Source: Maritimibacter harenae (GTDB lineage: Bacteria > Pseudomonadota > Alphaproteobacteria > Rhodobacterales > Rhodobacteraceae). From it: a stretch of DNA of 64,000 bases. The stretch is taken from positions 561,073 through 625,072 of the forward strand of contig NZ_WTUX01000011.1 in assembly GCF_009882975.1 (NCBI RefSeq). Direction: 5' to 3'. Shown here piece after piece: positions 1-64,000 of the stretch (the stretch's first letter is position 1; every line of letters starts with the position of its first letter). The translations under genes and the position numbers were made by a program. The notes under the pieces are model-generated. The model searched no databases, had not been told where the DNA came from, and saw only the letters and a program-made list of their open reading frames with translations.

Positions 1-156
1 AGCCGGGCTGCGCAGGACGTATCCGCTCGGATCAGTCCCGGGGAACCGGAAAGCAGCCACGGCTCCCCGCGCCGCCACCATCAACGGACTTGACGACAAC
101 GACCTGTCTCGCCCAGATTCATCGCGCGCGAACGATTTTTCGTGCGGGAGGACCCT

Positions 157-948
157 TTGACGGACATTTCAGCGACCCAGCCGTCGCCGACGCCGGACGT
201 CGGCACCGTGCGCATGAGCGTCATCCCCGAGATCCTGCGTCTCGGCTGGCGCGACTTCACGCGCGCGCCTTTGATGGGGCTGTTCTTCGCCGCCTTCTAC
301 GTGATCGGCGGGCTCATCCTGTACTTCCAGCTGCGGCATGCCGACCAGAGCTATTCGATCATCCCGGTCGCCCTGGGTTTCCCGCTCCTGGCCCCGTTCC
401 TGGCGGTGGGACTCTACGAGCTTTCACATCGGCTCGAGCGCGGGGACAAGACGATCCCCTGGGGCGAGGTGCTGGGCGTCGTGTTTCGCCAGAAGGACCG
501 CCAGATCCCGTCGATGGCGGTCGTCATCATCATGATCTTCCTGTTCTGGGTGTTCATCGCGCACATGATCTTCGCGCTGTTTCTCGGGCTGATGCCCATG
601 ACGAACATCCTGTCGGACTGGCAGCACACGATCTTTTCCTTCAACGGGATCAAGATGCTGGCGGTCGGCTCCCTGGTGGGGGCGGCGACGGCCTACGTGC
701 TGTTTTCGCTGACCGTGGTGAGCCTGCCGCTGCTGCTCGACAAGGAGCTCGATTTCATCACGGCGATGATCGTGTCGTGGCAGTTCGTGGCCACGAACCG
801 GGCCGTGATGCTGGTCTGGGGCCTGCTGATCGGGGTGCTGCTCTTCGTGGCGATGATCCCGGCGTTCCTGGGGCTCTTCATCGTGATGCCGGTGCTCGGT
901 CACGCGACCTGGCATCTCTATCGCCGCGCGCTCGTCCACCCGGAATGA
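157..948 (+). CDS. DUF2189-type polytopic inner-membrane protein
   Basis: Integral membrane protein of about 263 residues with six or so hydrophobic segments: a long N-terminal pair, a pair in the middle and a pair before the C-terminal helix that ends HLYRRALVHPE. The overall pattern (short soluble N-terminus, then paired helices separated by a charged loop) fits the DUF2189 family, whose function is unknown. I chose the TTG at 157 because GGAGG lies 5 nt upstream; an in-frame GTG at 142 would contain that Shine-Dalgarno sequence within the gene. It converges with the bactofilin gene and they share a terminator. Family assignment is from recall of the family's pattern, so moderate confidence; the membrane nature is directly visible. 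Confidence 0.75.
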   Translation: MTDISATQPSPTPDVGTVRMSVIPEILRLGWRDFTRAPLMGLFFAAFYVIGGLILYFQLRHADQSYSIIPVALGFPLLAPFLAVGLYELSHRLERGDKTIPWGEVLGVVFRQKDRQIPSMAVVIIMIFLFWVFIAHMIFALFLGLMPMTNILSDWQHTIFSFNGIKMLAVGSLVGAATAYVLFSLTVVSLPLLLDKELDFITAMIVSWQFVATNRAVMLVWGLLIGVLLFVAMIPAFLGLFIVMPVLGHATWHLYRRALVHPE

Positions 949-949
949 A

Positions 950-974
950 AAAGGCCGCCCCGAAGGCGGCCTTT
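950..974. terminator. Shared terminator hairpin of convergent genes
   Basis: Perfect 10-bp stem AAAGGCCGCC / GGCGGCCTTT with a 5-nt loop, immediately after the DUF2189 stop and 22 bp before the bactofilin stop on the other strand. The flanking A and T residues let it act in both directions. Confidence 0.8.
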
Positions 975-996
975 GAAAAGCAGGTCCAAGATCGGA

Positions 997-1563
997 TCAG
1001 CTCTGCGACGAGCTCTTCGGCGCCGGCTGGGCCGGGGCCTGTTGCTGCGGCTTGGCCTGCTGCGGGGCCGCCTGTTGCGGCTTCGCGGCGGCACGGCCCC
1101 CGTTCAGCGGGTCTTCCTGGCGCTGCACGGAGCCTTCGAAATGGGCGCCGCTCTCGATCGCGATGGTCTTGTGGATGATGTCGCCTTCGACGCGCGCGGT
1201 CGAGGTGAGGCGCACCTTGAGGCCGCGCAGGCGGCCCACGATCCGGCCGTTGACGACGACGTCATCGGCCACGACCTCACCCTTGACCGTGGCGGTTTCG
1301 CCCACGGTCAGCATGTGGGCGCGGATGTCGCCTTCGATGGTGCCTTCGACCAGGATGTCGCCGGTCGATTTCAGGTTGCCGACGATCGTGAGGTCCGAGG
1401 ACAGGGTCGAGGCGGGCGCTTTCGCCTTGGCCGGGGCGGCGCTGGCGGTCGCGCTGTTGCCGGAGCTGGCCGGGGCCGCGGGCTTCGGTGCGCTGCCTTC
1501 GGGCCTGGTTTCGCTCTCGCCCGCCTTGGGGCCCGGTTCGTTGATACGGCTCTTAGAAAACAT
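997..1563 (-). CDS. Bactofilin (polymer-forming cytoskeletal protein)
   Basis: 188 residues. A disordered Ala/Pro/Ser-rich N-terminus (about 1-52) is followed by a repetitive beta-helix-like core (about 53-149) with the regularly spaced Gly and Val/Ile typical of bactofilins (for example VEGTIEGDIRA, VKGEVVADDVVVNG, RVEGDIIHK), then a Gln/Ala/Pro-rich tail. Bactofilins self-assemble into filaments without nucleotide and scaffold cell-wall enzymes at the membrane. The start overlaps the end of the upstream M23 endopeptidase gene by 11 bp, so the two are translationally coupled; the same pairing is known in other bacteria, where the peptidase acts with the bactofilin in cell shape or stalk formation. 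Confidence 0.92.
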   Translation of the reverse strand: MFSKSRINEPGPKAGESETRPEGSAPKPAAPASSGNSATASAAPAKAKAPASTLSSDLTIVGNLKSTGDILVEGTIEGDIRAHMLTVGETATVKGEVVADDVVVNGRIVGRLRGLKVRLTSTARVEGDIIHKTIAIESGAHFEGSVQRQEDPLNGGRAAAKPQQAAPQQAKPQQQAPAQPAPKSSSQS

Positions 1564-2905
1564 CTCGTCCTGCCTTGATGTATGTCATTGGATTGACGGC
1601 CTTCCCACCCACGCGCACCTCGTAGTGGAGGTGGGGGCCGGTGGAGCGTCCGGAATTGCCCATATCACCAATCCGGTCCCCGCGCGAGACCCTTTGCCCT
1701 TTCTTGACCCGAATGCGCGACATATGGGCATAGCGGGTCTCGATCCCGAACTCGTGCTGGATCTTCACGAGCCGGCCGTAACCGGATTGCCAGTCGGCGT
1801 GGATGACCACGCCTTCGGCGGTGGCGTAGATGGGGGTGCCCACGGGGCCGGCCATGTCGGTGCCGGCATGGAGCCGGCCCCAGCGCTGGCCGAAGCCGGA
1901 GGTGAAACGGTAGGATCCGGGCCGCACGGGCATGTCGAAGGGCAGCTTCTCGGCCGCGATCCGGTAAAGGTTCATGCGGTCCAGCTCGTTCAGGATCTGG
2001 TTCGCGCGCTGCATGTCCGCGTCGGGCTCCTCGCCCTTGGTGGACAGGATCATCGGCATCAGCGGGCCGCCTTGTCCCGAATAACCGCGGCGCACCTGGG
2101 CCAGGATGTTGTCGGTCGACATGCCGGCGGCGGAGAACATCTTGTCCAGCGGCTCGAGCGACACGGTCACCGCCTCTTCGAGCTGGGTGAAGATCTGGTT
2201 GTTGCGCTCGTCGCGCAGCCGCGCCTCGTAGACAAGGTCGTCGGCCGTGGCCTTGGCTTCCTGTGCCTCCGTGCGCGCCGCGTCACGTTCGGCCGCGGTC
2301 GCCTCGAGTGCTGAGGTCAGGACCGCCACGGTCCGGTTCAGGTCGTCGCCCATGATCGGCGCAGGGCCATCGCCCGACGCGCCTTCGCCACGCGCGCTCG
2401 CAAGCATCGCCTCGAGCGATCCGCGCGCCTCGTCGCGTTCGTTCATCGTGCGCCGGAGTGTCGACTGGATCACGTTGATCCCGGTCTCGAGCTCGCGGCG
2501 CCGCTCCTCGGAGGCCAGAAGCTCGGATTGCATCTCGGAAATCTGCGCCAGCGCCAGGTTGAAGCGCTCCTGCGCCTGCGCGGCTTCCAGTGCGCGCGCA
2601 TCACGCTGCTCGGACACCGTCCGCAGCCGTTCCTGGTAGAGCCTCTGTTCGCGCTCGGATTGCTCGCGTGCATTGCCGGAGGACACCGAGTCCATCAGCA
2701 GCACGGCAGTGGCGATGATCGCCCAGGCCACGAAGGCCGCGCTGACGGTCCAGGCAATGAGCTGGGTGAGTGGGGGCAGGATGACGAAACGCGTGCCCTG
2801 TTCGGATCGCAGAAACAGGCGTTGTTCCGGAAAGCTTCGCTCGAGCCGACGGTTGAACCTCAAGGCCAGATTTTTCAGCACGTCTCCACCGTCTGATTGC
2901 CCCAT
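1553..2905 (-). CDS. M23 family metallopeptidase, membrane-anchored with coiled coil
   Basis: 450 residues. A cytoplasmic N-terminus, one transmembrane helix at about 44-71, a long Glu/Arg/Ala-rich coiled coil (about 80-245), and a C-terminal LytM/M23 domain. Zinc ligands are intact: H346 and D350 in HAGTD, H427 in HLH, with the catalytic histidines H394 (RYAH) and H425. It should be an active peptidoglycan endopeptidase facing the periplasm. Its 3' end overlaps the bactofilin gene, which suggests that filament and hydrolase form one morphogenetic module. The ATG at 2905 has only a weak Shine-Dalgarno sequence (TTGGG), so a slightly later start is possible. Confidence 0.9.
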   Translation of the reverse strand: MGQSDGGDVLKNLALRFNRRLERSFPEQRLFLRSEQGTRFVILPPLTQLIAWTVSAAFVAWAIIATAVLLMDSVSSGNAREQSEREQRLYQERLRTVSEQRDARALEAAQAQERFNLALAQISEMQSELLASEERRRELETGINVIQSTLRRTMNERDEARGSLEAMLASARGEGASGDGPAPIMGDDLNRTVAVLTSALEATAAERDAARTEAQEAKATADDLVYEARLRDERNNQIFTQLEEAVTVSLEPLDKMFSAAGMSTDNILAQVRRGYSGQGGPLMPMILSTKGEEPDADMQRANQILNELDRMNLYRIAAEKLPFDMPVRPGSYRFTSGFGQRWGRLHAGTDMAGPVGTPIYATAEGVVIHADWQSGYGRLVKIQHEFGIETRYAHMSRIRVKKGQRVSRGDRIGDMGNSGRSTGPHLHYEVRVGGKAVNPMTYIKAGRDVF

Positions 2906-3038
2906 CCCAACATGCGCATTCTTTCCCCTTCGGCGCGCTTGGGCCGTGATTAACGCGCGTTCATGCTTAAGTGCAAGGAAATATCACCCTTTCTGCATGG
3001 GCCCGCGGCCCGCGCGCAGGATCCCGCCGATGTGAGCG

Positions 3039-3857
3039 CTACCGGGCGTTCTGCTCCACGAGAGGCCAGTAGAAATCGGGGGCGAGACCGGCCTCGGCGC
3101 GCTTTTCCTCGTTGAACGGCGGCTTCAGGGGGCCGTGGAAATATCGCCGCACCAGGTCGTGGAACGCTTCTTTCGGGTCGATGTCGTGGCGCCCGCACAG
3201 GAAGTGGAACCACTTGGAGCCATAGGCGACATGCCCGACCTCCTCGGCATAGATGACTTCGAGCGCGGCAAGCGCGCCTTCGTCGCCCGCCTTGCGGAAG
3301 ATCTCGATCATGCCCGGCGTGACATCCAGCCCGCGCGCCTCCAGCACCATCGGCACCACGGCGAGCCGGCCCATGAAATCGTCGACCGTGTCGGCCGCTG
3401 CGCGCCACATGCCGGCATGGGCGGGCAGGGCGCCGTAATGGCTGCCGTTGGCCTCGAGCGCGTCGCAGACCAGGTTGAAGTGCTTCGATTCCTCGTCGGC
3501 CGCCTTCACCCAGTCGTCGTAGAAACCGATCGGCATCGGCACGTGGGCGAAGCGCGGGATGATGTCCCAGTGCAGGTCCACAGCGTTCAGCTCGATATGC
3601 GCGATGGCATGGAGCAGTGCGTTGCGCCCTTCCGGCGAGCCGGGGCGGCGGCGCGGCACATCGCGCGGGTCGCGCAACTCCGGCTTGGCGGGCCGGGCCG
3701 GGGCGTTCGGCGGATCGGCCCGGCCGATCGGGATCTCTTCGCCCGCCGTGCGCGCCGCGAACCAGGTCGCGGCGTGGCGGCGCGACAGCGCCGTCTTTTC
3801 GCGTCCGTCGGCGGTCGAGAGCACCTCGACCGCCATTTCGGCCAGCGTCAGGGTCAA
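3039..3857 (-). CDS. DUF455 ferritin-like protein
   Basis: 272 residues. The central region carries the paired helices of a ferritin-like fold with the expected metal-ligand pattern: HIELNAVDLHWD, DEESKHF and EVIYAEEVGHVAYG. This matches DUF455 proteins, whose substrate is not known. The likely start is the TTG at 3857, whose TG is shared with the stop codon of the upstream bcp gene (translational coupling); an internal ATG seven codons later is the alternative. Reading further upstream would place the gene inside bcp in another frame, so the longer open frame is rejected. Confidence 0.82.
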   Translation of the reverse strand: MTLTLAEMAVEVLSTADGREKTALSRRHAATWFAARTAGEEIPIGRADPPNAPARPAKPELRDPRDVPRRRPGSPEGRNALLHAIAHIELNAVDLHWDIIPRFAHVPMPIGFYDDWVKAADEESKHFNLVCDALEANGSHYGALPAHAGMWRAAADTVDDFMGRLAVVPMVLEARGLDVTPGMIEIFRKAGDEGALAALEVIYAEEVGHVAYGSKWFHFLCGRHDIDPKEAFHDLVRRYFHGPLKPPFNEEKRAEAGLAPDFYWPLVEQNAR

Positions 3858-4327
3858 AGCGCCTTCACCGCCGCGAGCACCTCGTCGGCGTGGCCCGGCA
3901 CCTTCACCTGCGGCCAGACCTTCGCGATCTTGCCGTCGGCGTCGATCAGGTACGTGGTGCGCACGATCCCCATGAAGGACTTGCCGTACATCTTCTTTTC
4001 CGCCCAGACGCCGTAATCCTCGCACAGCGTGCCCTCGGCATCGGACAGGAGCGGCACTTCAAGCTCCTGCTTGGCGGCGAAGTTCTCCTGACGCTTCACG
4101 GTGTCCTTGGAGGCACCGAGCACGGCCGCGCCCGCGGCTTCGAAGTCCGGCAGCAGGCGGGTGAAATCACGCGCCTCGTTGGTGCAGCCCGGCGTCGATG
4201 CCTTGGGGTAGAAAAACAGCACGACGGGCTTGCCGGCGTAGTCGGACAGCGAGACGGTGTCGCCGCCATCGCGGGGGAGGCTGAACTCTGGCGCTTTGGC
4301 GCCGACCTCGAGAACGGTATCTGCCAT
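3854..4327 (-). CDS. bcp: Thioredoxin-dependent peroxiredoxin, BCP/PrxQ type
   Basis: 157 residues with the peroxidatic motif STPGCTNEA: T45 and C48 are in place. It reduces hydrogen and organic peroxides in the cytoplasm. Many PrxQ proteins have a resolving cysteine five residues after the peroxidatic one; here that position (53) is Arg. The only other cysteine is C102 (LCEDYG), so the enzyme is either 1-Cys or resolves through an atypical partner. It is followed, with a TG overlap, by the DUF455 gene, so both are probably made from one mRNA. Confidence 0.93.
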   Translation of the reverse strand: MADTVLEVGAKAPEFSLPRDGGDTVSLSDYAGKPVVLFFYPKASTPGCTNEARDFTRLLPDFEAAGAAVLGASKDTVKRQENFAAKQELEVPLLSDAEGTLCEDYGVWAEKKMYGKSFMGIVRTTYLIDADGKIAKVWPQVKVPGHADEVLAAVKAL

Positions 4328-4402
4328 GTTCTTCCCTTCTTCTGGCTCTTGCCCTAATCACGGTCTACGCATTCAGAACCCGGATGGAAAGCACCGGCCC
4401 GC

Positions 4403-7400
4403 ATGACCGCCCCGCCGCCTGAACGGCACGCCGAGACGTCACAGGATACCGCCCCGCGCAAACGCGGATGGCGGCCGCGCCGTTTGCATTTTCACCTCGG
4501 GATCTGGTCCATCCTCGCCATCGCCGCGGTCGGGCTGTTTCTGCTTCTGGCCTCCATGTCGCTGACCGGCCGGGCGATCGTGCTGCCCAACTGGGTGGCC
4601 GAGCGGGTGGAGACCGAGATGAATACGGCCATGCCGCAGGGATCGATCACCCTGCGCCGGATCGAGTTCGGGGTCACGCCCAAGGGCTGGCCGCGCCTGC
4701 GGCTGGTGGACGTCGGGCTTCGCGATGCCTCGGGGCTGGATATCGCGCAGCTCAACTCCATCGAGGGGGGCGTGCGCGTCGGCCCACTGCTGCGTGGCGA
4801 GTTGGTGCCGCGCACGGCGATCCTGTCGGGCGCCCAGATCACATTCCGACGACTGTCCGACGGCACTTTCGCGCTTCAGTTCGGGCGCGGCGGCACGGCC
4901 ACCGGCAACCTTGCCGACATGCTCGACGCGATGGACGCGGTCTTCGTGGGCGGCATCCTCGAGGACGCGAGCCGGGTCGAGGCGCTGGGGCTCACCATCA
5001 CGCTCGAAGACGCGCGTTCGGGCCGGCTCTGGCAGGTGACCGACGGGCGCCTGTCGGTGCACCAGACCGACCAGATCATCGAGACCCAGGTCACCTTCGA
5101 CGTGTTCAACCAGACCGACGAACTGGCCGAGGTCGAGCTCAACCTGCGCTCGTCCAAGGCCGACAGCGCCGCCTCCCTGTCGGTCGACTTCTCCAATGCG
5201 GCCGCCCAGGACATCGGGGCGCAGACTCCGGCGCTGTCGTTCCTCAGCGTCGTCGACGCGCCCATCGACGGGGCCCTGCGCACCACGATCTCGGCCGATG
5301 GCAAGATCTCGGATCTCGCGGGTGCGCTGGAGATCAATGAAGGCGCGATCAAGCCGGAACCGGGCGCGACGCCGGTCGCCTTCGGCGGCGCGCGCGGCTA
5401 CGTCGACTATGACCCGCAGAAGGATTCCCTGGAACTCTCCGGCCTGACCTTCACCTCCGAACTGGGCGAGATCGCGCTCGACGGCCAACTCCTGTTCACG
5501 AACTACCACAAGGACTGGCCGCAATCGATCCTGGCGCAGCTTCGCCTGAACGAGGCACGGCTGGTGACGCCGGAGCTCTTCGATGCCCCCGTGGTCATCG
5601 ACCAGGGCTTCGCCGACATGCGCATCAACTTGTCGCCGTTCTCGATCGACTTCGGGCAGACCGTGCTCTTTCGCGGCGACACGCGCTACGAGATGACCGG
5701 CGGCGTGAGCGCGAAGGGCGACGACTGGAAATACGACATCGACCTGCGCTCGCCCGATTTCACGGTCGAGGAACTCAAGAAGGTGTGGCCCAAGACCGCC
5801 GGCAAACTCACCCGCGAATGGGTGGTGAAGAACCTGAACGGCGGGCGGGCCGAGGACGCCCATTTCGTGCTCTTCGGCAATTCCGCCGACAAGATGAACA
5901 TGGTGCTGAGCGTGCACGTGGTGGACACGAACGTGCGGATGAGCCCGGACCTGCCGGTGGCCGAGGATGCGACGGGGACCGTGACGCTCGTGCGTGACCG
6001 GCTGGCCGTCGACATCTCGTCCGGCACGCTCACGGCGCCCAACGGGGTGGCGATGGACGCCTCCGGGACGACCTTCGTGATACCCGACGTCTTCGTCGAA
6101 CCCGCCCCGGCCGAGGCCCGGATCGTCATGGAAGGTCCCGCGGATGGCGCGTTCTCGCTGCTCGAGGCCGAGCCTTTCACGGTGTTCGAGGGGACGGGCT
6201 ACGGACCGGACGTGGCCGACGGCTACATGCAGATGCGCGCCGACGTGCGCTTCCTGCTGCTCGACCAACTGCCTTGGGAAGAGATCGACTTCGCCGTCGA
6301 GGGCGAGATGCGCGACGTGACCTCGGATCAGCTGGTCGCGGGCAGCACGCTGGCCGCCGACAAGCTGGACTTTACCGTCTCCCCGACGGAGCTCACGATC
6401 AAGGGGGCCGGCCGGCTCGGCGAGGTGGACATCTACGACGCCACCTGGACGCACCCGTTCGGCCCCGGCGCGGAAGAACGCAAGTCGATCATCACGGGCT
6501 CCGCGGCCTTCGGCGAGGCGTTGGTGCGCGAGCTCGACCTTGGTCTCGACCGTTCGATGGTGGTGGGCGACGCGCCGGCGGAGTTCACGCTGGAACTGCC
6601 CGAAGACGCTTCACCCATCCTGACCGCGCGCACCGACCTCGTGGGCGTGGGGCTGACGATCGCGGCGGTGGACTGGTCCAAGCCGCGCACCACGCCCGGT
6701 GACTTGACGCTGACCGCGACGCTGGGGCTCGACCCCTCGATCGACGCGATGCGACTGGAAGCGCCCGGCATGCTCGCCGAAGGCTCGCTCACGACCGCCG
6801 GCGGCGACCTTGAGCGCGTGGCGCTGAGCCGCGTGAGGGTGGGTGACTGGCTGGACGCGCCGGTGACGATGACCGGGCGGCCGGGCGCTCCGGTGGTCAT
6901 TTCACTGGACGGCGGCCGGGTGGACCTGCGCAACGCGGGCTTCTCGATGAACGGTGACGGCGGGCCGAACCCGGACGCCTCGCCGCTCCTGCTCCGCCTC
7001 GACGAGGTGGTCGTCTCGGACGGCATCGCGCTTCAGAATTTCGCGGGCGAATTCGACCGCCGCAACGGCATGCGCGGTCCGTTCACCGCGCAGGTCTCGA
7101 ACGGGGCGCCGATCTCGGGCAGCATCGCACCGGGCGAGCGGGGCGCGGTCTACCGCATCCGCGCCGATGACGGGGGCGCCGTGCTCAAGGGCCTGGGCGT
7201 CTTCAGCATGGCGCAGGGCGGCGACCTCCAGGTGCTTCTGCGCGCCAACGGGTCGTCGGGCAATTTCGAAGGCCAGCTCCAGATGAACGACACGCGGCTC
7301 GTCGATGCCCCGGTCGTGGCCGAGATGCTGTCGGCGATTTCCGTGATCGGCCTGCTCGACCAGCTCAATGGCCCGGGCATCGGCTTCACGGAGGTGAAGG

Positions 7401-7726
7401 CGCGCTTCAACCTGTCCGAAGAACGCCTGACGCTCTACTCGTCCTCGGCGGTGTCGGCCTCGCTCGGGCTGGCGATGGACGGCTATTACGATTTCGACAC
7501 GAGCTCGCTCGACATGCAGGGCACGCTGTCGCCCTTCTACCTGATCAACTCGCTGGGCCGGGTGATGAGCCTGCGCGATGGCGAAGGGCTGGTGGGCTTC
7601 AACTTCACGCTCATCGGCCCGGACGACGACGTGGAGGTGGGGGTGAACCCGCTGTCGCTGCTGACCCCGGGGATGTTCCGGGAGATCTTCCGGCGCGAGG
7701 CCCCGCAACAAGTCACCGAAGAATGA
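4403..7726 (+). CDS. AsmA-like/DUF3971 protein, YhdP-type
   Basis: Large 1107-residue protein with one N-terminal membrane anchor (about 31-53, after a basic stretch) and a long, beta-rich periplasmic part. The start of the soluble region ([14 protein letters not shown] and the following [10 protein letters not shown]) and the C-terminal [20 protein letters not shown] block fit the DUF3971/AsmA_2 architecture of YhdP-like proteins. These bridge-like proteins are linked to phospholipid transport between inner and outer membranes. queA follows after 7 bp on the same strand, so the two are likely cotranscribed, without an evident functional link. Base composition is like that of the neighbours. 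Confidence 0.85.
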
Positions 7727-7733
7727 GGCACGC

Positions 7734-8801
7734 ATGACACAGGCAGAGGTGGGAACCCGGCTGTCGGAGTATGATTTCGACCTGCCGGAAGAGTTGATCG
7801 CGACCCGGCCCGCGCGCCCGCGCTCCTCCGCGCGCATGCTCGTGGCCGGGCCCGACACGATCACCGATGCCGGGGTGACGGACCTTGTCGAATGGCTGCA
7901 TCCCGGCGACCGGCTGGTCCTGAACGACACCCGCGTGATCCCCGCGCGGCTCGAGGGCGTGCGACGGCGCGAGGGGGCCGAGGCGCGGATCGAGGTCACG
8001 CTGCTTGCCCCCGATGCCATGCCGGGCGCGTGGCAGGCGCTGGTGAAGCCGCTGCGCAAGGTGCGCGACGGCGAGACGGTGGAATTTGCCGGCGGGCTCG
8101 AAGCCACGCTCCTGGAGCGGCGCGAGGGGCAGGCGGTGCTGTCCTTCAACCTCACCGGAGAGGCCTTCGACGCGGCGCTGGCCGAGGCCGGGCGCATGCC
8201 GCTGCCGCCCTACATCGAGGCGCGGCGCAAGGCGGACGAGCAGGACCGCGAGGACTACCAGACCGTCTGGGCGCGCGAGACGGGGGCGGTGGCCGCGCCC
8301 ACGGCGTCGCTCCACTTCGATGACGCGCTGCTGGCCGCGCTGGACAAGCGCGGGGTCGAGCGCACGCACGTCACGCTCCACGTCGGCGCGGGGACATTTC
8401 TGCCGGTGAAGGTGGATGACGTGCGCGCCCACAAGATGCATGCCGAATGGGGCGAGGTGACCGAGGCGGCGGCGGCTGAAATCAACGCCACCCGCGCGGC
8501 TGGCGGGCGGATCATCCCCGTGGGCACCACCGCGCTGCGCCTGATCGAAAGCGCCGCGTCCGGCCCGGGCGAGATCGCGCCGTGGCGCGGGCCCACCGAC
8601 ATCTTCATCCGGCCGGGGTTCGAGTTCCGCATCACAGACGGGCTGATGACGAATTTCCACCTGCCGAAATCGACTCTGATGATGCTGGTTTCCGCCCTCA
8701 TGGGGATGGAGCGGGTGCGCGAAATCTACGCCCACGCGATCGAGGAGCGCTACCGCTTCTTCAGCTACGGCGATTCCTCGCTTCTGCTGCCCAACGGCTG
8801 A
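7734..8801 (+). CDS. queA: S-adenosylmethionine:tRNA ribosyltransferase-isomerase
   Basis: 355 residues, the family's usual length. It opens with the characteristic [14 protein letters not shown] and continues with [26 protein letters not shown] and [17 protein letters not shown]. QueA transfers and isomerises the ribosyl part of SAM onto 7-aminomethyl-7-deazaguanine in tRNA, giving epoxyqueuosine, the penultimate step of queuosine synthesis in the cytoplasm. The ATG lies 7 bp after the AsmA-like gene. A strong hairpin follows the stop codon. Confidence 0.97.
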
Positions 8802-8804
8802 GCG

Positions 8805-8828
8805 GACCCGGGGCCGGGGCCCCGGGTC
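8805..8828. terminator. Hairpin between queA and solute-binding protein gene
   Basis: Perfect 10-bp stem GACCCGGGGC / GCCCCGGGTC with a CGGG loop in the 33-bp gap between two convergent genes. There is only a short pyrimidine stretch after it, so termination is inferred from position and stem strength. Confidence 0.6.
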
Positions 8829-8834
8829 TTCGGC

Positions 8835-10679
8835 TCATTCTTCCTCGTACCACCACACGTCCGGCAGGAAGCCCTGCCAGTCGCCGTACATCGGCAGACG
8901 TTCCGGGTAGTGAAGTTCCTTGCGGTGGGCGATGCGCGAGACATCCGAATACCAGATCGGGATCACGTAACGGCCCGCGGTCAGGATCCGGTCGAGCGCC
9001 TTGGTGGCCGCGCGGCTGTCCTCGCGGCTGCGCGCCGACAGCATCTCGTCGATCATCGCGTCGATGGCGGGGCTTTCCACGCCCATCCAGTTGCGGCTGC
9101 CTTCCTGGTCGGCGGCCTCGGACCCCCAGTAGAGGCGCTGTTCGTTGCCCGGCGACAGCGAAACGGCACGCCAGAAGGACGTCATGTCGAAGTCGAAGCT
9201 GTTCGTGCGGTCCGTGTATTGCGCCGTGTCGACCGAGGTCACGGTCACGTCGATCCCGGCCTTGGCAAGCGCGCCCCGGTATATCTGAACGATCTTGCGA
9301 TCACGTGCCGGGTTGCGGGTCGCGGTGGAGCTGATCAGGATTTCGAAGGTCAAAGGCTCGCCCTCGGCATTCGTCATCACGCCTTCCTTGGGCGTCCAGC
9401 CGGCTTCGGCCAGCAGGTCGAGCGCACGTGCAAGCCCTTCGCGGTTGCGCTCGGACCCGTCGGTTTCGGGCAGGGCGTAGCCGTCGATCGTGCCGGGCAG
9501 CACCTCGTCCTCGAACGGGGCGAGGAGTTCGGCCACACGGCCCTCGGCCGGTTCACCCACGTCCATGCCCAACACGGAGTTGGAGAAATACGACTGGATG
9601 CGCGGCTCGCGCCCGCCGTTCAGGGTCTGGTTGATGAACTCGAAGTTGAAGAGCTCGATCATCGCCTGGCGCACGCGCCAGTCGTCGAACGGCGCGCGGC
9701 GCGTGTTCATCACCAGCCCCTCGATCCCCGTGGGCCGCTGGTGCGGAATCTCCGACATCACAACGTCACCGTCCTGGACGGCCGGGAAGTCGTACTGCGT
9801 GGCCCAGCGTTCCGGGTTGCTCTCACGGTAGGTGTCGGCTTCGCCCGCCTTGAAGGCTTCGAAGATCACGTCGCTGTCGGTGTAGAAATCGTACCGGATC
9901 AGGTCGAAATTCGCCTGGCCCTTCATGAACGGCAAGTCCTTGCCCCAGTAGTCGGGGTTGCGTTCGAGTTCCAGGTAGCGGCCCTGTTCGAAGTCGCCGA
10001 TCACGTAGGGGGCGCTGCCGATCGGTTTCACGGTGACACCGGAGCGCTCGAAATCCTCGCCCTCCCACTGGGCCTTCTTCAGGATGGGGCGCAGGCCCAT
10101 GATGAGGGCGAGTTCGCGGTTGTCGGTGTTGAAGGTGAACCGGACCGAGCGCGGGCCGGTCTGTTCCATGCTCTCCACCGCGTTCCACGTGCCGCGGTAG
10201 CGCGGGTGGCCGCGCGTGCCCAGCGTCTCGAAGGTCCACATCACGTCCTCGATCGTCACCGGCGAGCCGTCCGAGAAGCGCGCTTCCTCGCGCAGGGTGA
10301 ATTCGACCCATTCGCGGTTCGGCCCCGTCTCGACGGATTCGGCCAGAAGCCCGTAGAGCGTGAAGGGTTCGTCGTAGTTCCGGCCCAGGAGGGACTCGAA
10401 GATCATGAACCGCAACTGCCACGGCGCGGAGCCCTTGGTGATGACCGGGTGCAGCGAATCGTAACTCCCCGATTCGGCGAAGGTAATCTGCCCGCCCTTG
10501 GGCGCATCCGGGTTCGCCTGGGGCAGATGTTCGTAGTCGGGGGGCAGGGCCGGGTCGCCGTACATGGCGATGCCGTGCATCGGCTCGGCAAGACCTGGCG
10601 CACCCGCGACGCCGACGGCGAAGGCAAGGGCGAAACCCCGCATATGTTGGGTGAATCGGCGGATATCTGCGACTGTCAT
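8835..10679 (-). CDS. ABC transporter periplasmic peptide-binding protein (family 5, YejA-like)
   Basis: About 614 residues from the chosen ATG at 10679, which has GAGGAA upstream and gives an N-terminus with a basic stretch, a hydrophobic core and an Ala-rich cleavage region (APGLAEP): a Sec signal peptide. The body shows the SBP_bac_5 pattern of oligopeptide binders (FESLLGRNYDEP, FTLREEARFSDGSPVTIEDV, DWRVRQAMIELFNFEFIN, NPDYWGK). It would capture a peptide or similar ligand for an ABC importer, but no permease or ATPase gene is adjacent, so the partners must be elsewhere. An in-frame ATG 22 codons further upstream is less likely, because it adds a charged leader before the signal peptide. 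Confidence 0.88.
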   Translation of the reverse strand: MTVADIRRFTQHMRGFALAFAVGVAGAPGLAEPMHGIAMYGDPALPPDYEHLPQANPDAPKGGQITFAESGSYDSLHPVITKGSAPWQLRFMIFESLLGRNYDEPFTLYGLLAESVETGPNREWVEFTLREEARFSDGSPVTIEDVMWTFETLGTRGHPRYRGTWNAVESMEQTGPRSVRFTFNTDNRELALIMGLRPILKKAQWEGEDFERSGVTVKPIGSAPYVIGDFEQGRYLELERNPDYWGKDLPFMKGQANFDLIRYDFYTDSDVIFEAFKAGEADTYRESNPERWATQYDFPAVQDGDVVMSEIPHQRPTGIEGLVMNTRRAPFDDWRVRQAMIELFNFEFINQTLNGGREPRIQSYFSNSVLGMDVGEPAEGRVAELLAPFEDEVLPGTIDGYALPETDGSERNREGLARALDLLAEAGWTPKEGVMTNAEGEPLTFEILISSTATRNPARDRKIVQIYRGALAKAGIDVTVTSVDTAQYTDRTNSFDFDMTSFWRAVSLSPGNEQRLYWGSEAADQEGSRNWMGVESPAIDAMIDEMLSARSREDSRAATKALDRILTAGRYVIPIWYSDVSRIAHRKELHYPERLPMYGDWQGFLPDVWWYEEE

Positions 10680-10754
10680 GGAATTGGGTTCCTCTCTGCG
10701 CCTGCGCTTTTGGCCGAGACTAGAGGCCGACCCGTGACTTTTCAAACTTTTAGC

Positions 10755-10783
10755 TTGGACTCTGAAGTCGTGCGTTCTATATT
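10755..10783 (+). promoter_or_regulatory. Sigma-70-type promoter of the intergenic sRNA
   Basis: TTGGAC (10755-10760) and TATATT (10778-10783) are separated by exactly 17 bp. No protein gene follows on the plus strand before the terminator at 10866, so the promoter should drive a short RNA starting near 10790. Confidence 0.65.
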
Positions 10784-10789
10784 GAGGGC

Positions 10790-10866
10790 ACTGCTCGATA
10801 GGTTTCTTGCCTGTATGAAACCTGCCTCAATGACTGAACGCCGGCCTCTGTGCCGGCGTTTTTTTT
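10790..10866 (+). ncRNA. Candidate trans-acting small RNA (about 77 nt)
   Basis: Runs from the predicted start seven bases after a good -10 box to the T-tract of an intrinsic terminator. It contains a 7-bp hairpin AGGTTTC / GAAACCT (10800-10806 with 10817-10823, loop TTGCCTGTAT) and a terminator hairpin. A short GAGG...CCTC pairing may close the first domain if transcription starts slightly earlier. The two flanking protein genes are both on the minus strand, so neither can account for a plus-strand terminator. I do not recognise a named RNA family. Independent evidence from promoter, structure and terminator makes an RNA gene likely, but its target is unknown. Confidence 0.6.
10837..10866 (+). 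terminator. Intrinsic terminator of the sRNA
   Basis: Stem AACGCCGGC / GCCGGCGTT with loop CTCTGT, followed by an uninterrupted run of eight T on the plus strand. On the minus strand the hairpin is not followed by a T-run, so it does not serve the argO gene. Confidence 0.9.
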
Positions 10867-10885
10867 GGCCACGCGGCGTGCACCG

Positions 10886-11494
10886 TCACAGGACGCCGGC
10901 CACCAGGCTCCAGGCGATCGCCAGCATCGTGAGGCCGATGACAAGGTCGAGCACTTGCCAGGCCCGCGCCGAACGCATGAGGGGCGCGAGAAGCCGCGCG
11001 CCGTAGCCCAGCCCGAAGAAGAACACGAAGCTCGCCGTGACCGCACCGGCCCCGAAGACGATGCGCGCCGACCAGTCCGCGTATTGCGTGGACACCGCGC
11101 CGATGAGGCCCAGCGTGTCGAGGTAGACATGCGGGTTGGCCCAGGTGAAGGCCGCGGCGATGGCCAGCGTGCGCATGAGCGAATGATCGCGGCCCGCGAT
11201 CTCCATCGCCTCGCCGCCGCGCCAGGCCGCGACCAGGCGGGTGATCCCGTAGACGGTGAGAAAGGCCGCGCCGCCCAGGCTCATGACGAGGGGCAGGGCG
11301 GGCAATGCCTCGACCAGGGCGCCGAAGCCCGCGACCCCGGCGGTGATCAGGACCGCGTCGGAGGCCGCGCAGAACAGGCACAACCAGAAGACGTGGCTTT
11401 GCAGAAGCCCCTGGCGCAGCACGAACGCGTTCTGCGCCCCGATGGCGAGGATCAGCGAAAAACCCGTGGCAAATCCCGTGAGGGCGGGCGTCAT
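10886..11494 (-). CDS. LysE/ArgO family amino-acid exporter
   Basis: 202 residues with six hydrophobic segments. The N-terminal signature GFSLILAIGAQNAFVLRQGL and the second motif FTWANPHVYLDTLGLIG are those of the ArgO/LysE branch, which exports arginine, lysine or their analogues. Its start overlaps the stop of the DUF502 gene by ATGA (4 bp), so the two are translationally coupled. The substrate cannot be told from sequence alone; the close match to ArgO motifs favours basic amino acids. Confidence 0.88.
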   Translation of the reverse strand: MTPALTGFATGFSLILAIGAQNAFVLRQGLLQSHVFWLCLFCAASDAVLITAGVAGFGALVEALPALPLVMSLGGAAFLTVYGITRLVAAWRGGEAMEIAGRDHSLMRTLAIAAAFTWANPHVYLDTLGLIGAVSTQYADWSARIVFGAGAVTASFVFFFGLGYGARLLAPLMRSARAWQVLDLVIGLTMLAIAWSLVAGVL

Positions 11495-12255
11495 GCCTGC
11501 CCGGGTTTGGGTAGGGGCGTGCCGCCCTCGTCGCTCGCCGTGTCCTTCTTGTTCGGATAGACGAGCCCGGCCGAGATCACGAGCTTCGCGGCGTCCTCGA
11601 CGCTCATGTCGAGCAGGATGACCGAGTGGCGCGGCACGAAGAGCAGGAAGCCCGAGGTCGGGTTCGGCGTGGTCGGCAGGAAGACCGAGATCAGGTCTTC
11701 ATCGACCGGGATCTTCTTGTCGATCTCGCCCTTGGCGGTGGTCGAGATGAAGGCGATCGCCCAGATGCCCTTGCGCGGATACTCGACGAGGCAGGCCTTG
11801 TCGAACTTGGTGTCCGATTGCGCGAAGACGGTTTCTGCGATCTGCTTCAGACCATTGTAGAGCGAGCGCAGGACCGGGATGCGGTCCACGATCTGTTCGC
11901 CCCAGGTGATGAACTGACGGCCGATGAGGCCCTTGGCGATCCAACCCACGAGCACCGTGAACATCAGGAAGATGATCACGCCCAGCCCGCGCACGTTCAC
12001 CGTCACGTTTTCGCCGAAGACGGCGATGAACCACTCCTTGTCGCCGAAGTAGCGCTGGATCAGCATGTCCGGGTGGTAGCTCTTCGGCACGAAGGGCAGG
12101 ACCCAGCTGTCGATCCAGCCGACGAAGGACCAGATCAGCCAAAGGGTGATCGCGATCGGGGCGACCACGATCAAGCCGGTGAGGAAATTGTTGCGAAGCC
12201 CCGCGAAGGGCCGCCAGCGGCGGCGGGAATCGCCGGGGAAATTGTCTTTCGTCAT
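11491..12255 (-). CDS. DUF502 inner-membrane protein
   Basis: 254 residues from the ATG at 12255. Two transmembrane helices (NFLTGLIVVAPIAITLWLIW and GLGVIIFLMFTVLVGWI) enclose a periplasmic loop with DMLIQRYFG; a conserved cytoplasmic domain follows, with IPVLRSLYNGLKQIAETV and FLPTTPNPTSGFLLFVP. This is the classic DUF502 layout; the function is not established. An upstream extension of 21 codons is possible in the open frame but is rich in Arg and unlike the family. It is followed, with 4 bp overlap, by the ArgO-type gene. Confidence 0.9.
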   Translation of the reverse strand: MTKDNFPGDSRRRWRPFAGLRNNFLTGLIVVAPIAITLWLIWSFVGWIDSWVLPFVPKSYHPDMLIQRYFGDKEWFIAVFGENVTVNVRGLGVIIFLMFTVLVGWIAKGLIGRQFITWGEQIVDRIPVLRSLYNGLKQIAETVFAQSDTKFDKACLVEYPRKGIWAIAFISTTAKGEIDKKIPVDEDLISVFLPTTPNPTSGFLLFVPRHSVILLDMSVEDAAKLVISAGLVYPNKKDTASDEGGTPLPKPGQA

Positions 12256-12355
12256 TCGATGCCGGGCCCTGATGTTCTTGACATATCTATGCGCCGCAGC
12301 GCGGCGCGGCAATGCCAAGTGACCCGGGGTGCTTCACATTTCTGCGCCGTGCCCG

Positions 12356-13270
12356 TCACGCGGGCAAAGTGGTGAGCGCCTTGGCGATCTCAGCGCCCAG
12401 GCGCGCGTTGTTGAGGACCAGCGCGATGTTGGACTCGAGCGAGCGGCCCTCGGTCGCGGTGAAGATGTGGTCGAGCAGGAAGGGCGTCACGTCCTTGCCG
12501 CGCACACCGGCCGCCTCCGCGGCTTCCAGGGCTGCCCGGATGATCGGGTCGACCACGTCGCGGGGGATTTCGGCGGCCTCGGGGATCGGGTTGGCGACAA
12601 GCTGCCCGCCCGACAGACCCATCGCCCGGCGGGTGCGCGCCGCACGCGCGATCTGCTCCGCGGTGTCCATGCTGAGGGGGGCGGCAAGACCGGATTCCCG
12701 CGACCAGAAGGCCGGAAACTCGTCCTGGCCCACCGCGATCACCGGGACGCCTTGCGTTTCAAGCACCTCGAGCGTCTTGGGCAGGTCGAGGATCGCCTTG
12801 GCGCCCGCCGCCACGACCGTAACCGGCGTGGTGGCCAGTTCCGCGAGGTCGGCCGAGATGTCGAAGCTCGTCTCGGCCCCCCGGTGGACGCCGCCGATTC
12901 CGCCGGTGGCGAAGACCTCGATCCCGGCAAGGTGCGCGGCGATCATGGTGGCCGCGACCGTGGTGGCCCCGGTCCCGCCAGTTGCGATGCAGGCGGACAG
13001 GTCGGCGCGCGACAGCTTTGCCACGTCGCGCGCCCGGGCGAGCCTGTCGAGTTCCTCGTCGCTCAGCCCGACGTGCAGGCGTCCCGCGATCACCGCGATG
13101 GTGGCCGGCACCGCGCCCGCCGCGCGGATCTCGGCCTCGACGCGGCGCGCGGTCTCGACGTTCTGGGGGAAGGGCATCCCGTGGGTGATGATGGTGCTCT
13201 CGAGCGCCACGAGCGGCGCGCCGCTTTCGCGGGCGCGGGCGACCTCGTCGGAATAGGTGATGTCGATCAT
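12356..13270 (-). CDS. psuG: Pseudouridine-5'-phosphate glycosidase
   Basis: 304 residues. The active-site residues of PsuG are recognisable: E24 in VALESTIITHGMPFP, K85 in the DVAKLSRADL stretch and K158 in VVAAGAKAILDLP, with GGIGGVHR between. It cleaves pseudouridine 5'-phosphate into uracil and ribose 5-phosphate (reversibly). Its start overlaps the 3' end of the PfkB kinase gene by 4 bp. The kinase supplies the phosphorylated substrate, so the pair forms a complete pseudouridine salvage pathway. Confidence 0.96.
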   Translation of the reverse strand: MIDITYSDEVARARESGAPLVALESTIITHGMPFPQNVETARRVEAEIRAAGAVPATIAVIAGRLHVGLSDEELDRLARARDVAKLSRADLSACIATGGTGATTVAATMIAAHLAGIEVFATGGIGGVHRGAETSFDISADLAELATTPVTVVAAGAKAILDLPKTLEVLETQGVPVIAVGQDEFPAFWSRESGLAAPLSMDTAEQIARAARTRRAMGLSGGQLVANPIPEAAEIPRDVVDPIIRAALEAAEAAGVRGKDVTPFLLDHIFTATEGRSLESNIALVLNNARLGAEIAKALTTLPA

Positions 13271-14160
13271 GTCGCGTCTTCTCCGGATACGTAGCGCGCG
13301 GCGGCTGCCAGGGCGGCCCGGAGCGCGGGGGCCCCGGTCTCGCCGCGCAGTTCGGCGGCGATATGGGCCGCCATGAAGGTGTCGCCCGCGCCGGTGACGC
13401 GCTTTTGCGGCACGCGGGGCGGGGTTTCGCTCATCGTGCCCGCCTGGTCGCCAAGGGCCGCGGGGCGCGACCCGTCGGTGACGAGCGCGCGCGTCGCCCC
13501 GGCTTCCACAAGCGCCTGCGCGGCGCCGTGGGCGGTGTCGAAACGGCGGTCCAGGATCAGCCCGGCCTCTTCGAGGTTGACGTAGAGCGTGGCGCCGGGG
13601 TGGTCGAGCAGGGGAGCAAGCCGCGTGGCCTTGCCCGGGCTCGCAGGCGCGATGCGCAGGTCGGCGTCACGAAACGCGGGGTGACGGGCGAGGTCCGTCA
13701 GAAGCGCCGCCGTCAGGTTCCCGTCGAGCGCCACGGCGCCCCGGTAGGGCGCGTCCTCCGAGCCCAGCCGACCGTCGAAGAGCGGCGCGAGGATGCGGTC
13801 CCCGGCCTCTTCCAGCGAATGCGCATCGCAGAGCGCGGCGACAAGCCCGCCCCGGTCCTCGATCGCGAGATAGCTGTCGGTGGGCAGGCGCGCGTCGCGG
13901 AGCAGATACTCGGTGAAGAGCCCCATGTCGTCGCAGGCCACGATCAGCTCTTCGCCCTCGGGGTCGGTCCCGACGGCGGACAGAAGCGCGGGGGCCAGCC
14001 CGAAGCGCTTCAGCGTCATCGCGATGTTCAGCGCCACGCCGCCGGGCAGGCGCACGATGCGCCCCGGCATGTCGTTGCCCGGCCGCATCGCGGCCCCGGT
14101 GCGACCGACCACGTCCCACAGGACGCTGCCGATGCAGAGAATATCAGGGGAGTCGCTCAT
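13267..14160 (-). CDS. PfkB-family carbohydrate kinase, probable pseudouridine kinase
   Basis: 297 residues. The N-terminal ILCIGSVLWDVVG and GGVALNIAMTLKRFG and the C-terminal signature VTGAGDTFMAAHIA (with the catalytic Asp) define a ribokinase/PfkB enzyme. Placement directly upstream of psuG with an ATGA overlap argues for pseudouridine as substrate (psuK role), giving pseudouridine 5'-phosphate; that specificity is inferred from context, not from residues. The next gene upstream, a cupin, is about 50 bp away on the same strand. Confidence 0.85.
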   Translation of the reverse strand: MSDSPDILCIGSVLWDVVGRTGAAMRPGNDMPGRIVRLPGGVALNIAMTLKRFGLAPALLSAVGTDPEGEELIVACDDMGLFTEYLLRDARLPTDSYLAIEDRGGLVAALCDAHSLEEAGDRILAPLFDGRLGSEDAPYRGAVALDGNLTAALLTDLARHPAFRDADLRIAPASPGKATRLAPLLDHPGATLYVNLEEAGLILDRRFDTAHGAAQALVEAGATRALVTDGSRPAALGDQAGTMSETPPRVPQKRVTGAGDTFMAAHIAAELRGETGAPALRAALAAAARYVSGEDAT

Positions 14161-14211
14161 GAACGGCTTTTGGCAACCCGGCGGGAAAACCGCAAGCGGG
14201 CAGGGCGCGTG

Positions 14212-14547
14212 TCAGGACTTGATGGGATAGCGGTCCGGCTCCTCGAACACGTCGATCACAACCGCGCCCGCCTTGATCCGCGCGCTGTGCGGCACGCCCG
14301 AGGGCAGGTCCCAGCTGTCGCCGGGGCTGTAGGTGCGGGTGTCGCCCCCGATGGTCATCTCGAGCTCGCCCGACACCAGCGTGCCCCATTGCGCCTTGTG
14401 GCTGTGTTCGGGCAGGTCGAAATCCTGGTGAAAGGTGAAGAACACGACCAAACCGGCGTCGGAGCGGATCGCGCGCGCCTCGACCACGTCTTCGGGAAAG
14501 GGTATGTCGAGCGCGGGAAACGCGCGGATGAAGTGCGGGTAATCCAT
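14212..14547 (-). CDS. Small single-domain cupin protein
   Basis: 111 residues from the ATG at 14547, which follows GGAGG at a 6-nt spacing. The sequence shows the two cupin motifs in short form: LPEHSHKAQWGTLVSGELEMTIGG and SPGDSWDLPSGVPHSARI, with the histidines that would bind a metal. The function is unknown; such proteins bind or isomerise sugars or small acids, or act as sensors. It may head the operon with the pseudouridine genes. A seven-codon longer start is possible but lacks the ribosome binding site. Confidence 0.85.
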   Translation of the reverse strand: MDYPHFIRAFPALDIPFPEDVVEARAIRSDAGLVVFFTFHQDFDLPEHSHKAQWGTLVSGELEMTIGGDTRTYSPGDSWDLPSGVPHSARIKAGAVVIDVFEEPDRYPIKS

Positions 14548-14651
14548 CTGAGTCCTCCGGGAATGCACCGTCGGCGGGCCCTTGGGCCGGGCCGCCCGAC
14601 CCGATCATACCCGACACTCGGCGAAAACAAGCGCAAATGCGTCGAAAACCC

Positions 14652-14680
14652 TTGCGTTCGCGCCCGAAGAGCCGTAATGG
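14652..14680 (+). promoter_or_regulatory. Probable rpsB promoter
   Basis: TTGCGT and TAATGG with a 17-bp spacer, about 130 bp before the rpsB start, in the divergent gap between the cupin gene and rpsB. The long leader left between promoter and gene could carry the known autoregulation of rpsB, but I see no conserved motif to prove this. Confidence 0.5.
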
Positions 14681-14812
14681 CCCGACTACTTCACAGGCGG
14701 GGTTTGGGCCTTGCGGGGAGAAATCCCGTCAGGTCCGCCGGTTGGGAACGTCATGCACGCATGGCGAACCCTCAAGACCCCGCTCAGGCGCAAACCGGAA
14801 AGGACCAAGGAC

Positions 14813-15586
14813 ATGGCGCTCCCTGAATTTTCTCTGCGTCAGCTGCTCGAAGCTGGCGTTCACTTCGGCCACCAGACTCAGCGTTGGAACCCCCGCATGG
14901 GCGAGTTCATCTACGGTGAGCGTAACGGCATCCACATCTTCGACCTGACGCAGACCGTCCCGATGCTGGACGCCGCGCTCAACGTGATCCGCGAAACCGT
15001 GGCGAAGAACGGCCGCATCCTCTTCGTCGGTACCAAGCGTCAGGCCTCCGCGCCGATCGCCGAAGCCGCCGAGAAGTCGGCCCAGTATTACATGAACCAC
15101 CGCTGGCTGGGTGGCACGCTGACCAACTGGCAGACCGTGTCGCAGTCGATCAACCGCCTGAAAGAGTACGACGAGCGTCTCGCCGGCGGTGCCGAGGGTC
15201 TCACCAAGCGTGAGCGCCTGGGCATGGAACGCGACCAGGCCAAGCTGCAGGCGTCGCTCGGCGGCATCCGCGAAATGGGCGGCCGTCCCGACCTTCTCTT
15301 CGTCATCGACGTGAAGAAGGAAGACCTGGCCGTCAAGGAAGCCAACAAGCTGGGCATCCCGGTCGTGGCCGTGGTCGACTCCAACTGCTCGCCGGAAGGC
15401 ATCGACTACATCATCCCGGGCAACGACGACGCCGCCCGCGCCATCGCGCTTTACTGCGACCTGGCCGCGCGCGCCGCGCTCGACGGCATGGCCGGTCAGC
15501 TGGAACAGGCCGGCATCGACGTTGGCGCGCTTGAAGAAGCGCCCACCGAAGAGGCCGTGGCAGAGAACGCATCGGCCGAAAGCTGA
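14813..15586 (+). CDS. rpsB: 30S ribosomal protein S2
   Basis: 257 residues, a normal length for alphaproteobacterial S2. It has the hallmark N-terminus [22 protein letters not shown] and the later blocks [23 protein letters not shown] and [22 protein letters not shown]2 joins late to the small subunit and helps hold S1. The ATG at 14813 follows AAGGA; the longer open frame adds 34 residues not seen in S2. tsf follows on the same strand, the usual arrangement. Confidence 0.98.
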
Positions 15587-15610
15587 GCCCTGTCACAATC
15601 CTGATACCGG

Positions 15611-15649
15611 GGGCGGGCAGACCGCCCTCGGACCCGTTTCGTCGGGTCC
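15611..15649 (+). other. Tandem hairpins in the rpsB-tsf gap
   Basis: GGGCGG / CCGCCC (15611-15616 with 15622-15627) followed at once by GGACCCG / CGGGTCC (15630-15636 with 15643-15649). No T-run follows, so these are not plain terminators. They lie 25 bp before tsf and could tune the relative expression of the two genes or protect processed ends. Confidence 0.45.
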
Positions 15650-15674
15650 CCGAATTCTACGAAGGAGAGCCAAG

Positions 15675-16550
15675 ATGGCGATCACAGCCGCACAAGTGAA
15701 AGAACTCCGCGAAATGACCGGCGCGGGCATGATGGATGCCAAGAAAGCGCTGACCGAGAACGACGGCGACATGGATGCCGCGGTCGACTGGCTGCGCACC
15801 AAGGGTCTCGCCAAGGCCGCCAAGAAATCCGGCCGCACCGCCGCCGAAGGCCTCGTGGCCGTCGCCGTCGAGGGCAACACCGGGATCGCGGTCGAGGTGA
15901 ACTCGGAAACCGACTTCGTCGCCAAGAACGCCGAATTCCAGGGCATGGTCGCCAAGATCGCGAATGCCGCCCTGAAGCTCGACGACGTGGAAGCGCTCAA
16001 GAACGCCGACGTGGACGGCAAGGCCGTGGCCGACATGATCACCGACGCGGTCGCCAAGATCGGCGAGAACATGGGCGTGCGCCGCATGGAGAAGCTGACC
16101 GGCGAAACCATCGTGTCCTACGTTCACAACGCCGCCACCGACGGCATGGGCAAGATCGGCGTTCTCGTCGCCATGAACGGCGGTGACGAAGCCTTCGGCA
16201 AGCAGGTCGCCATGCACGTGGCCGCCGCCAACCCGGCCGCGCTGAACGAAGCCGAGCTGGACGCCTCCGTGGTCGAGAAAGAGCGCCAGATCCAGATCGA
16301 CATCGCCCGTGAATCCGGCAAGCCGGAGCAGGTGATCGAGAAGATGATCGAAGGCCGCATGAAGAAGTTCCTGAGCGAAGTGACGCTCCTGGGCCAGAAC
16401 TTCGTCGTGAACCCCGACCTGACCGTCGAGGAAGCCGCCAAGGAAGCCGGCGCCGAGATCACCGGCTTCATCCGCATGGAAGTCGGCGAAGGCATCGAGA
16501 AAGAAGAAGAGGATTTCGCTGCCGAAGTGGCCAAGGCCGCGGGCGCGTAA
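15675..16550 (+). CDS. tsf: Translation elongation factor Ts
   Basis: 291 residues. It contains the EF-Tu binding signature [19 protein letters not shown] at the N-terminus and the [10 protein letters not shown] core motif. EF-Ts exchanges GDP for GTP on EF-Tu. The ATG at 15675 has a strong GAAGGAGAG upstream; the longer frame would run back into rpsB. An intrinsic terminator follows the stop codon. Confidence 0.98.
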
Positions 16551-16591
16551 TCTTTCGGATAGGCCGGGCAGGGGTCCGGCCCATACCAGTC

Positions 16592-16626
16592 AAACCCGGT
16601 GCTTCGGCGCCGGGTTTTTCTTTTTT
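16592..16626 (+). terminator. Intrinsic terminator of rpsB-tsf
   Basis: Stem AAACCCGGTGC / GCGCCGGGTTT (one G-T pair) with a TTCG tetraloop, then TTTTTC and six more T. Textbook Rho-independent terminator for the ribosomal operon. Confidence 0.93.
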
Positions 16627-16656
16627 ATCAGCAACTTGTTTGGCTTTTTTTAAGGT

Positions 16657-16740
16657 GGGACAGGGTGGCCCTGTAATCGCAGGGACCCTATCCCGTGTTC
16701 CAACGGCAATAATGCCACCACTCACGGAACGGAGACACAC
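16657..16740. other. Structured non-coding segment downstream of the LuxR gene
   Basis: A long imperfect hairpin (16657-16694: GGGACAGGGT with ACCCTATCCC, one mismatch, enclosing CCCTG / CAGGG with loop TAATCG) is followed by a nested one (GTTCC / GGAAC around GGCA-ATAA-TGCC). No open frame and no T-tract is associated with it. It would lie in the 3' untranslated part of the luxR transcript, or in an unrecognised plus-strand RNA. Confidence 0.4.
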
Positions 16741-16814
16741 TCTCGCATTTGAGGCCGGGACTCCAGTAAGGTTAACCGTACCTTATCCGAAGGTGTGGGT
16801 ATGACCGGACGTCC

Positions 16815-17660
16815 TCAGTGGGCGCCGGAAGACGTGTATTCGTTGGACCGAAGCCGGCGGCTCACGGCCGAACCTTCGTCGGCCTCGTCGTTGAGCTTCA
16901 TCGACCCGCTGTCGTTCGAACTGCGCACGTGGAACTGGTTGAGGAAGGTGATCTTCGCGATCGCCTGCGCGGTGGTGTCCACGCCCAGCTTTTCACGCGC
17001 AAGGCGCAGGTGCTTCTCGATCGTGGGCACGGAGACGCCCATGATCGTGGCGACGTCCTGGTTCGATTTGCCCTCGGCGACCCATTCCAGCACCTCGAGT
17101 TGCCGGCGCGACAGCTTCGGGCGGTTCGTTTCAATGGGAAGCGAAGCGATCTTGAGGTGCGTGAGATTGCACATCACCTCGATCTCCTTGCCCTTGTCCG
17201 CCCAGATCACGTCCAGGTCGCCCTGGGTGAGATCCGGCTGGCCGGTCAGCGCGAAGAGCGCGTGGGACCGGTCGGACGGCGTCGGAACGGCGACCGTGTA
17301 GCCGGCCGTCACGCCCATCTGGCGGTTGAAGGCGATCACCTCGAGCTCTTTTTGCGTCAACTCTTCCGGGTGCTGCCACAGCGCGCCCCAGGAGCAATAG
17401 CCGCTGTCGTTTTCACGGGCCCAGCGGGTGAGGGGGGCGTGCAGGAACATCCGCTCTTCGATGAACTGCGCGAAGTAGCCCGGATCGTGGTTCGTGAGGA
17501 ACACGGCATCCATCAGCTCGCCGACCGAATTCGGCGTGGCGAACCGTGTGTAGCCATAGATCAGCCGGTCGAACCCGAAGGTCGCCATGCGATTACAATG
17601 AAGCTGCCAGACCTGCTGAAGCGTGTTTGCCTTCACCAGCTGCTCGAGTACTTCAAGCAT
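16815..17660 (-). CDS. LuxR-family transcriptional regulator with autoinducer-binding-type domain
   Basis: 281 residues from the ATG at 17660 (AGAGGATC upstream). An N-terminal autoinducer-binding-like domain (about 1-170) precedes a clear LuxR helix-turn-helix (about 181-243: LSRRQLEVLEWVAEGKSNQDVATIMGVS region, then TIEKHLRLAREKLGV). There is a Ser/Asn-rich tail of some 38 residues. No luxI-type synthase lies nearby, so it is a solo. By eye alignment the pocket is not canonical: in TNHDPGYFAQF...FLHAPLTRW the usual Trp, Tyr and Asp-Pro of AHL receptors appear as Tyr62, Phe66 and Ala-Pro. It may bind another ligand. It lies downstream of phoB, but a 240-bp gap suggests a promoter of its own. 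Confidence 0.88.
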   Translation of the reverse strand: MLEVLEQLVKANTLQQVWQLHCNRMATFGFDRLIYGYTRFATPNSVGELMDAVFLTNHDPGYFAQFIEERMFLHAPLTRWARENDSGYCSWGALWQHPEELTQKELEVIAFNRQMGVTAGYTVAVPTPSDRSHALFALTGQPDLTQGDLDVIWADKGKEIEVMCNLTHLKIASLPIETNRPKLSRRQLEVLEWVAEGKSNQDVATIMGVSVPTIEKHLRLAREKLGVDTTAQAIAKITFLNQFHVRSSNDSGSMKLNDEADEGSAVSRRLRSNEYTSSGAH

Positions 17661-17785
17661 TTGATCCTCTTCCCGTCGCGAACGAGGCGGCACAGCGCCG
17701 CAACCCGATGCAAGATGACCGTGTCATCTGCCGTTTGAAAAAGCCACCTCTGGGCGCATCTTTTTACGAAGCGTGCACTACAAAA

Positions 17786-17807
17786 TGCAAAAGTGTTGCT
17801 ATTTGCA
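17786..17807. promoter_or_regulatory. Lux-box-like inverted repeat upstream of luxR
   Basis: TGCAAA-N10-TTTGCA, centred about 135 bp upstream of the luxR start, in an AT-rich stretch that stands out from the GC-rich surroundings. A second inverted repeat ATACG-N5-CGTAT lies at 17856-17870. The size and symmetry suit a LuxR-type dimer site; this is inference only. Confidence 0.35.
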
Positions 17808-17900
17808 ATGGGTTACGCCGGGTTACTGGGCACCTTATATTACATAATACTGATTATACGCGTAACGTATGGTGGAATCCCATACCTCCGGTTCAGGCGT

Positions 17901-18590
17901 TCAGCCGAGCGCGTAGCCGGTGCCGCGCACCGTGCGGACCGGGTCTTCCCCACCGCTCTTGCACAGCGCCTTGCGCAGCCGCCCGACGTGGACGTCCACG
18001 GTGCGCGTGTCGACGTAGACGTCGCGCCCCCAGACCCGGTCGAGAAGCTGCTCCCGGCTCCACACGCGACCGGGTTTCTCCATGAAGGTCGTCAGAAGCC
18101 GGAACTCCGTAGGCCCCAGCTTCACGGGATCGCCGCCGCGCGTGACCCGGTGGGTTTCGCCGTCGAGGATGATGTCGTCGTATTCGAGCTGCTGGCCCAC
18201 GGCCGCCGGCCGCGTGCGCCGAAGCTGCGTGCGGATGCGCGCCATGAGCTCCTGCACCGAGAACGGTTTGACCATGTAGTCGTCCGCCCCGGTTTCGAGC
18301 CCCCTCACCCGGTCCATCTCGTCAGAGCGCGCCGAGAGCATGATCACGGGTATGTCCGAGGTGTCGCGCCGCGTCTTCACGCGCCGGCAGATCTCGATCC
18401 CCGAGACGCCCGGAAGCATCCAGTCGAGCAGGATCAGGTCGGGCCCGATCTCGTCGACCAGCACCATTGCGTCGTCACCGTTCTCGGCAATCGACACGTC
18501 ATAGCCCTCGGACGACAGGTTGTAGCGCAGGATCTCCCGTTGTGCCGGCTCATCCTCGACGAGCAGCACCAGGGGTTTGTCGCTCGTCAT
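17901..18590 (-). CDS. phoB: Phosphate regulon response regulator PhoB
   Basis: 229 residues. Receiver domain with the acidic pair E12/D13, phospho-acceptor D56 (LILLDWMLPG), S86 and K108, then an OmpR-type winged helix whose recognition region reads WSREQLLDRVWGRDVYVDTRTVDVHVGRLRKAL. When phosphorylated by PhoR it binds Pho boxes such as the one upstream of pstS. It is the last gene of the pst cluster and overlaps phoU by ATGA (4 bp). Confidence 0.97.
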   Translation of the reverse strand: MTSDKPLVLLVEDEPAQREILRYNLSSEGYDVSIAENGDDAMVLVDEIGPDLILLDWMLPGVSGIEICRRVKTRRDTSDIPVIMLSARSDEMDRVRGLETGADDYMVKPFSVQELMARIRTQLRRTRPAAVGQQLEYDDIILDGETHRVTRGGDPVKLGPTEFRLLTTFMEKPGRVWSREQLLDRVWGRDVYVDTRTVDVHVGRLRKALCKSGGEDPVRTVRGTGYALG

Positions 18591-19312
18591 TCGTCAGCCT
18601 CTTCGAACCCCTCGACCCGGTAGATGGCCTTGTTGTCCTTCGGACGCGGGTCGTCGGGCATCTCGCCGGTGGCGAGATAGACGGCCTGGTCGGCGATCGA
18701 GGTGACGTGGTCGCCCATGCGTTCGACGTTCTTGGCGATGAAATGCAGGTGCATGCAGGCCGTGATGTTGCGCGGGTCTTCCATCATGAAGGTGAGGAAT
18801 TCGCGAAACAGCGCGTTGTACATCTGGTCGACCTCGAGGTCGCGGTGACGCACGTCCTCGGCCAGTTCCGCGTCGCGGCGCACGTAGGCGTCGAGCGCGT
18901 CCGACAGCATCGACCCCACCTCTTTCGACATGCGGCGGATGGCGCTCGAGGCACCTTCGACCGGCTGCATCTGCGACAGCACCTCGGTGCGCTTGGCCAT
19001 GTTCTTGGCGTAGTCGCCGATGCGCTCCAGGTTGCCGGCGATCTTCATCACCGTCAGCACGGTGCGCAGGTCCGTCGCGGCCGGTTGCCGGATGGCAAGC
19101 ACCTGGGCGCATTGCGTGTTGATCAGGTCTTCCAGCTCGTCGATCTGGCGGTCGCCGCGGCGCACCTTCTCGGCCAGTTCCACGTCGCGGCTCTTGAGCG
19201 ACTTGGACCCTTCGCGGATCGCCTCTTCGACGAGCCCGCCCATCTTCATGACCTGCGCCTGGATGGCTTCGAGGTCGCGGTCGAAGGCTTTTGCAATATG
19301 CGGATCGTTCAT
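18587..19312 (-). CDS. phoU: Phosphate signalling protein PhoU
   Basis: 241 residues, all helical, with the two PhoU repeats: each carries the metal-binding style motif (LERIGDYAKNMAKR and VERMGDHVTSIADQ). PhoU links the Pst transporter to PhoR and prevents runaway phosphate uptake. It sits between pstB (13 bp gap) and phoB (4 bp overlap), the standard order. Confidence 0.97.
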   Translation of the reverse strand: MNDPHIAKAFDRDLEAIQAQVMKMGGLVEEAIREGSKSLKSRDVELAEKVRRGDRQIDELEDLINTQCAQVLAIRQPAATDLRTVLTVMKIAGNLERIGDYAKNMAKRTEVLSQMQPVEGASSAIRRMSKEVGSMLSDALDAYVRRDAELAEDVRHRDLEVDQMYNALFREFLTFMMEDPRNITACMHLHFIAKNVERMGDHVTSIADQAVYLATGEMPDDPRPKDNKAIYRVEGFEEADE

Positions 19313-19325
19313 CTCTGTGCCCTCC

Positions 19326-20126
19326 TCAGCCGATACGGCCGGTGATGTAGCTTTCCGTCCGCGTATCCTGCGGATTGGTGAAAATGTTCGTCGTGTCGTC
19401 GTATTCCACGAGATTGCCCAGGTGGAAGAACGCGGTCTTCTGGCTCACGCGGGCGGCCTGCTGCATCGAGTGGGTCACGATCACGACCGAATAGTCCTGC
19501 CGCAGCTCGTCGATCAGCTCTTCGACCTGCGCGGTGGCGATCGGGTCGAGCGCGGAGCACGGCTCGTCCATCAGAAGCACCTCCGGTTCGGTCGCGACGG
19601 CGCGCGCGATGCACAGGCGCTGCTGCTGGCCGCCCGAGAGCCCCGTGCCGGGCGCGTCGAGGCGGTCCTTCACCTCGTCCCAGATCGCGCCGCGCCGCAG
19701 GCTCTTCTCGACGATCTCGTCGAGGTCGGCCTTGTTCTTGGCCAGCCCGTGGATGCGCGGGCCGTAGGCGATGTTGTCGTAGATCGACTTGGGGAACGGG
19801 TTGGGTTTCTGGAACACCATCCCGACTTTCGCGCGCAGCTGGACCGGGTCCACCTGGGGCGCGTTGATGTCCTCGCCGTCGAGCCGGATGTCACCCTCGA
19901 CCCGCGCGATGGGGATCGTGTCGTTCATCCGGTTGAGGCAGCGCAGGAAGGTCGACTTGCCGCAGCCCGACGGGCCGATGAAGGCGGTCACGGTCTTGTC
20001 GAGGATGTCGACCGACACGTCCTTGATCGCGTGATTGTCGCCGTAATAGACTTGAACGTCCTTGGCGGTGAATTTCACGTCCATCGCATTGACCCCGACT
20101 TTTGCGTCCACGTTGTCTTTCATCAT
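19326..20126 (-). CDS. pstB: Phosphate ABC transporter ATP-binding protein PstB
   Basis: 266 residues from the ATG at 20126, chosen because GGAGG lies 5 nt upstream. Walker A GPSGCGKS (51-58), signature LSGGQQQR (163-170), Walker B VLLMDEP (183-189) and the switch His219 are all intact. It powers high-affinity phosphate import through PstA and PstC at the inner membrane. Its start region lies just after the pstA stop. Confidence 0.97.
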
Positions 20127-20145
20127 AGTGTCCTCCACGCTCGAG

Positions 20146-21474
20146 TTACCAGCGGCGCTCAAATCGGCGGCGCAGGATGACCGCCAGGATGTTCATGAAC
20201 ATGAGGAAGATCAGCAGGATGATGATCCCGCCCCATGCCTTGTCGTAGAAGGCGGAATCCGCGCGCGCGGCCCAGGTGTAGATCTGGGCGGGCATCGCCG
20301 AGTTGGGCTCCACGAAGCCCTGCAGGAAGCCATCCGGATAGCCGCGCGCCACGAAGCCGACCATGCCGATCAGAAGCAGCGGCGCGGTTTCGCCAAGCGC
20401 CTGCGCCAGGCCGATGATCGTGCCCGTCAGGATGCCCGGCATCGCCAGCGGCAGGACGTGGTGGAACACCGTCTGCATGCGTGAGGCGCCGATGCCGAGG
20501 GCGGCTTCGCGGATCGAGGGCGGCACGGCTTTCAGTGCGGCGCGCGTCGAGATGATGATGGTGGGCAGCGTCATCAGCGTGAGAACCAGGCCGCCCACGA
20601 GCGGCGCGGATTGCGGCAGGTGCATGAACTGGATGAACACCGCGAGGCCCAGGATACCGAAGACGATCGACGGCACTGCCGCGAGGTTCGAGATGTTCAC
20701 CTCGATCAGGTCGGTGAAGCGGTTCTGCGGCGCGAATTCCTCGAGATAGATCGAGGCAGCCACGCCGATGGGCAACGCCAGCGCGAGCACCACGAGCATC
20801 ATGAAGAACGACCCCACGACCGAAGCCCCGATCCCTGCCCCGCCCGGGTTGTCCACGCCGGAATCCGCGCCGGTGATGAAGGGCCAGTTGAATTCGCTCG
20901 TGATGATCCCGGCCTCTTCGAGCGCGTCGACCAGGTCGAGATCCGCGGCCATCAGGAACCGGCTGTCCTCGAGCCCGTCGCGCGTCACGCGGCCGTTGAA
21001 ATACCCGTCGACCCGCGACGACGTGGCGAGGCTGAAGGTCACGGGCTCGCCCAACTTGTCCTCGTTCGCGCGGTAGTACTCGCGCAGCGTGCCGCCGACC
21101 TTGCCCAGGATACGCTCGATCGTGTCCGCGTCGAACTCGACGGACATGCCGTCGGCGGTCAGCGTCTCTTCGAGCTCGGCGATGAAGAAGTCGGAATAGG
21201 CGGCCGTCTTGAAGAGCTGGCCTTCCGCCTCTTCGTACTGCGCCTGGGTCAGCGTGAAGTCGACCTCGAGCACGGTCCGCGTGAAGGCGGGCGCGCCCGA
21301 GCGGATGATCGACGTGAAGAGCACGATCAGGAAGAACAGCCCGATGCCGATGGCCGCCATGCCGTAGGCCTTGAACCGCTTCTCCGCCGCGTTGCGCTTC
21401 TTGGTGAGCGCGTCGATCTGGTGGATCGACGTCTTCGCGCGGGGGGCGTCCTTCGGAATGCTTGTGTCGGTCAT
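20146..21474 (-). CDS. pstA: Phosphate ABC transporter permease PstA (long form with DUF3333-type N-terminus)
   Basis: 442 residues, longer than the roughly 290-residue enterobacterial PstA. The extra part is a soluble insert of some 150 residues between the first transmembrane helix (about 37-60) and the permease core, as in the DUF3333-PstA fusions common in alphaproteobacteria. The core has the EAA-type loop [21 protein letters not shown]. Its start overlaps the pstC stop by 4 bp. Confidence 0.95.
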
Positions 21475-22943
21475 TCGTACTGCTCCCGGTATTTGCGCAC
21501 GATGAAGAGCGCCAGGACGTTGAGCCCCAGCGTGATGACGAAGAGCGTCATGCCCAGGGCGAAGGCGACCAGCGCTTCGGGCGAAGCGAAGTCGGCGTCG
21601 CCGGTGAGCTGGCTCACGATCTTGGCGGTGACGGTGGTCATCGCTTCGAACGGGTTGAGGCTGAGCCGGGCCGCGGCCCCTGCCCCGAGCACCACGATCA
21701 TGGTTTCGCCGATCGCGCGCGAGGCGGCCAGAAGGATCGCCCCCACGATGCCCGGCAGCGCGGCCGGCAGAACGACCTGGCGGATGGTCTCGGATTGCGT
21801 GGCACCCAGCCCGTAGGAGCCGTCACGCATCGCCTGCGGTACGGCGTTGATGATGTCGTCGGACAGCGACGAGACGAACGGGATCAGCATGATCCCCATG
21901 ACCAGCCCCGCGGTCATCACCGCCGTGCCGGCCTGCATCCAGCCCAGCCCGTCCTTGCCGAAGATCTCGAGCAGGAGCGGCCCGACCGTCAGGAGCGCGA
22001 AGAGGCCGTAGACGATGGTCGGGATGCCCGCGAGCACTTCGAGGAGCGGCTTGGCGACCGAGCGCACGCGCTTGGAGGCGTATTCCGACAGGTAGATCGC
22101 GGCGAAAAGCCCGATGGGGACCGCGACGGCCAGCGCCACGATGGAGACGTAGAACGTGCCCCATAGGAGCGGTAGAACGCCCAGCTCGGACGACCCGCCC
22201 CGGCCAGAGAAGCTCGGCGCCCACTCGGTGCCGAAGAAGAAGTCGGCCGCCGGGTAGAGCCGGAAGAATTCGATGGTGTTAAAGACGAGCGACAGCACGA
22301 TGCCAAGCGTCGTCAGGATCGCGATCGAGGCGGCCCCGATCAGGAGAGAGCGCAGGCCGTTCTCGACGGTGTTGCGGGCGCGGAAATCGCCGCGGCTTTC
22401 ACGGATGCCCCAGAGCGCACCGATGACCGAAAGAAGGATCACGAGGCCGGTCATCAGCAGATGGCCCGTGGCATTGAGCGCCCGGTAGCGCTGCGCGGCA
22501 CGCAGGATCGGCTCGGTCAGCTCGGAGGTGACGACCGCGCCAGAGTCCTTGAGAACCTGCGAAATCTCGGCGGCCTCGGCCGCGTCGCTCCTGGCGTCCT
22601 CCGGGCTGATCGAGCCGGTCTCGACCGCCATGTCGAGCCCGTCGGCCGCCCGCCGCACCTCGGCCATGATGAGCCCGCGCGACGAATTTTCGGGGATCGC
22701 ACCCTCCGGCAGCATGCCCGAGACGGACGAGCTGACCACGAGCGGCTGGATCAGGAGCCATGCCACGGCCAGGATGAAGGCCGGCACGATCGCCTTCAGC
22801 GCGACGTTCCAGCCGTAATAGCTGGGCAGAGAGTGGAGCTTGCGGTGATCGCCCTCCACGCTTCTCATGGCGCGGGCGCGGCCGGCGACGTAACCGGCAC
22901 CCGCGATCGCCGCCACGATCAAGACGAGCCAGATGATAGGCAT
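21471..22943 (-). CDS. pstC: Phosphate ABC transporter permease PstC (long form)
   Basis: 490 residues. An N-terminal membrane part and soluble insert (about 75-155) precede the six-helix permease core with the EAA-type loop RDGSYGLGATQSETIRQVVLPAAL (residues near 380-405). Alphaproteobacterial PstC proteins often carry this extension. It is separated from pstS by about 100 bp that hold a hairpin, and overlaps pstA by ATGA. Confidence 0.95.
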   Translation of the reverse strand: MPIIWLVLIVAAIAGAGYVAGRARAMRSVEGDHRKLHSLPSYYGWNVALKAIVPAFILAVAWLLIQPLVVSSSVSGMLPEGAIPENSSRGLIMAEVRRAADGLDMAVETGSISPEDARSDAAEAAEISQVLKDSGAVVTSELTEPILRAAQRYRALNATGHLLMTGLVILLSVIGALWGIRESRGDFRARNTVENGLRSLLIGAASIAILTTLGIVLSLVFNTIEFFRLYPAADFFFGTEWAPSFSGRGGSSELGVLPLLWGTFYVSIVALAVAVPIGLFAAIYLSEYASKRVRSVAKPLLEVLAGIPTIVYGLFALLTVGPLLLEIFGKDGLGWMQAGTAVMTAGLVMGIMLIPFVSSLSDDIINAVPQAMRDGSYGLGATQSETIRQVVLPAALPGIVGAILLAASRAIGETMIVVLGAGAAARLSLNPFEAMTTVTAKIVSQLTGDADFASPEALVAFALGMTLFVITLGLNVLALFIVRKYREQYE

Positions 22944-22986
22944 GGGACCCCGTGTCTCCCTCTGAGGATCTGTATGGGAACGTCCT

Positions 22987-23024
22987 AAAAGAAAATCGGG
23001 GGCGGCGAAACAGGCCGCCCCCGG
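22987..23024 (-). terminator. Intercistronic hairpin between pstS and pstC (partial terminator)
   Basis: Stem CGGGGGCGGC / GCCGCCCCCG with a 7-nt loop, followed on the minus strand by ATTTTCTTTT. Its strength and position suggest that most transcripts stop after pstS, giving an excess of the periplasmic binding protein over the membrane subunits. Confidence 0.7.
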
Positions 23025-23045
23025 TAATCGGGTCTTCGGACCGGA

Positions 23046-24080
23046 TTACATGGTTTCTTCGTTCGCAACCTTCTCCTGCGTCGCGGCAAGCTCGGGGTCG
23101 GACACGAGGCCGTAGTTGGCCAGCGGGCCGTTCGGGCCGGCCAGCTCGTCGGCAACGAAGAACTGGGCGTATTCCTTGAGGCCCGGGATCACGCCGATGT
23201 GGGCTTTCTTGACGTAGAAGTAGAGCGGACGCGACACCGGGTATTCGCCGGAGGCGATGGTCTCGGTGGTCGGCTCGACGCCCGACATGGTCGCCACTTT
23301 CAGCTTGTCGGTGTTGTTCTCGTAGAACGCGAGGCCGAACACGCCGATGCCGTTCGGGTTGGCGTCGATGCGCGCCAGGGTCTCGGTGTAGTCGCCGTCG
23401 ATGTCGACCGACTTGCCGTCGGTGCGCACGTCGAGGCAGGCGTCCTCGGCGTCGTCTTCCGACATGCCGCCTTCGATCATGGCTTCCATCGCGCCGGTGG
23501 CTTCGCAGCCTTCGAGCAGAACCTTGTCCTCGAACACTTCACGCGTGCCGTGCTTGGTGCCGGGGATGAACATGGCGATCTCGACGTCCGGCAGGTCGGC
23601 GTTGAACTCGGACCAGTTGGTGTAGGGATTCTCGACGATCTCGCCGTCGACCAGAACCTGGGCGCCGATGGCGTTGAAGATGTCGGCGGGCACGAAGGCG
23701 TCGAAGGCCGGGCCGTCCTGCTGGCTGGCGAAGACGATGCCGTCATAGCCGATGCGCACTTCGATGATGTCGGTCACGCCGTTCTCGGCACAGGTCTCGA
23801 TTTCGGATTCGCGGATGGCACGCGACGCGTTGGCCACGTCGATGGTGTTCTCGCCCACGCCTTCGCAGAAGCGCTTGAGACCCGCGGAGGAGCCGCCCGA
23901 TTCCACGACCGGGGTCGGGAAGTCGGTGTTCTCGCCGAAGGCTTCCGCCACGATCGACGCGTAGGGAAGAACGGTCGACGAGCCGGCAACCTGCACGTTG
24001 TCGCGAGACTGGGCGACGGCGGCGGTTGCGGATACGGCGGCGATCGCCAGCGAGGAGGCGGTCAGTTTCGCAAAGGACAT
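23046..24080 (-). CDS. pstS: Phosphate-binding periplasmic protein PstS
   Basis: 344 residues with a Sec signal peptide (cleavage near AVAQ-S). The mature part begins with the phosphate-binding loop VAGSSTVLPYA, followed by SGGSSAGLKRF; both are PstS hallmarks. It captures phosphate for PstCAB. It is the first gene of the pstSCAB-phoU-phoB cluster and has a triple Pho box upstream, so it should be strongly induced on phosphate starvation. Confidence 0.96.
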   Translation of the reverse strand: MSFAKLTASSLAIAAVSATAAVAQSRDNVQVAGSSTVLPYASIVAEAFGENTDFPTPVVESGGSSAGLKRFCEGVGENTIDVANASRAIRESEIETCAENGVTDIIEVRIGYDGIVFASQQDGPAFDAFVPADIFNAIGAQVLVDGEIVENPYTNWSEFNADLPDVEIAMFIPGTKHGTREVFEDKVLLEGCEATGAMEAMIEGGMSEDDAEDACLDVRTDGKSVDIDGDYTETLARIDANPNGIGVFGLAFYENNTDKLKVATMSGVEPTTETIASGEYPVSRPLYFYVKKAHIGVIPGLKEYAQFFVADELAGPNGPLANYGLVSDPELAATQEKVANEETM

Positions 24081-24160
24081 GCATGTCTCCTGGTTTGGTT
24101 TGCAGCAGGCGCCACACCCCGTGACGCACTGGGCGCCTGCCTAGGGTGAGTCCTCAATGG

Positions 24161-24193
24161 TTTTGTGACAGGCTTGTAACAGTCTTGTAACAA
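24161..24193 (-). promoter_or_regulatory. Pho box (three tandem 11-bp PhoB half-sites)
   Basis: On the minus strand three direct repeats run head to tail: TTGTTACAAGA, CTGTTACAAGC, CTGTCACAAAA. The last two match the classic CTGTCAT-like PhoB half-site spacing of 11 bp. The array lies about 80 bp upstream of pstS and points toward it. Confidence 0.88.
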
Positions 24194-24218
24194 CGCCCGG
24201 GAAATTTCCCCGGTTCCG

Positions 24219-25256
24219 TCAACCGGTCGGCAGGGCCACGCTGAACCGGCTCCCCTGCCCCGGCGTGCTCTCGATGCGCAGCCGACCGCGGTGACGGTTG
24301 AGAATGTGCTTCACGATGGCAAGGCCCAGCCCCGTGCCGCCCATCCCGCGCGAACGGTGGTCGTCCACCCGGTAGAAGCGTTCGGTAAGCCGCCCCAGGT
24401 GGCGCTCGTCGATCCCCTCGCCGGTATCCGAGACGGCAATGATCAGCCCGGGGCCCCGCAGCCGCGGGTCGCGTTCGACCCTGGTCAGCGTCACCGTCAC
24501 CTTGCCATCCTTGCCGCCGTACTTGATCGCGTTCTCGATCAGGTTGGTGAAGACCTGGGTGATCTGGTCCGGGTCCGCGGGCGCCAGCGCGGGCGCATCG
24601 CAGCCCTCGAGCGTCAGCGACACGTCCCGTTCCGCGGCCAGGCCGCTGAGATTGTCGGCCGCGTGGCGCACGAGATCCGCGATGTCCTGTTTCTCGGTCG
24701 GTCGCATACGCTCGGTGTCCTCGACCTTCGCCAGAGACAACAGGTCGTCGACCAGCCGGTGCATGCGCCGCGCCTCGCTCTCCATGATCTCGAGGAAATG
24801 GTCGCGCGCCGCCGCATCCTCGCGTGCGGGGCCGCGCAGGGTTTCGATGAACCCGCTGATCGCGGTGAGCGGCGTGCGCAGTTCATGGCTCACGTTCGCC
24901 ACGAATTCCGAGCGCATTTCGCCCGCTTCCTCGAGCGCGGTGACATCGTTGAAGGCGAGGATCGCGCCCCGGCTGTCCTCGAGCGGCGTGATCGTGACGT
25001 CGAACATCCGGTCGCGCGCCTGGTTCGACGAGACGTGGCGCGCCTGCGCGGGCCGTCTTGATGCAAGCGCGGATTCGATCCGTGCAAGGAGCGCGGGCTG
25101 ACGGAACACCGCCGCGTAATGGCGTCCGAGCAGCCCGGTGCCGAACAGGGATTCCGCGGCCGCATTGAGCGCCGAGACCCGCGCGTCGTTGCCGATCACC
25201 GCGCAGGGCATCGGGATCGCGCGAATGAAGCTTTCCGGTCCCGTCGCATGCATCAT
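24219..25256 (-). CDS. phoR: PhoR-type sensor histidine kinase without transmembrane helices
   Basis: 345 residues. PAS domain (about 9-105), HisKA with H124 in NVSHELRTPLTAISG, and a complete HATPase domain (N-box NLIENAIKYGG, then DTGEGI, GMGGTGLGLAIV). It is assigned as PhoR by its place directly upstream of pstS on the same strand and by phoB at the cluster end. Unlike enterobacterial PhoR it has no hydrophobic segment, so it should be cytoplasmic or recruited to the Pst complex via PhoU. The Pho box separates it from pstS, so it may be transcribed independently. Confidence 0.88.
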   Translation of the reverse strand: MMHATGPESFIRAIPMPCAVIGNDARVSALNAAAESLFGTGLLGRHYAAVFRQPALLARIESALASRRPAQARHVSSNQARDRMFDVTITPLEDSRGAILAFNDVTALEEAGEMRSEFVANVSHELRTPLTAISGFIETLRGPAREDAAARDHFLEIMESEARRMHRLVDDLLSLAKVEDTERMRPTEKQDIADLVRHAADNLSGLAAERDVSLTLEGCDAPALAPADPDQITQVFTNLIENAIKYGGKDGKVTVTLTRVERDPRLRGPGLIIAVSDTGEGIDERHLGRLTERFYRVDDHRSRGMGGTGLGLAIVKHILNRHRGRLRIESTPGQGSRFSVALPTG

Positions 25257-25414
25257 GTCACCTTATCCCCTTGCGACGCCGCGTTCTTTTCCCGACGCCC
25301 GCGTTCTTTTTCGCGCCGAACCTTGGCAATCGGATTAAAATCCGCTCATACTACAAATGCGTGACATGGATAGATGACTCCCCGGAAATTAGCGACGGGG
25401 TTTTCGACCGGATT

Positions 25415-25822
25415 ATGGGAAAACTACTCAAAGCGAAGACGGACGATTGGGTCTCAACTTCGGAACAGACATTGAAAACCAGCCTGCGTGTGCTCGCCAT
25501 CGGCGCCGCACCATTCGAGCAGGACGAAGAAACGGTACAGGAAGTCCCCGGGACACATTTCATAGACTTCCAGGGGCTGACATCGGATTTCCTCGACAAT
25601 TACCAGCCCGACGTCGTGCTGTCGCCGCTGGTCACTCCCGGCTTCGACTGTGTCGAGGTGGCCCAGCTCTTGACCGCGGGCGGCTTCAATGGCCGCTACC
25701 GGGTCTTCGCCGAGGATATCCCGCGCCCCGAAATGGTGATCAGCGAAATCGGCCGGTCCTACCCGGAGCTCGATTTCGATGTGCTGGTTGTGACACCCAC
25801 GCGCGACGATCACGCAAACTGA
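25415..25822 (+). CDS. Uncharacterised protein with degenerate receiver-like fold
   Basis: About 135 residues from the ATG at 25415; GTG at 25361 is an alternative start, and neither has a strong ribosome binding site. From about residue 24 it reads like a response-regulator receiver: a beta strand (LRVLAIG), then PDVVLSPLVTPGFDCVEVAQLL where a true receiver would carry Asp in LLD, then RYRVFAEDIPRPEMVISEI. The phospho-acceptor appears to be Ser, so it would not be phosphorylated in the usual way. It is divergent from phoR and converges with the DUF6456 gene. No function is proposed. Confidence 0.7.
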   Translation: MGKLLKAKTDDWVSTSEQTLKTSLRVLAIGAAPFEQDEETVQEVPGTHFIDFQGLTSDFLDNYQPDVVLSPLVTPGFDCVEVAQLLTAGGFNGRYRVFAEDIPRPEMVISEIGRSYPELDFDVLVVTPTRDDHAN

Positions 25823-25837
25823 GCCCACCGGGCTCAG
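25819..25837. terminator. Hairpin spanning the stops of two convergent genes
   Basis: CTGAGCCC / GGGCTCAG with an ACC loop covers both stop codons of the converging genes. There is no T-tract, so termination is inferred from position. Confidence 0.45.
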
Positions 25838-26925
25838 TAGATCATGTCCTGACCTTCGTCGCCCACCCGGGCGTAGTGGCGCACGAGCGTCGCCAACGCG
25901 ATGCGCAACACGATCTTGCCGGAGCGCGCGGGGAATTCGAGCCGGCTTTCGATGTCTTCCATCCCCGTCTCGTTGCAGCAGGCGAGGATCGCGACCTCGC
26001 CCAGGTCCGGGCCGAGCGTCCGGAGCGCCTTCAACAGGCTTTCGAGCGCGGCGTGCTGCCTGGGCCTGACCGCGCCTGTTCCATCCGGATCGGGCGTGGG
26101 CACATGAACCCGTCCCGCGAGCAGCGCTTGCGCGTCATCGCCCAGCACGCCCCCGGCCCGCGCGATTTCGTGGCTTTCGCGAAACCGCTCAGCCGCGCGC
26201 ACCATCTCAGGCGTCAGGAACGCCGCACCGTCGTTTCTCTTGCGCCGGGCCAGAACCCTGAGCGGTGCCTCAGCCCCCGCGCTGCGCATCCGCGGCCGCA
26301 CCCCGCACGGGCCGTCGACCCCACCCTCGTTGAGCGCGACCTGGCGCGACTCCGAGCGTGCCACCAGCCGGCCCAGTTCGGTCCGCCCCGCCGGCGTGAT
26401 CGTGTACCGGGCCAGCTTTCCCTTCGTGCGCCCCTCGATCCATTCCTTGAGCGCGAGGATCTCGGCCACGTCGCGCGACACCACCGCGCGCCGCACCGGC
26501 CGGTCGTCCGGCCCCGACTTCACGATCACGGCCTCCTCGATCCCGTCGGCGATGACCAGCATCGCCCCCGGCTCGGTCAACGCGCGCAGCGCCCTGAGCG
26601 TGTCGCGGTCCAGTTTCTCCTGATCTCTCGGTGTGCGATCCATCCGTGCGATGCCTCCGTCCCGGCGTGACCCGCCCGGACGGCCTTGGCCGCGCCAGAG
26701 CGTTTCAAGTGACCTGAGAGCCGCATCTGCCAGGGGATCGTCGCGCAGACATTCGGTGCGCTGCACCTGGCGCATCACGGTGGACGCGTGCACCCCGTGC
26801 TGCCGGGCGACATGGCGATAGGACTGCCCGCCCTCGACATGGTCGAGATAGGCGCGAATGCCGAGCGGCACCCAGTCCGGGACCCGATCCTGCCCTCCGG
26901 AGGTGCGCGGTGCTGAACTCTGCAT
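25834..26925 (-). CDS. Helix-turn-helix protein with C-terminal DUF6456 domain
   Basis: 363 residues; ATG at 26925 preceded by AAGGAG. The N-terminus holds a helix-turn-helix-like segment (about 20-55: GGQSYRHVARQHGVHASTVMRQVQRTE). The middle is basic and Arg-rich. The C-terminus has the DUF6456 pattern (MVRAAERFRESHEIARAGG, later CCNETGMEDIESRLEFPARSGKIVLRIALATLVRHYA). It is probably DNA-binding, but no regulated gene is known to me. It is divergent from the DUF6477 gene, and the gap between them holds two DnaA boxes. Confidence 0.78.
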   Translation of the reverse strand: MQSSAPRTSGGQDRVPDWVPLGIRAYLDHVEGGQSYRHVARQHGVHASTVMRQVQRTECLRDDPLADAALRSLETLWRGQGRPGGSRRDGGIARMDRTPRDQEKLDRDTLRALRALTEPGAMLVIADGIEEAVIVKSGPDDRPVRRAVVSRDVAEILALKEWIEGRTKGKLARYTITPAGRTELGRLVARSESRQVALNEGGVDGPCGVRPRMRSAGAEAPLRVLARRKRNDGAAFLTPEMVRAAERFRESHEIARAGGVLGDDAQALLAGRVHVPTPDPDGTGAVRPRQHAALESLLKALRTLGPDLGEVAILACCNETGMEDIESRLEFPARSGKIVLRIALATLVRHYARVGDEGQDMIY

Positions 26926-26986
26926 GACATCTCCTTTTGCCGGGATTGTTTCCTTAACGGAAACACCACAACCTTAGAGCGAGTCT

Positions 26987-27025
26987 TTATCCACAGGCAA
27001 CGATCAAATGGCGAATTTATCCACA
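26987..27025 (+). promoter_or_regulatory. Pair of exact DnaA boxes
   Basis: TTATCCACA occurs at 26987-26995 and at 27017-27025, same strand, 30 bp (about three helical turns) apart, and both within the longer identical 13-mer TTTATCCACAGGC. A GANTC methylation site (GAGTC, 26981-26985) adjoins the first. They lie in the 236-bp gap between divergent genes, so they could couple these genes to replication initiation. A downstream hairpin GCGCGGT / ACCGCGC is at 27084-27103. Confidence 0.65.
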
Positions 27026-27161
27026 GGCTCTCATCTGTCCTGCCACCATCAACCCTTTCAGGATAATGGGCGCCAAACGCAGCGCGCGGTGATCGGACCG
27101 CGCACGCAACACCCGCTTGGGTTGTGTGACAAACGGGCGAATCGCAACCGAAGGAGGTTCC

Positions 27162-27455
27162 ATGACCTGCGAAACGCCCATCTTGCCGCCCCTGCGCCGC
27201 CCCCGCATCCTGGTCACGGCCGCGCGCCATGCCTGCGCAGACTACCGGCGTGACCGTGACCTGAAACGCATTCTCGGGGATACGCCGCCGCCTGCCGTGC
27301 ACCGCCTCATCGCCGAACTCGTCGCGCAGGAGGCCGTGCTGGACGCGGTGCGCCGGGCGCAGGACGGGACCTACGCCCCGGCGCGTCACGTGGAGGTGCT
27401 TGCCGCGCTGATGGTGGAAACCGCCCTCGCGCGGGCCGACGCAGCTTACGTGTAG
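27162..27455 (+). CDS. Small DUF6477-type protein
   Basis: 97 residues from the ATG at 27162, with GGAGG 4 nt upstream. Mostly helical, with an RRPRILVTAARHACADYRRDRDLKRIL N-terminal half (no more than a short stretch is diagnostic) and a conserved-looking EVLAALMVETALARADAAY end. It resembles the DUF6477 proteins of Rhodobacterales by recall. The function is unknown. It is divergent from the DUF6456 gene, shares its control region with the DnaA boxes, and overlaps the 3' end of the convergent MttB-family gene by 10 bp. Confidence 0.72.
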   Translation: MTCETPILPPLRRPRILVTAARHACADYRRDRDLKRILGDTPPPAVHRLIAELVAQEAVLDAVRRAQDGTYAPARHVEVLAALMVETALARADAAYV

Positions 27456-29002
27456 GCGTCCGGCATCTCTTCCTTGCGCTTGGCGACGAAGGCGTTCAAC
27501 GCCTCGCGGATACCGGGGTCGATGGCCGGCTCCACGTATTTCGAGAGCATCGAACGCACCTTCTCGGCCGCCAGCACGGCGGTGTCGCGCGCGCCCTCCT
27601 CGGACCAGGTCTCGAACGGCTTGTAGTCGAGAAGCTCCGAACGCCAGAAGGCCGTCTTGAAGTTCGCCTGCGTATGGGCGCAGCCCAGGTAATGCCCGCC
27701 CGGCCCCACTTCGCGGATCGCGTCCATCGCCTGGGCGTTCTCGTCGTCGGGCACCCCGGCCGCGAACTTGTGGATCGTGCCCAGCTGGTCGGCATCCATG
27801 ACGAATTTCTCGAAACTCGCCACAAGCCCGCCTTCAAGCCAGCCGCAGGCATGCAGCATGAAGTTCACGCCCGCGTTCATCCCCATCTGGAGGCTGTTGG
27901 CGCTCTCGTAGCCGGCCTGCGCATCGGGCAGCTTCGCGCCGGTGAACCCCCCGGCGGACCGGAACGGCAGCCCCATCCGGCGGGCCAGTTGACCGGCCCC
28001 CATCGTGATCTGGCTCGCCTCCGGCGTGCCGAAGGTGGGCGCGCCCGAGTTCATGTCGATCGAGGTCACGAAGGCCCCGAAGATGACCGGTGCGCCGGGT
28101 CGGACGAGCTGGGAATAGGCGACACCCGCCATCACCTCGGCCAGCACCTGCGTGAGCGTGCCCACGACCGACACCGGCGCCATCGCGCCGCCCACGATGA
28201 AGGGCGAGATGATGCAGGCCTGGTTGGCGGCGGCATAGACCTCGAGCGTGCCCATCATCACGGAATCGAACGTGAGCGGCGAGTTGATATTGATGAGCGA
28301 GGTCATCACGGCGTTCTGGTCGACGAACGCGTCCCCGAAGAGCACCTTGGACATCGACACGCAGTCCTTGGCCCAGTCCTTGTCGGTCACGGCGCCCATG
28401 TAGGGTTTGTCCGACAGCGTCATGTGCGCCATCAGCATGTCGAGGTGCCGCTTGTTCACCGGCACGTCGGTGGGCTCGCAAACCGTGCCGCCCGACAGGT
28501 GGAGCCATTTCGACATGTAGCCCAGTTTCACGAAGGTGCGGAAATCCTCGATGGTGCCGTAGCGGCGTCCGCCGTCGAGGTCGCGCACGAAGGGCGGGCC
28601 ATAGACCGGGGCGAAGACCAGGTTGTTGCCGCCGATCTCGACCGAACGCTCCGGGTTGCGGGCGTGGTGGGTGAAGTTCGAGGGCGCCGCTTCACACAGC
28701 TTGCGCGCCAGCCCTTTCGGGATATGGACCCGCTCGCCGCGCACATCCGCCCCGGCCTCGCGCCAGCGCGCCAGGGCGCCGGGGTTCTCCGGGAAGCTCA
28801 CCCCGATCTCCTCGAGCACCGTCTCGGCGTTCGCCTCGATCAGCGCCAGCGTCTCCTCGCTCAGGATATCGAGCGTCGGCGTCCTGCGCCGGATCGTCGG
28901 GGCCGTGTCGAAACTCGTCGCGGTGCGTTCGGCCCGGCGCGCCGCGCCGCCGCCTCCCCGCGCCCGCCGACGCTTACCATCGGTCGCTGCTGCTTCGCCC
29001 AT
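27446..29002 (-). CDS. Trimethylamine methyltransferase (MttB) family protein, non-pyrrolysine
   Basis: 518 residues from the ATG at 29002 (GGAG upstream). The basic low-complexity leader is followed by a TIM-barrel body typical of the MttB superfamily (SEETLALIEANAETVLEEIGVSFPE at the start; GTPEASQITMGAGQLARRMGLPFRSAGG later). There is no in-frame amber codon, so it belongs to the non-pyrrolysine branch that includes glycine-betaine and other quaternary-amine methyltransferases. It should pass a methyl group to a corrinoid protein, but no corrinoid-protein gene is in this window. A cupin gene lies upstream on the same strand, probably in the same operon. Confidence 0.88.
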   Translation of the reverse strand: MGEAAATDGKRRRARGGGGAARRAERTATSFDTAPTIRRRTPTLDILSEETLALIEANAETVLEEIGVSFPENPGALARWREAGADVRGERVHIPKGLARKLCEAAPSNFTHHARNPERSVEIGGNNLVFAPVYGPPFVRDLDGGRRYGTIEDFRTFVKLGYMSKWLHLSGGTVCEPTDVPVNKRHLDMLMAHMTLSDKPYMGAVTDKDWAKDCVSMSKVLFGDAFVDQNAVMTSLININSPLTFDSVMMGTLEVYAAANQACIISPFIVGGAMAPVSVVGTLTQVLAEVMAGVAYSQLVRPGAPVIFGAFVTSIDMNSGAPTFGTPEASQITMGAGQLARRMGLPFRSAGGFTGAKLPDAQAGYESANSLQMGMNAGVNFMLHACGWLEGGLVASFEKFVMDADQLGTIHKFAAGVPDDENAQAMDAIREVGPGGHYLGCAHTQANFKTAFWRSELLDYKPFETWSEEGARDTAVLAAEKVRSMLSKYVEPAIDPGIREALNAFVAKRKEEMPDAYT

Positions 29003-29108
29003 CCTGCATCTCCGTGCGCGTGTTCCTGCCATCTGATAACGCGCGTGTGTGCAGCGGTGCGGAGGATTTACGACCTTTTGCGCCTGAAACCGACGCCGGG
29101 AAGACGGC

Positions 29109-29597
29109 TCATTTCTTCCCCGCCCCGGTCGGCTCCCGGATGTCGTCGAAGTCGACCACGTTCCACGGCCGGCCCGCGTTGCGGAACATCCGCTTGCCCC
29201 GGCGCGGGTAATCGCCCACGTCGTGATCGTTGCGTTCGCCCGCCACGATGCAGCGCAGGACCTCGTCCCCGCTGTTCTCGATCGAATGCGCGAGTCCGGC
29301 CTTGCGGTAGCCCAGGAAATCGCCCGGCCCGATCGGCAGCGCCTTGTCGCCGATATGCGCGGTACCCTGGCCCGCCAGCACGTAGACGCATTCGTCCTCG
29401 TAGTAATGTACGTGATGCTCCGTCGTCTCGTGACCCGGCTGAACCTCGATGATGTGGAAGCCCAGGCCGGTGAGCCCGGTGAGGTCGCCGAGCGACTTGT
29501 TCACCCGTTTCGCGTTGTCGTTGAGAAAGTGGGACTTCGAGAGCCCCTCCATCGCCGCGATCTCCTCGGCGGGGACAAGATAGACGTCGTCACTCAT
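29109..29597 (-). CDS. Cupin-domain protein next to the MttB-family gene
   Basis: 162 residues from the ATG at 29597 (GGGAG upstream). Both cupin motifs are clear: HETTEHHVHYYEDECVYVLAG and PGDFLGYRKAGLAHSIEN, with metal-ligand histidines. It may bind a small substrate related to the adjacent methyltransferase, as the two are codirectional and 106 bp apart. The open frame extends 19 codons further upstream but without a ribosome binding site. Confidence 0.85.
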   Translation of the reverse strand: MSDDVYLVPAEEIAAMEGLSKSHFLNDNAKRVNKSLGDLTGLTGLGFHIIEVQPGHETTEHHVHYYEDECVYVLAGQGTAHIGDKALPIGPGDFLGYRKAGLAHSIENSGDEVLRCIVAGERNDHDVGDYPRRGKRMFRNAGRPWNVVDFDDIREPTGAGKK

Positions 29598-29610
29598 GAC
29601 ATGCTCCCTT

Positions 29611-29688
29611 CTTCGTTTCCCAAGTACCTTCGGGGGGAGACGACAAATCCGCAAGGATTTGCCGTCAGGGGGGCAGACAGCCCCCCTT
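29611..29688. repeat. Intergenic GC-rich palindromic repeat, copy A
   Basis: Begins CAAGTACCTTCGGGGGG, then a hairpin AAATCC-GCAA-GGATTT, then AGGGGGGC / GCCCCCCT. It shares the start and the closing G6/C6 palindrome with copies at 38041-38091 and 57870-57932. This copy lies between two divergent genes, so it cannot be a simple 3' terminator. Confidence 0.6.
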
Positions 29689-29729
29689 TGGCGCTTGCCA
29701 GCCCGCGATCACGGGAATAATCACGCCCC

Positions 29730-31301
29730 ATGATCGAGACATCCGCCCACGACCGCCTCCTTATCATCGATTTCGGCAGCCAGGTGACGCAGCTGATCGC
29801 GCGCCGCCTGCGCGAGCTGAACGTGTATTGCGAAATCCACCCCTACCAGAACGTGACCGACGCGTTCCTAAAGGACTTCGCGCCGAAAGCCGTGATCTTC
29901 TCCGGGGGACCGGCCAGCGTCATCGACGAAGGCTCGCCCCGGCCGCCCGAGAGCGTCTTCGACCTCGGCGTGCCGATCCTGGGGATCTGCTACGGCCAGC
30001 AGGTCATGATGCACATGCTGGGGGGCGAGGTTCTGCGCGGCCACGGCACCGCCGAATTCGGCCGCGCCTGGGTCACGCCGACCGAAGAGCGCATCGACGT
30101 GCTGAACGGCTGGTTCATGGACGGGACCGGGCGCGAACAGGTCTGGATGAGCCACGGCGACCACGTCTCGAAGATCGCGCCAGGCTTCAAGGTCTTCGGC
30201 ACTTCGCCGAACGCCCCCTTCGCGATTACCGCCGATCTGGAGCGCCGCTTCTACGCCGTGCAGTTCCACCCCGAGGTGCACCACACCCCGAACGGCAAGA
30301 CGCTCTACGAGAACTTCGTGCGCGATGCGGGCTTCAAGGGCGACTGGACGATGGACGCCTACCGCGATGAGGCGATCAAGAAGATTCGCGAACAGGTGGG
30401 CGATGCGCACGTGATCTGCGGCCTGTCGGGCGGCGTGGACAGCTCGGTGACGGCGGTCCTGCTCCACGAAGCGATCGGCGACCAGCTGACCTGCGTCTTC
30501 GTCGACCACGGGCTTCTCCGGCTCCACGAAGCCGAGGAAGTGGTCACGATGTTCCGCGACCATTACAACATGAAGCTGATCCACGCCGACGAGAGCGATC
30601 TCTTCCTGGGCGAACTCGAAGGCGTTTCGGACCCCGAGGAGAAGCGCAAGACGATCGGACGCCTCTTCATCGACGTGTTCCAGAAATACGCGAGTGAGAT
30701 CGATGACGCCGATTTCCTGGCCCAGGGTACGCTCTACCCGGACGTGATCGAATCCGTCTCTTTCTCGGGCGGCCCGTCGGTCACGATCAAGAGCCACCAC
30801 AACGTGGGCGGCCTGCCTGAGAAGATGGGGCTCAAGCTGGTCGAACCGCTGCGCGAGCTTTTCAAGGACGAGGTGCGCGCGCTGGGCCACGAACTGGGCC
30901 TGCCGGCGAGCTTCATCGGCCGCCATCCCTTCCCCGGCCCCGGCCTCGCCATCCGCTGCCCCGGCGAGATCACGCGCGACAAGCTCGACATCCTGCGCAA
31001 GGCGGATGCGGTCTACATCGACCAGATCCGCAAGCACGGGCTCTACGACGAGATCTGGCAGGCCTTCGTGGCGATCCTGCCGGTGCGCACGGTGGGCGTC
31101 ATGGGCGACGGCCGGACCTACGACTACGCCTGCGCGCTGCGCGCGGTGACAAGCGTCGACGGCATGACGGCGGATTATTATCCGTTCAGCCACGATTTCC
31201 TTGGCGAGACCGCCACGCGGATCATCAACGAGGTGCAGGGCATCAACCGCGTGACCTACGACATCACCTCGAAACCCCCGGGAACCATCGAGTGGGAGTG
31301 A
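29730..31301 (+). CDS. guaA: GMP synthase (glutamine-hydrolysing)
   Basis: 523 residues, full length. N-terminal class I glutamine amidotransferase with catalytic triad C87 (LGICYGQQ), H180 and E182 (FHPEVHH); then the ATP pyrophosphatase domain with P-loop SGGVDSS (233-239) and the C-terminal dimerisation domain ending KPPGTIEWE. It converts XMP to GMP in the cytoplasm, the last step of guanine nucleotide synthesis. It stands alone; a hairpin follows. Confidence 0.99.
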
Positions 31302-31347
31302 TCCACGCCCCAGCGTGATGCCCCTTCTCTTTCGGATCTTGGAATGC

Positions 31348-31371
31348 GGCCAATGATTGATTTCATTGGCC
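31348..31371. terminator. Hairpin downstream of guaA
   Basis: Perfect 9-bp stem GGCCAATGA / TCATTGGCC with loop TTGATT, extendable by GCG / CGC pairing. Only CCTTT follows, so it is a weak or Rho-assisted terminator. Confidence 0.55.
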
Positions 31372-31458
31372 GTTCGCCTTTAACGTGTGCTCATGGGCCA
31401 ATCGTTTCGCGCTTGCGTTGATCCGGCTTGGCCGTCGGCAACCCGTGAAGGGCATCGT

Positions 31459-32283
31459 ATGGCATCCCTCGACCCGCCTCTGAAACGCGTCTGGACGACC
31501 CTTCCGCCAGGATTGAGGGCAGCGCTCCGCCCTGCCCTCAAGGGCGCTGCCACCACGCTTCGAACGCTGGTCGGCGCGCAGGCCCTTGACCATGCGATCG
31601 GCCGGGTGTCCGTCCCGCATCTCACCAAGGCGAAGCTGAAACGCTCCTTCGCCCAGCAAGGTGAAGACCTGATCCTCGACCGGATTCTCACGCGTGTGCT
31701 GGGCCGGGATGTGCGGGAGCCGGGCGTCTATGTCGACGTGGGCGCCTTCGATGCCGTCGATCATTCCGTCACCTACCTGCTCTACCGCCGCGGCTGGTCG
31801 GGCGTCGTCTTCGATCCCTCGACCCGCACCCAACGGTCCTTTCGCCGCCGGCGCCCGCGCGACACCTTCGTAAACGCGGTGGTCGGGGCCGAGGACGGTG
31901 TCGAAGTCGATTTCTTCATCCCGGCGGCGTCCACCGGCGACCAGTCCCTGGTCAGCACCAAGTATCCGGATGACGCGGGCGGGTTCGACAAGGTCACCCA
32001 CCGGCAAGTGAACCTGAACCATGCACTGTCGCGGGCCGGGGTGGAGAAGATCGACGTCCTCAATGTCGACGTGGAGGGCGCCGAGCTTGAAATCCTCGAA
32101 ACCCTCGACTTCGACCGCTTCCGGCCCTCCGTGATCGCCGTGGAAATCCACGGTAACGACCTGGCGCGATGCCTTGAGAGCCCGGAGGCGCGGCTGATCC
32201 TGAAGCACGGCTACCAGGCCGTCGGTTCGGCCGTCATCACGCAGTTCTTCGTCCGGCGGGACGAGGTGGCATCCGACAACTGA
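31459..32283 (+). CDS. FkbM family methyltransferase
   Basis: 274 residues from the ATG at 31459 (AAGGG upstream); the frame is open for 24 more codons. After a basic N-terminus it has the SAM-binding motif GVYVDVGAFDAVDHS (about 89-104) and the FkbM hallmark VLNVDVEGAELEILETL (about 200-215). Such enzymes O-methylate sugars or polyketides; roseobacters often use them on surface glycans. No glycosylation genes adjoin, so the substrate is unknown. The GC content of the gene is normal, but the 3' flank is markedly AT-rich. Confidence 0.87.
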   Translation: MASLDPPLKRVWTTLPPGLRAALRPALKGAATTLRTLVGAQALDHAIGRVSVPHLTKAKLKRSFAQQGEDLILDRILTRVLGRDVREPGVYVDVGAFDAVDHSVTYLLYRRGWSGVVFDPSTRTQRSFRRRRPRDTFVNAVVGAEDGVEVDFFIPAASTGDQSLVSTKYPDDAGGFDKVTHRQVNLNHALSRAGVEKIDVLNVDVEGAELEILETLDFDRFRPSVIAVEIHGNDLARCLESPEARLILKHGYQAVGSAVITQFFVRRDEVASDN

Positions 32284-32579
32284 GTCGCGGCGTTCGACGA
32301 TTCGTCGACGCGCGGATTGCGCCGGACCCTCTTAGCGGTCTTGTGATTTCGCCCCGCAACCCCCGGTAGTAATCGGCAAATCACCCGACGTTCGAAAGGA
32401 TATCCAGATCGGACAAATGTACAAAACTGCACAATAAATCGTCGGCCCAATAACCCATTGAGCTTTCGAAAGAAAAACGAACCAGCTATTTTGAATATAT
32501 TGCGAGGTGAATTTTGGGGGCCACTCAGCCACCGCTTGAAAGCGGCATCGACGAGAGTGGCAAGCTTGGGGTCAGGACC

Positions 32580-32750
32580 ATGGTGGTCAGAGTATTCAGG
32601 TGCCGCGCCTGCGGTCACCGCATGCGTTTGTACGGGGATCAATGCGGCGCTTGCTACGCGTTGAAGAAGCCTTATCAGAAAGTCGGACCGCTTACCGCGA
32701 TGCTGGTCATCCCGGCCGTGGCCGTTCTGGGTGCGTGGATGGTCATCTGA
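32580..32750 (+). CDS. Very small zinc-ribbon protein with C-terminal transmembrane helix
   Basis: 56 residues from the ATG at 32580: two CxxC knuckles (CRAC and CGAC, 14 residues between them) form a zinc-ribbon-like unit, followed by a basic linker and one hydrophobic helix (GPLTAMLVIPAVAVLGAWMVI region). An in-frame TTG at 32514 has GAGG at an ideal 6-nt spacing and would give 78 residues; the choice is uncertain. The upstream 230 bp are AT-rich and hold a palindrome CTTTCGAAAG (32463-32472). The function is unknown; the layout suggests a small membrane-tethered adaptor. Confidence 0.6.
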   Translation: MVVRVFRCRACGHRMRLYGDQCGACYALKKPYQKVGPLTAMLVIPAVAVLGAWMVI

Positions 32751-32787
32751 CTTGCCGCCCCGGCGCGCCCGGGGCAATGTCGCGCGC

Positions 32788-33696
32788 ATGTCGTCTTACG
32801 AGTCCCGCAAGACCGGACCCAAGTCCGCGCCGGTCAATCCCGTCCTCGCCGCCGCCTTGTGGATGCTGGGGGCGCTCGCCTGTTTCTCGACGATGGCCGT
32901 GGCGGGGCGCGAGATCAGCCTCGACCACGACACGTTCGAGATCATGTTCTACCGCTCCTGCGTCGGCATCCTGATCGTCGCAGGCGCCATCACCGCGACC
33001 CGCCGCTGGGGCGAGATCGGGACCGGGCAGATCGGCCTGCATTTCGTGCGCAACGTGGCGCATTTTACCGGCCAGAACCTGTGGTTCTTCGCGGTGAGCG
33101 TGATCCCCCTGGCCCAGGTCTTCGCGCTCGAGTTCACCTCGCCGCTCTGGGTGCTGGCGATGTCGCCCATCTTCCTGGGCGAACGCATCACGCGGCCCCG
33201 CGCCTTCGCGGCCTTCGTGGGATTCGTGGGCATCCTCGTCGTCACGCGCCCCTTCGCGGTGACGCTGACGCCCGGCGTGCTCGCGGCCCTCGGTGCGGCC
33301 ATCGGGTTCGCCGGCTCTGCCGTCTTCACGCGCAGGCTCACGCGGACCCAGACCCTTGCCGCGATCCTTTTCTTCCTCACCACGATGCAGGCGGCCTTCG
33401 GGCTCGTCATGGCCGCGATGGATGGGGACATGGCACTTCCGACCGCCGTGTCGGCCCCCTGGCTCGTCATCATCGGGTTCGCGGGGCTCATGGCCCACTT
33501 CTGCCTGACCAGCGCGCTGCGGCTCGCCCCGGCGACCGTGGTGATGCCCATCGACTTCGCGCGTCTGCCGCTCATCGCCGCGATCGGGTGGTTGCTCTAC
33601 AGCGAAAAGCTTGAACTCGCGGTGGTCGCGGGGGCTGCGCTGATCCTCACGGCGAACTGGATCAACATCCGCGCCAGCGTGCGCGAAGCGCGTTGA
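32788..33696 (+). CDS. EamA/DMT family transporter
   Basis: 302 residues from the ATG at 32788 and about ten hydrophobic helices in two EamA repeats. Motifs such as ALEFTSPLWVLAMSPIFLGERI and VVMPIDFARLPLIAAIGWLLYSEK (the loop before the last helices) are those of drug/metabolite superfamily exporters of the S-adenosylmethionine-transporter or RarD-like kind. The substrate cannot be deduced. It is followed by the P-loop protein gene after 55 bp. Confidence 0.88.
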   Translation: MSSYESRKTGPKSAPVNPVLAAALWMLGALACFSTMAVAGREISLDHDTFEIMFYRSCVGILIVAGAITATRRWGEIGTGQIGLHFVRNVAHFTGQNLWFFAVSVIPLAQVFALEFTSPLWVLAMSPIFLGERITRPRAFAAFVGFVGILVVTRPFAVTLTPGVLAALGAAIGFAGSAVFTRRLTRTQTLAAILFFLTTMQAAFGLVMAAMDGDMALPTAVSAPWLVIIGFAGLMAHFCLTSALRLAPATVVMPIDFARLPLIAAIGWLLYSEKLELAVVAGAALILTANWINIRASVREAR

Positions 33697-33751
33697 TCTT
33701 GCCCCGCCTCCGCCTGCCCGCTACCAAGCGCTGCGACCAACGAGGGACGGC

Positions 33752-34612
33752 ATGATCTACGACACCGCACAGGACTGGCGCGCGGCCCATGCGAAGAAGG
33801 TGCTCTTCTTCGGCATGTCGGGCCTTGGCAAGACGCACCTGTCCAACATGCTGCGCGACGAGGGGGAGTGGTTCCACTACTCCGTCGACTACCGTATCGG
33901 CACCCGTTACATGGGCGAGTTGATCTCGGACAACTTCAAGCGCGAGGCGATGAAGAACCCTTTCCTGCGGGAGCTTCTGCTGACCGACAGCGTCTACATC
34001 GCCTCCAACATCACGTTCGAGAACCTCGCGCCGCTGTCGACCTACCTGGGCAAGCCCGGCGACCCGGCCAAGGGCGGCCTGCCCTTCGAGGAATACATGG
34101 AGCGCCAGGTCCAGCACCGCGATGCCGAGATCGCGGCGCTCCTCGACACCGTGCGCTTCATCGCGCGCGCCAAGTCGCTTTACGGTTACGAGAACTTCGT
34201 GTGCGATTCCGGCGGCTCGATCTGCGAGGTGGTGAATCCGGACGATCCCGACGACCCGGTGCTCACCGCGCTCTCCGACAACCTTCTCATGGTCTGGATC
34301 GAGGGCTCCGAGGCGCATACCGAAGAGCTCATCCGTCGCTTCATCCGGGCGCCCAAGCCGATGTATTACCAGCCCGAATTCCTTCAGGCCTGCTGGGACG
34401 CGTACCTCGCGGAAAAGGACGTGGCCCCCGATGCGGTCGACCCCGACGATTTCATGCGCGCGACCTATGCCAAGGCGCTGCATCACCGCCAGCCGCTCTA
34501 TGCCGCGATGGCGCGCAACTGGGGCGTCACCGTCCGGGCCGACGACGTGGCCCGGGTGAAGACGCCGGCCGATGTCGAAGACCTGATCGCCAACGCCCTT
34601 GAGGCGCGCTGA
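33752..34612 (+). CDS. P-loop NTPase of unknown function upstream of metA
   Basis: 286 residues. Walker [10 protein letters not shown] at 21-29 right after a beta strand KKVLFF, then a long helical body with [12 protein letters not shown] and [15 protein letters not shown]. It looks like a soluble kinase or ATPase; no typical AAA+ second region is seen. It ends 41 bp before metA on the same strand and may be cotranscribed. I know similar proteins only as uncharacterised ATPases of Rhodobacterales. Confidence 0.72.
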
Positions 34613-34653
34613 CCCACGGACTAAATCGAAACTTCCCGAACCGGAGCCTTACG

Positions 34654-35571
34654 ATGCCCATCAAGATCCCCGCCGACCTGCCTGCCGCCGACGTGCTCAC
34701 GCACGAGGGCGTCATGGTCATGCGGGAGAACGAGGCATCGCGCCAGGACATCCGGCCGCTGCGCATCGGGCTTCTCAACCTGATGCCCAAGAAGATCCAG
34801 ACCGAGACGCAGTTCGCGCGCCTGATCGGGGCGACGCCGCTCCAGATCGAGCTCACGCTGATCCGCATGACCGAACACGCCTCGAAGAACACGCCCGAGG
34901 AGCATCTCGGCACCTTCTACCGCACCTTCCAGGAGGTGAAGGACGAGAAGTTCGACGGGCTCGTCATCACCGGCGCCCCGATCGAGCACCTGCCCTTCGA
35001 GGAAGTCACCTACTGGGACGAAATGGTCGAGGTCATGAACTGGACCCAGACCCACGTGCATTCCACCTTCGGCGTGTGCTGGGGCGGCATGGCGATGATC
35101 TATCACTTCCACGGCGTGAACAAACACATGCTGGGCGAAAAGAGCTTCGGCTGTTTTCCGCAGGAGAACCTGAAACCGAATTCGCCCTACCTGCGTGGCT
35201 TCTCGGACAGCTTCGTCATTCCCGTGAGCCGATGGACCGAGATGAAACAGGACGAAATCGACGCCGCCCCCGGCCTGACCACCCTGCTCGGCTCGCCCGA
35301 GACGGGGCCCTGCCTCGTCGAGGATCCGGGGCACCGCGCGCTCTACATCTTCAATCACTTCGAGTACGACTCGGACACGCTGAAGCAGGAATACGACCGC
35401 GACGTCGAGGCGGGCACGCCCATCGAGGTGCCGATCAACTACTATCCCGACGACGATCCCACGAAACCGCCCAAGAACCGGTGGCGCAGCCATGCCCATC
35501 TGCTCTACGGCAACTGGATCAACATGATCTACCAGTCGACGCCCTTCGATCTCGATGAAATTGGCACTTAG
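34654..35571 (+). CDS. metA: Homoserine O-acetyltransferase of the MetA family
   Basis: 305 residues. Catalytic C142 (FGVCWGGMA), H235 and E237 (NHFEYDS) are in place. The residue that sets acyl-CoA choice is Glu111 (GAPIEHLPF); in studied members Glu here gives acetyl-CoA specificity and Gly gives succinyl-CoA. So despite the metA name this enzyme should make O-acetylhomoserine for methionine synthesis. It overlaps the following hydrolase gene by 17 bp, indicating coexpression. I see no SAM riboswitch in the 41-bp leader. Confidence 0.93.
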
Positions 35572-36502
35572 CGTTCTCGTCATCATCGCCGTGGCAGGCT
35601 TCGCCACGATGATCCGCGTCGAGGACCGCCGGCGCGCCGCCCATCGGGACTACCCGCCGCAGGGCCAGTTCGTCGAGGTCGACGACCATCCCGTCCATTA
35701 CGTCCAGATCGGCGCCGGCCCGGACCTCGTGCTGCTGCACGGCGCCTCCGGGTCGACCCGCGACTGGATGTTCGACATCGCGCCGAAGCTGGCCGAGCGC
35801 TACCGCGTCACCATCTTCGACCGCCCCGGTCTTGGCTACACGCCGCCGCTGGCCCCCAACGACGTGACGCTGAGCGCGCAGACCGCGCTCCTGGTCGCGG
35901 CCGCCGCCAAGCTGGGCGTCGAGGCGCCGGTGGTCGCGGGCCAGAGCTTCGGCGGGGCCGTGGCGATGAACTGGGCGGTGAACCACCCCGACGCGCTCTC
36001 CGCCGTCGTCTCGATCGCGGGCGCGACGCATCCCTGGCCGGGTCCGCGCGACAAGCTCTACGCTGCACTCGCCCAACCCGTGATCGGCCCGGTGTTGTCG
36101 CACCTGATCTCGGCCTGGCTGCCCAGGAACTACTTGGCCCGGCAAATCGACGCGGTCTTCGCCCCGAACCCGATGCCTGACGGGTATGCCCGCGCCATCG
36201 CGCCCGGGATCATCCTGCTGCCCGAGCAGTTCAAGGCCAACGCCCAGCAGCGCCACGAGCTTCTTCACCACCTCGAAGAGCAGCAGAAGCGCTATGGCGA
36301 GGTCTCGGTCCCCGTCGAGGTGATCCACGGCACCGCCGATACCACCGTGGGCCTGTCCATCCACTCCGAGCCCTTGGTCGACGAGGTGCAGAACGGCAAC
36401 CTCACCGTGCTGGACGGCGTGGGCCACATGCCCCACCACGTGGCACGCGACGAAACCATCGCCGCCATCGACCGCGCGGCGTTGCGCGCCGGGGTCAAAT
36501 AG
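35555..36502 (+). CDS. Alpha/beta hydrolase, membrane-anchored
   Basis: 315 residues beginning with a hydrophobic segment ([18 protein letters not shown]) that is an anchor or uncleaved signal. The core has the oxyanion strand [11 protein letters not shown], nucleophile S131 (GQSFGG), D262 and H291 as the catalytic triad. The substrate is unknown. The gene starts within the last 17 bp of metA. Confidence 0.88.
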
Positions 36503-36534
36503 CCATACTGGCCGGACAGGCAACGGAGGTGCGC

Positions 36535-37404
36535 ATGGAGCTTCCCCACAACGGGGCGATCTCGACGTTCTACAAGGAGAGCGCCCCCAAGGAGATCCGC
36601 GCGGCGATCGAGACCGCCGACAAGAATGTCGTGCTCGACCCGTCCTATCCCTACGACGACCGCATGGACAAGGACGACTACGAGGATACGCTCTACGCGC
36701 TGCAACTGGAGCTCGCCAAGCTGCAGGCGGACGTGAAGGCCACGGGCAAGCGCGTCGTGGTGGTCTTCGAGGGGCGCGACGCGGCCGGCAAGGGCGGCAC
36801 GATCAAGCGCATCCGCGAGAACCTGAACCCCCGCGTCGCGCGCGTCGTGGCGCTGCCCAAACCGTCCGACCGGGAGGCCGGCGAATGGTATTTCCAACGC
36901 TATGTCAGGCACTTGCCCACCGCGGGTGAGATGGTCCTGTTCGACCGCTCCTGGTACAACCGCGGCGTGGTCGAGAAGGTCTTCGACTTCTGCACCGGCC
37001 CGCAGCGCGCCGCCTTCTTTCGCCAGTTGCCGGAGTTCGAGCACATGCTGGTCGACGAGGGCATCCACCTCGTGAAGATCTGGCTCAACGTCGGGCGTGC
37101 CGAGCAACTGCGCCGTTTCCTGAAACGTGAACATGACCCCCTAAAGCACTGGAAACTCTCGTGGATCGACGTCGAAGGGCTGAACCGCTGGCAGGCCTAT
37201 TCCGACGCCATCGCGGAAACCTTCGCCAATTCGCACTTTCCCTATGCCCCCTGGACGATCATCCGGTCGGACGACAAGCGCCGCGCACGGCTCGCGGCCA
37301 TCAAGACCGTCCTGCAAGGCATTGATTACCAAGGCAAACGCCACGACGTGGCCTGCGCCCCCGACCCGAAGATCGCGGGCGGGCTCGACACCTGGGAGCG
37401 CTGA
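36535..37404 (+). CDS. ppk2: Polyphosphate kinase 2
   Basis: 289 residues from the ATG at 36535, which has GGAGG 5 nt upstream. Walker-A-like [10 protein letters not shown] (79-88), a conserved lid motif [10 protein letters not shown] (135-144) and [12 protein letters not shown] identify a one-domain (class I) PPK2. It uses polyphosphate to phosphorylate nucleoside diphosphates, or the reverse. It ends 1 bp before the TetR regulator gene's TTG start. Confidence 0.95.
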
Positions 37405-37405
37405 C

Positions 37406-38029
37406 TTGCCCGCAAAGAAACGCGGATATCACCATGGCAACCTGCGCCAGGCGCTGGTCGAGGCGGCCCTGACGCTGATCGAGGAAAAGGGCCCCACCGG
37501 CTTCACCCTGTCGGAGGCCGCCAAGCAGGCCGGCGTCACCCCGGCGGCGGTCTACCGCCATTTCGACGGGCGCGACGCGCTCATCGCCGAGGCCGCGCGC
37601 CAGGGCTACGAGATCTTCGCGGACCTGATGGAACATGCCTATGCCAAGGGCCAGCCCTCGGCCCTGGCCAGCTTCGAGGCCACCGGGCGCGCCTACCTGG
37701 CCTTCGCCCGCCGCTTCCCGGGCCATTACATCTCGATGTTCGAAAGCGGCATCTCGATCAATCGCTCGCCCGAACTCGCCCACGTGGCCAACCGCGCGCT
37801 CGGGGTACTCGACAAGGCGGCCAACGACCTCATGGCCGAACTGCCGCCCGAAAGGCGCCCGCCCGCGCGCATGGTCTCGGCCCATGTCTGGGCGATGAGC
37901 CACGGCGTGGTGGAACTCTTCGCCCGCGGCTCTCCCGGCACCAAGTCGCCCTTCCCGCCCGAAGACCTGCTCGAATCCGGGATCGGCGTCTACCTGCGCG
38001 GCCTCGGCCTCATCCGTTCGGACAGCTGA
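37406..38029 (+). CDS. TetR/AcrR family regulator
   Basis: 207 residues from the TTG at 37406 (GGGAG 7 nt upstream); the longer frame runs back into ppk2. N-terminal helix-turn-helix HHGNLRQALVEAALTLIEEKG...FTLSEAAKQAGVTPAAVYRHF, then an all-helical ligand domain with a WAMSHGVVELFA motif, typical of the WHG-type C-terminal domain. Coupling to ppk2 suggests joint expression, possibly control of ppk2 or of the cluster itself. Confidence 0.88.
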   Translation: MPAKKRGYHHGNLRQALVEAALTLIEEKGPTGFTLSEAAKQAGVTPAAVYRHFDGRDALIAEAARQGYEIFADLMEHAYAKGQPSALASFEATGRAYLAFARRFPGHYISMFESGISINRSPELAHVANRALGVLDKAANDLMAELPPERRPPARMVSAHVWAMSHGVVELFARGSPGTKSPFPPEDLLESGIGVYLRGLGLIRSDS

Positions 38030-38040
38030 CCGCCTTTCAT

Positions 38041-38091
38041 CTTTCCGAAAATACGCCGGGGGGTTCGGGGGGCTGGCCCCCCGATCTTGCG
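38041..38091. repeat. Intergenic GC-rich palindromic repeat, copy B
   Basis: Reads GAAAATACGCCGGGGGG, then GGGGGGCTGGCCCCCC. It lies between the convergent tetR and sufS genes, where its palindrome can also serve as terminator. It shares the layout with copies A (29611-29688) and C (57870-57932). Confidence 0.6.
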
Positions 38092-38152
38092 TGCCGTTCG
38101 CGGGCTGGCCGCCAGCGGGACGCAGCGCGTCAAACGCGCGCTGCGAAACCCC

Positions 38153-39367
<1,215 letters not shown>

Positions 39368-39368
39368 C

Positions 39369-39962
39369 TCAAAGCTCTCCCGAAGTGAAGGCGGCGCCGA
39401 CCCCGGCCAGTGCGAGCACGACCGACAGGATCGCGACCGCCACGAAACTGGTCAAAAGGATGCCCAGGAACACGCGCATGGCCGATGCGAACCCGTGCAG
39501 CTCGGCGATGAAGTGGCTCATGATCCAGAAGCCCGCAAGCCCGCCGGCCATCCACAGAAGTGCAGCCAGGCCGGGGGCGAAAAGGCTCAGGATCAGCACG
39601 CCCGACTGCACGATCAGCAGCACGAAGTTGAGCCAGATGACGGTCATGAGCCCGTCTTCGAACCGCCCGGTGCCGCCCGCGGCGCGCCCCAGCCAGTAGA
39701 TCAGCAGCACGGTGATCACCGCCACCGCGGATTCGGCCAGCGCCACCGCCATCGGCATGGCGAAGACCGTGCCCTGAAGCTCCGGCGCCGGCGGAAAGAT
39801 CATCGAGGACCCCACGCCGATCATCGCGCCGAAGACGAGAAGCAGGATCAGCAGTTGCCACAGGACGGCCCGCGGCAGGTCCAGCGCGAAAAGCTCGCGT
39901 GCGATCTTGCGCGGTTCGGCGATGGTCTGAAGCGCCATGCCGAACAGGTATCCGAATTCCAT
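39369..39962 (-). CDS. YIP1 family membrane protein, within suf operon
   Basis: 197 residues with five hydrophobic helices; the start FGYLFGMALQTIAEPRKIARELFA and the small-residue-rich helices fit the YIP1 family. The function is not known. The TGA of the preceding YIP1-like gene lies directly before its ATG, and sufS follows 1 bp downstream, so it is tightly embedded in the suf operon. Confidence 0.82.
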   Translation of the reverse strand: MEFGYLFGMALQTIAEPRKIARELFALDLPRAVLWQLLILLLVFGAMIGVGSSMIFPPAPELQGTVFAMPMAVALAESAVAVITVLLIYWLGRAAGGTGRFEDGLMTVIWLNFVLLIVQSGVLILSLFAPGLAALLWMAGGLAGFWIMSHFIAELHGFASAMRVFLGILLTSFVAVAILSVVLALAGVGAAFTSGEL

Positions 39963-39964
39963 CT

Positions 39965-40459
39965 TCACGCCGCCGCCCCCGCACCGCGTTCGGCCGTCAG
40001 GAGATTGACGACCCAGTGAACCAGAAACGCCCCCAGCGCCACGGCGCCGACGGCGGTTTCGGCCGCGCCCGCGCCCACGAAGCCCGAGACCAGCCCCCAG
40101 AAAAGCCAGAGCGGCGAGGCCACGAGAAGCGCCCAGAAAAGCGCGAAACGGGCACCGAACCAGCTGCCCTGCCCGCCCATGAGGCGCGCGATCATGTGGC
40201 TGATCGCGGCGATCGCGTAGGCGGTGAGCGGCACGATGAAGAGCCAACCAAAAAGGGCCCCGCCCAGAAGCGGGTTCAGGTCCTGCCCGGTCTCCAGCGC
40301 CACGCGTTGCAGCCGGGGCGCCTGGGCCACGAAGATCAGGATACAGGCGACCATGAGAACGGCCAGCGCGCGATCCTCGCGCGCCGTATCGCCCAGGCGC
40401 CGCGCAAACACCTCGCGCGGCGCCCGGTAGGCGCGCATCATGTCACGCGCGACGGACAT
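39965..40459 (-). CDS. Second YIP1-like membrane protein, within suf operon
   Basis: 164 residues with four hydrophobic helices (about 33-50, 64-88, 103-127, 135-152) and an N-terminal MMRAYRAPREVFARRL similar to the start of its neighbour, suggesting tandem duplication with divergence. It begins 2 bp after the sufD stop. Its link to iron-sulfur assembly is by position only. Confidence 0.78.
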   Translation of the reverse strand: MSVARDMMRAYRAPREVFARRLGDTAREDRALAVLMVACILIFVAQAPRLQRVALETGQDLNPLLGGALFGWLFIVPLTAYAIAAISHMIARLMGGQGSWFGARFALFWALLVASPLWLFWGLVSGFVGAGAAETAVGAVALGAFLVHWVVNLLTAERGAGAAA

Positions 40460-40461
40460 TT

Positions 40462-41765
40462 TCAGCCACGCCGCCGCAACAGCCAGCCTTCCAGCCGCTC
40501 GACCAGTTCTTCGCGGAAGCGCTCGTCCTCGACCTCTTCCATCGCCTCGGCGACGAAGGCGATGACCAGGAGGTCCATCGCGGTCTTCTCGTCGATGCCG
40601 CGGGCGCGCAGGTAGAACAGCATGTCCTTGTCGATCGCGCCGGAGGTCGACCCGTGCGAACAGGCAACGTCGTCGGCGTAGATTTCGAGCTCGGGCTTGG
40701 CGAGGAAGTTGGCCCCGTCATCCAGCAGGAGCGATTGCGATTTCTGGTAGCCGTCGGTCTTCTGCGCCCCGCGCTCCACGAGGATCTTGCCCTGGAACGT
40801 GCCGATGGCACCTTCCTGGAGCACTTTCTTGAACACCTGCCGGCTTTCGCAATTCTCCGCATCATGGCGAATGAAGACCGTATCGTCGTGGTGGAAGTCA
40901 CCGTGACCAAGCGCCGCGCCGGCGACGTGGGCCGAGGCGTTGGGGCCTTCGAGGTCGACGTAGATCTCGTTGCGCGTCAGGCGGCCGTTCACCGTCAGGG
41001 TGAAGGACTTGAACAGGCTGTCTTCGTCCTGACGCACGAACATGCCGGTGACGGCGCGCCGTTCGTGGTCGCGGCCCTGCGCGCGGATATGGTGCAGGCG
41101 TCCGCCCGCGGCGATGTCGACTTCGAGCACCTTGTTGAAGCGCGCGGCGGCCGGGCCGTTCTCGAGCAGCGTCAGCTCCCCGCCCGCCTCGACGCGCACC
41201 ACGTTGTGCAGGAACGCGTCCGAGGTCTCGTTCTTGTGCTGGTAGATCAGCGACACGGGCTTTTCCGCCTTGCCGGTCACTCGGATCAGCACACCGTCCG
41301 TGGCGAAAGCCGTGTTGAGCGCCGCATGCGGGCGCTCGACCGGGGTCTGGCCCCGCGTCTCGATCGCGCCGTAGATGTCCTTGGCCCAGTGGATGTCGGC
41401 CCTGGCCGCATCCTCCAGCCGCTCGATCTCGATCCCATCGACCGAGAGGTCGTCGGATTGCGCCGCGTCGAACACACCGTCGACGAAGACGATGCGCGTG
41501 CGCTCGACCGCGTCGAACACCGGGGTTTCTTCGCCGTGGTCGAAGACCGCGGCGGGTTCCGGCTCGGCCGCGTTCAGGCTCTCGGGCTTGGTGAAGCGCC
41601 AGTACTCGTCGCGGCCCGTGGGCAGGCCCATCGTCTCGAGCCGCGCGAGCGCGGTCTTGCGCGCCTCGGTGATCCAGGCGCCGCCTTCGGGCAGCGTCAG
41701 GGTCTCGAGCCGCGCGGAGAGCGCGTCACGCCGCCGGGCGAGCAGTTTTTCCTTCGCGATCGCCA

Positions 41766-41766
<1 letters not shown>
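40462..41766 (-). CDS. sufD: Fe-S assembly protein SufD
   Basis: 434 residues. C-terminal beta-helix domain with GTFQGKILVERGAQKTDGYQKSQSLLL-type repeats and DVACSHGSTSGAIDKDMLFYLRARGI, the SufB/SufD signature. It forms the SufBC2D scaffold, where it is thought to help acquire iron. Its start shares TGATG with the sufC stop. Confidence 0.96.
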
Positions 41767-42518
<752 letters not shown>

Positions 42519-42549
42519 TTCCTGATCCTTATCTCGGCGCGACCGGGCC

Positions 42550-44085
<1,536 letters not shown>

Positions 44086-44094
44086 CCTCGCCTC

Positions 44095-45141
44095 TCAATC
44101 CCCGCGCCGTGCGCGGAATTTCTCGTATTCGCGAAGCCATGCATCGGCGAAGGCCGAAACATCCTCCTCTGTCGTGTCGGGCCCGAGGGACACCCGCAGC
44201 GCGCTGGCCGCTTCCGTGTCATCGTACCCCATCGCGCGAAGCACTCGGCTGGCCCGGACCTTGCCCGATGAGCAGGCAGAGCCCGCGGACACCGCAAACC
44301 CGGCCAGGTCCATCACCATCACCTGCGTCTCCCCTTTCCAGCCCGGCGTGATGAAACAGGACGTGTTGGGGAGCCTGTTCGCGTCTTTCCCGACAAAAAT
44401 AGTCTCTCTTGCGGATTCTGAAAGTCTTTTTTCTAGAATATTTCTAAGTTTTGCGATCTCGGCCCATCGTCCGGCCTCCATATCGCGTGTCGCGGCCTCC
44501 GCGGCCGCACCGAAACCGGCGATTCCGACCACGTTCTCGGTCCCCGACCGACGTCCCATTTCCTGTCCGCCGCCCTTGATGCGCGCCTCCACGTCGAGCC
44601 CCCGCTTCAAAACGAGCGCGCCGATCCCTTTCGGCCCGCCGATCTTGTGCGCTGATACGAAGGCCATGTCCGCTTCGGACCAATTGAAGGCGAAGGGCAG
44701 CTTGCCGAAGGCCTGCGTGGCGTCCGTGACGGCGAGCCCGGTTGGCAGATCCTGGATCACCCCGGTCTCGGAATTGGCCACTTGCAGCGTGCTGGTGCGG
44801 GGGTCGGTGACGCTCACGCGCCCGTCGCGGTCCACCGGCAGCACCGGGTCGCACCAGGCAGATACCGCTTCGTGCTCCACGTCCGCGCAGACCATGTCGC
44901 GGCCCGCGAGCGCGAGCGCCGCGGCTTCCGTGGCAGAGGAGACGAAGACCACGTCCGCGCCTTCCGCGCCCAGGGCCGCCGCCACCTGCCGGCGCGCGCG
45001 TTCGACCAGCCCCTTGGCCGCGCGCCCCTCGCTGTGGACGGAGGACGGGTTGCCGACGAGGTCCATCGCCTCGAGCATCGCCGCCCGCGCCGGGGGCCTG
45101 AGCGGCGTCGTTGCATTGTAATCGAGATAGGTGCGCCCCAC
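44095..45141 (-). CDS. Cysteine desulfurase, IscS/NifS type
   Basis: 348 residues from the GTG at 45141, which has AAAGG 8 nt upstream (GTG at 45147 is an alternative). It opens with the family's TYLDYNATTPL and has the PLP lysine in SAHKIGGPKGIGAL and the catalytic cysteine in SAGSACSSGKVRAS, the longer-loop form of group I enzymes. The window thus has two desulfurases of different groups in one cluster. It follows the IscR-like regulator after 43 bp. Confidence 0.93.
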   Translation of the reverse strand: MGRTYLDYNATTPLRPPARAAMLEAMDLVGNPSSVHSEGRAAKGLVERARRQVAAALGAEGADVVFVSSATEAAALALAGRDMVCADVEHEAVSAWCDPVLPVDRDGRVSVTDPRTSTLQVANSETGVIQDLPTGLAVTDATQAFGKLPFAFNWSEADMAFVSAHKIGGPKGIGALVLKRGLDVEARIKGGGQEMGRRSGTENVVGIAGFGAAAEAATRDMEAGRWAEIAKLRNILEKRLSESARETIFVGKDANRLPNTSCFITPGWKGETQVMVMDLAGFAVSAGSACSSGKVRASRVLRAMGYDDTEAASALRVSLGPDTTEEDVSAFADAWLREYEKFRARRGD

Positions 45142-45184
45142 GGGCACCCCCTTTCCGCTGTCTTTGGTGTTCTGAGCGGCCTTG

Positions 45185-45646
45185 TTACTCTTCGTCCACC
45201 ACCTGGAACAAGCTCGGAACCGCCGGACAGGGGGCCAATTCGTTCTGCACCACGTCCGAAAGCCGCGTCTGGTGCAGGAAAACATAGACATTCGCCGAGA
45301 GGCTTTCCCACAGCCGGTTGGTCATCGACTGCGCCCGCGTGCCCGATACCGCGCCCGAGGCGCCCGCCCCGGTGTGCATCGCGCTCACGGTTTCGTCGAC
45401 GGCGGCAAGAATCTCGGCCACCCGAATCTCGCTCGCCGGCCGGGCCAGCACGTAGCCGCCGCCGGGTCCGCGCACGGATTTCACGAGCTCCGCGCGGCGC
45501 AGTTTCACGAACAGCTGTTCCAGATAGGCCAGCGAGATCTTCTGACGCTCGGCCAGTTCCGCCAGCGACAGGCGGGTGCCGTCGGGCTGGAGCGCGAGCT
45601 CGGCGAGCGCTACCATCGCGTAGCGCCCCTTGGTCGAAAGCTTCAT
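45185..45646 (-). CDS. IscR-like Rrf2 family regulator of the iron-sulfur operon
   Basis: 153 residues. Winged helix at the N-terminus (MKLSTKGRYAMVALAELAL, KISLAYLEQLFVKLRRAELVKSVRGPGGGY) as in IscR. The three cysteines that hold the [2Fe-2S] cluster in enterobacterial IscR are missing: that region reads SAMHTGAGASGAVSG. The only cysteine is C140 near the C-terminus. An IscR without the canonical triad has been described in Rhodobacter sphaeroides, so this is probably the same type. It heads the suf operon and should control it. Confidence 0.92.
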   Translation of the reverse strand: MKLSTKGRYAMVALAELALQPDGTRLSLAELAERQKISLAYLEQLFVKLRRAELVKSVRGPGGGYVLARPASEIRVAEILAAVDETVSAMHTGAGASGAVSGTRAQSMTNRLWESLSANVYVFLHQTRLSDVVQNELAPCPAVPSLFQVVDEE

Positions 45647-45795
45647 TCGTCCCCCCGAAACATTGACGAAACCGCCCGGCGGCTATAGGTGACTTTTAGC
45701 CCAGTGCCGCGGCGTTCGTGCCGGGCCGTATCGCTTGTAATTTGCCCGGAAATTTCCGTCAAGAAAACCGGGTCCGTGGGAGAGTTGGACCGTCT

Positions 45796-46449
45796 ATGCC
45801 CGAGGTGATTTTTCCCGGCCCCGAGGGCCGGCTTGAAGGCCGCTACCATCCGCAGAAGGACCGGGACGCCCCGATCGCCATCGTGCTTCATCCGCATCCG
45901 CAGTTCGGCGGGACGATGAACAACAAGGTCGTCTACAACCTGCACTACACGTTCTTCAACATGGGCTTCACCGTGCTCCGGTTCAATTTCCGGGGCGTGG
46001 GGCGCAGCCAGGGGGAATACGACCAGGGCGTGGGCGAGCTGTCCGATGCGGCCTCCGCGCTCGATTACCTCCAGTCGATGAACCAGAACGCGAAGCATTG
46101 CTGGGTCGCCGGCTTCAGCTTCGGCGCTTGGATCGGGATGCAGCTTCTCATGCGTCGCCCCGAGATCACCGGCTTCGTGTCTGTGAGCCCGCCGGCGAAC
46201 ATGTACGACTTCTCGTTCCTCGCCCCCTGCCCGTCTTCTGGCCTGATCATCAACGGCAGCGGCGACCGGGTCGCCCCGCCGGCCGATACCCACGCGCTCG
46301 TCGACAAGCTGCACGAGCAGAAGGGCATCACCATCACCCATAACGAGATCGAGGGCGCCGGACACTTCTACGAAGGCGATCACATGGACACCATGCTTGC
46401 CTCCGTGGACGAATACGTCCGCCGCCGCCTGACGGAATCCACGCGCTGA
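45796..46449 (+). CDS. Alpha/beta hydrolase, dienelactone-hydrolase-like
   Basis: 217 residues from the ATG at 45796. LHPHPQFGGTMNNKVVYNL is the oxyanion region typical of this bacterial family; the nucleophile is Ser in GFSFGAWIG, with GSGDRVAPP (Asp) and GAGHFYEG (His) completing the triad. The substrate is unknown. It is divergent from the IscR-like gene and heads a run of three codirectional genes. Confidence 0.88.
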   Translation: MPEVIFPGPEGRLEGRYHPQKDRDAPIAIVLHPHPQFGGTMNNKVVYNLHYTFFNMGFTVLRFNFRGVGRSQGEYDQGVGELSDAASALDYLQSMNQNAKHCWVAGFSFGAWIGMQLLMRRPEITGFVSVSPPANMYDFSFLAPCPSSGLIINGSGDRVAPPADTHALVDKLHEQKGITITHNEIEGAGHFYEGDHMDTMLASVDEYVRRRLTESTR

Positions 46450-46459
46450 GGATCACATC

Positions 46460-46675
46460 ATGCAACTCATCGACGACGTCGCGGACCGGGTCGCCATCGA
46501 GGTTCTGAAACTCGTGGACGAGACCGGCAACCAGGACATCATCGAAGAGGTGAAGAAGGTGATCGGCACTTCGTCCCAGACGCTCGAAGAGGCCTACATG
46601 ACCGCCGTGCGCGTGCGTCGGGCCGAGGCGCGGGCGATGGACCTGCTGGAGACTCTGCGCGCCGGACGGGGCTGA
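46460..46675 (+). CDS. Small uncharacterised helical protein
   Basis: 71 residues, strongly helical and charged (DDVADRVAIEVLKLVDETG, EEVKKVIGTSSQTLEEAY), with no membrane segment. It is 10 bp after the hydrolase gene and 4 bp before the VIT-family gene, so it is part of that operon. I do not recognise a family. Consistent codon use and tight packing make it a likely real gene. Confidence 0.7.
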   Translation: MQLIDDVADRVAIEVLKLVDETGNQDIIEEVKKVIGTSSQTLEEAYMTAVRVRRAEARAMDLLETLRAGRG

Positions 46676-46679
46676 GACG

Positions 46680-47384
46680 ATGGCGCGCCGCGGTGCGCTC
46701 GCCCGGATTTTCCTGCGCCAGCTCACCTACGGGGGCAACGACGGCATCGTCACCACCTTTGCCATCGTCGCCGGCTTCGCCGGGGCCGAGGCGCAGGGGA
46801 CCGCAGGCATCGCTTCGGTCGCCGTGCTGGTCTTCGGGGTGGCGAACCTGATCGCCGACGCGGCCTCGATGGGGCTTGGCGAGTTTCTCTCCGACCGCTC
46901 CACCCGCGCGCTCTACCGTGACCGCACCGCGAAGCTGCGCGACGAAGGCCCGGCCGTGGCGGAGCGCGAACTGGTCGCGACGCTCACCGCGCAGGGGCTT
47001 GATACCGAGACCGCCCAACGCGCGGCGGCGGCCATCGCGACAGATCCGCATCTCGCCGCCGACGTGACCTTGCGTTACAGCGCCGAGGCCGAGGCGCCGG
47101 GCGCGGCACGCCCGCTTCTGCGCGGCACGGTGACCTTCTCGTCCTTCGTGGTGTTCGGACTGATCCCGATCATCCCCTTCTTCGTGGCCCCCGATCACCC
47201 GTCGACCTTCATGGTCTCGGCCGTGGCGACGCTCGCCGCGCTCACCCTGCTGGGGGCCCTGCGCTGGCGCACCACGCACGAGCACGCGCTGCGTGCCATC
47301 GGCGAAACCGTCATCCTGGGCGGCTTCTGCGCCGCGCTCGCCTATGGGGCGGGCAACGTGATGGCCGGTTTCGGCGGCGGCTGA
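46680..47384 (+). CDS. VIT1/CCC1 family Fe2+/Mn2+ transporter
   Basis: 234 residues. First helix signature QLTYGGNDGIVTTFAIVAGFAGA and NLIADAASMGLGEFLSDRS match the VIT1/CCC1 family; a soluble helical insert with Glu-rich stretches lies between helices 2 and 3. Members move ferrous iron or manganese out of the cytoplasm. It ends 7 bp before the convergent carboxypeptidase gene. Confidence 0.9.
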   Translation: MARRGALARIFLRQLTYGGNDGIVTTFAIVAGFAGAEAQGTAGIASVAVLVFGVANLIADAASMGLGEFLSDRSTRALYRDRTAKLRDEGPAVAERELVATLTAQGLDTETAQRAAAAIATDPHLAADVTLRYSAEAEAPGAARPLLRGTVTFSSFVVFGLIPIIPFFVAPDHPSTFMVSAVATLAALTLLGALRWRTTHEHALRAIGETVILGGFCAALAYGAGNVMAGFGGG

Positions 47385-47391
47385 AACGGGC

Positions 47392-48873
47392 TCAGAGCTT
47401 GTAGACCTCGGAAAACTTGGCCTCGAGATAATCGAGCAGCGGCCCCTCGCTTGGCGCGACGCCGCCACAGGCACGGGTGATCACCTCGCGCGGCTCGTAG
47501 AGCCCGCCATGACGCTGGAGGTTCTCGGCCAGCCAGCCCGTCGCGGGGCGCGGGTTTCCTTCCGCCAGCGAGGCGTCCACGTCCGGCACCGCGTTGCGCA
47601 GGGCTTTCATGAGGCAGCCGGCATAGACGTTGCCCAGGCTGTAGGTCGGGAAGTAGCCGAACAGCCCCACCGACCAGTGCACATCCTGCAGGCAGCCGTT
47701 CGCGGGCTTGTCGACCTTCACGCCGAAATCCGCCTCGAACCGGGCATTCCACGCCTCTTCGAGGTCCGCAGGCGCGAGCTTGCCGGCGATCATGTCGCGC
47801 TCCAGGTCGAAGCGCAGAAGGACGTGGAGGTTATATTGCACCTCGTCCGATTCCGTCCGGATGAACCCCTGCGTGACACGGTTCACCGCGCCGTGGAACG
47901 CATCGGCATCGGCCACGGGCAACGGGCCGAACACCTCCTGCATCCGGCCGTGCAGCCAGCCCGTGAAGGCGCGCGAGCGGCCAAGCTGGTTCTCGAAGAT
48001 CCGGCTCTGGCTTTCGTGCACGCCCATCGACACGCCCTGGCCCAGCGGCGTGAGCAGGTAGTCGCGGTCGATATTCTGCTCGCAGCAGGCATGCCCGACC
48101 TCGTGGACCGTCGAGTAGATCGATCCGAAGGGGTCGGTGGCACTGGTGCGCGTGGTGATGCGCACGTCGAGCCCGGAGCCCGACGAGAACGGATGAACCG
48201 CCTTGTCGATGCGCCCGTGTTCCATGTCGTAGCCGAACGCCCGCGCGATTTCCTGCGTGAGCTCCATCTGGCGCGACTCGTCGAACGTGCCGCTGAGCGG
48301 CGCGGGCTGATGATCGGCCCCCATCACCCGGTCGCGCAGCGCGACAAGCCGGGGACGCAGCGCGTCGAACATCGCCTCGAGCTCGGTCGCCGTGGCGCCC
48401 GGCTCGAAATCGTCGAGCAGCGCGTCGTAGGGGTCGCCACCCGAGGCAAGCGCCTGCGCCTCGGCGCGCTTGAGCTCCACCACTTTCGCAAGAACCGGCG
48501 CGAAGGCCTTGAAATCGTTGGCTGCGCGGGCTTCGGCCCAGCTGCGCTGCGCTGACGAGGTGACGCGCGCGATTTCACCGGCGAGCTTCACGGGCACGCG
48601 GTTCGTGCGGTCGAACGCGCGCTGGATGTGGCGCAGGTTCGCACGTCCCACCGGGTCGAGCGTCTCGGCGTCGATCTCTGCCAGCCATTCTCCGACGCGC
48701 GGATCGGTGCGCCGGGCGTGGAGCACGTGCTCCATCGCTTCGCTTTCCTCGGCACGCTGGGGACTCGCCCCGCGCGGCATCACCGTTTCCTGGTCCCAGC
48801 TCAGGCGCCCGGCCACCTGGGCCAGCGCCTGGGTCTGGCGTTCGTAGTCCATCAGGTCATCGAAATGCGACAT
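47392..48873 (-). CDS. M32 family metallocarboxypeptidase
   Basis: 493 residues, normal for the family. Zinc motif HEVGH (H257, E258, H261), with the downstream HESQS (H286-S290) that supplies the third ligand, and the DVRITTR substrate-binding block before it. It removes C-terminal residues from peptides in the cytoplasm. ctaA lies immediately upstream with 1 bp between the genes. Confidence 0.95.
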   Translation of the reverse strand: MSHFDDLMDYERQTQALAQVAGRLSWDQETVMPRGASPQRAEESEAMEHVLHARRTDPRVGEWLAEIDAETLDPVGRANLRHIQRAFDRTNRVPVKLAGEIARVTSSAQRSWAEARAANDFKAFAPVLAKVVELKRAEAQALASGGDPYDALLDDFEPGATATELEAMFDALRPRLVALRDRVMGADHQPAPLSGTFDESRQMELTQEIARAFGYDMEHGRIDKAVHPFSSGSGLDVRITTRTSATDPFGSIYSTVHEVGHACCEQNIDRDYLLTPLGQGVSMGVHESQSRIFENQLGRSRAFTGWLHGRMQEVFGPLPVADADAFHGAVNRVTQGFIRTESDEVQYNLHVLLRFDLERDMIAGKLAPADLEEAWNARFEADFGVKVDKPANGCLQDVHWSVGLFGYFPTYSLGNVYAGCLMKALRNAVPDVDASLAEGNPRPATGWLAENLQRHGGLYEPREVITRACGGVAPSEGPLLDYLEAKFSEVYKL

Positions 48874-48874
48874 G

Positions 48875-50020
48875 TCAGCCCCGCACCGATTGCGCCGTCG
48901 GGTAGCCCGCGCGGTAGCGGGCCATGATGATCAGCGCGAAGGTCAGGATCGCGCCGGCCTGGTGCACGATGGCGTATTCAAGCTGGGCGCCCTGCATCAC
49001 CGTCACGATGCCGATCACCATCTGCACCAGCACCATCGCGCTGGCGAGCGTGAAGGCGGTCCGGGTCGTGCGGTTGGCCGCGCGCCGGCCGCGGAAGAAC
49101 GCCCCGATTGCGAAGAGCGCCAGCAGGTAGCCCGCGATCCGGTGCATGAACTGCACGAGCCCCGGGTTCTCGAAGAAGTTGCGCCAGGCGGGCTCCAGGT
49201 CGAAGGCATAGGGCGGGAAGAACTGCCCCGCCATCAGCGGCCAGTCGATATAGCTGCGCCCCGCGTCGATCCCGGCGACAAGCGCGCCGAGGATGATCTG
49301 CAGGAACGCAAGATGCATGAGCCCGGTGCCCATTCCGAACAGAGACCGCTCGCGCAGGCGCCGCGCCTGCATGACGTCCGCCTCTGACCGGCTCAGAAGC
49401 AGGATGCACCATAGAATGAGCCCCAGTATCGAGAAGGCGAGACCGAGGTGCGTGGCAAGGCGGTAGGAGGCCACGTCGACCCGGTCGCCCTGCAGGCCCG
49501 AGTGCACCATCCACCAGCCGACCGCGCCCTGCACGCCGATGAGCGCGCCGATCGTGAAAAGCCGGCCGGTCCAGCCGCCCGGGATGCGCTTGGACAGCCA
49601 GAAATAGAGGAAGCCCGCGATCCAGAAGAGACCGATGAACCGGCCCAGCTGCCGGTGGCCCCATTCCCACCAGTAGATCGTCTTGAACTCCGACAGGCTC
49701 ATCCCCTCGTTCTGGAGGCGATATTCCGGGCTTGCGCGGTACTTCTCGAACTCTGTCGCCCAATCCTCGGCGTTCATCGGGGGAACGGTGCCCGACACCA
49801 GGTTCCATTCGGTGATCGACAGACCGCTGTCGGTGAGCCGGGTGAGCCCGCCCACCAGGACCATCACGCAGACCAAAGCGAAGAGCCCGATCAGCCACGC
49901 CCGGATCGCCCGGCGTGCGCCGCGTCCGGCGCCCTTCTCGATCATCCCCGTGGCCCGGGCTTTCCTGGGCCCCGCGCCCTCTTCGACCTCTTCGAAAATA
50001 CTGCGACCTGGCTGGGCCAT
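48875..50020 (-). CDS. ctaA: Haem A synthase (CtaA, COX15 type)
   Basis: 381 residues from the ATG at 50020, preceded by GAGGATAGGA. Eight hydrophobic helices with conserved haem-ligand histidines (EWGHRQLGR, ATHLGLAF, FMHRIAGYLL, VHQAGAIL) and the VGGLTRLTDSGLSITEW motif. It oxidises haem O to haem A for cytochrome oxidase, in the inner membrane. The longer open frame reaches into the gyrA control region and is rejected. Confidence 0.95.
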   Translation of the reverse strand: MAQPGRSIFEEVEEGAGPRKARATGMIEKGAGRGARRAIRAWLIGLFALVCVMVLVGGLTRLTDSGLSITEWNLVSGTVPPMNAEDWATEFEKYRASPEYRLQNEGMSLSEFKTIYWWEWGHRQLGRFIGLFWIAGFLYFWLSKRIPGGWTGRLFTIGALIGVQGAVGWWMVHSGLQGDRVDVASYRLATHLGLAFSILGLILWCILLLSRSEADVMQARRLRERSLFGMGTGLMHLAFLQIILGALVAGIDAGRSYIDWPLMAGQFFPPYAFDLEPAWRNFFENPGLVQFMHRIAGYLLALFAIGAFFRGRRAANRTTRTAFTLASAMVLVQMVIGIVTVMQGAQLEYAIVHQAGAILTFALIIMARYRAGYPTAQSVRG

Positions 50021-50118
50021 TCCTATCCTCATGCGTGGTTTCGCCGGACTATCGGGGAACACCCGGAAAATGCCAAGGCGGAATGCCTCTTTTCCGAGCG
50101 TCAAAAGGACGCTTCCGA

Positions 50119-50148
50119 TTGCACCCAATAGCTGGTTGTTGGTATAGG
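50119..50148 (+). promoter_or_regulatory. Probable gyrA promoter
   Basis: TTGCAC and TATAGG with an 18-bp spacer, some 60 bp before the gyrA start, in the divergent gap with ctaA. Confidence 0.5.
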
Positions 50149-50214
50149 TAACGAAACAAAATGTGGTGAACGCATCACAGGCGCAAAACACAGAAAAAAC
50201 GAACGGCGGACGAC

Positions 50215-52971
50215 TTGAACGACACCCCGGAACCCCCTGAAAACGAAGGCGGAATGCCGCCCGAACGCCCGGAGTATTCCGGCCCCTCGATCACGATCGA
50301 GGAGGAAATGCGGAATTCCTATCTCGATTACGCGATGAGCGTGATCGTGAGCCGGGCGATTCCGGACCTGCGCGACGGGCTCAAACCGGTGCATCGGCGG
50401 ATTCTCTACGCCATGCACGAGGTCGGCAACACGCACGACAAACCCTACCGCAAGTCCTCGCGCCCCGTGGCCGACACGATGGGTCAGTACCACCCGCACG
50501 GCGACGCCGCGATCTACGACGCGCTGGCGCGGATGACGCAGGACTTCTCGATGTCGCTGCCGCTCCTCGACGGCCAGGGCAACTTCGGCTCGATGGACGG
50601 GGACAAGCCCGCGGCCTTCCGCTACACCGAAGTGCGCATGGCCAAGGCGGCGCAATCGCTGCTCGAGGACATCGACAAGGACACGGTCGATTTCCAGGAC
50701 AACTACGACGGCAAGCAGACCGAGCCGACGGTGCTTCCCGCACGCTATCCCAACATGCTGGTCAACGGTGCCGGCGGGATCGCGGTGGGCATGGCCACGA
50801 ACATCCCGCCCCACAACCTGGGCGAGGTGGTCGATGCCACGCTGGCGATGATCGACAACCCGGACATCTCGGACGAGTCGCTGATGCAGATCGTGCCCGG
50901 GCCGGATTTCCCCACCGGCGGCATCCTTCTGGGACGCTCCGGCGCGCGCAAGGCCTATCTCGAGGGCCGCGGCAGCGTCATCATCCGCGCCAAGACCCGG
51001 ATCGAGGAGATCCGCAAGGACCGCTATGCTATCGTCGTCGACGAGGTGCCCTACCAGGTCAACAAGGCGATGATGATCGAGAAGATCGCCGATCTCGTGC
51101 GCGAAAAGCGTCTCGAGGGCATCTCGGGCATCCAGGACGAAAGCGACCGGTTCGGCGTGCGCGTCGTGATCGAGCTCAAGCGCGACGCGACCCCGGACGT
51201 GGTGCTCAACCAGCTGTTCCGCTTCACGCAGCTTCAGACCTCGTTCGGCTGCAACATGCTGGCGCTGAACGGCGGCCGGCCCGAGCAGCTTACGCTGCGC
51301 GATTTCCTGCGCCATTTCATCAGCTTCCGTGAAGATGTCGTCGCACGACGCACGGCCTATCTCCTGCGCAAGGCGCGCGAACGGAGCCACGTGCTCTGTG
51401 GTCTGGCGGTCGCGGTCTCCAACGTGGACGAGGTGGTCGCGACCATCCGCTCCTCCGCCGATGGCGCCGAGGCGCGCCGCAAGCTGATGGAACGCCGCTG
51501 GCCCGCCGCGGACATCGCGGACTACATCCGCCTGATCGACGATCCGACGCACAAGATGAACGACGACGGGACCTACAACCTGTCGGAGACGCAGGCGCGC
51601 GCGATCCTCGACCTGCGCCTGCAGCGCCTGACCCAGATCGGGGTCAAGGAAGTCACCGACGAACTGCAGGAACTGGCGGGCAAGATCCGCGAATACCTCG
51701 ACATCCTGCGGTCGCGTGAGCGGATCATGTCGATCATCTCGGGCGAGCTCACCGCGGTGAAGGACGAATTCGCCGTCCCGCGCCGCACCGAGATCGTCGA
51801 ATGGTCCGGCGACATGGACGACGAGGACCTGATCGAGCGCGAGGACATGGTCGTCACGATCACCCAGTCGGGCTGGGCCAAGCGCACGCCGCTGGCGGAC
51901 TACCGCGAGCAGAAGCGCGGCGGCAAGGGCCTGTCGGGCATGGCGACCAAGGACGACGACGCGATCACCACGCTCTTCGTCGCCAACACGCATACGCAGC
52001 TTCTGTTCTTCACCACCGACGGGATGGTCTACAAGCTCAAGACGTGGCGACTGCCCCTGGGCGGGCGCACGTCGAAGGGCAAGGCGATCGTCAACATCCT
52101 GCCAATCCCCACGGGCGTGGGCATCGCGGCGATCATGCCGGTGGACCGGGACGAGGCGGAATGGGACGATCTCCAGATCGTCTTCGCCACCTCCAAGGGC
52201 TCGGTACGCCGCAACCGCCTGTCGGATTTCACCAACGTCATGCGCAACGGCAAGATCGCGATGAAATTCGAGGGCGACGACGAAGGCACGCGCCTGATCA
52301 ACGCCCGGATCTGCGACGAGAACGACGACGTCATGCTGGTGACCAACAAGGGCCGCGCGATCCGCTTCCCGGTCACCGACGTGCGGGTGTTCAACTCGCG
52401 CTCCTCGTTGGGTGTGCGCGGCATCAAGCTGCTCTCGGACGATGCCGAGGTCGTGTCGATGTCGGTCATCAAGCACTTCGAGGCCACGTCCGAGGAACGG
52501 ACCGCCTACCTCAAGATGCGCCGCCAGATGGCCGGCGCGGAAGAGAGCGAGAGCGACGAGGACGACGAGGAGCAGCAGGTCGAGGGCGCGATTTCGCCCG
52601 AACGGTTCGAAGAGATGCAGGCGGCCGAGGAATTGATCCTCACGATCACCGAGACCGGGCTGGGCAAGCTTTCGTCCTCGCACGACTACCCGGTGCGCGG
52701 CCGTGGCGGCCAGGGTGTCACCGCCTTCGCCAAGGCGATGCCCGGCGGCGACCTCGTGGCCTGCTTCCCGGTCGGGATGGAGGACCAGGTGATGCTCGCC
52801 ACAACCAAGGGCCAGTCGATCCGCTGCCCGGTGAATGGCATCTCGTTCCGCTCGCGTTCCGCCGGCGGTGTGAAGGTGTTCAACACCGGCAAGGGCGAAC
52901 GGGTCGTCTCGGTCGCGTGGATCGCCGAATCCTCGGACGAGGACGAGACCGAAGAGCTCGGCGATGCCTGA
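50215..52971 (+). CDS. gyrA: DNA gyrase subunit A
   Basis: 918 residues. Catalytic Y137 in [10 protein letters not shown]; GyrA box QKRGGKG in the C-terminal wrapping domain. The quinolone pocket reads [14 protein letters not shown]: the position equal to E. coli Ser83 is Ala98, while Asp87 is kept as D102. Two acidic insertions stand out: about 20 residues near 775-795 and the tail [17 protein letters not shown] start at 50215 with GGCGGA upstream. It is an essential type II topoisomerase that introduces negative supercoils together with GyrB. Confidence 0.98.
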
Positions 52972-52989
52972 TAGGACGGTCGGATAGCA

Positions 52990-54399
52990 ATGTTTCCGAC
53001 CGTCACGCTCGACGCGGCACGCGCCCGGCACTGGGACATGATCATCGCGGGGAGTTCCTTCTCCGCGATGTTCTTTCTCAAGGGCCTGCCCCGCGACCTC
53101 GACGTGCTCATCCTCGAGAAGGGTCGTCACATCACCCACGCGGACCAGATCGCCACCGGGTTTCGCAACCGCGAAGAGCTCCCGCAGATCAACACGTCGG
53201 ACCATCCGAAGGACTGGGTGTTCCACAGCCTTCTGGGCGGGAATTCGAACTGCTGGTGGGCCTGCACGCCGCGCTTTCATCCGTCGGACTTCCGCATGAA
53301 CACGCTCTACGGCGTGGGCGAGGACTGGCCCGTGGACTACGACACGCTGGAGCCCTTCTACCTCGAGGTCGAGCGCGCGATGGACATCAACGGGGGCGGC
53401 TCCGACGCCCACCTGCCCCGCAGCGCGCCATTTCCCTACCCCGCGCACCTGCCCACGCGGTCGGACCGCAAGATGCGCGCGCATTCGGACATGTGGTGGG
53501 CTCAGCCGTCGGCGCGGGCCAACGGGGGCGACCGGCCCTGGTGCTGCTCGAACGGGGTCTGCGACGAATGCCCGATCGATTCCAAGTACACGGTGATCAA
53601 CAGCATCGAACGCCTCGCCCATCCCGGTGCGCATCTCCTGATGGAGACCGAAGTGCGCGCGGTCCGCACCGAGGCGGGACGCGCCACCGGTGTGCGGGTG
53701 CGCTCGGCAGGCGCCGAGGCCGAGATCGCGGGCAGTGCCGTGGCGCTCGGCGCCAACGCCGTCTTCAACGCTGCGATCCTGATGCGCTCGGGCCTCGACC
53801 ATCCGCGACTTGGGCGCGGGCTCAACGAACAGCTCGCACAGACCATCGTGGTCGATGGCCCCGGGCTGGGGTACTTCGGCGGCACCTCCGTCACCGGGCA
53901 CGGCTACGCCCTTTATGACGGGGCGCATCGCGCCGATCATTCCGGCGTCCTGATGGAGATCCACAACGCCCCGCCGCTTCTGCGCAAGGAGCCCGGGAAA
54001 TGGACCGACCGCATGATCATCAAGCTCATCGCCGAGGACCTGCCACGTGACGAGAACCGCGTGACGCTGGTCGATGACGAGGTGCAGATCGAATGGGCCG
54101 GGCACGACCCTTACGCCTGGGACGGGATCGCCTGGGGGATGGAGACGGCCCCGTCAATCCTGCCCGACGATCTCGAGGTCAGGGGATTCTTCCCGCCGGT
54201 CGACTCCGAAAAACACGCGATGGGCACGCATCCCTTCGGACCCGACCCGGCACGCCACCTGTGCGACGACACGCACCGCGTGCACGGGACCGACAACCTC
54301 TTCGCCCTGGGCTCCGGCGCGTTTCCGACCACGAGCCCCGCCAACCCGACGCTGACCCTCTCCGCGCTCGCCCTGCGTGCGGGACGGAGCGTGACATGA
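52990..54399 (+). CDS. GMC family FAD-dependent oxidoreductase
   Basis: 469 residues. An N-terminal dinucleotide-binding segment (DMIIAGSSFSAMFFLKG), a Cys-rich stretch WCCSNGVCDECPIDSKYT, and a C-terminal GTHPFGPD and NLFALGSGAFPTTSPANPTLT, which is the usual end of GMC or gluconate-dehydrogenase-type enzymes. The first Gly motif is degenerate (GSSFS for GxGxxG). It lies 18 bp after gyrA and overlaps the next gene by ATGA, so it likely works with it. The substrate, an alcohol or sugar, is unknown. Confidence 0.82.
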   Translation: MFPTVTLDAARARHWDMIIAGSSFSAMFFLKGLPRDLDVLILEKGRHITHADQIATGFRNREELPQINTSDHPKDWVFHSLLGGNSNCWWACTPRFHPSDFRMNTLYGVGEDWPVDYDTLEPFYLEVERAMDINGGGSDAHLPRSAPFPYPAHLPTRSDRKMRAHSDMWWAQPSARANGGDRPWCCSNGVCDECPIDSKYTVINSIERLAHPGAHLLMETEVRAVRTEAGRATGVRVRSAGAEAEIAGSAVALGANAVFNAAILMRSGLDHPRLGRGLNEQLAQTIVVDGPGLGYFGGTSVTGHGYALYDGAHRADHSGVLMEIHNAPPLLRKEPGKWTDRMIIKLIAEDLPRDENRVTLVDDEVQIEWAGHDPYAWDGIAWGMETAPSILPDDLEVRGFFPPVDSEKHAMGTHPFGPDPARHLCDDTHRVHGTDNLFALGSGAFPTTSPANPTLTLSALALRAGRSVT

Positions 54400-54782
54400 A
54401 GCGGCGCGGCGTGCTCAAACTCGGGGCCGGCGTGCTGGCGCTGGGTGCGGCGGGCGGCGCGTACCGGTTCGTGGCGACCACCCACCACCGGTCGGTCGCC
54501 GCCGCCTGCCGCGCAGCCCTGGCCGAAAGCTTTTCCAAGGACATCCTGCGCAAGCCCGCCGCACGCGCCTTCCTCAAGCGATATGTCTCGTTCTCGGAGG
54601 CGGCCGGGGACACCTACCCGCCCGAGGACGCCTATATCCACTTCCTCACCTCGACGAACGTGATCGCGCATATCGAGACCGGCGACGAGCTGGATTTCAA
54701 CGACATCTACTACGCGCAGCGAACGCCCTGCGGAAACCGGCTGTCGGCCTTGCATGCGCCCGCGGGCGAGCACGACCTGTAG
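54396..54782 (+). CDS. Small exported partner of the GMC oxidoreductase
   Basis: 128 residues. The N-terminus MKRRGVLKLGAGVLALGAAG has twin arginines followed by a mild hydrophobic stretch, consistent with a Tat-type signal or anchor. The rest resembles the small third subunit of gluconate/sorbitol dehydrogenases in size and position (helical; DILRKPAARAFLKRYV). It overlaps the GMC gene by ATGA. In known systems the small subunit carries the flavoenzyme across the membrane; that role is inferred. Confidence 0.68.
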   Translation: MKRRGVLKLGAGVLALGAAGGAYRFVATTHHRSVAAACRAALAESFSKDILRKPAARAFLKRYVSFSEAAGDTYPPEDAYIHFLTSTNVIAHIETGDELDFNDIYYAQRTPCGNRLSALHAPAGEHDL

Positions 54783-54890
54783 CCGTTGCGCGTCCCGGAA
54801 CAATAATGGGTCACGCCGCGATTTTCCGCCATTGCCGAACAAACACCCCGTCCTGCCCATCATCCGGCCGCAATTTCCGGGCCATATGAG

Positions 54891-54992
54891 CATGACGCGA
54901 CCACAGGGGTGCTGCGCTCCGCACATCGCGTCATCCTTTCAGCCGCCCTCAAGGTGCAACTGGGCCCGCTCTCGCAGCGGGCCTTTTCTTTT
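54891..54992 (+). ncRNA. Candidate structured RNA or 3' UTR-derived RNA
   Basis: A perfect 9-bp stem ATGACGCGA / TCGCGTCAT (54892-54900 with 54926-54934) encloses an inner GTGC / GCAC hairpin; a short single-stranded stretch then leads to an intrinsic terminator. It begins about 110 bp after the last stop codon and ends before trmFO. No clear -35 box is seen, so it may be processed from the upstream operon's transcript. Confidence 0.4.
54963..54992 (+). terminator. Intrinsic terminator upstream of trmFO
   Basis: GGCCCGCT / AGCGGGCC with a 5-nt loop and TTTTCTTTT after it, on the plus strand. It ends the gyrA-GMC-side transcript or the candidate RNA; trmFO starts 27 bp later. Confidence 0.88.
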
Positions 54993-55018
54993 GCATGCAC
55001 CTCGCCTAAATCCTCCCC

Positions 55019-56371
55019 ATGTCAAACACGCTTCATATCGTCGGCGGCGGCATGGCCGGGTCCGAGGCCGCCTGGCAGGCCGCCAACGCGGGGCTCGACG
55101 TGGTCATCCACGAAATGCGCCCCAAGGTCGAAACCTTCGCCCACCATACCGGCAAGCTGGCCGAGATGGTCTGTTCCAACTCGTTCCGGTCGGACGACCA
55201 CGAACAGAACGCCGTCGGGCTTCTGCATTGGGAAATGCGGCAGGCCAATTCGATCATCATGGCCGCGGCCGACCAGCACCGGCTGCCCGCCGGCGGCGCG
55301 CTCGCGGTGGACCGCGAACCGTTCTCGGCCCAGATCACCGATACGCTGCGTGGCCTCGACAACGTCACCATCGTCGAGGAAGAGGTCGATCACCTGCCCG
55401 GCGAGGGCAACTGGCTCTTCACCACCGGCCCCCTCACCTCGCCCACCCTCGGCGAAGCGATCGCGCACGAAACCGGGGCCGACCGGCTGGCCTTCTTCGA
55501 CGCGATCGCCCCCATCGTCTATGCCGACACGATCGACATGGACGTGGTCTGGGCCCAGTCGCGCTACGACAAGGGCGAGACCGAGGACGAGCGCAAGGCC
55601 TACCTCAACTGCCCGATGACCAAGGACCAGTACGAGGCCTTCATCGACGCGCTGCTGGCCGCCGACAAGACCGAGTTCCACGAGGGCGAGACGGCCACCT
55701 ATTTCGACGGCTGCCTGCCGATCGAGGTGATGGCCGAGCGCGGGCGCGAAACGCTGCGCCACGGGCCGATGAAACCGGTGGGGCTGACCAACGCCCACAA
55801 GCCCGATGAAAAGGCCTATGCCGTCGTGCAGCTGCGCCGGGACAACGCGCTGGGGACGCTCTTCAACATGGTCGGCTTCCAGACCAAGATGAAATACGGC
55901 GCCCAGACCGAGGTCTTCCGCATGATCCCGGGGCTCGAGAACGCCTCATTCGCGCGGCTGGGCGGCATCCACCGCAACACCTTCATGAACTCGCCCACGC
56001 TGCTCGATGGCGAAATGCGCCTGCGCACGCGTCCCAACATCCGCTTCGCGGGCCAGGTGACGGGCGTCGAGGGCTACGTGGAAAGCGCCGCGATGGGGCT
56101 CCTGGCCGCGCGCTACGCGATCGCCGAACTCACGGGCGCCACGCTGCCCCCCGTCCCGGCCACTACCGCGATGGGCGCGCTGGTGACGCATATCTCCGGC
56201 GGGGCGGAGGCGAAGACGTTCCAGCCGATGAACGTGAACTTCGGCCTGTTCCCGCCCGTGGACCTGAAGGGCGGGCGCAAGAACCGCCCGGCGCGCTACA
56301 AGGCCTATACCGACCGGGCCAAGGCCGACTGGCAGGCCTGGCTCTCGGCCTTCGACACCGAACCGGCCTGA
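55019..56371 (+). CDS. trmFO: Methylenetetrahydrofolate-tRNA-(uracil-5-)-methyltransferase TrmFO
   Basis: 450 residues. FAD-binding [16 protein letters not shown], catalytic Cys in [12 protein letters not shown] and [14 protein letters not shown], plus [11 protein letters not shown] near the end, all typical of TrmFO. It makes ribothymidine at position 54 of tRNA with folate as methyl donor and FADH2 as reductant. It starts 27 bp after a terminator, so a separate promoter must lie within that short gap or transcription must read through. Confidence 0.97.
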
Positions 56372-56376
56372 CCCGT

Positions 56377-56408
56377 CCCCCGCGCCGGTGGACGCCGGCG
56401 CGCGGGGG
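56377..56408. other. GC-rich hairpin downstream of trmFO
   Basis: CCCCCGCG-CCGG pairs with CCGG-CG-CGCGGGGG, with a 2-nt bulge. No T-run follows, so a terminator role is doubtful. Confidence 0.4.
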
Positions 56409-56424
56409 CACTAGGCTTGCGCGC

Positions 56425-57033
56425 ATGAGCAATTCCTATCTCGACAAGGTCTACGGCACGAAGCCCGAAAACCTCACCGGTCTCTACGACGACTGGGCCG
56501 GCGATTACGACGGCGACCTGACGGGGCATGGCTATGCCACCCCCGGCCGTCTCGCCCGCCTTCTGGCCAGCGTCGCCCCGGACCGCTCCGCCCCGCTTCT
56601 CGACTTCGGCTGCGGCACCGGCCTTTCCGGCGCCGCACTGGCCGCGGTCGGCTTCACCACCATCGACGGCTGCGACGTGTCGCAGGGCATGCTGGAAGAG
56701 GCCCAGGCCAAGCGCATCTACCGCAATCTCTGGCAGACGCGCGAAGACGCGCCGCTGCCCTTCCGGCTGTCGGACTACCGCCTCATCGCGGCGGTCGGCG
56801 TCATCTCGACCGGCGCGGCCCCGCCCGAGGTCCTAGAGCAGGTGACCGCCGACATGGCGCCGGGCACGCTGTTCGCGTTTTCCTACAACGATCACACGCT
56901 CTCCGACCCCAGCTACATGGACGCGCTCGACGAGGTCACCGAAAGCCGCGCGCATATCGTGACCGAGGAGCTCGGCGACCACATCCCCGGGCTCGGCTCG
57001 CAATCGCGGGTCTACGTGCTGGAGATCGCCTGA
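56425..57033 (+). CDS. Class I SAM-dependent methyltransferase
   Basis: 202 residues. SAM motif I LLDFGCGTGLSGAAL (about 58-72) and motif II IDGCDVSQGMLEEA. The N-terminal SYLDKVYGTKPENLTGLYDDWAGDYD is typical of small-molecule methyltransferases of this fold. Its TGA is directly followed by the GTG start of gluQRS, so both are cotranslated. The substrate is not evident. Confidence 0.85.
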   Translation: MSNSYLDKVYGTKPENLTGLYDDWAGDYDGDLTGHGYATPGRLARLLASVAPDRSAPLLDFGCGTGLSGAALAAVGFTTIDGCDVSQGMLEEAQAKRIYRNLWQTREDAPLPFRLSDYRLIAAVGVISTGAAPPEVLEQVTADMAPGTLFAFSYNDHTLSDPSYMDALDEVTESRAHIVTEELGDHIPGLGSQSRVYVLEIA

Positions 57034-57858
57034 GTGCTCACCCGCTTCGCGCCGTCGCCGACGGGGCTTCTGCACCTCGGGCATGCCTTCTCGGCACTGA
57101 CCGTATGGCGCGTGGCCGAGGAGCTTGGCGGGACCGCGCTCCTGCGCATCGAGGACACCGACAGCACCCGCTGCCGCCCCGACTTCGAGGACGCGATCCA
57201 CGAGGATCTGCACTGGCTCGGTCTCGACTGGCCCCGGCCCGTCCGGCGCCAGTCGGAGCACCTGGCGGACTACGCCGATACGCTCGACACGCTCGCCGCG
57301 CGCGGTCTGCTCTACCCGTGCTCCTGTTCGCGCAAGCAGATCGCGCAGGCCGGGGCGCAGCCGGGATGGGACGGGCTCGTCTACCCGGGCACCTGCCGCC
57401 ACCGCCCGATGGCGGACGCGCGACCCGGCGACGCCCTGCGCCTGAACCTCGCGGCCGCGCTCGACGCCGCCGGCCCGCCGCCCGCCTTCACGGAAACCGG
57501 GCCGCTCCGTCCCGGCAGCCACCGCCCGGACCCGCAGGCCCTGCTCTCCGGGGTCGGCGACCCGGTGCTCAGGCGCAAACAGACCGGCGATCCGGCCTAC
57601 CACCTCGCCTGCCCGCAGGACGACGCCGCACAGCAGATCACCCACGTGGTGCGCGGCGCGGACCTGTGGAACGCCACCTTCCTTCACGTGGTGCTGCAAA
57701 CGCTCATGGGCTGGCCGGTCCCGACCTACCACCACCACGATCTCGTCCGCGACGAGGGCGGCACGCGGCTCGCCAAGATCGCCCACAGCCGCGCGATCCG
57801 CGCCTACCGCGAAGACGGGCTCACCCCCCGGCAGGTCAAAGCCCTCGTCGGTTTCTGA
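57034..57858 (+). CDS. gluQ: Glutamyl-Q tRNA(Asp) synthetase
   Basis: 274 residues, the short form lacking the anticodon-binding domain of GluRS. HLGH at 14-17, ALLRIEDTDSTR, the zinc cysteines in YPCSCSRKQI and GTCRH, and a KMSKS-like LAKIAHS. It attaches glutamate to queuosine in tRNA-Asp, complementing queA elsewhere in the window. GTG start with GGAG inside the previous gene's last codons. Confidence 0.94.
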   Translation: MLTRFAPSPTGLLHLGHAFSALTVWRVAEELGGTALLRIEDTDSTRCRPDFEDAIHEDLHWLGLDWPRPVRRQSEHLADYADTLDTLAARGLLYPCSCSRKQIAQAGAQPGWDGLVYPGTCRHRPMADARPGDALRLNLAAALDAAGPPPAFTETGPLRPGSHRPDPQALLSGVGDPVLRRKQTGDPAYHLACPQDDAAQQITHVVRGADLWNATFLHVVLQTLMGWPVPTYHHHDLVRDEGGTRLAKIAHSRAIRAYREDGLTPRQVKALVGF

Positions 57859-57869
57859 CCTTCATCGTT

Positions 57870-57932
57870 CGACAAATACTTCGGGAGGTCAGGAGGGCTG
57901 GCCCTCCTGAGGCGGCGCAGCCGCCTCCCCGC
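57870..57932. repeat. Intergenic GC-rich palindromic repeat, copy C
   Basis: GACAAATACTTCGGGAGG, then AGGAGGGCTGGCCCTCCT and a second palindrome GGCGGC-GCA-GCCGCC, between convergent gluQ and hisI. Same layout as copies A and B. Confidence 0.6.
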
Positions 57933-57966
57933 CGCGACGGATGCCGCAGGCAGGCCGGCGCAACCC

Positions 57967-58326
57967 TCACGCCATCGGCGTCAGGATCTCGACCTCGTCC
58001 CCGTCGCGCACCGCCGTGTAGAAGCACGACCGCCGGTTCGTGTGGCAGGCCGGCCCGGCCTGCTCGACGAGCGCCAGCAGGCAATCGCGGTCGCAATCGA
58101 CGCGCAGCTCGATAAGCGTCTGGACATGGCCCGAGCTTTCGCCCTTCACCCAGAAGCTCTGGCGCGAACGGCTCCAGTAGGTCACGCGCCCGGTCTCGAG
58201 GGTCCGGGCCACGGCCTCCTCGTTCATCCAGGCGACCATCAGGACCTCCCCCGAGACGGCGTCCTGCGCCACGCAGGGGATCAAACCCTTGTGATCATAG
58301 ACCAAGGTCGAGGGATCGAAGGCCAT
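57967..58326 (-). CDS. hisI: Phosphoribosyl-AMP cyclohydrolase
   Basis: 119 residues from the ATG at 58326, with AAGGAA upstream. Metal-binding motif [13 protein letters not shown] and the blocks [34 protein letters not shown] and [10 protein letters not shown] are HisI hallmarks. It hydrolyses PR-AMP, the third step of histidine synthesis. It is a stand-alone HisI rather than a HisIE fusion. It is divergent from the scaffold gene. Confidence 0.97.
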
Positions 58327-58390
58327 GCCGGTTCCTTTCCAAACGCGTTTGCCTGCCCTATCTAGGAGGGACGCGACCAAAGGGAAAGCC

Positions 58391-58834
58391 ATGTCCGACG
58401 CCGACCTGATCAAGCTCTATTCCAAGCGCATCCTCGCGCTTGCCGCCGATATCCCGCATCACGGCCGGCTCGAGGCGCCGCAGGGCACGTCCAAGAAGCG
58501 CTCGCCGCTGTGCGGGTCGACCGTCACGGCCGACGTGCGGATGGAGAACGGCCGCATCGCGGATTTCGCCCAGAACGTGAAGGCCTGCGCGCTCGGACAG
58601 GCCTCGTCGGCCATTCTCGGCGCGCATGTGCTGGGCCAGGACCGGGCGTCGATCCAGGCTGCCCGCGATGCGCTGGTCACGATGCTCAAGGAAGACGGGC
58701 CGACACCGCCCGCCCCCTTCGACGATCTCGAGGTCCTGCGACCGGCGCGGGAGTTCAAGAACCGCCATCCTTCGATCCTGCTCGCCTGGGACGCGACGCT
58801 CGCGGCCATGGACGAGGCGCAGGAAGCGGCCTGA
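58391..58834 (+). CDS. Iron-sulfur cluster scaffold, NifU/IscU N-terminal type
   Basis: 147 residues from the ATG at 58391. Motifs [12 protein letters not shown] and [11 protein letters not shown] give two of the three cysteines of IscU-like scaffolds; the third position is less clear (no third Cys is seen before the C-terminus). It may carry clusters or act as a SufU-like sulfur acceptor for the Suf machinery. 64 bp separate it from the divergent hisI. Confidence 0.82.
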
Positions 58835-58843
58835 TCCCCGGAA

Positions 58844-58885
58844 CAATCGGCACAAAAAAACCGCCGCCTCGGGACGAGGCGGCGG
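58844..58885 (-). terminator. Intrinsic terminator of the small SOS-linked gene
   Basis: Perfect 11-bp stem CCGCCGCCTCG / CGAGGCGGCGG with a 3-nt loop, followed on the minus strand by seven T. The only minus-strand gene it can serve is the small one at 59018..59140 (or recG beyond). It lies just after the scaffold gene's stop on the other strand. Confidence 0.9.
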
Positions 58886-59017
58886 CAGTTGTGCGGTGTG
58901 GGTCGGACCCGGGGAATGAGGCAGAAACCGGGTTGGGACAGGCGACGTGGGGAACGTCTGGCATGGACTGTGGGACAGGATGCCGGGACCCTTTGACCGC
59001 AGGCAGAAACTCGGGTG

Positions 59018-59140
59018 TCAGATGAAGCTGGGCAGGTAGAGCACCGCGACAAGACCGATCATCAGCGCGGCGGCCCCTGCCATGTCCTGCCAGATGGTGG
59101 CGCGGGACCGGTTCAGCACGTGGCGGATCTCGTTCAGCAT
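59018..59140 (-). CDS. 40-residue single-pass membrane protein under LexA-type boxes
   Basis: The ATG at 59140 has AGGAG at a 6-nt spacing. The protein begins with a basic amphipathic stretch (MLNEIRHVLNRSRATIWQD) and then has one hydrophobic helix of about 19 residues with a short C-terminal end (LPSFI). The upstream 130 bp hold two exact GTTC-N7-GTTC sites and extra half-sites, and an intrinsic terminator follows 130 bp after the stop. Small SOS-induced inner-membrane proteins that halt division (such as Caulobacter SidA) have this size and topology, but I see no sequence evidence of homology. The function is unknown. Confidence 0.68.
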   Translation of the reverse strand: MLNEIRHVLNRSRATIWQDMAGAAALMIGLVAVLYLPSFI

Positions 59141-59161
59141 GGTGGGCTCCTGCTCTGTCGT

Positions 59162-59253
59162 GTTCTCTTCGCGTTCTGTGTTAACCTTTTGTTCTCATAT
59201 CGACGCCCGTTCTGTAAAGAACTTTTTGAGAACATATGAGAACTTTTAGGAAC
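59162..59253. promoter_or_regulatory. Cluster of LexA (SOS) boxes
   Basis: GTTC-N7-GTTC at 59162-59176 (plus strand) and GAAC-N7-GAAC at 59219-59233 (the same motif read on the minus strand) match the alphaproteobacterial LexA consensus exactly. Further half-sites follow: GAAC at 59240 and 59250 in near-helical phase, and GTTC at 59191 and 59209. The region is AT-rich and lies directly before the small gene at 59140. Confidence 0.75.
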
Positions 59254-59272
59254 GCACCCGGAGAATGGCGCT

Positions 59273-63504
<4,232 letters not shown>

Positions 63505-63572
63505 TCACTTGGTCCGACCACAGATAGAGCCGCCTCGCCTGCCCGTCCAGCCACCGGTTGACCCGGAAAAGG

Positions 63573-63641
63573 CCCGGCCGGGGGTGCCGGCCGGGTCGAG
63601 GTGGGAGGGTCGAAATGAAAGCGCCGGGGTACACCCGGCGC
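63573..63641 (-). terminator. Tandem hairpins downstream of ctrA
   Basis: Two perfect stems: GCGCCGGG / CCCGGCGC (63621-63641) and CCCGGCCGG / CCGGCCGGG (63573-63595). On the minus strand they are followed by TTTCATTT and CCTTTTCC respectively, so they can stop the ctrA transcript before ligA. Confidence 0.75.
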
Positions 63642-63653
63642 CCGGGGTCACGC

Positions 63654-64000
63654 TCAGGCGCCCAAGGCCACCTTGTCATCCATCTCCGCCGGTTCGGGAT
63701 CGCGCAGCACGTAGCCGCGGCCCCAAACGGTTTCGATGTAGTTCTCGCCATCCGTGGCCTCGGCGAGTTTCTTGCGCAGCTTGCAGATGAACACGTCGAT
63801 GATCTTGAGTTCCGGTTCGTCCATGCCGCCGTAGAGATGGTTGAGAAACATCTCCTTGGTGAGCGTCGTGCCCTTGCGCAGGCTCAGAAGCTCCAGCATC
63901 TGGTATTCCTTGCCCGTCAGGTGCACGGGGCGCCCGTCCACCTCCACCGATTTGGCGTCCAGGTTGACCGCCACGCGCCCTGTCTCGATCACCGACTGGG
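63654..64000 (-). CDS. ctrA: Cell-cycle response regulator CtrA, C-terminal part (truncated by window edge)
   Basis: About 115 residues are visible, entering from the right edge in frame. They contain the OmpR-type winged helix with the very characteristic [33 protein letters not shown] and [14 protein letters not shown], which identify CtrA. The receiver domain lies outside. The protein ends in Gly-Ala (VALGA) rather than the Ala-Ala used in Caulobacter for ClpXP recognition. In Rhodobacterales CtrA mainly controls motility and gene-transfer agents rather than replication. Confidence 0.95.

Follow-up and report, generated by a model that had tools for sequence, protein, structure and literature searches.

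The window, a 64,000-nucleotide stretch of Maritimibacter harenae DNA analysed as a whole, contains behind recG a locus that is read from the minus strand and consists of a LexA-type operator, a gene of 40 codons and a structured 3' RNA that ends in an intrinsic terminator. The gene lies at 59018..59140 (minus) and was recognized by its ATG frame, a profile search and dN/dS values. Its reading frame runs from 59140 to 59018 and has GGAG six bases 5' of the ATG, in agreement with an earlier note on this DNA, which had described a 40-codon frame with a ribosome binding site. The 40-residue product, MLNEIRHVLNRSRATIWQDMAGAAALMIGLVAVLYLPSFI, has a basic N-terminal half and one predicted transmembrane helix, and its AlphaFold model is a single helix comprising residues 2-39 (mean pLDDT 87). 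From its sequence, the protein is predicted to be located in a membrane. According to the positive-inside rule, a basic N-terminus is expected to be cytoplasmic, and the microprotein would probably adopt an N-in orientation. Four residues (D19, G22, L26 and P37) are invariant in an alignment of 30 rows from 30 genera.

We studied 110 loci, including 30 from the family genome set and the best 80 of 106 relatives from a scan of named genomes, in which the frame was found, for example, in Ruegeria, Phaeobacter and Sulfitobacter. Three pairs of these loci are duplicates (L007/L149, L010/L119 and L016/L164), which leaves 107 distinct ones. All 110 frames start with ATG and are 39-42 codons long, and a Shine-Dalgarno-like 4-mer precedes the frame in 105 of them. 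Mean entropy at codon positions 1, 2 and 3 was 0.95, 0.51 and 1.48 bits, respectively, in the 78 frames of 40 codons. For the 913 pairs with a usable synonymous distance, the median dN/dS of the frame was 0.33, the 90th percentile 0.56 and the highest value 2.08. These in silico data support the view that the 40-codon frame encodes a genuine protein and is under purifying selection. The opposite view, that the frame is untranslated and fortuitous and only the RNA is conserved, could draw on the strong conservation of the RNA described below, but the ATG present in every locus, the low median omega, the codon-position pattern and the narrow range of lengths make it extremely improbable.

The protein could not be assigned to any known family. 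An NCBIfam scan of 30 members yielded zero family matches, and scans of 30 members against Pfam and PHROGs each gave a match for only one member (HTH_11, E 0.033, in Pfam; E 0.041 in PHROGs), both at chance level; membership in a known family was therefore ruled out for these three collections, within which the protein is indeed undescribed, as the earlier note had supposed. With a single sequence as query, 82 of 149 Rhodobacteraceae genera gave a match to the frame. A search with a 30-row profile raised this number to 125 of 149, three of which were found only at E 0.001-0.005, and together with the median dN/dS this is the conservation with Ka/Ks below 1 that had been proposed as a check. 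When the same profile was run against 289 genomes drawn from the class, five matches were obtained, four of them within Rhodobacteraceae, and no convincing relative outside this family was found among the 289. The fifth match (G298, E 0.0045) covers only 17 residues inside a 290-residue frame and was taken as chance. The genomic neighbourhood is also conserved, and the placement next to recG proposed earlier holds throughout: a recG match lies upstream of the frame in 110 of 110 loci, and a convergent gene of NifU_N type (Pfam name) is located downstream in 98. The distance from the end of recG to the ATG is 90-243 bases in 108 loci, and 503 and 1110 bases in the other two.

We further checked the 24 of 149 genomes without a profile match (20 were listed as such and the other four identified by elimination). 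Two of them, G077 and G125, contain the 3' RNA together with a diverged frame. The remaining 22 were searched with recG, and the neighbourhood was recovered in 17; the search gave only a weaker helicase match in G014, G029, G059 and G095, and none in G122. Twelve of the 17 neighbourhoods hold LexA-type boxes and a small frame (nine passed a filter for start codon and Shine-Dalgarno sequence, and the frames of G090, G101 and G130 were read by eye), and neither boxes nor a small frame were found beside recG in the other five (G008, G017, G054, G056 and G109). Overall, 14 of the 24 genomes possess a diverged version, five have no locus beside recG and five could not be judged. The locus is thus present in 139 of 149 genomes, the last 14 being assigned by position, boxes and topology more than by sequence. 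Because these 14 profile-negative genomes keep a diverged version, the LexA-type operator outlasts recognizable similarity of the protein.

Five genomes showed no or only weak lexA matches (G008, G028, G029, G033 and G059). Among these, G028 has the frame, G033 a diverged version and G008 neither, and two could not be judged; the absence of lexA and the absence of the locus do not appear to line up clearly. G033, which is 74% complete, has no lexA match, yet the box and frame are kept behind recG. In both G033 (L327) and G090 (L326), which are AT-rich small genomes, recG is followed by a GAACN7GAAC box and a small frame of hydrophobic character. No trace of the locus was seen behind recG in G008 (L320), an 82% complete genome with weak lexA matches only, and the recA upstream region read in this genome (L249) had no exact box.

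Several conserved elements precede the frame on the minus strand. LexA-type box 1, GTTCTCAAAAAGTTC (59219..59233), is directly followed by TTTACA (59213..59218), a -35-like sequence that is conserved adjoining the box and may serve in a promoter. Two GTTC half-sites in 10-bp steps (59240-59243 and 59250-59253, minus strand) lie on the other side of box 1 and recur across the family. LexA-type box 2, GAACAAAAGGTTAAC (GAAC-N7-TAAC, 59180..59194, minus), is located at the presumed -10 region or start. A consensus promoter scan gave no sigma-70 match upstream of the frame. The N7 GTTC box corresponding to box 1 was present in 106 of 110 loci, with a different spacing or one different half-site in the other four (L148, L150, L155 and L181), and a triple, GTTC-N6-GTTC-N7-GTTC, was found in 99 of the 110. 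In 102 of 106 loci, box 2 (defined as GAAC-N7-xAAC) starts 23 bases past the end of box 1. The half-site that closes box 2 reads CAAC in 102 of 106 and GAAC in two, and the family consensus of the box is GAACAAAGGGGCAAC. Restricted to the 107 distinct loci, the counts are 96 triples, 103 N7 boxes and box 2 at +23 in 99 of 103. Aligned on the box, the promoter layout of the family reads GTTC-N6-GTTC-N7-GTTC-TTTAC(A), a variable stretch and then ATGAGAACAAA-N4-CAAC. Between box 2 and the ATG there are about 16-67 bases, as derived from the locus distances, and this leader is poorly conserved.

The number of boxes in the window is not above chance: four GTTCN7GTTC-type boxes were counted versus 2.04 expected, and 15 of 100 shuffles reached four. 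The case for LexA boxes therefore stands or falls on conservation, and it is conservation, not number, that makes these predicted LexA-type boxes significant. Information content in the 30-genus alignment was approximately 1.4-1.6 bits per base in the operator blocks, 0.1-0.3 in their surroundings and about 0.6-1.4 in the coding part; no part of the locus is more strongly conserved than the LexA-type operator. The earlier note had reported two exact LexA boxes and several in-phase half-sites upstream of the gene. Both boxes are exact, and box 1 and the half-sites proved to be shared with relatives. The second box, which lies in the leader on the plus strand (59162..59176), is local to this genome, and the other 29 of the 30 genera have no counterpart: within the last 60 bases, exact GAACN7GAAC pairs occur elsewhere only in L020 and L026, where they represent box 2 itself. 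Two conserved elements, box 2 and the structured 3' RNA, were absent from the note. The triple occurs as one copy in the genome of M. harenae, at this locus, and is present somewhere in 116 of 149 family genomes, where extra copies appear at roughly the rate of the reversed control.

The same type of box was found at lexA and recA. Of 30 lexA loci taken, four gave no start, and 24 of the 26 upstream regions that were read have N7 pairs of these half-sites; for recA, one of 30 loci gave no start and 21 of 29 upstream regions have such pairs, five of the eight misses being probably due to mislocated starts. Three recA upstream regions (L246, L248 and L249) had no exact N7 pair. The recA box of the M. 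harenae genome is GAACAAGAGGCGAAC, which box 2 of the locus resembles. On the basis of these sequence comparisons, LexA control of the locus is very likely. We also considered whether a regulator other than LexA, for instance MraZ, recognizes the GTTC repeats. MraZ reads tandem direct repeats in 10-bp phase, and the GTTC copies at the locus follow each other in steps of 10 and 11 bp, with up to four in a row. However, the half-site occurs at the same N7 spacing before lexA and recA, box 2 is an exact GAACN7GAAC in nine of the 14 diverged genera, and the stretch upstream of mraZ in M. harenae, the one genome inspected in this respect, has no such GTTC repeats. MraZ was rejected as the reader on this last ground, and we regard control by a regulator other than LexA as very improbable.

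Exact N7 boxes are common by chance; the M. harenae genome contains 113, compared with 59 for the reversed control pattern. We inspected 14 of these stretches, chosen mostly for AT-rich spacers, and the boxes were found to precede lexA (two overlapping boxes) and IMS-family, OB-fold and UvrD-like genes. One LexA-type box, GTTCACTTAATGTTC (C50:79159-79173, L091), lies four bases away from an IMS-domain (impB/mucB/samB) frame, which probably encodes a mutagenesis factor of the ImuB kind. Another (C50:338926-338940, L092) is located two bases before a frame of ~130 codons that has an OB-fold match only and presumably corresponds to the C-terminal part of an error-prone polymerase standing on its own; the frame on the other side of this box is, we assume, ferredoxin-like. 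A third box, GTTCCTTAAATGTTC (C59:468579-468593, L099), lies 47 bases before a frame for a UvrD-type helicase. An additional box, GTTCTATTAATGTTC (C51:272106-272120, L094), was detected 122 bases from a frame for a B12-binding protein; corrinoid metabolism would be an unexpected target of the SOS response. A further type of triple, GTTC-N6-GTTCTA-N5-GTTC, also recurs (seen in G013, G024, G112 and G128), and in G013 and G057 lexA has a triple nearby. A study of Dinoroseobacter predicted LexA sites before lexA, recA, dprA and other genes, and recG is absent from its main text (PMC6473078).

Downstream of the stop codon, the conservation profile of the 30 genera climbs again. A conserved structured RNA (58854..59006, minus) is encoded here, with CUGCCUG at its 5' end, a closing helix, hairpins with CUGUCCC/UGCCU loops and the terminator. 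The terminator (58860..58886, minus) has 12 pairs followed by a T run and begins ~130 bases past the stop codon, the stretch between being the conserved folded RNA. That the gene has its own terminator, at 58886-58860 of the minus strand, had been seen correctly before, and the interval then given for the gene omits the conserved RNA. RNAalifold applied to a first alignment (63 sequences chosen from 108 trimmed UTRs) recovered the terminator only. Among four subgroup alignments, group 2 showed little beyond the terminator and the others gave the closing helix, which led to a covariance model based on 12 sequences. This model detected the RNA in all 62 loci given to it, 53 of them outside the model set (the weakest match had 22.9 bits and E 0.00055), and in 105 of 149 family genomes under strict filters. 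Five matches outside the family, with E 0.003-0.008 among 142 genomes, were taken as noise.

In the alignment of 62 rows, which was fitted to the model structure and leans to it, 94.9% of cells were paired, 23 of 29 pairs varied on both sides, and covariation scored 0.351, compared with 0.119 for shuffled and no more than 0.062 for slid alignments; the terminal helix had 97.1% of cells paired in the same model-based manner (62 sequences). In the unfitted alignment of 12 rows, both sides varied in just 8 of 29 pairs, and the covariation term (-1.02) was small. Because the 62-row alignment leans to the structure, an arm-swap test was carried out on the closing helix of the 62 RNAs, in which the mean energy was -28.6 kcal/mol with the RNA's own partner arm versus -21.1 kcal/mol with partners from other loci. 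The mean rank fraction was 0.15, and the own partner was best in only 11 of 62 RNAs because relatives share sequence. The copy in the window folds at z = -5.94. A simple terminator counter scored only 18 of 110 loci (4 in the shuffle control and 0 on the opposite strand). An Rfam scan of the window reached no gathering score: the best match within the RNA had 17.5 bits against a cut-off of 58.8, and up to E 1 the scan listed five matches below threshold, among them ar14 and suhB on the right strand. A scan of 15 relatives gave only four Ysr141 matches, none of them at the RNA, and an Rfam identity was ruled out for the window and these 15 loci. The new element is a structured 3' RNA that extends from near the stop codon to the terminator and has no Rfam match. 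We consider it nearly certain that this RNA is functional.

A short motif, CUG(C/U)C, is enriched in the RNA (3.55 copies per RNA versus 0.84 in shuffled sequences; 62 RNAs with the terminator cut off). The unpaired fraction of these motifs was 0.74, compared with 0.41 for the whole RNA body of the same 62 RNAs. Motifs that are repeated and left open in this way point to a role in base pairing or in the binding of a protein. In a trial search for targets, which covered 63 window frames and one 20-kb stretch around mraZ with guessed starts and unannotated genes, one candidate each was obtained before the window frames at 36534 and 7733, and the best frame of the mraZ stretch ranked eighth; we counted this as no result. 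The first of these frames (window position 36534, plus strand) is preceded by GGACAGGCAACGGAGG, which is complementary to a UGCCUGUCC-like loop of the 3' RNA and is a single unsupported target candidate. Hexamers complementary to the RNA were found in only 0-4 of 26-29 recA and lexA leaders. The folded 3' UTR might instead work in cis only, by shielding the mRNA against decay or by adjusting how it is translated, with no sRNA acting in trans. This reading agrees with the linkage of RNA and frame, since 30 of the 30 best RNA loci carry the frame upstream, and with the target trial, in which no convincing target emerged from the frames and the stretch covered. The repeated and mostly unpaired CUG(C/U)C motifs, however, exceed the needs of a decay block, and we view a purely cis-acting UTR as possible, with considerable doubt. 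Action of the RNA in trans is, in our estimate, an evenly balanced question.

On balance, we favour the interpretation that the sequence encodes a LexA-repressed transcript which specifies both a single-helix membrane protein and a 3' regulatory RNA. This SOS transcript would be ~330 nt long, counted from the presumed start to the terminator. LexA bound to both boxes would shut the promoter, and DNA damage would remove LexA. Translation of the mRNA would then supply a membrane microprotein with N-in orientation and a checkpoint function, most likely directed at septum-synthesis proteins, as for SidA. The 3' part would act as a regulatory RNA, with or without cleavage from the mRNA, whose repeated unpaired CUG(C/U)C motifs may pair with mRNAs or hold a protein. 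By analogy, inhibition of division is a plausible role and the leading one for the protein, at a confidence somewhat short of even.

The product could also be a peptide of the TisB/DinQ type, which is SOS-induced and lowers the membrane potential by insertion into the inner membrane; the structured UTR would then be a built-in brake on the mRNA. A small protein with one predicted helix, SOS-type control and a structured mRNA would all be features shared with DinQ (as described in PMC3567139), but the invariance of D19, G22, L26 and P37 across 30 genera suggests a protein partner, and the leader between box 2 and the ATG is both short and poorly conserved. We therefore find a peptide of this type unlikely. 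Returning to the LexA-repressed transcript with two products, its most elaborate form is a family-specific two-armed checkpoint, in which damage induces one LexA-controlled mRNA that yields a septation-stalling microprotein and, after processing, a 3' sRNA; through its several CUG(C/U)C motifs this sRNA would reprogramme mRNAs or titrate an RNA-binding protein. This full scheme is put forward only tentatively, and we would not expect all of it to hold. If it is true, a single transcript would join microprotein and RNA control of the damage response. A search of the open-licence literature, with most subscription papers outside its range, brought up neither a description of this locus nor a named SOS-induced division inhibitor of Rhodobacterales. 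The locus may thus provide a candidate SOS division inhibitor in most of the Rhodobacteraceae genera examined, with an operator more conserved than the protein, and both a protein and a regulatory RNA may come from this single, undescribed transcript.

Several known systems resemble parts of this locus. SidA of Caulobacter crescentus is an SOS-induced inner-membrane protein of 29 amino acids that inhibits division via FtsW (PMC4211646). The two proteins are comparable in size, with 40 residues in our protein and 29 in SidA, and would also be alike in their topology and SOS-type regulation, both of which are predicted for ours. No family relation emerged from the profile search of 289 class genomes, SidA itself being compared by description alone. 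The locus also differs in its structured 3' RNA; none is mentioned for SidA in the passages of PMC4211646 that deal with it. DinQ of E. coli is an SOS-controlled peptide with a single transmembrane segment and control at the RNA level (PMC3567139). DinQ and TisB belong to type I toxin-antitoxin loci with antisense RNAs, whereas at the locus described here the leader is short and poorly conserved, the 3' RNA is conserved, and the site beside recG is fixed. For a transcript with two products, the E. coli dicBF operon offers a parallel, in which one transcript gives rise to a small protein and an sRNA that both act on cell division (PMC10448788); it is of prophage origin and controlled by DicA, and no sequence relation with our locus is claimed. 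EcpR1 of Rhizobiales is an alphaproteobacterial RNA that is induced by stress, carries a conserved loop and acts on genes of the cell cycle (PMC4414408); in contrast to the RNA at our locus, it is trans-encoded downstream of divK-pleD, belongs to the stringent-response regulon and occurs in another order. As far as these reports describe them, DicB/DicF and EcpR1 may be regarded, by analogy, as precedents for the two halves of the locus.
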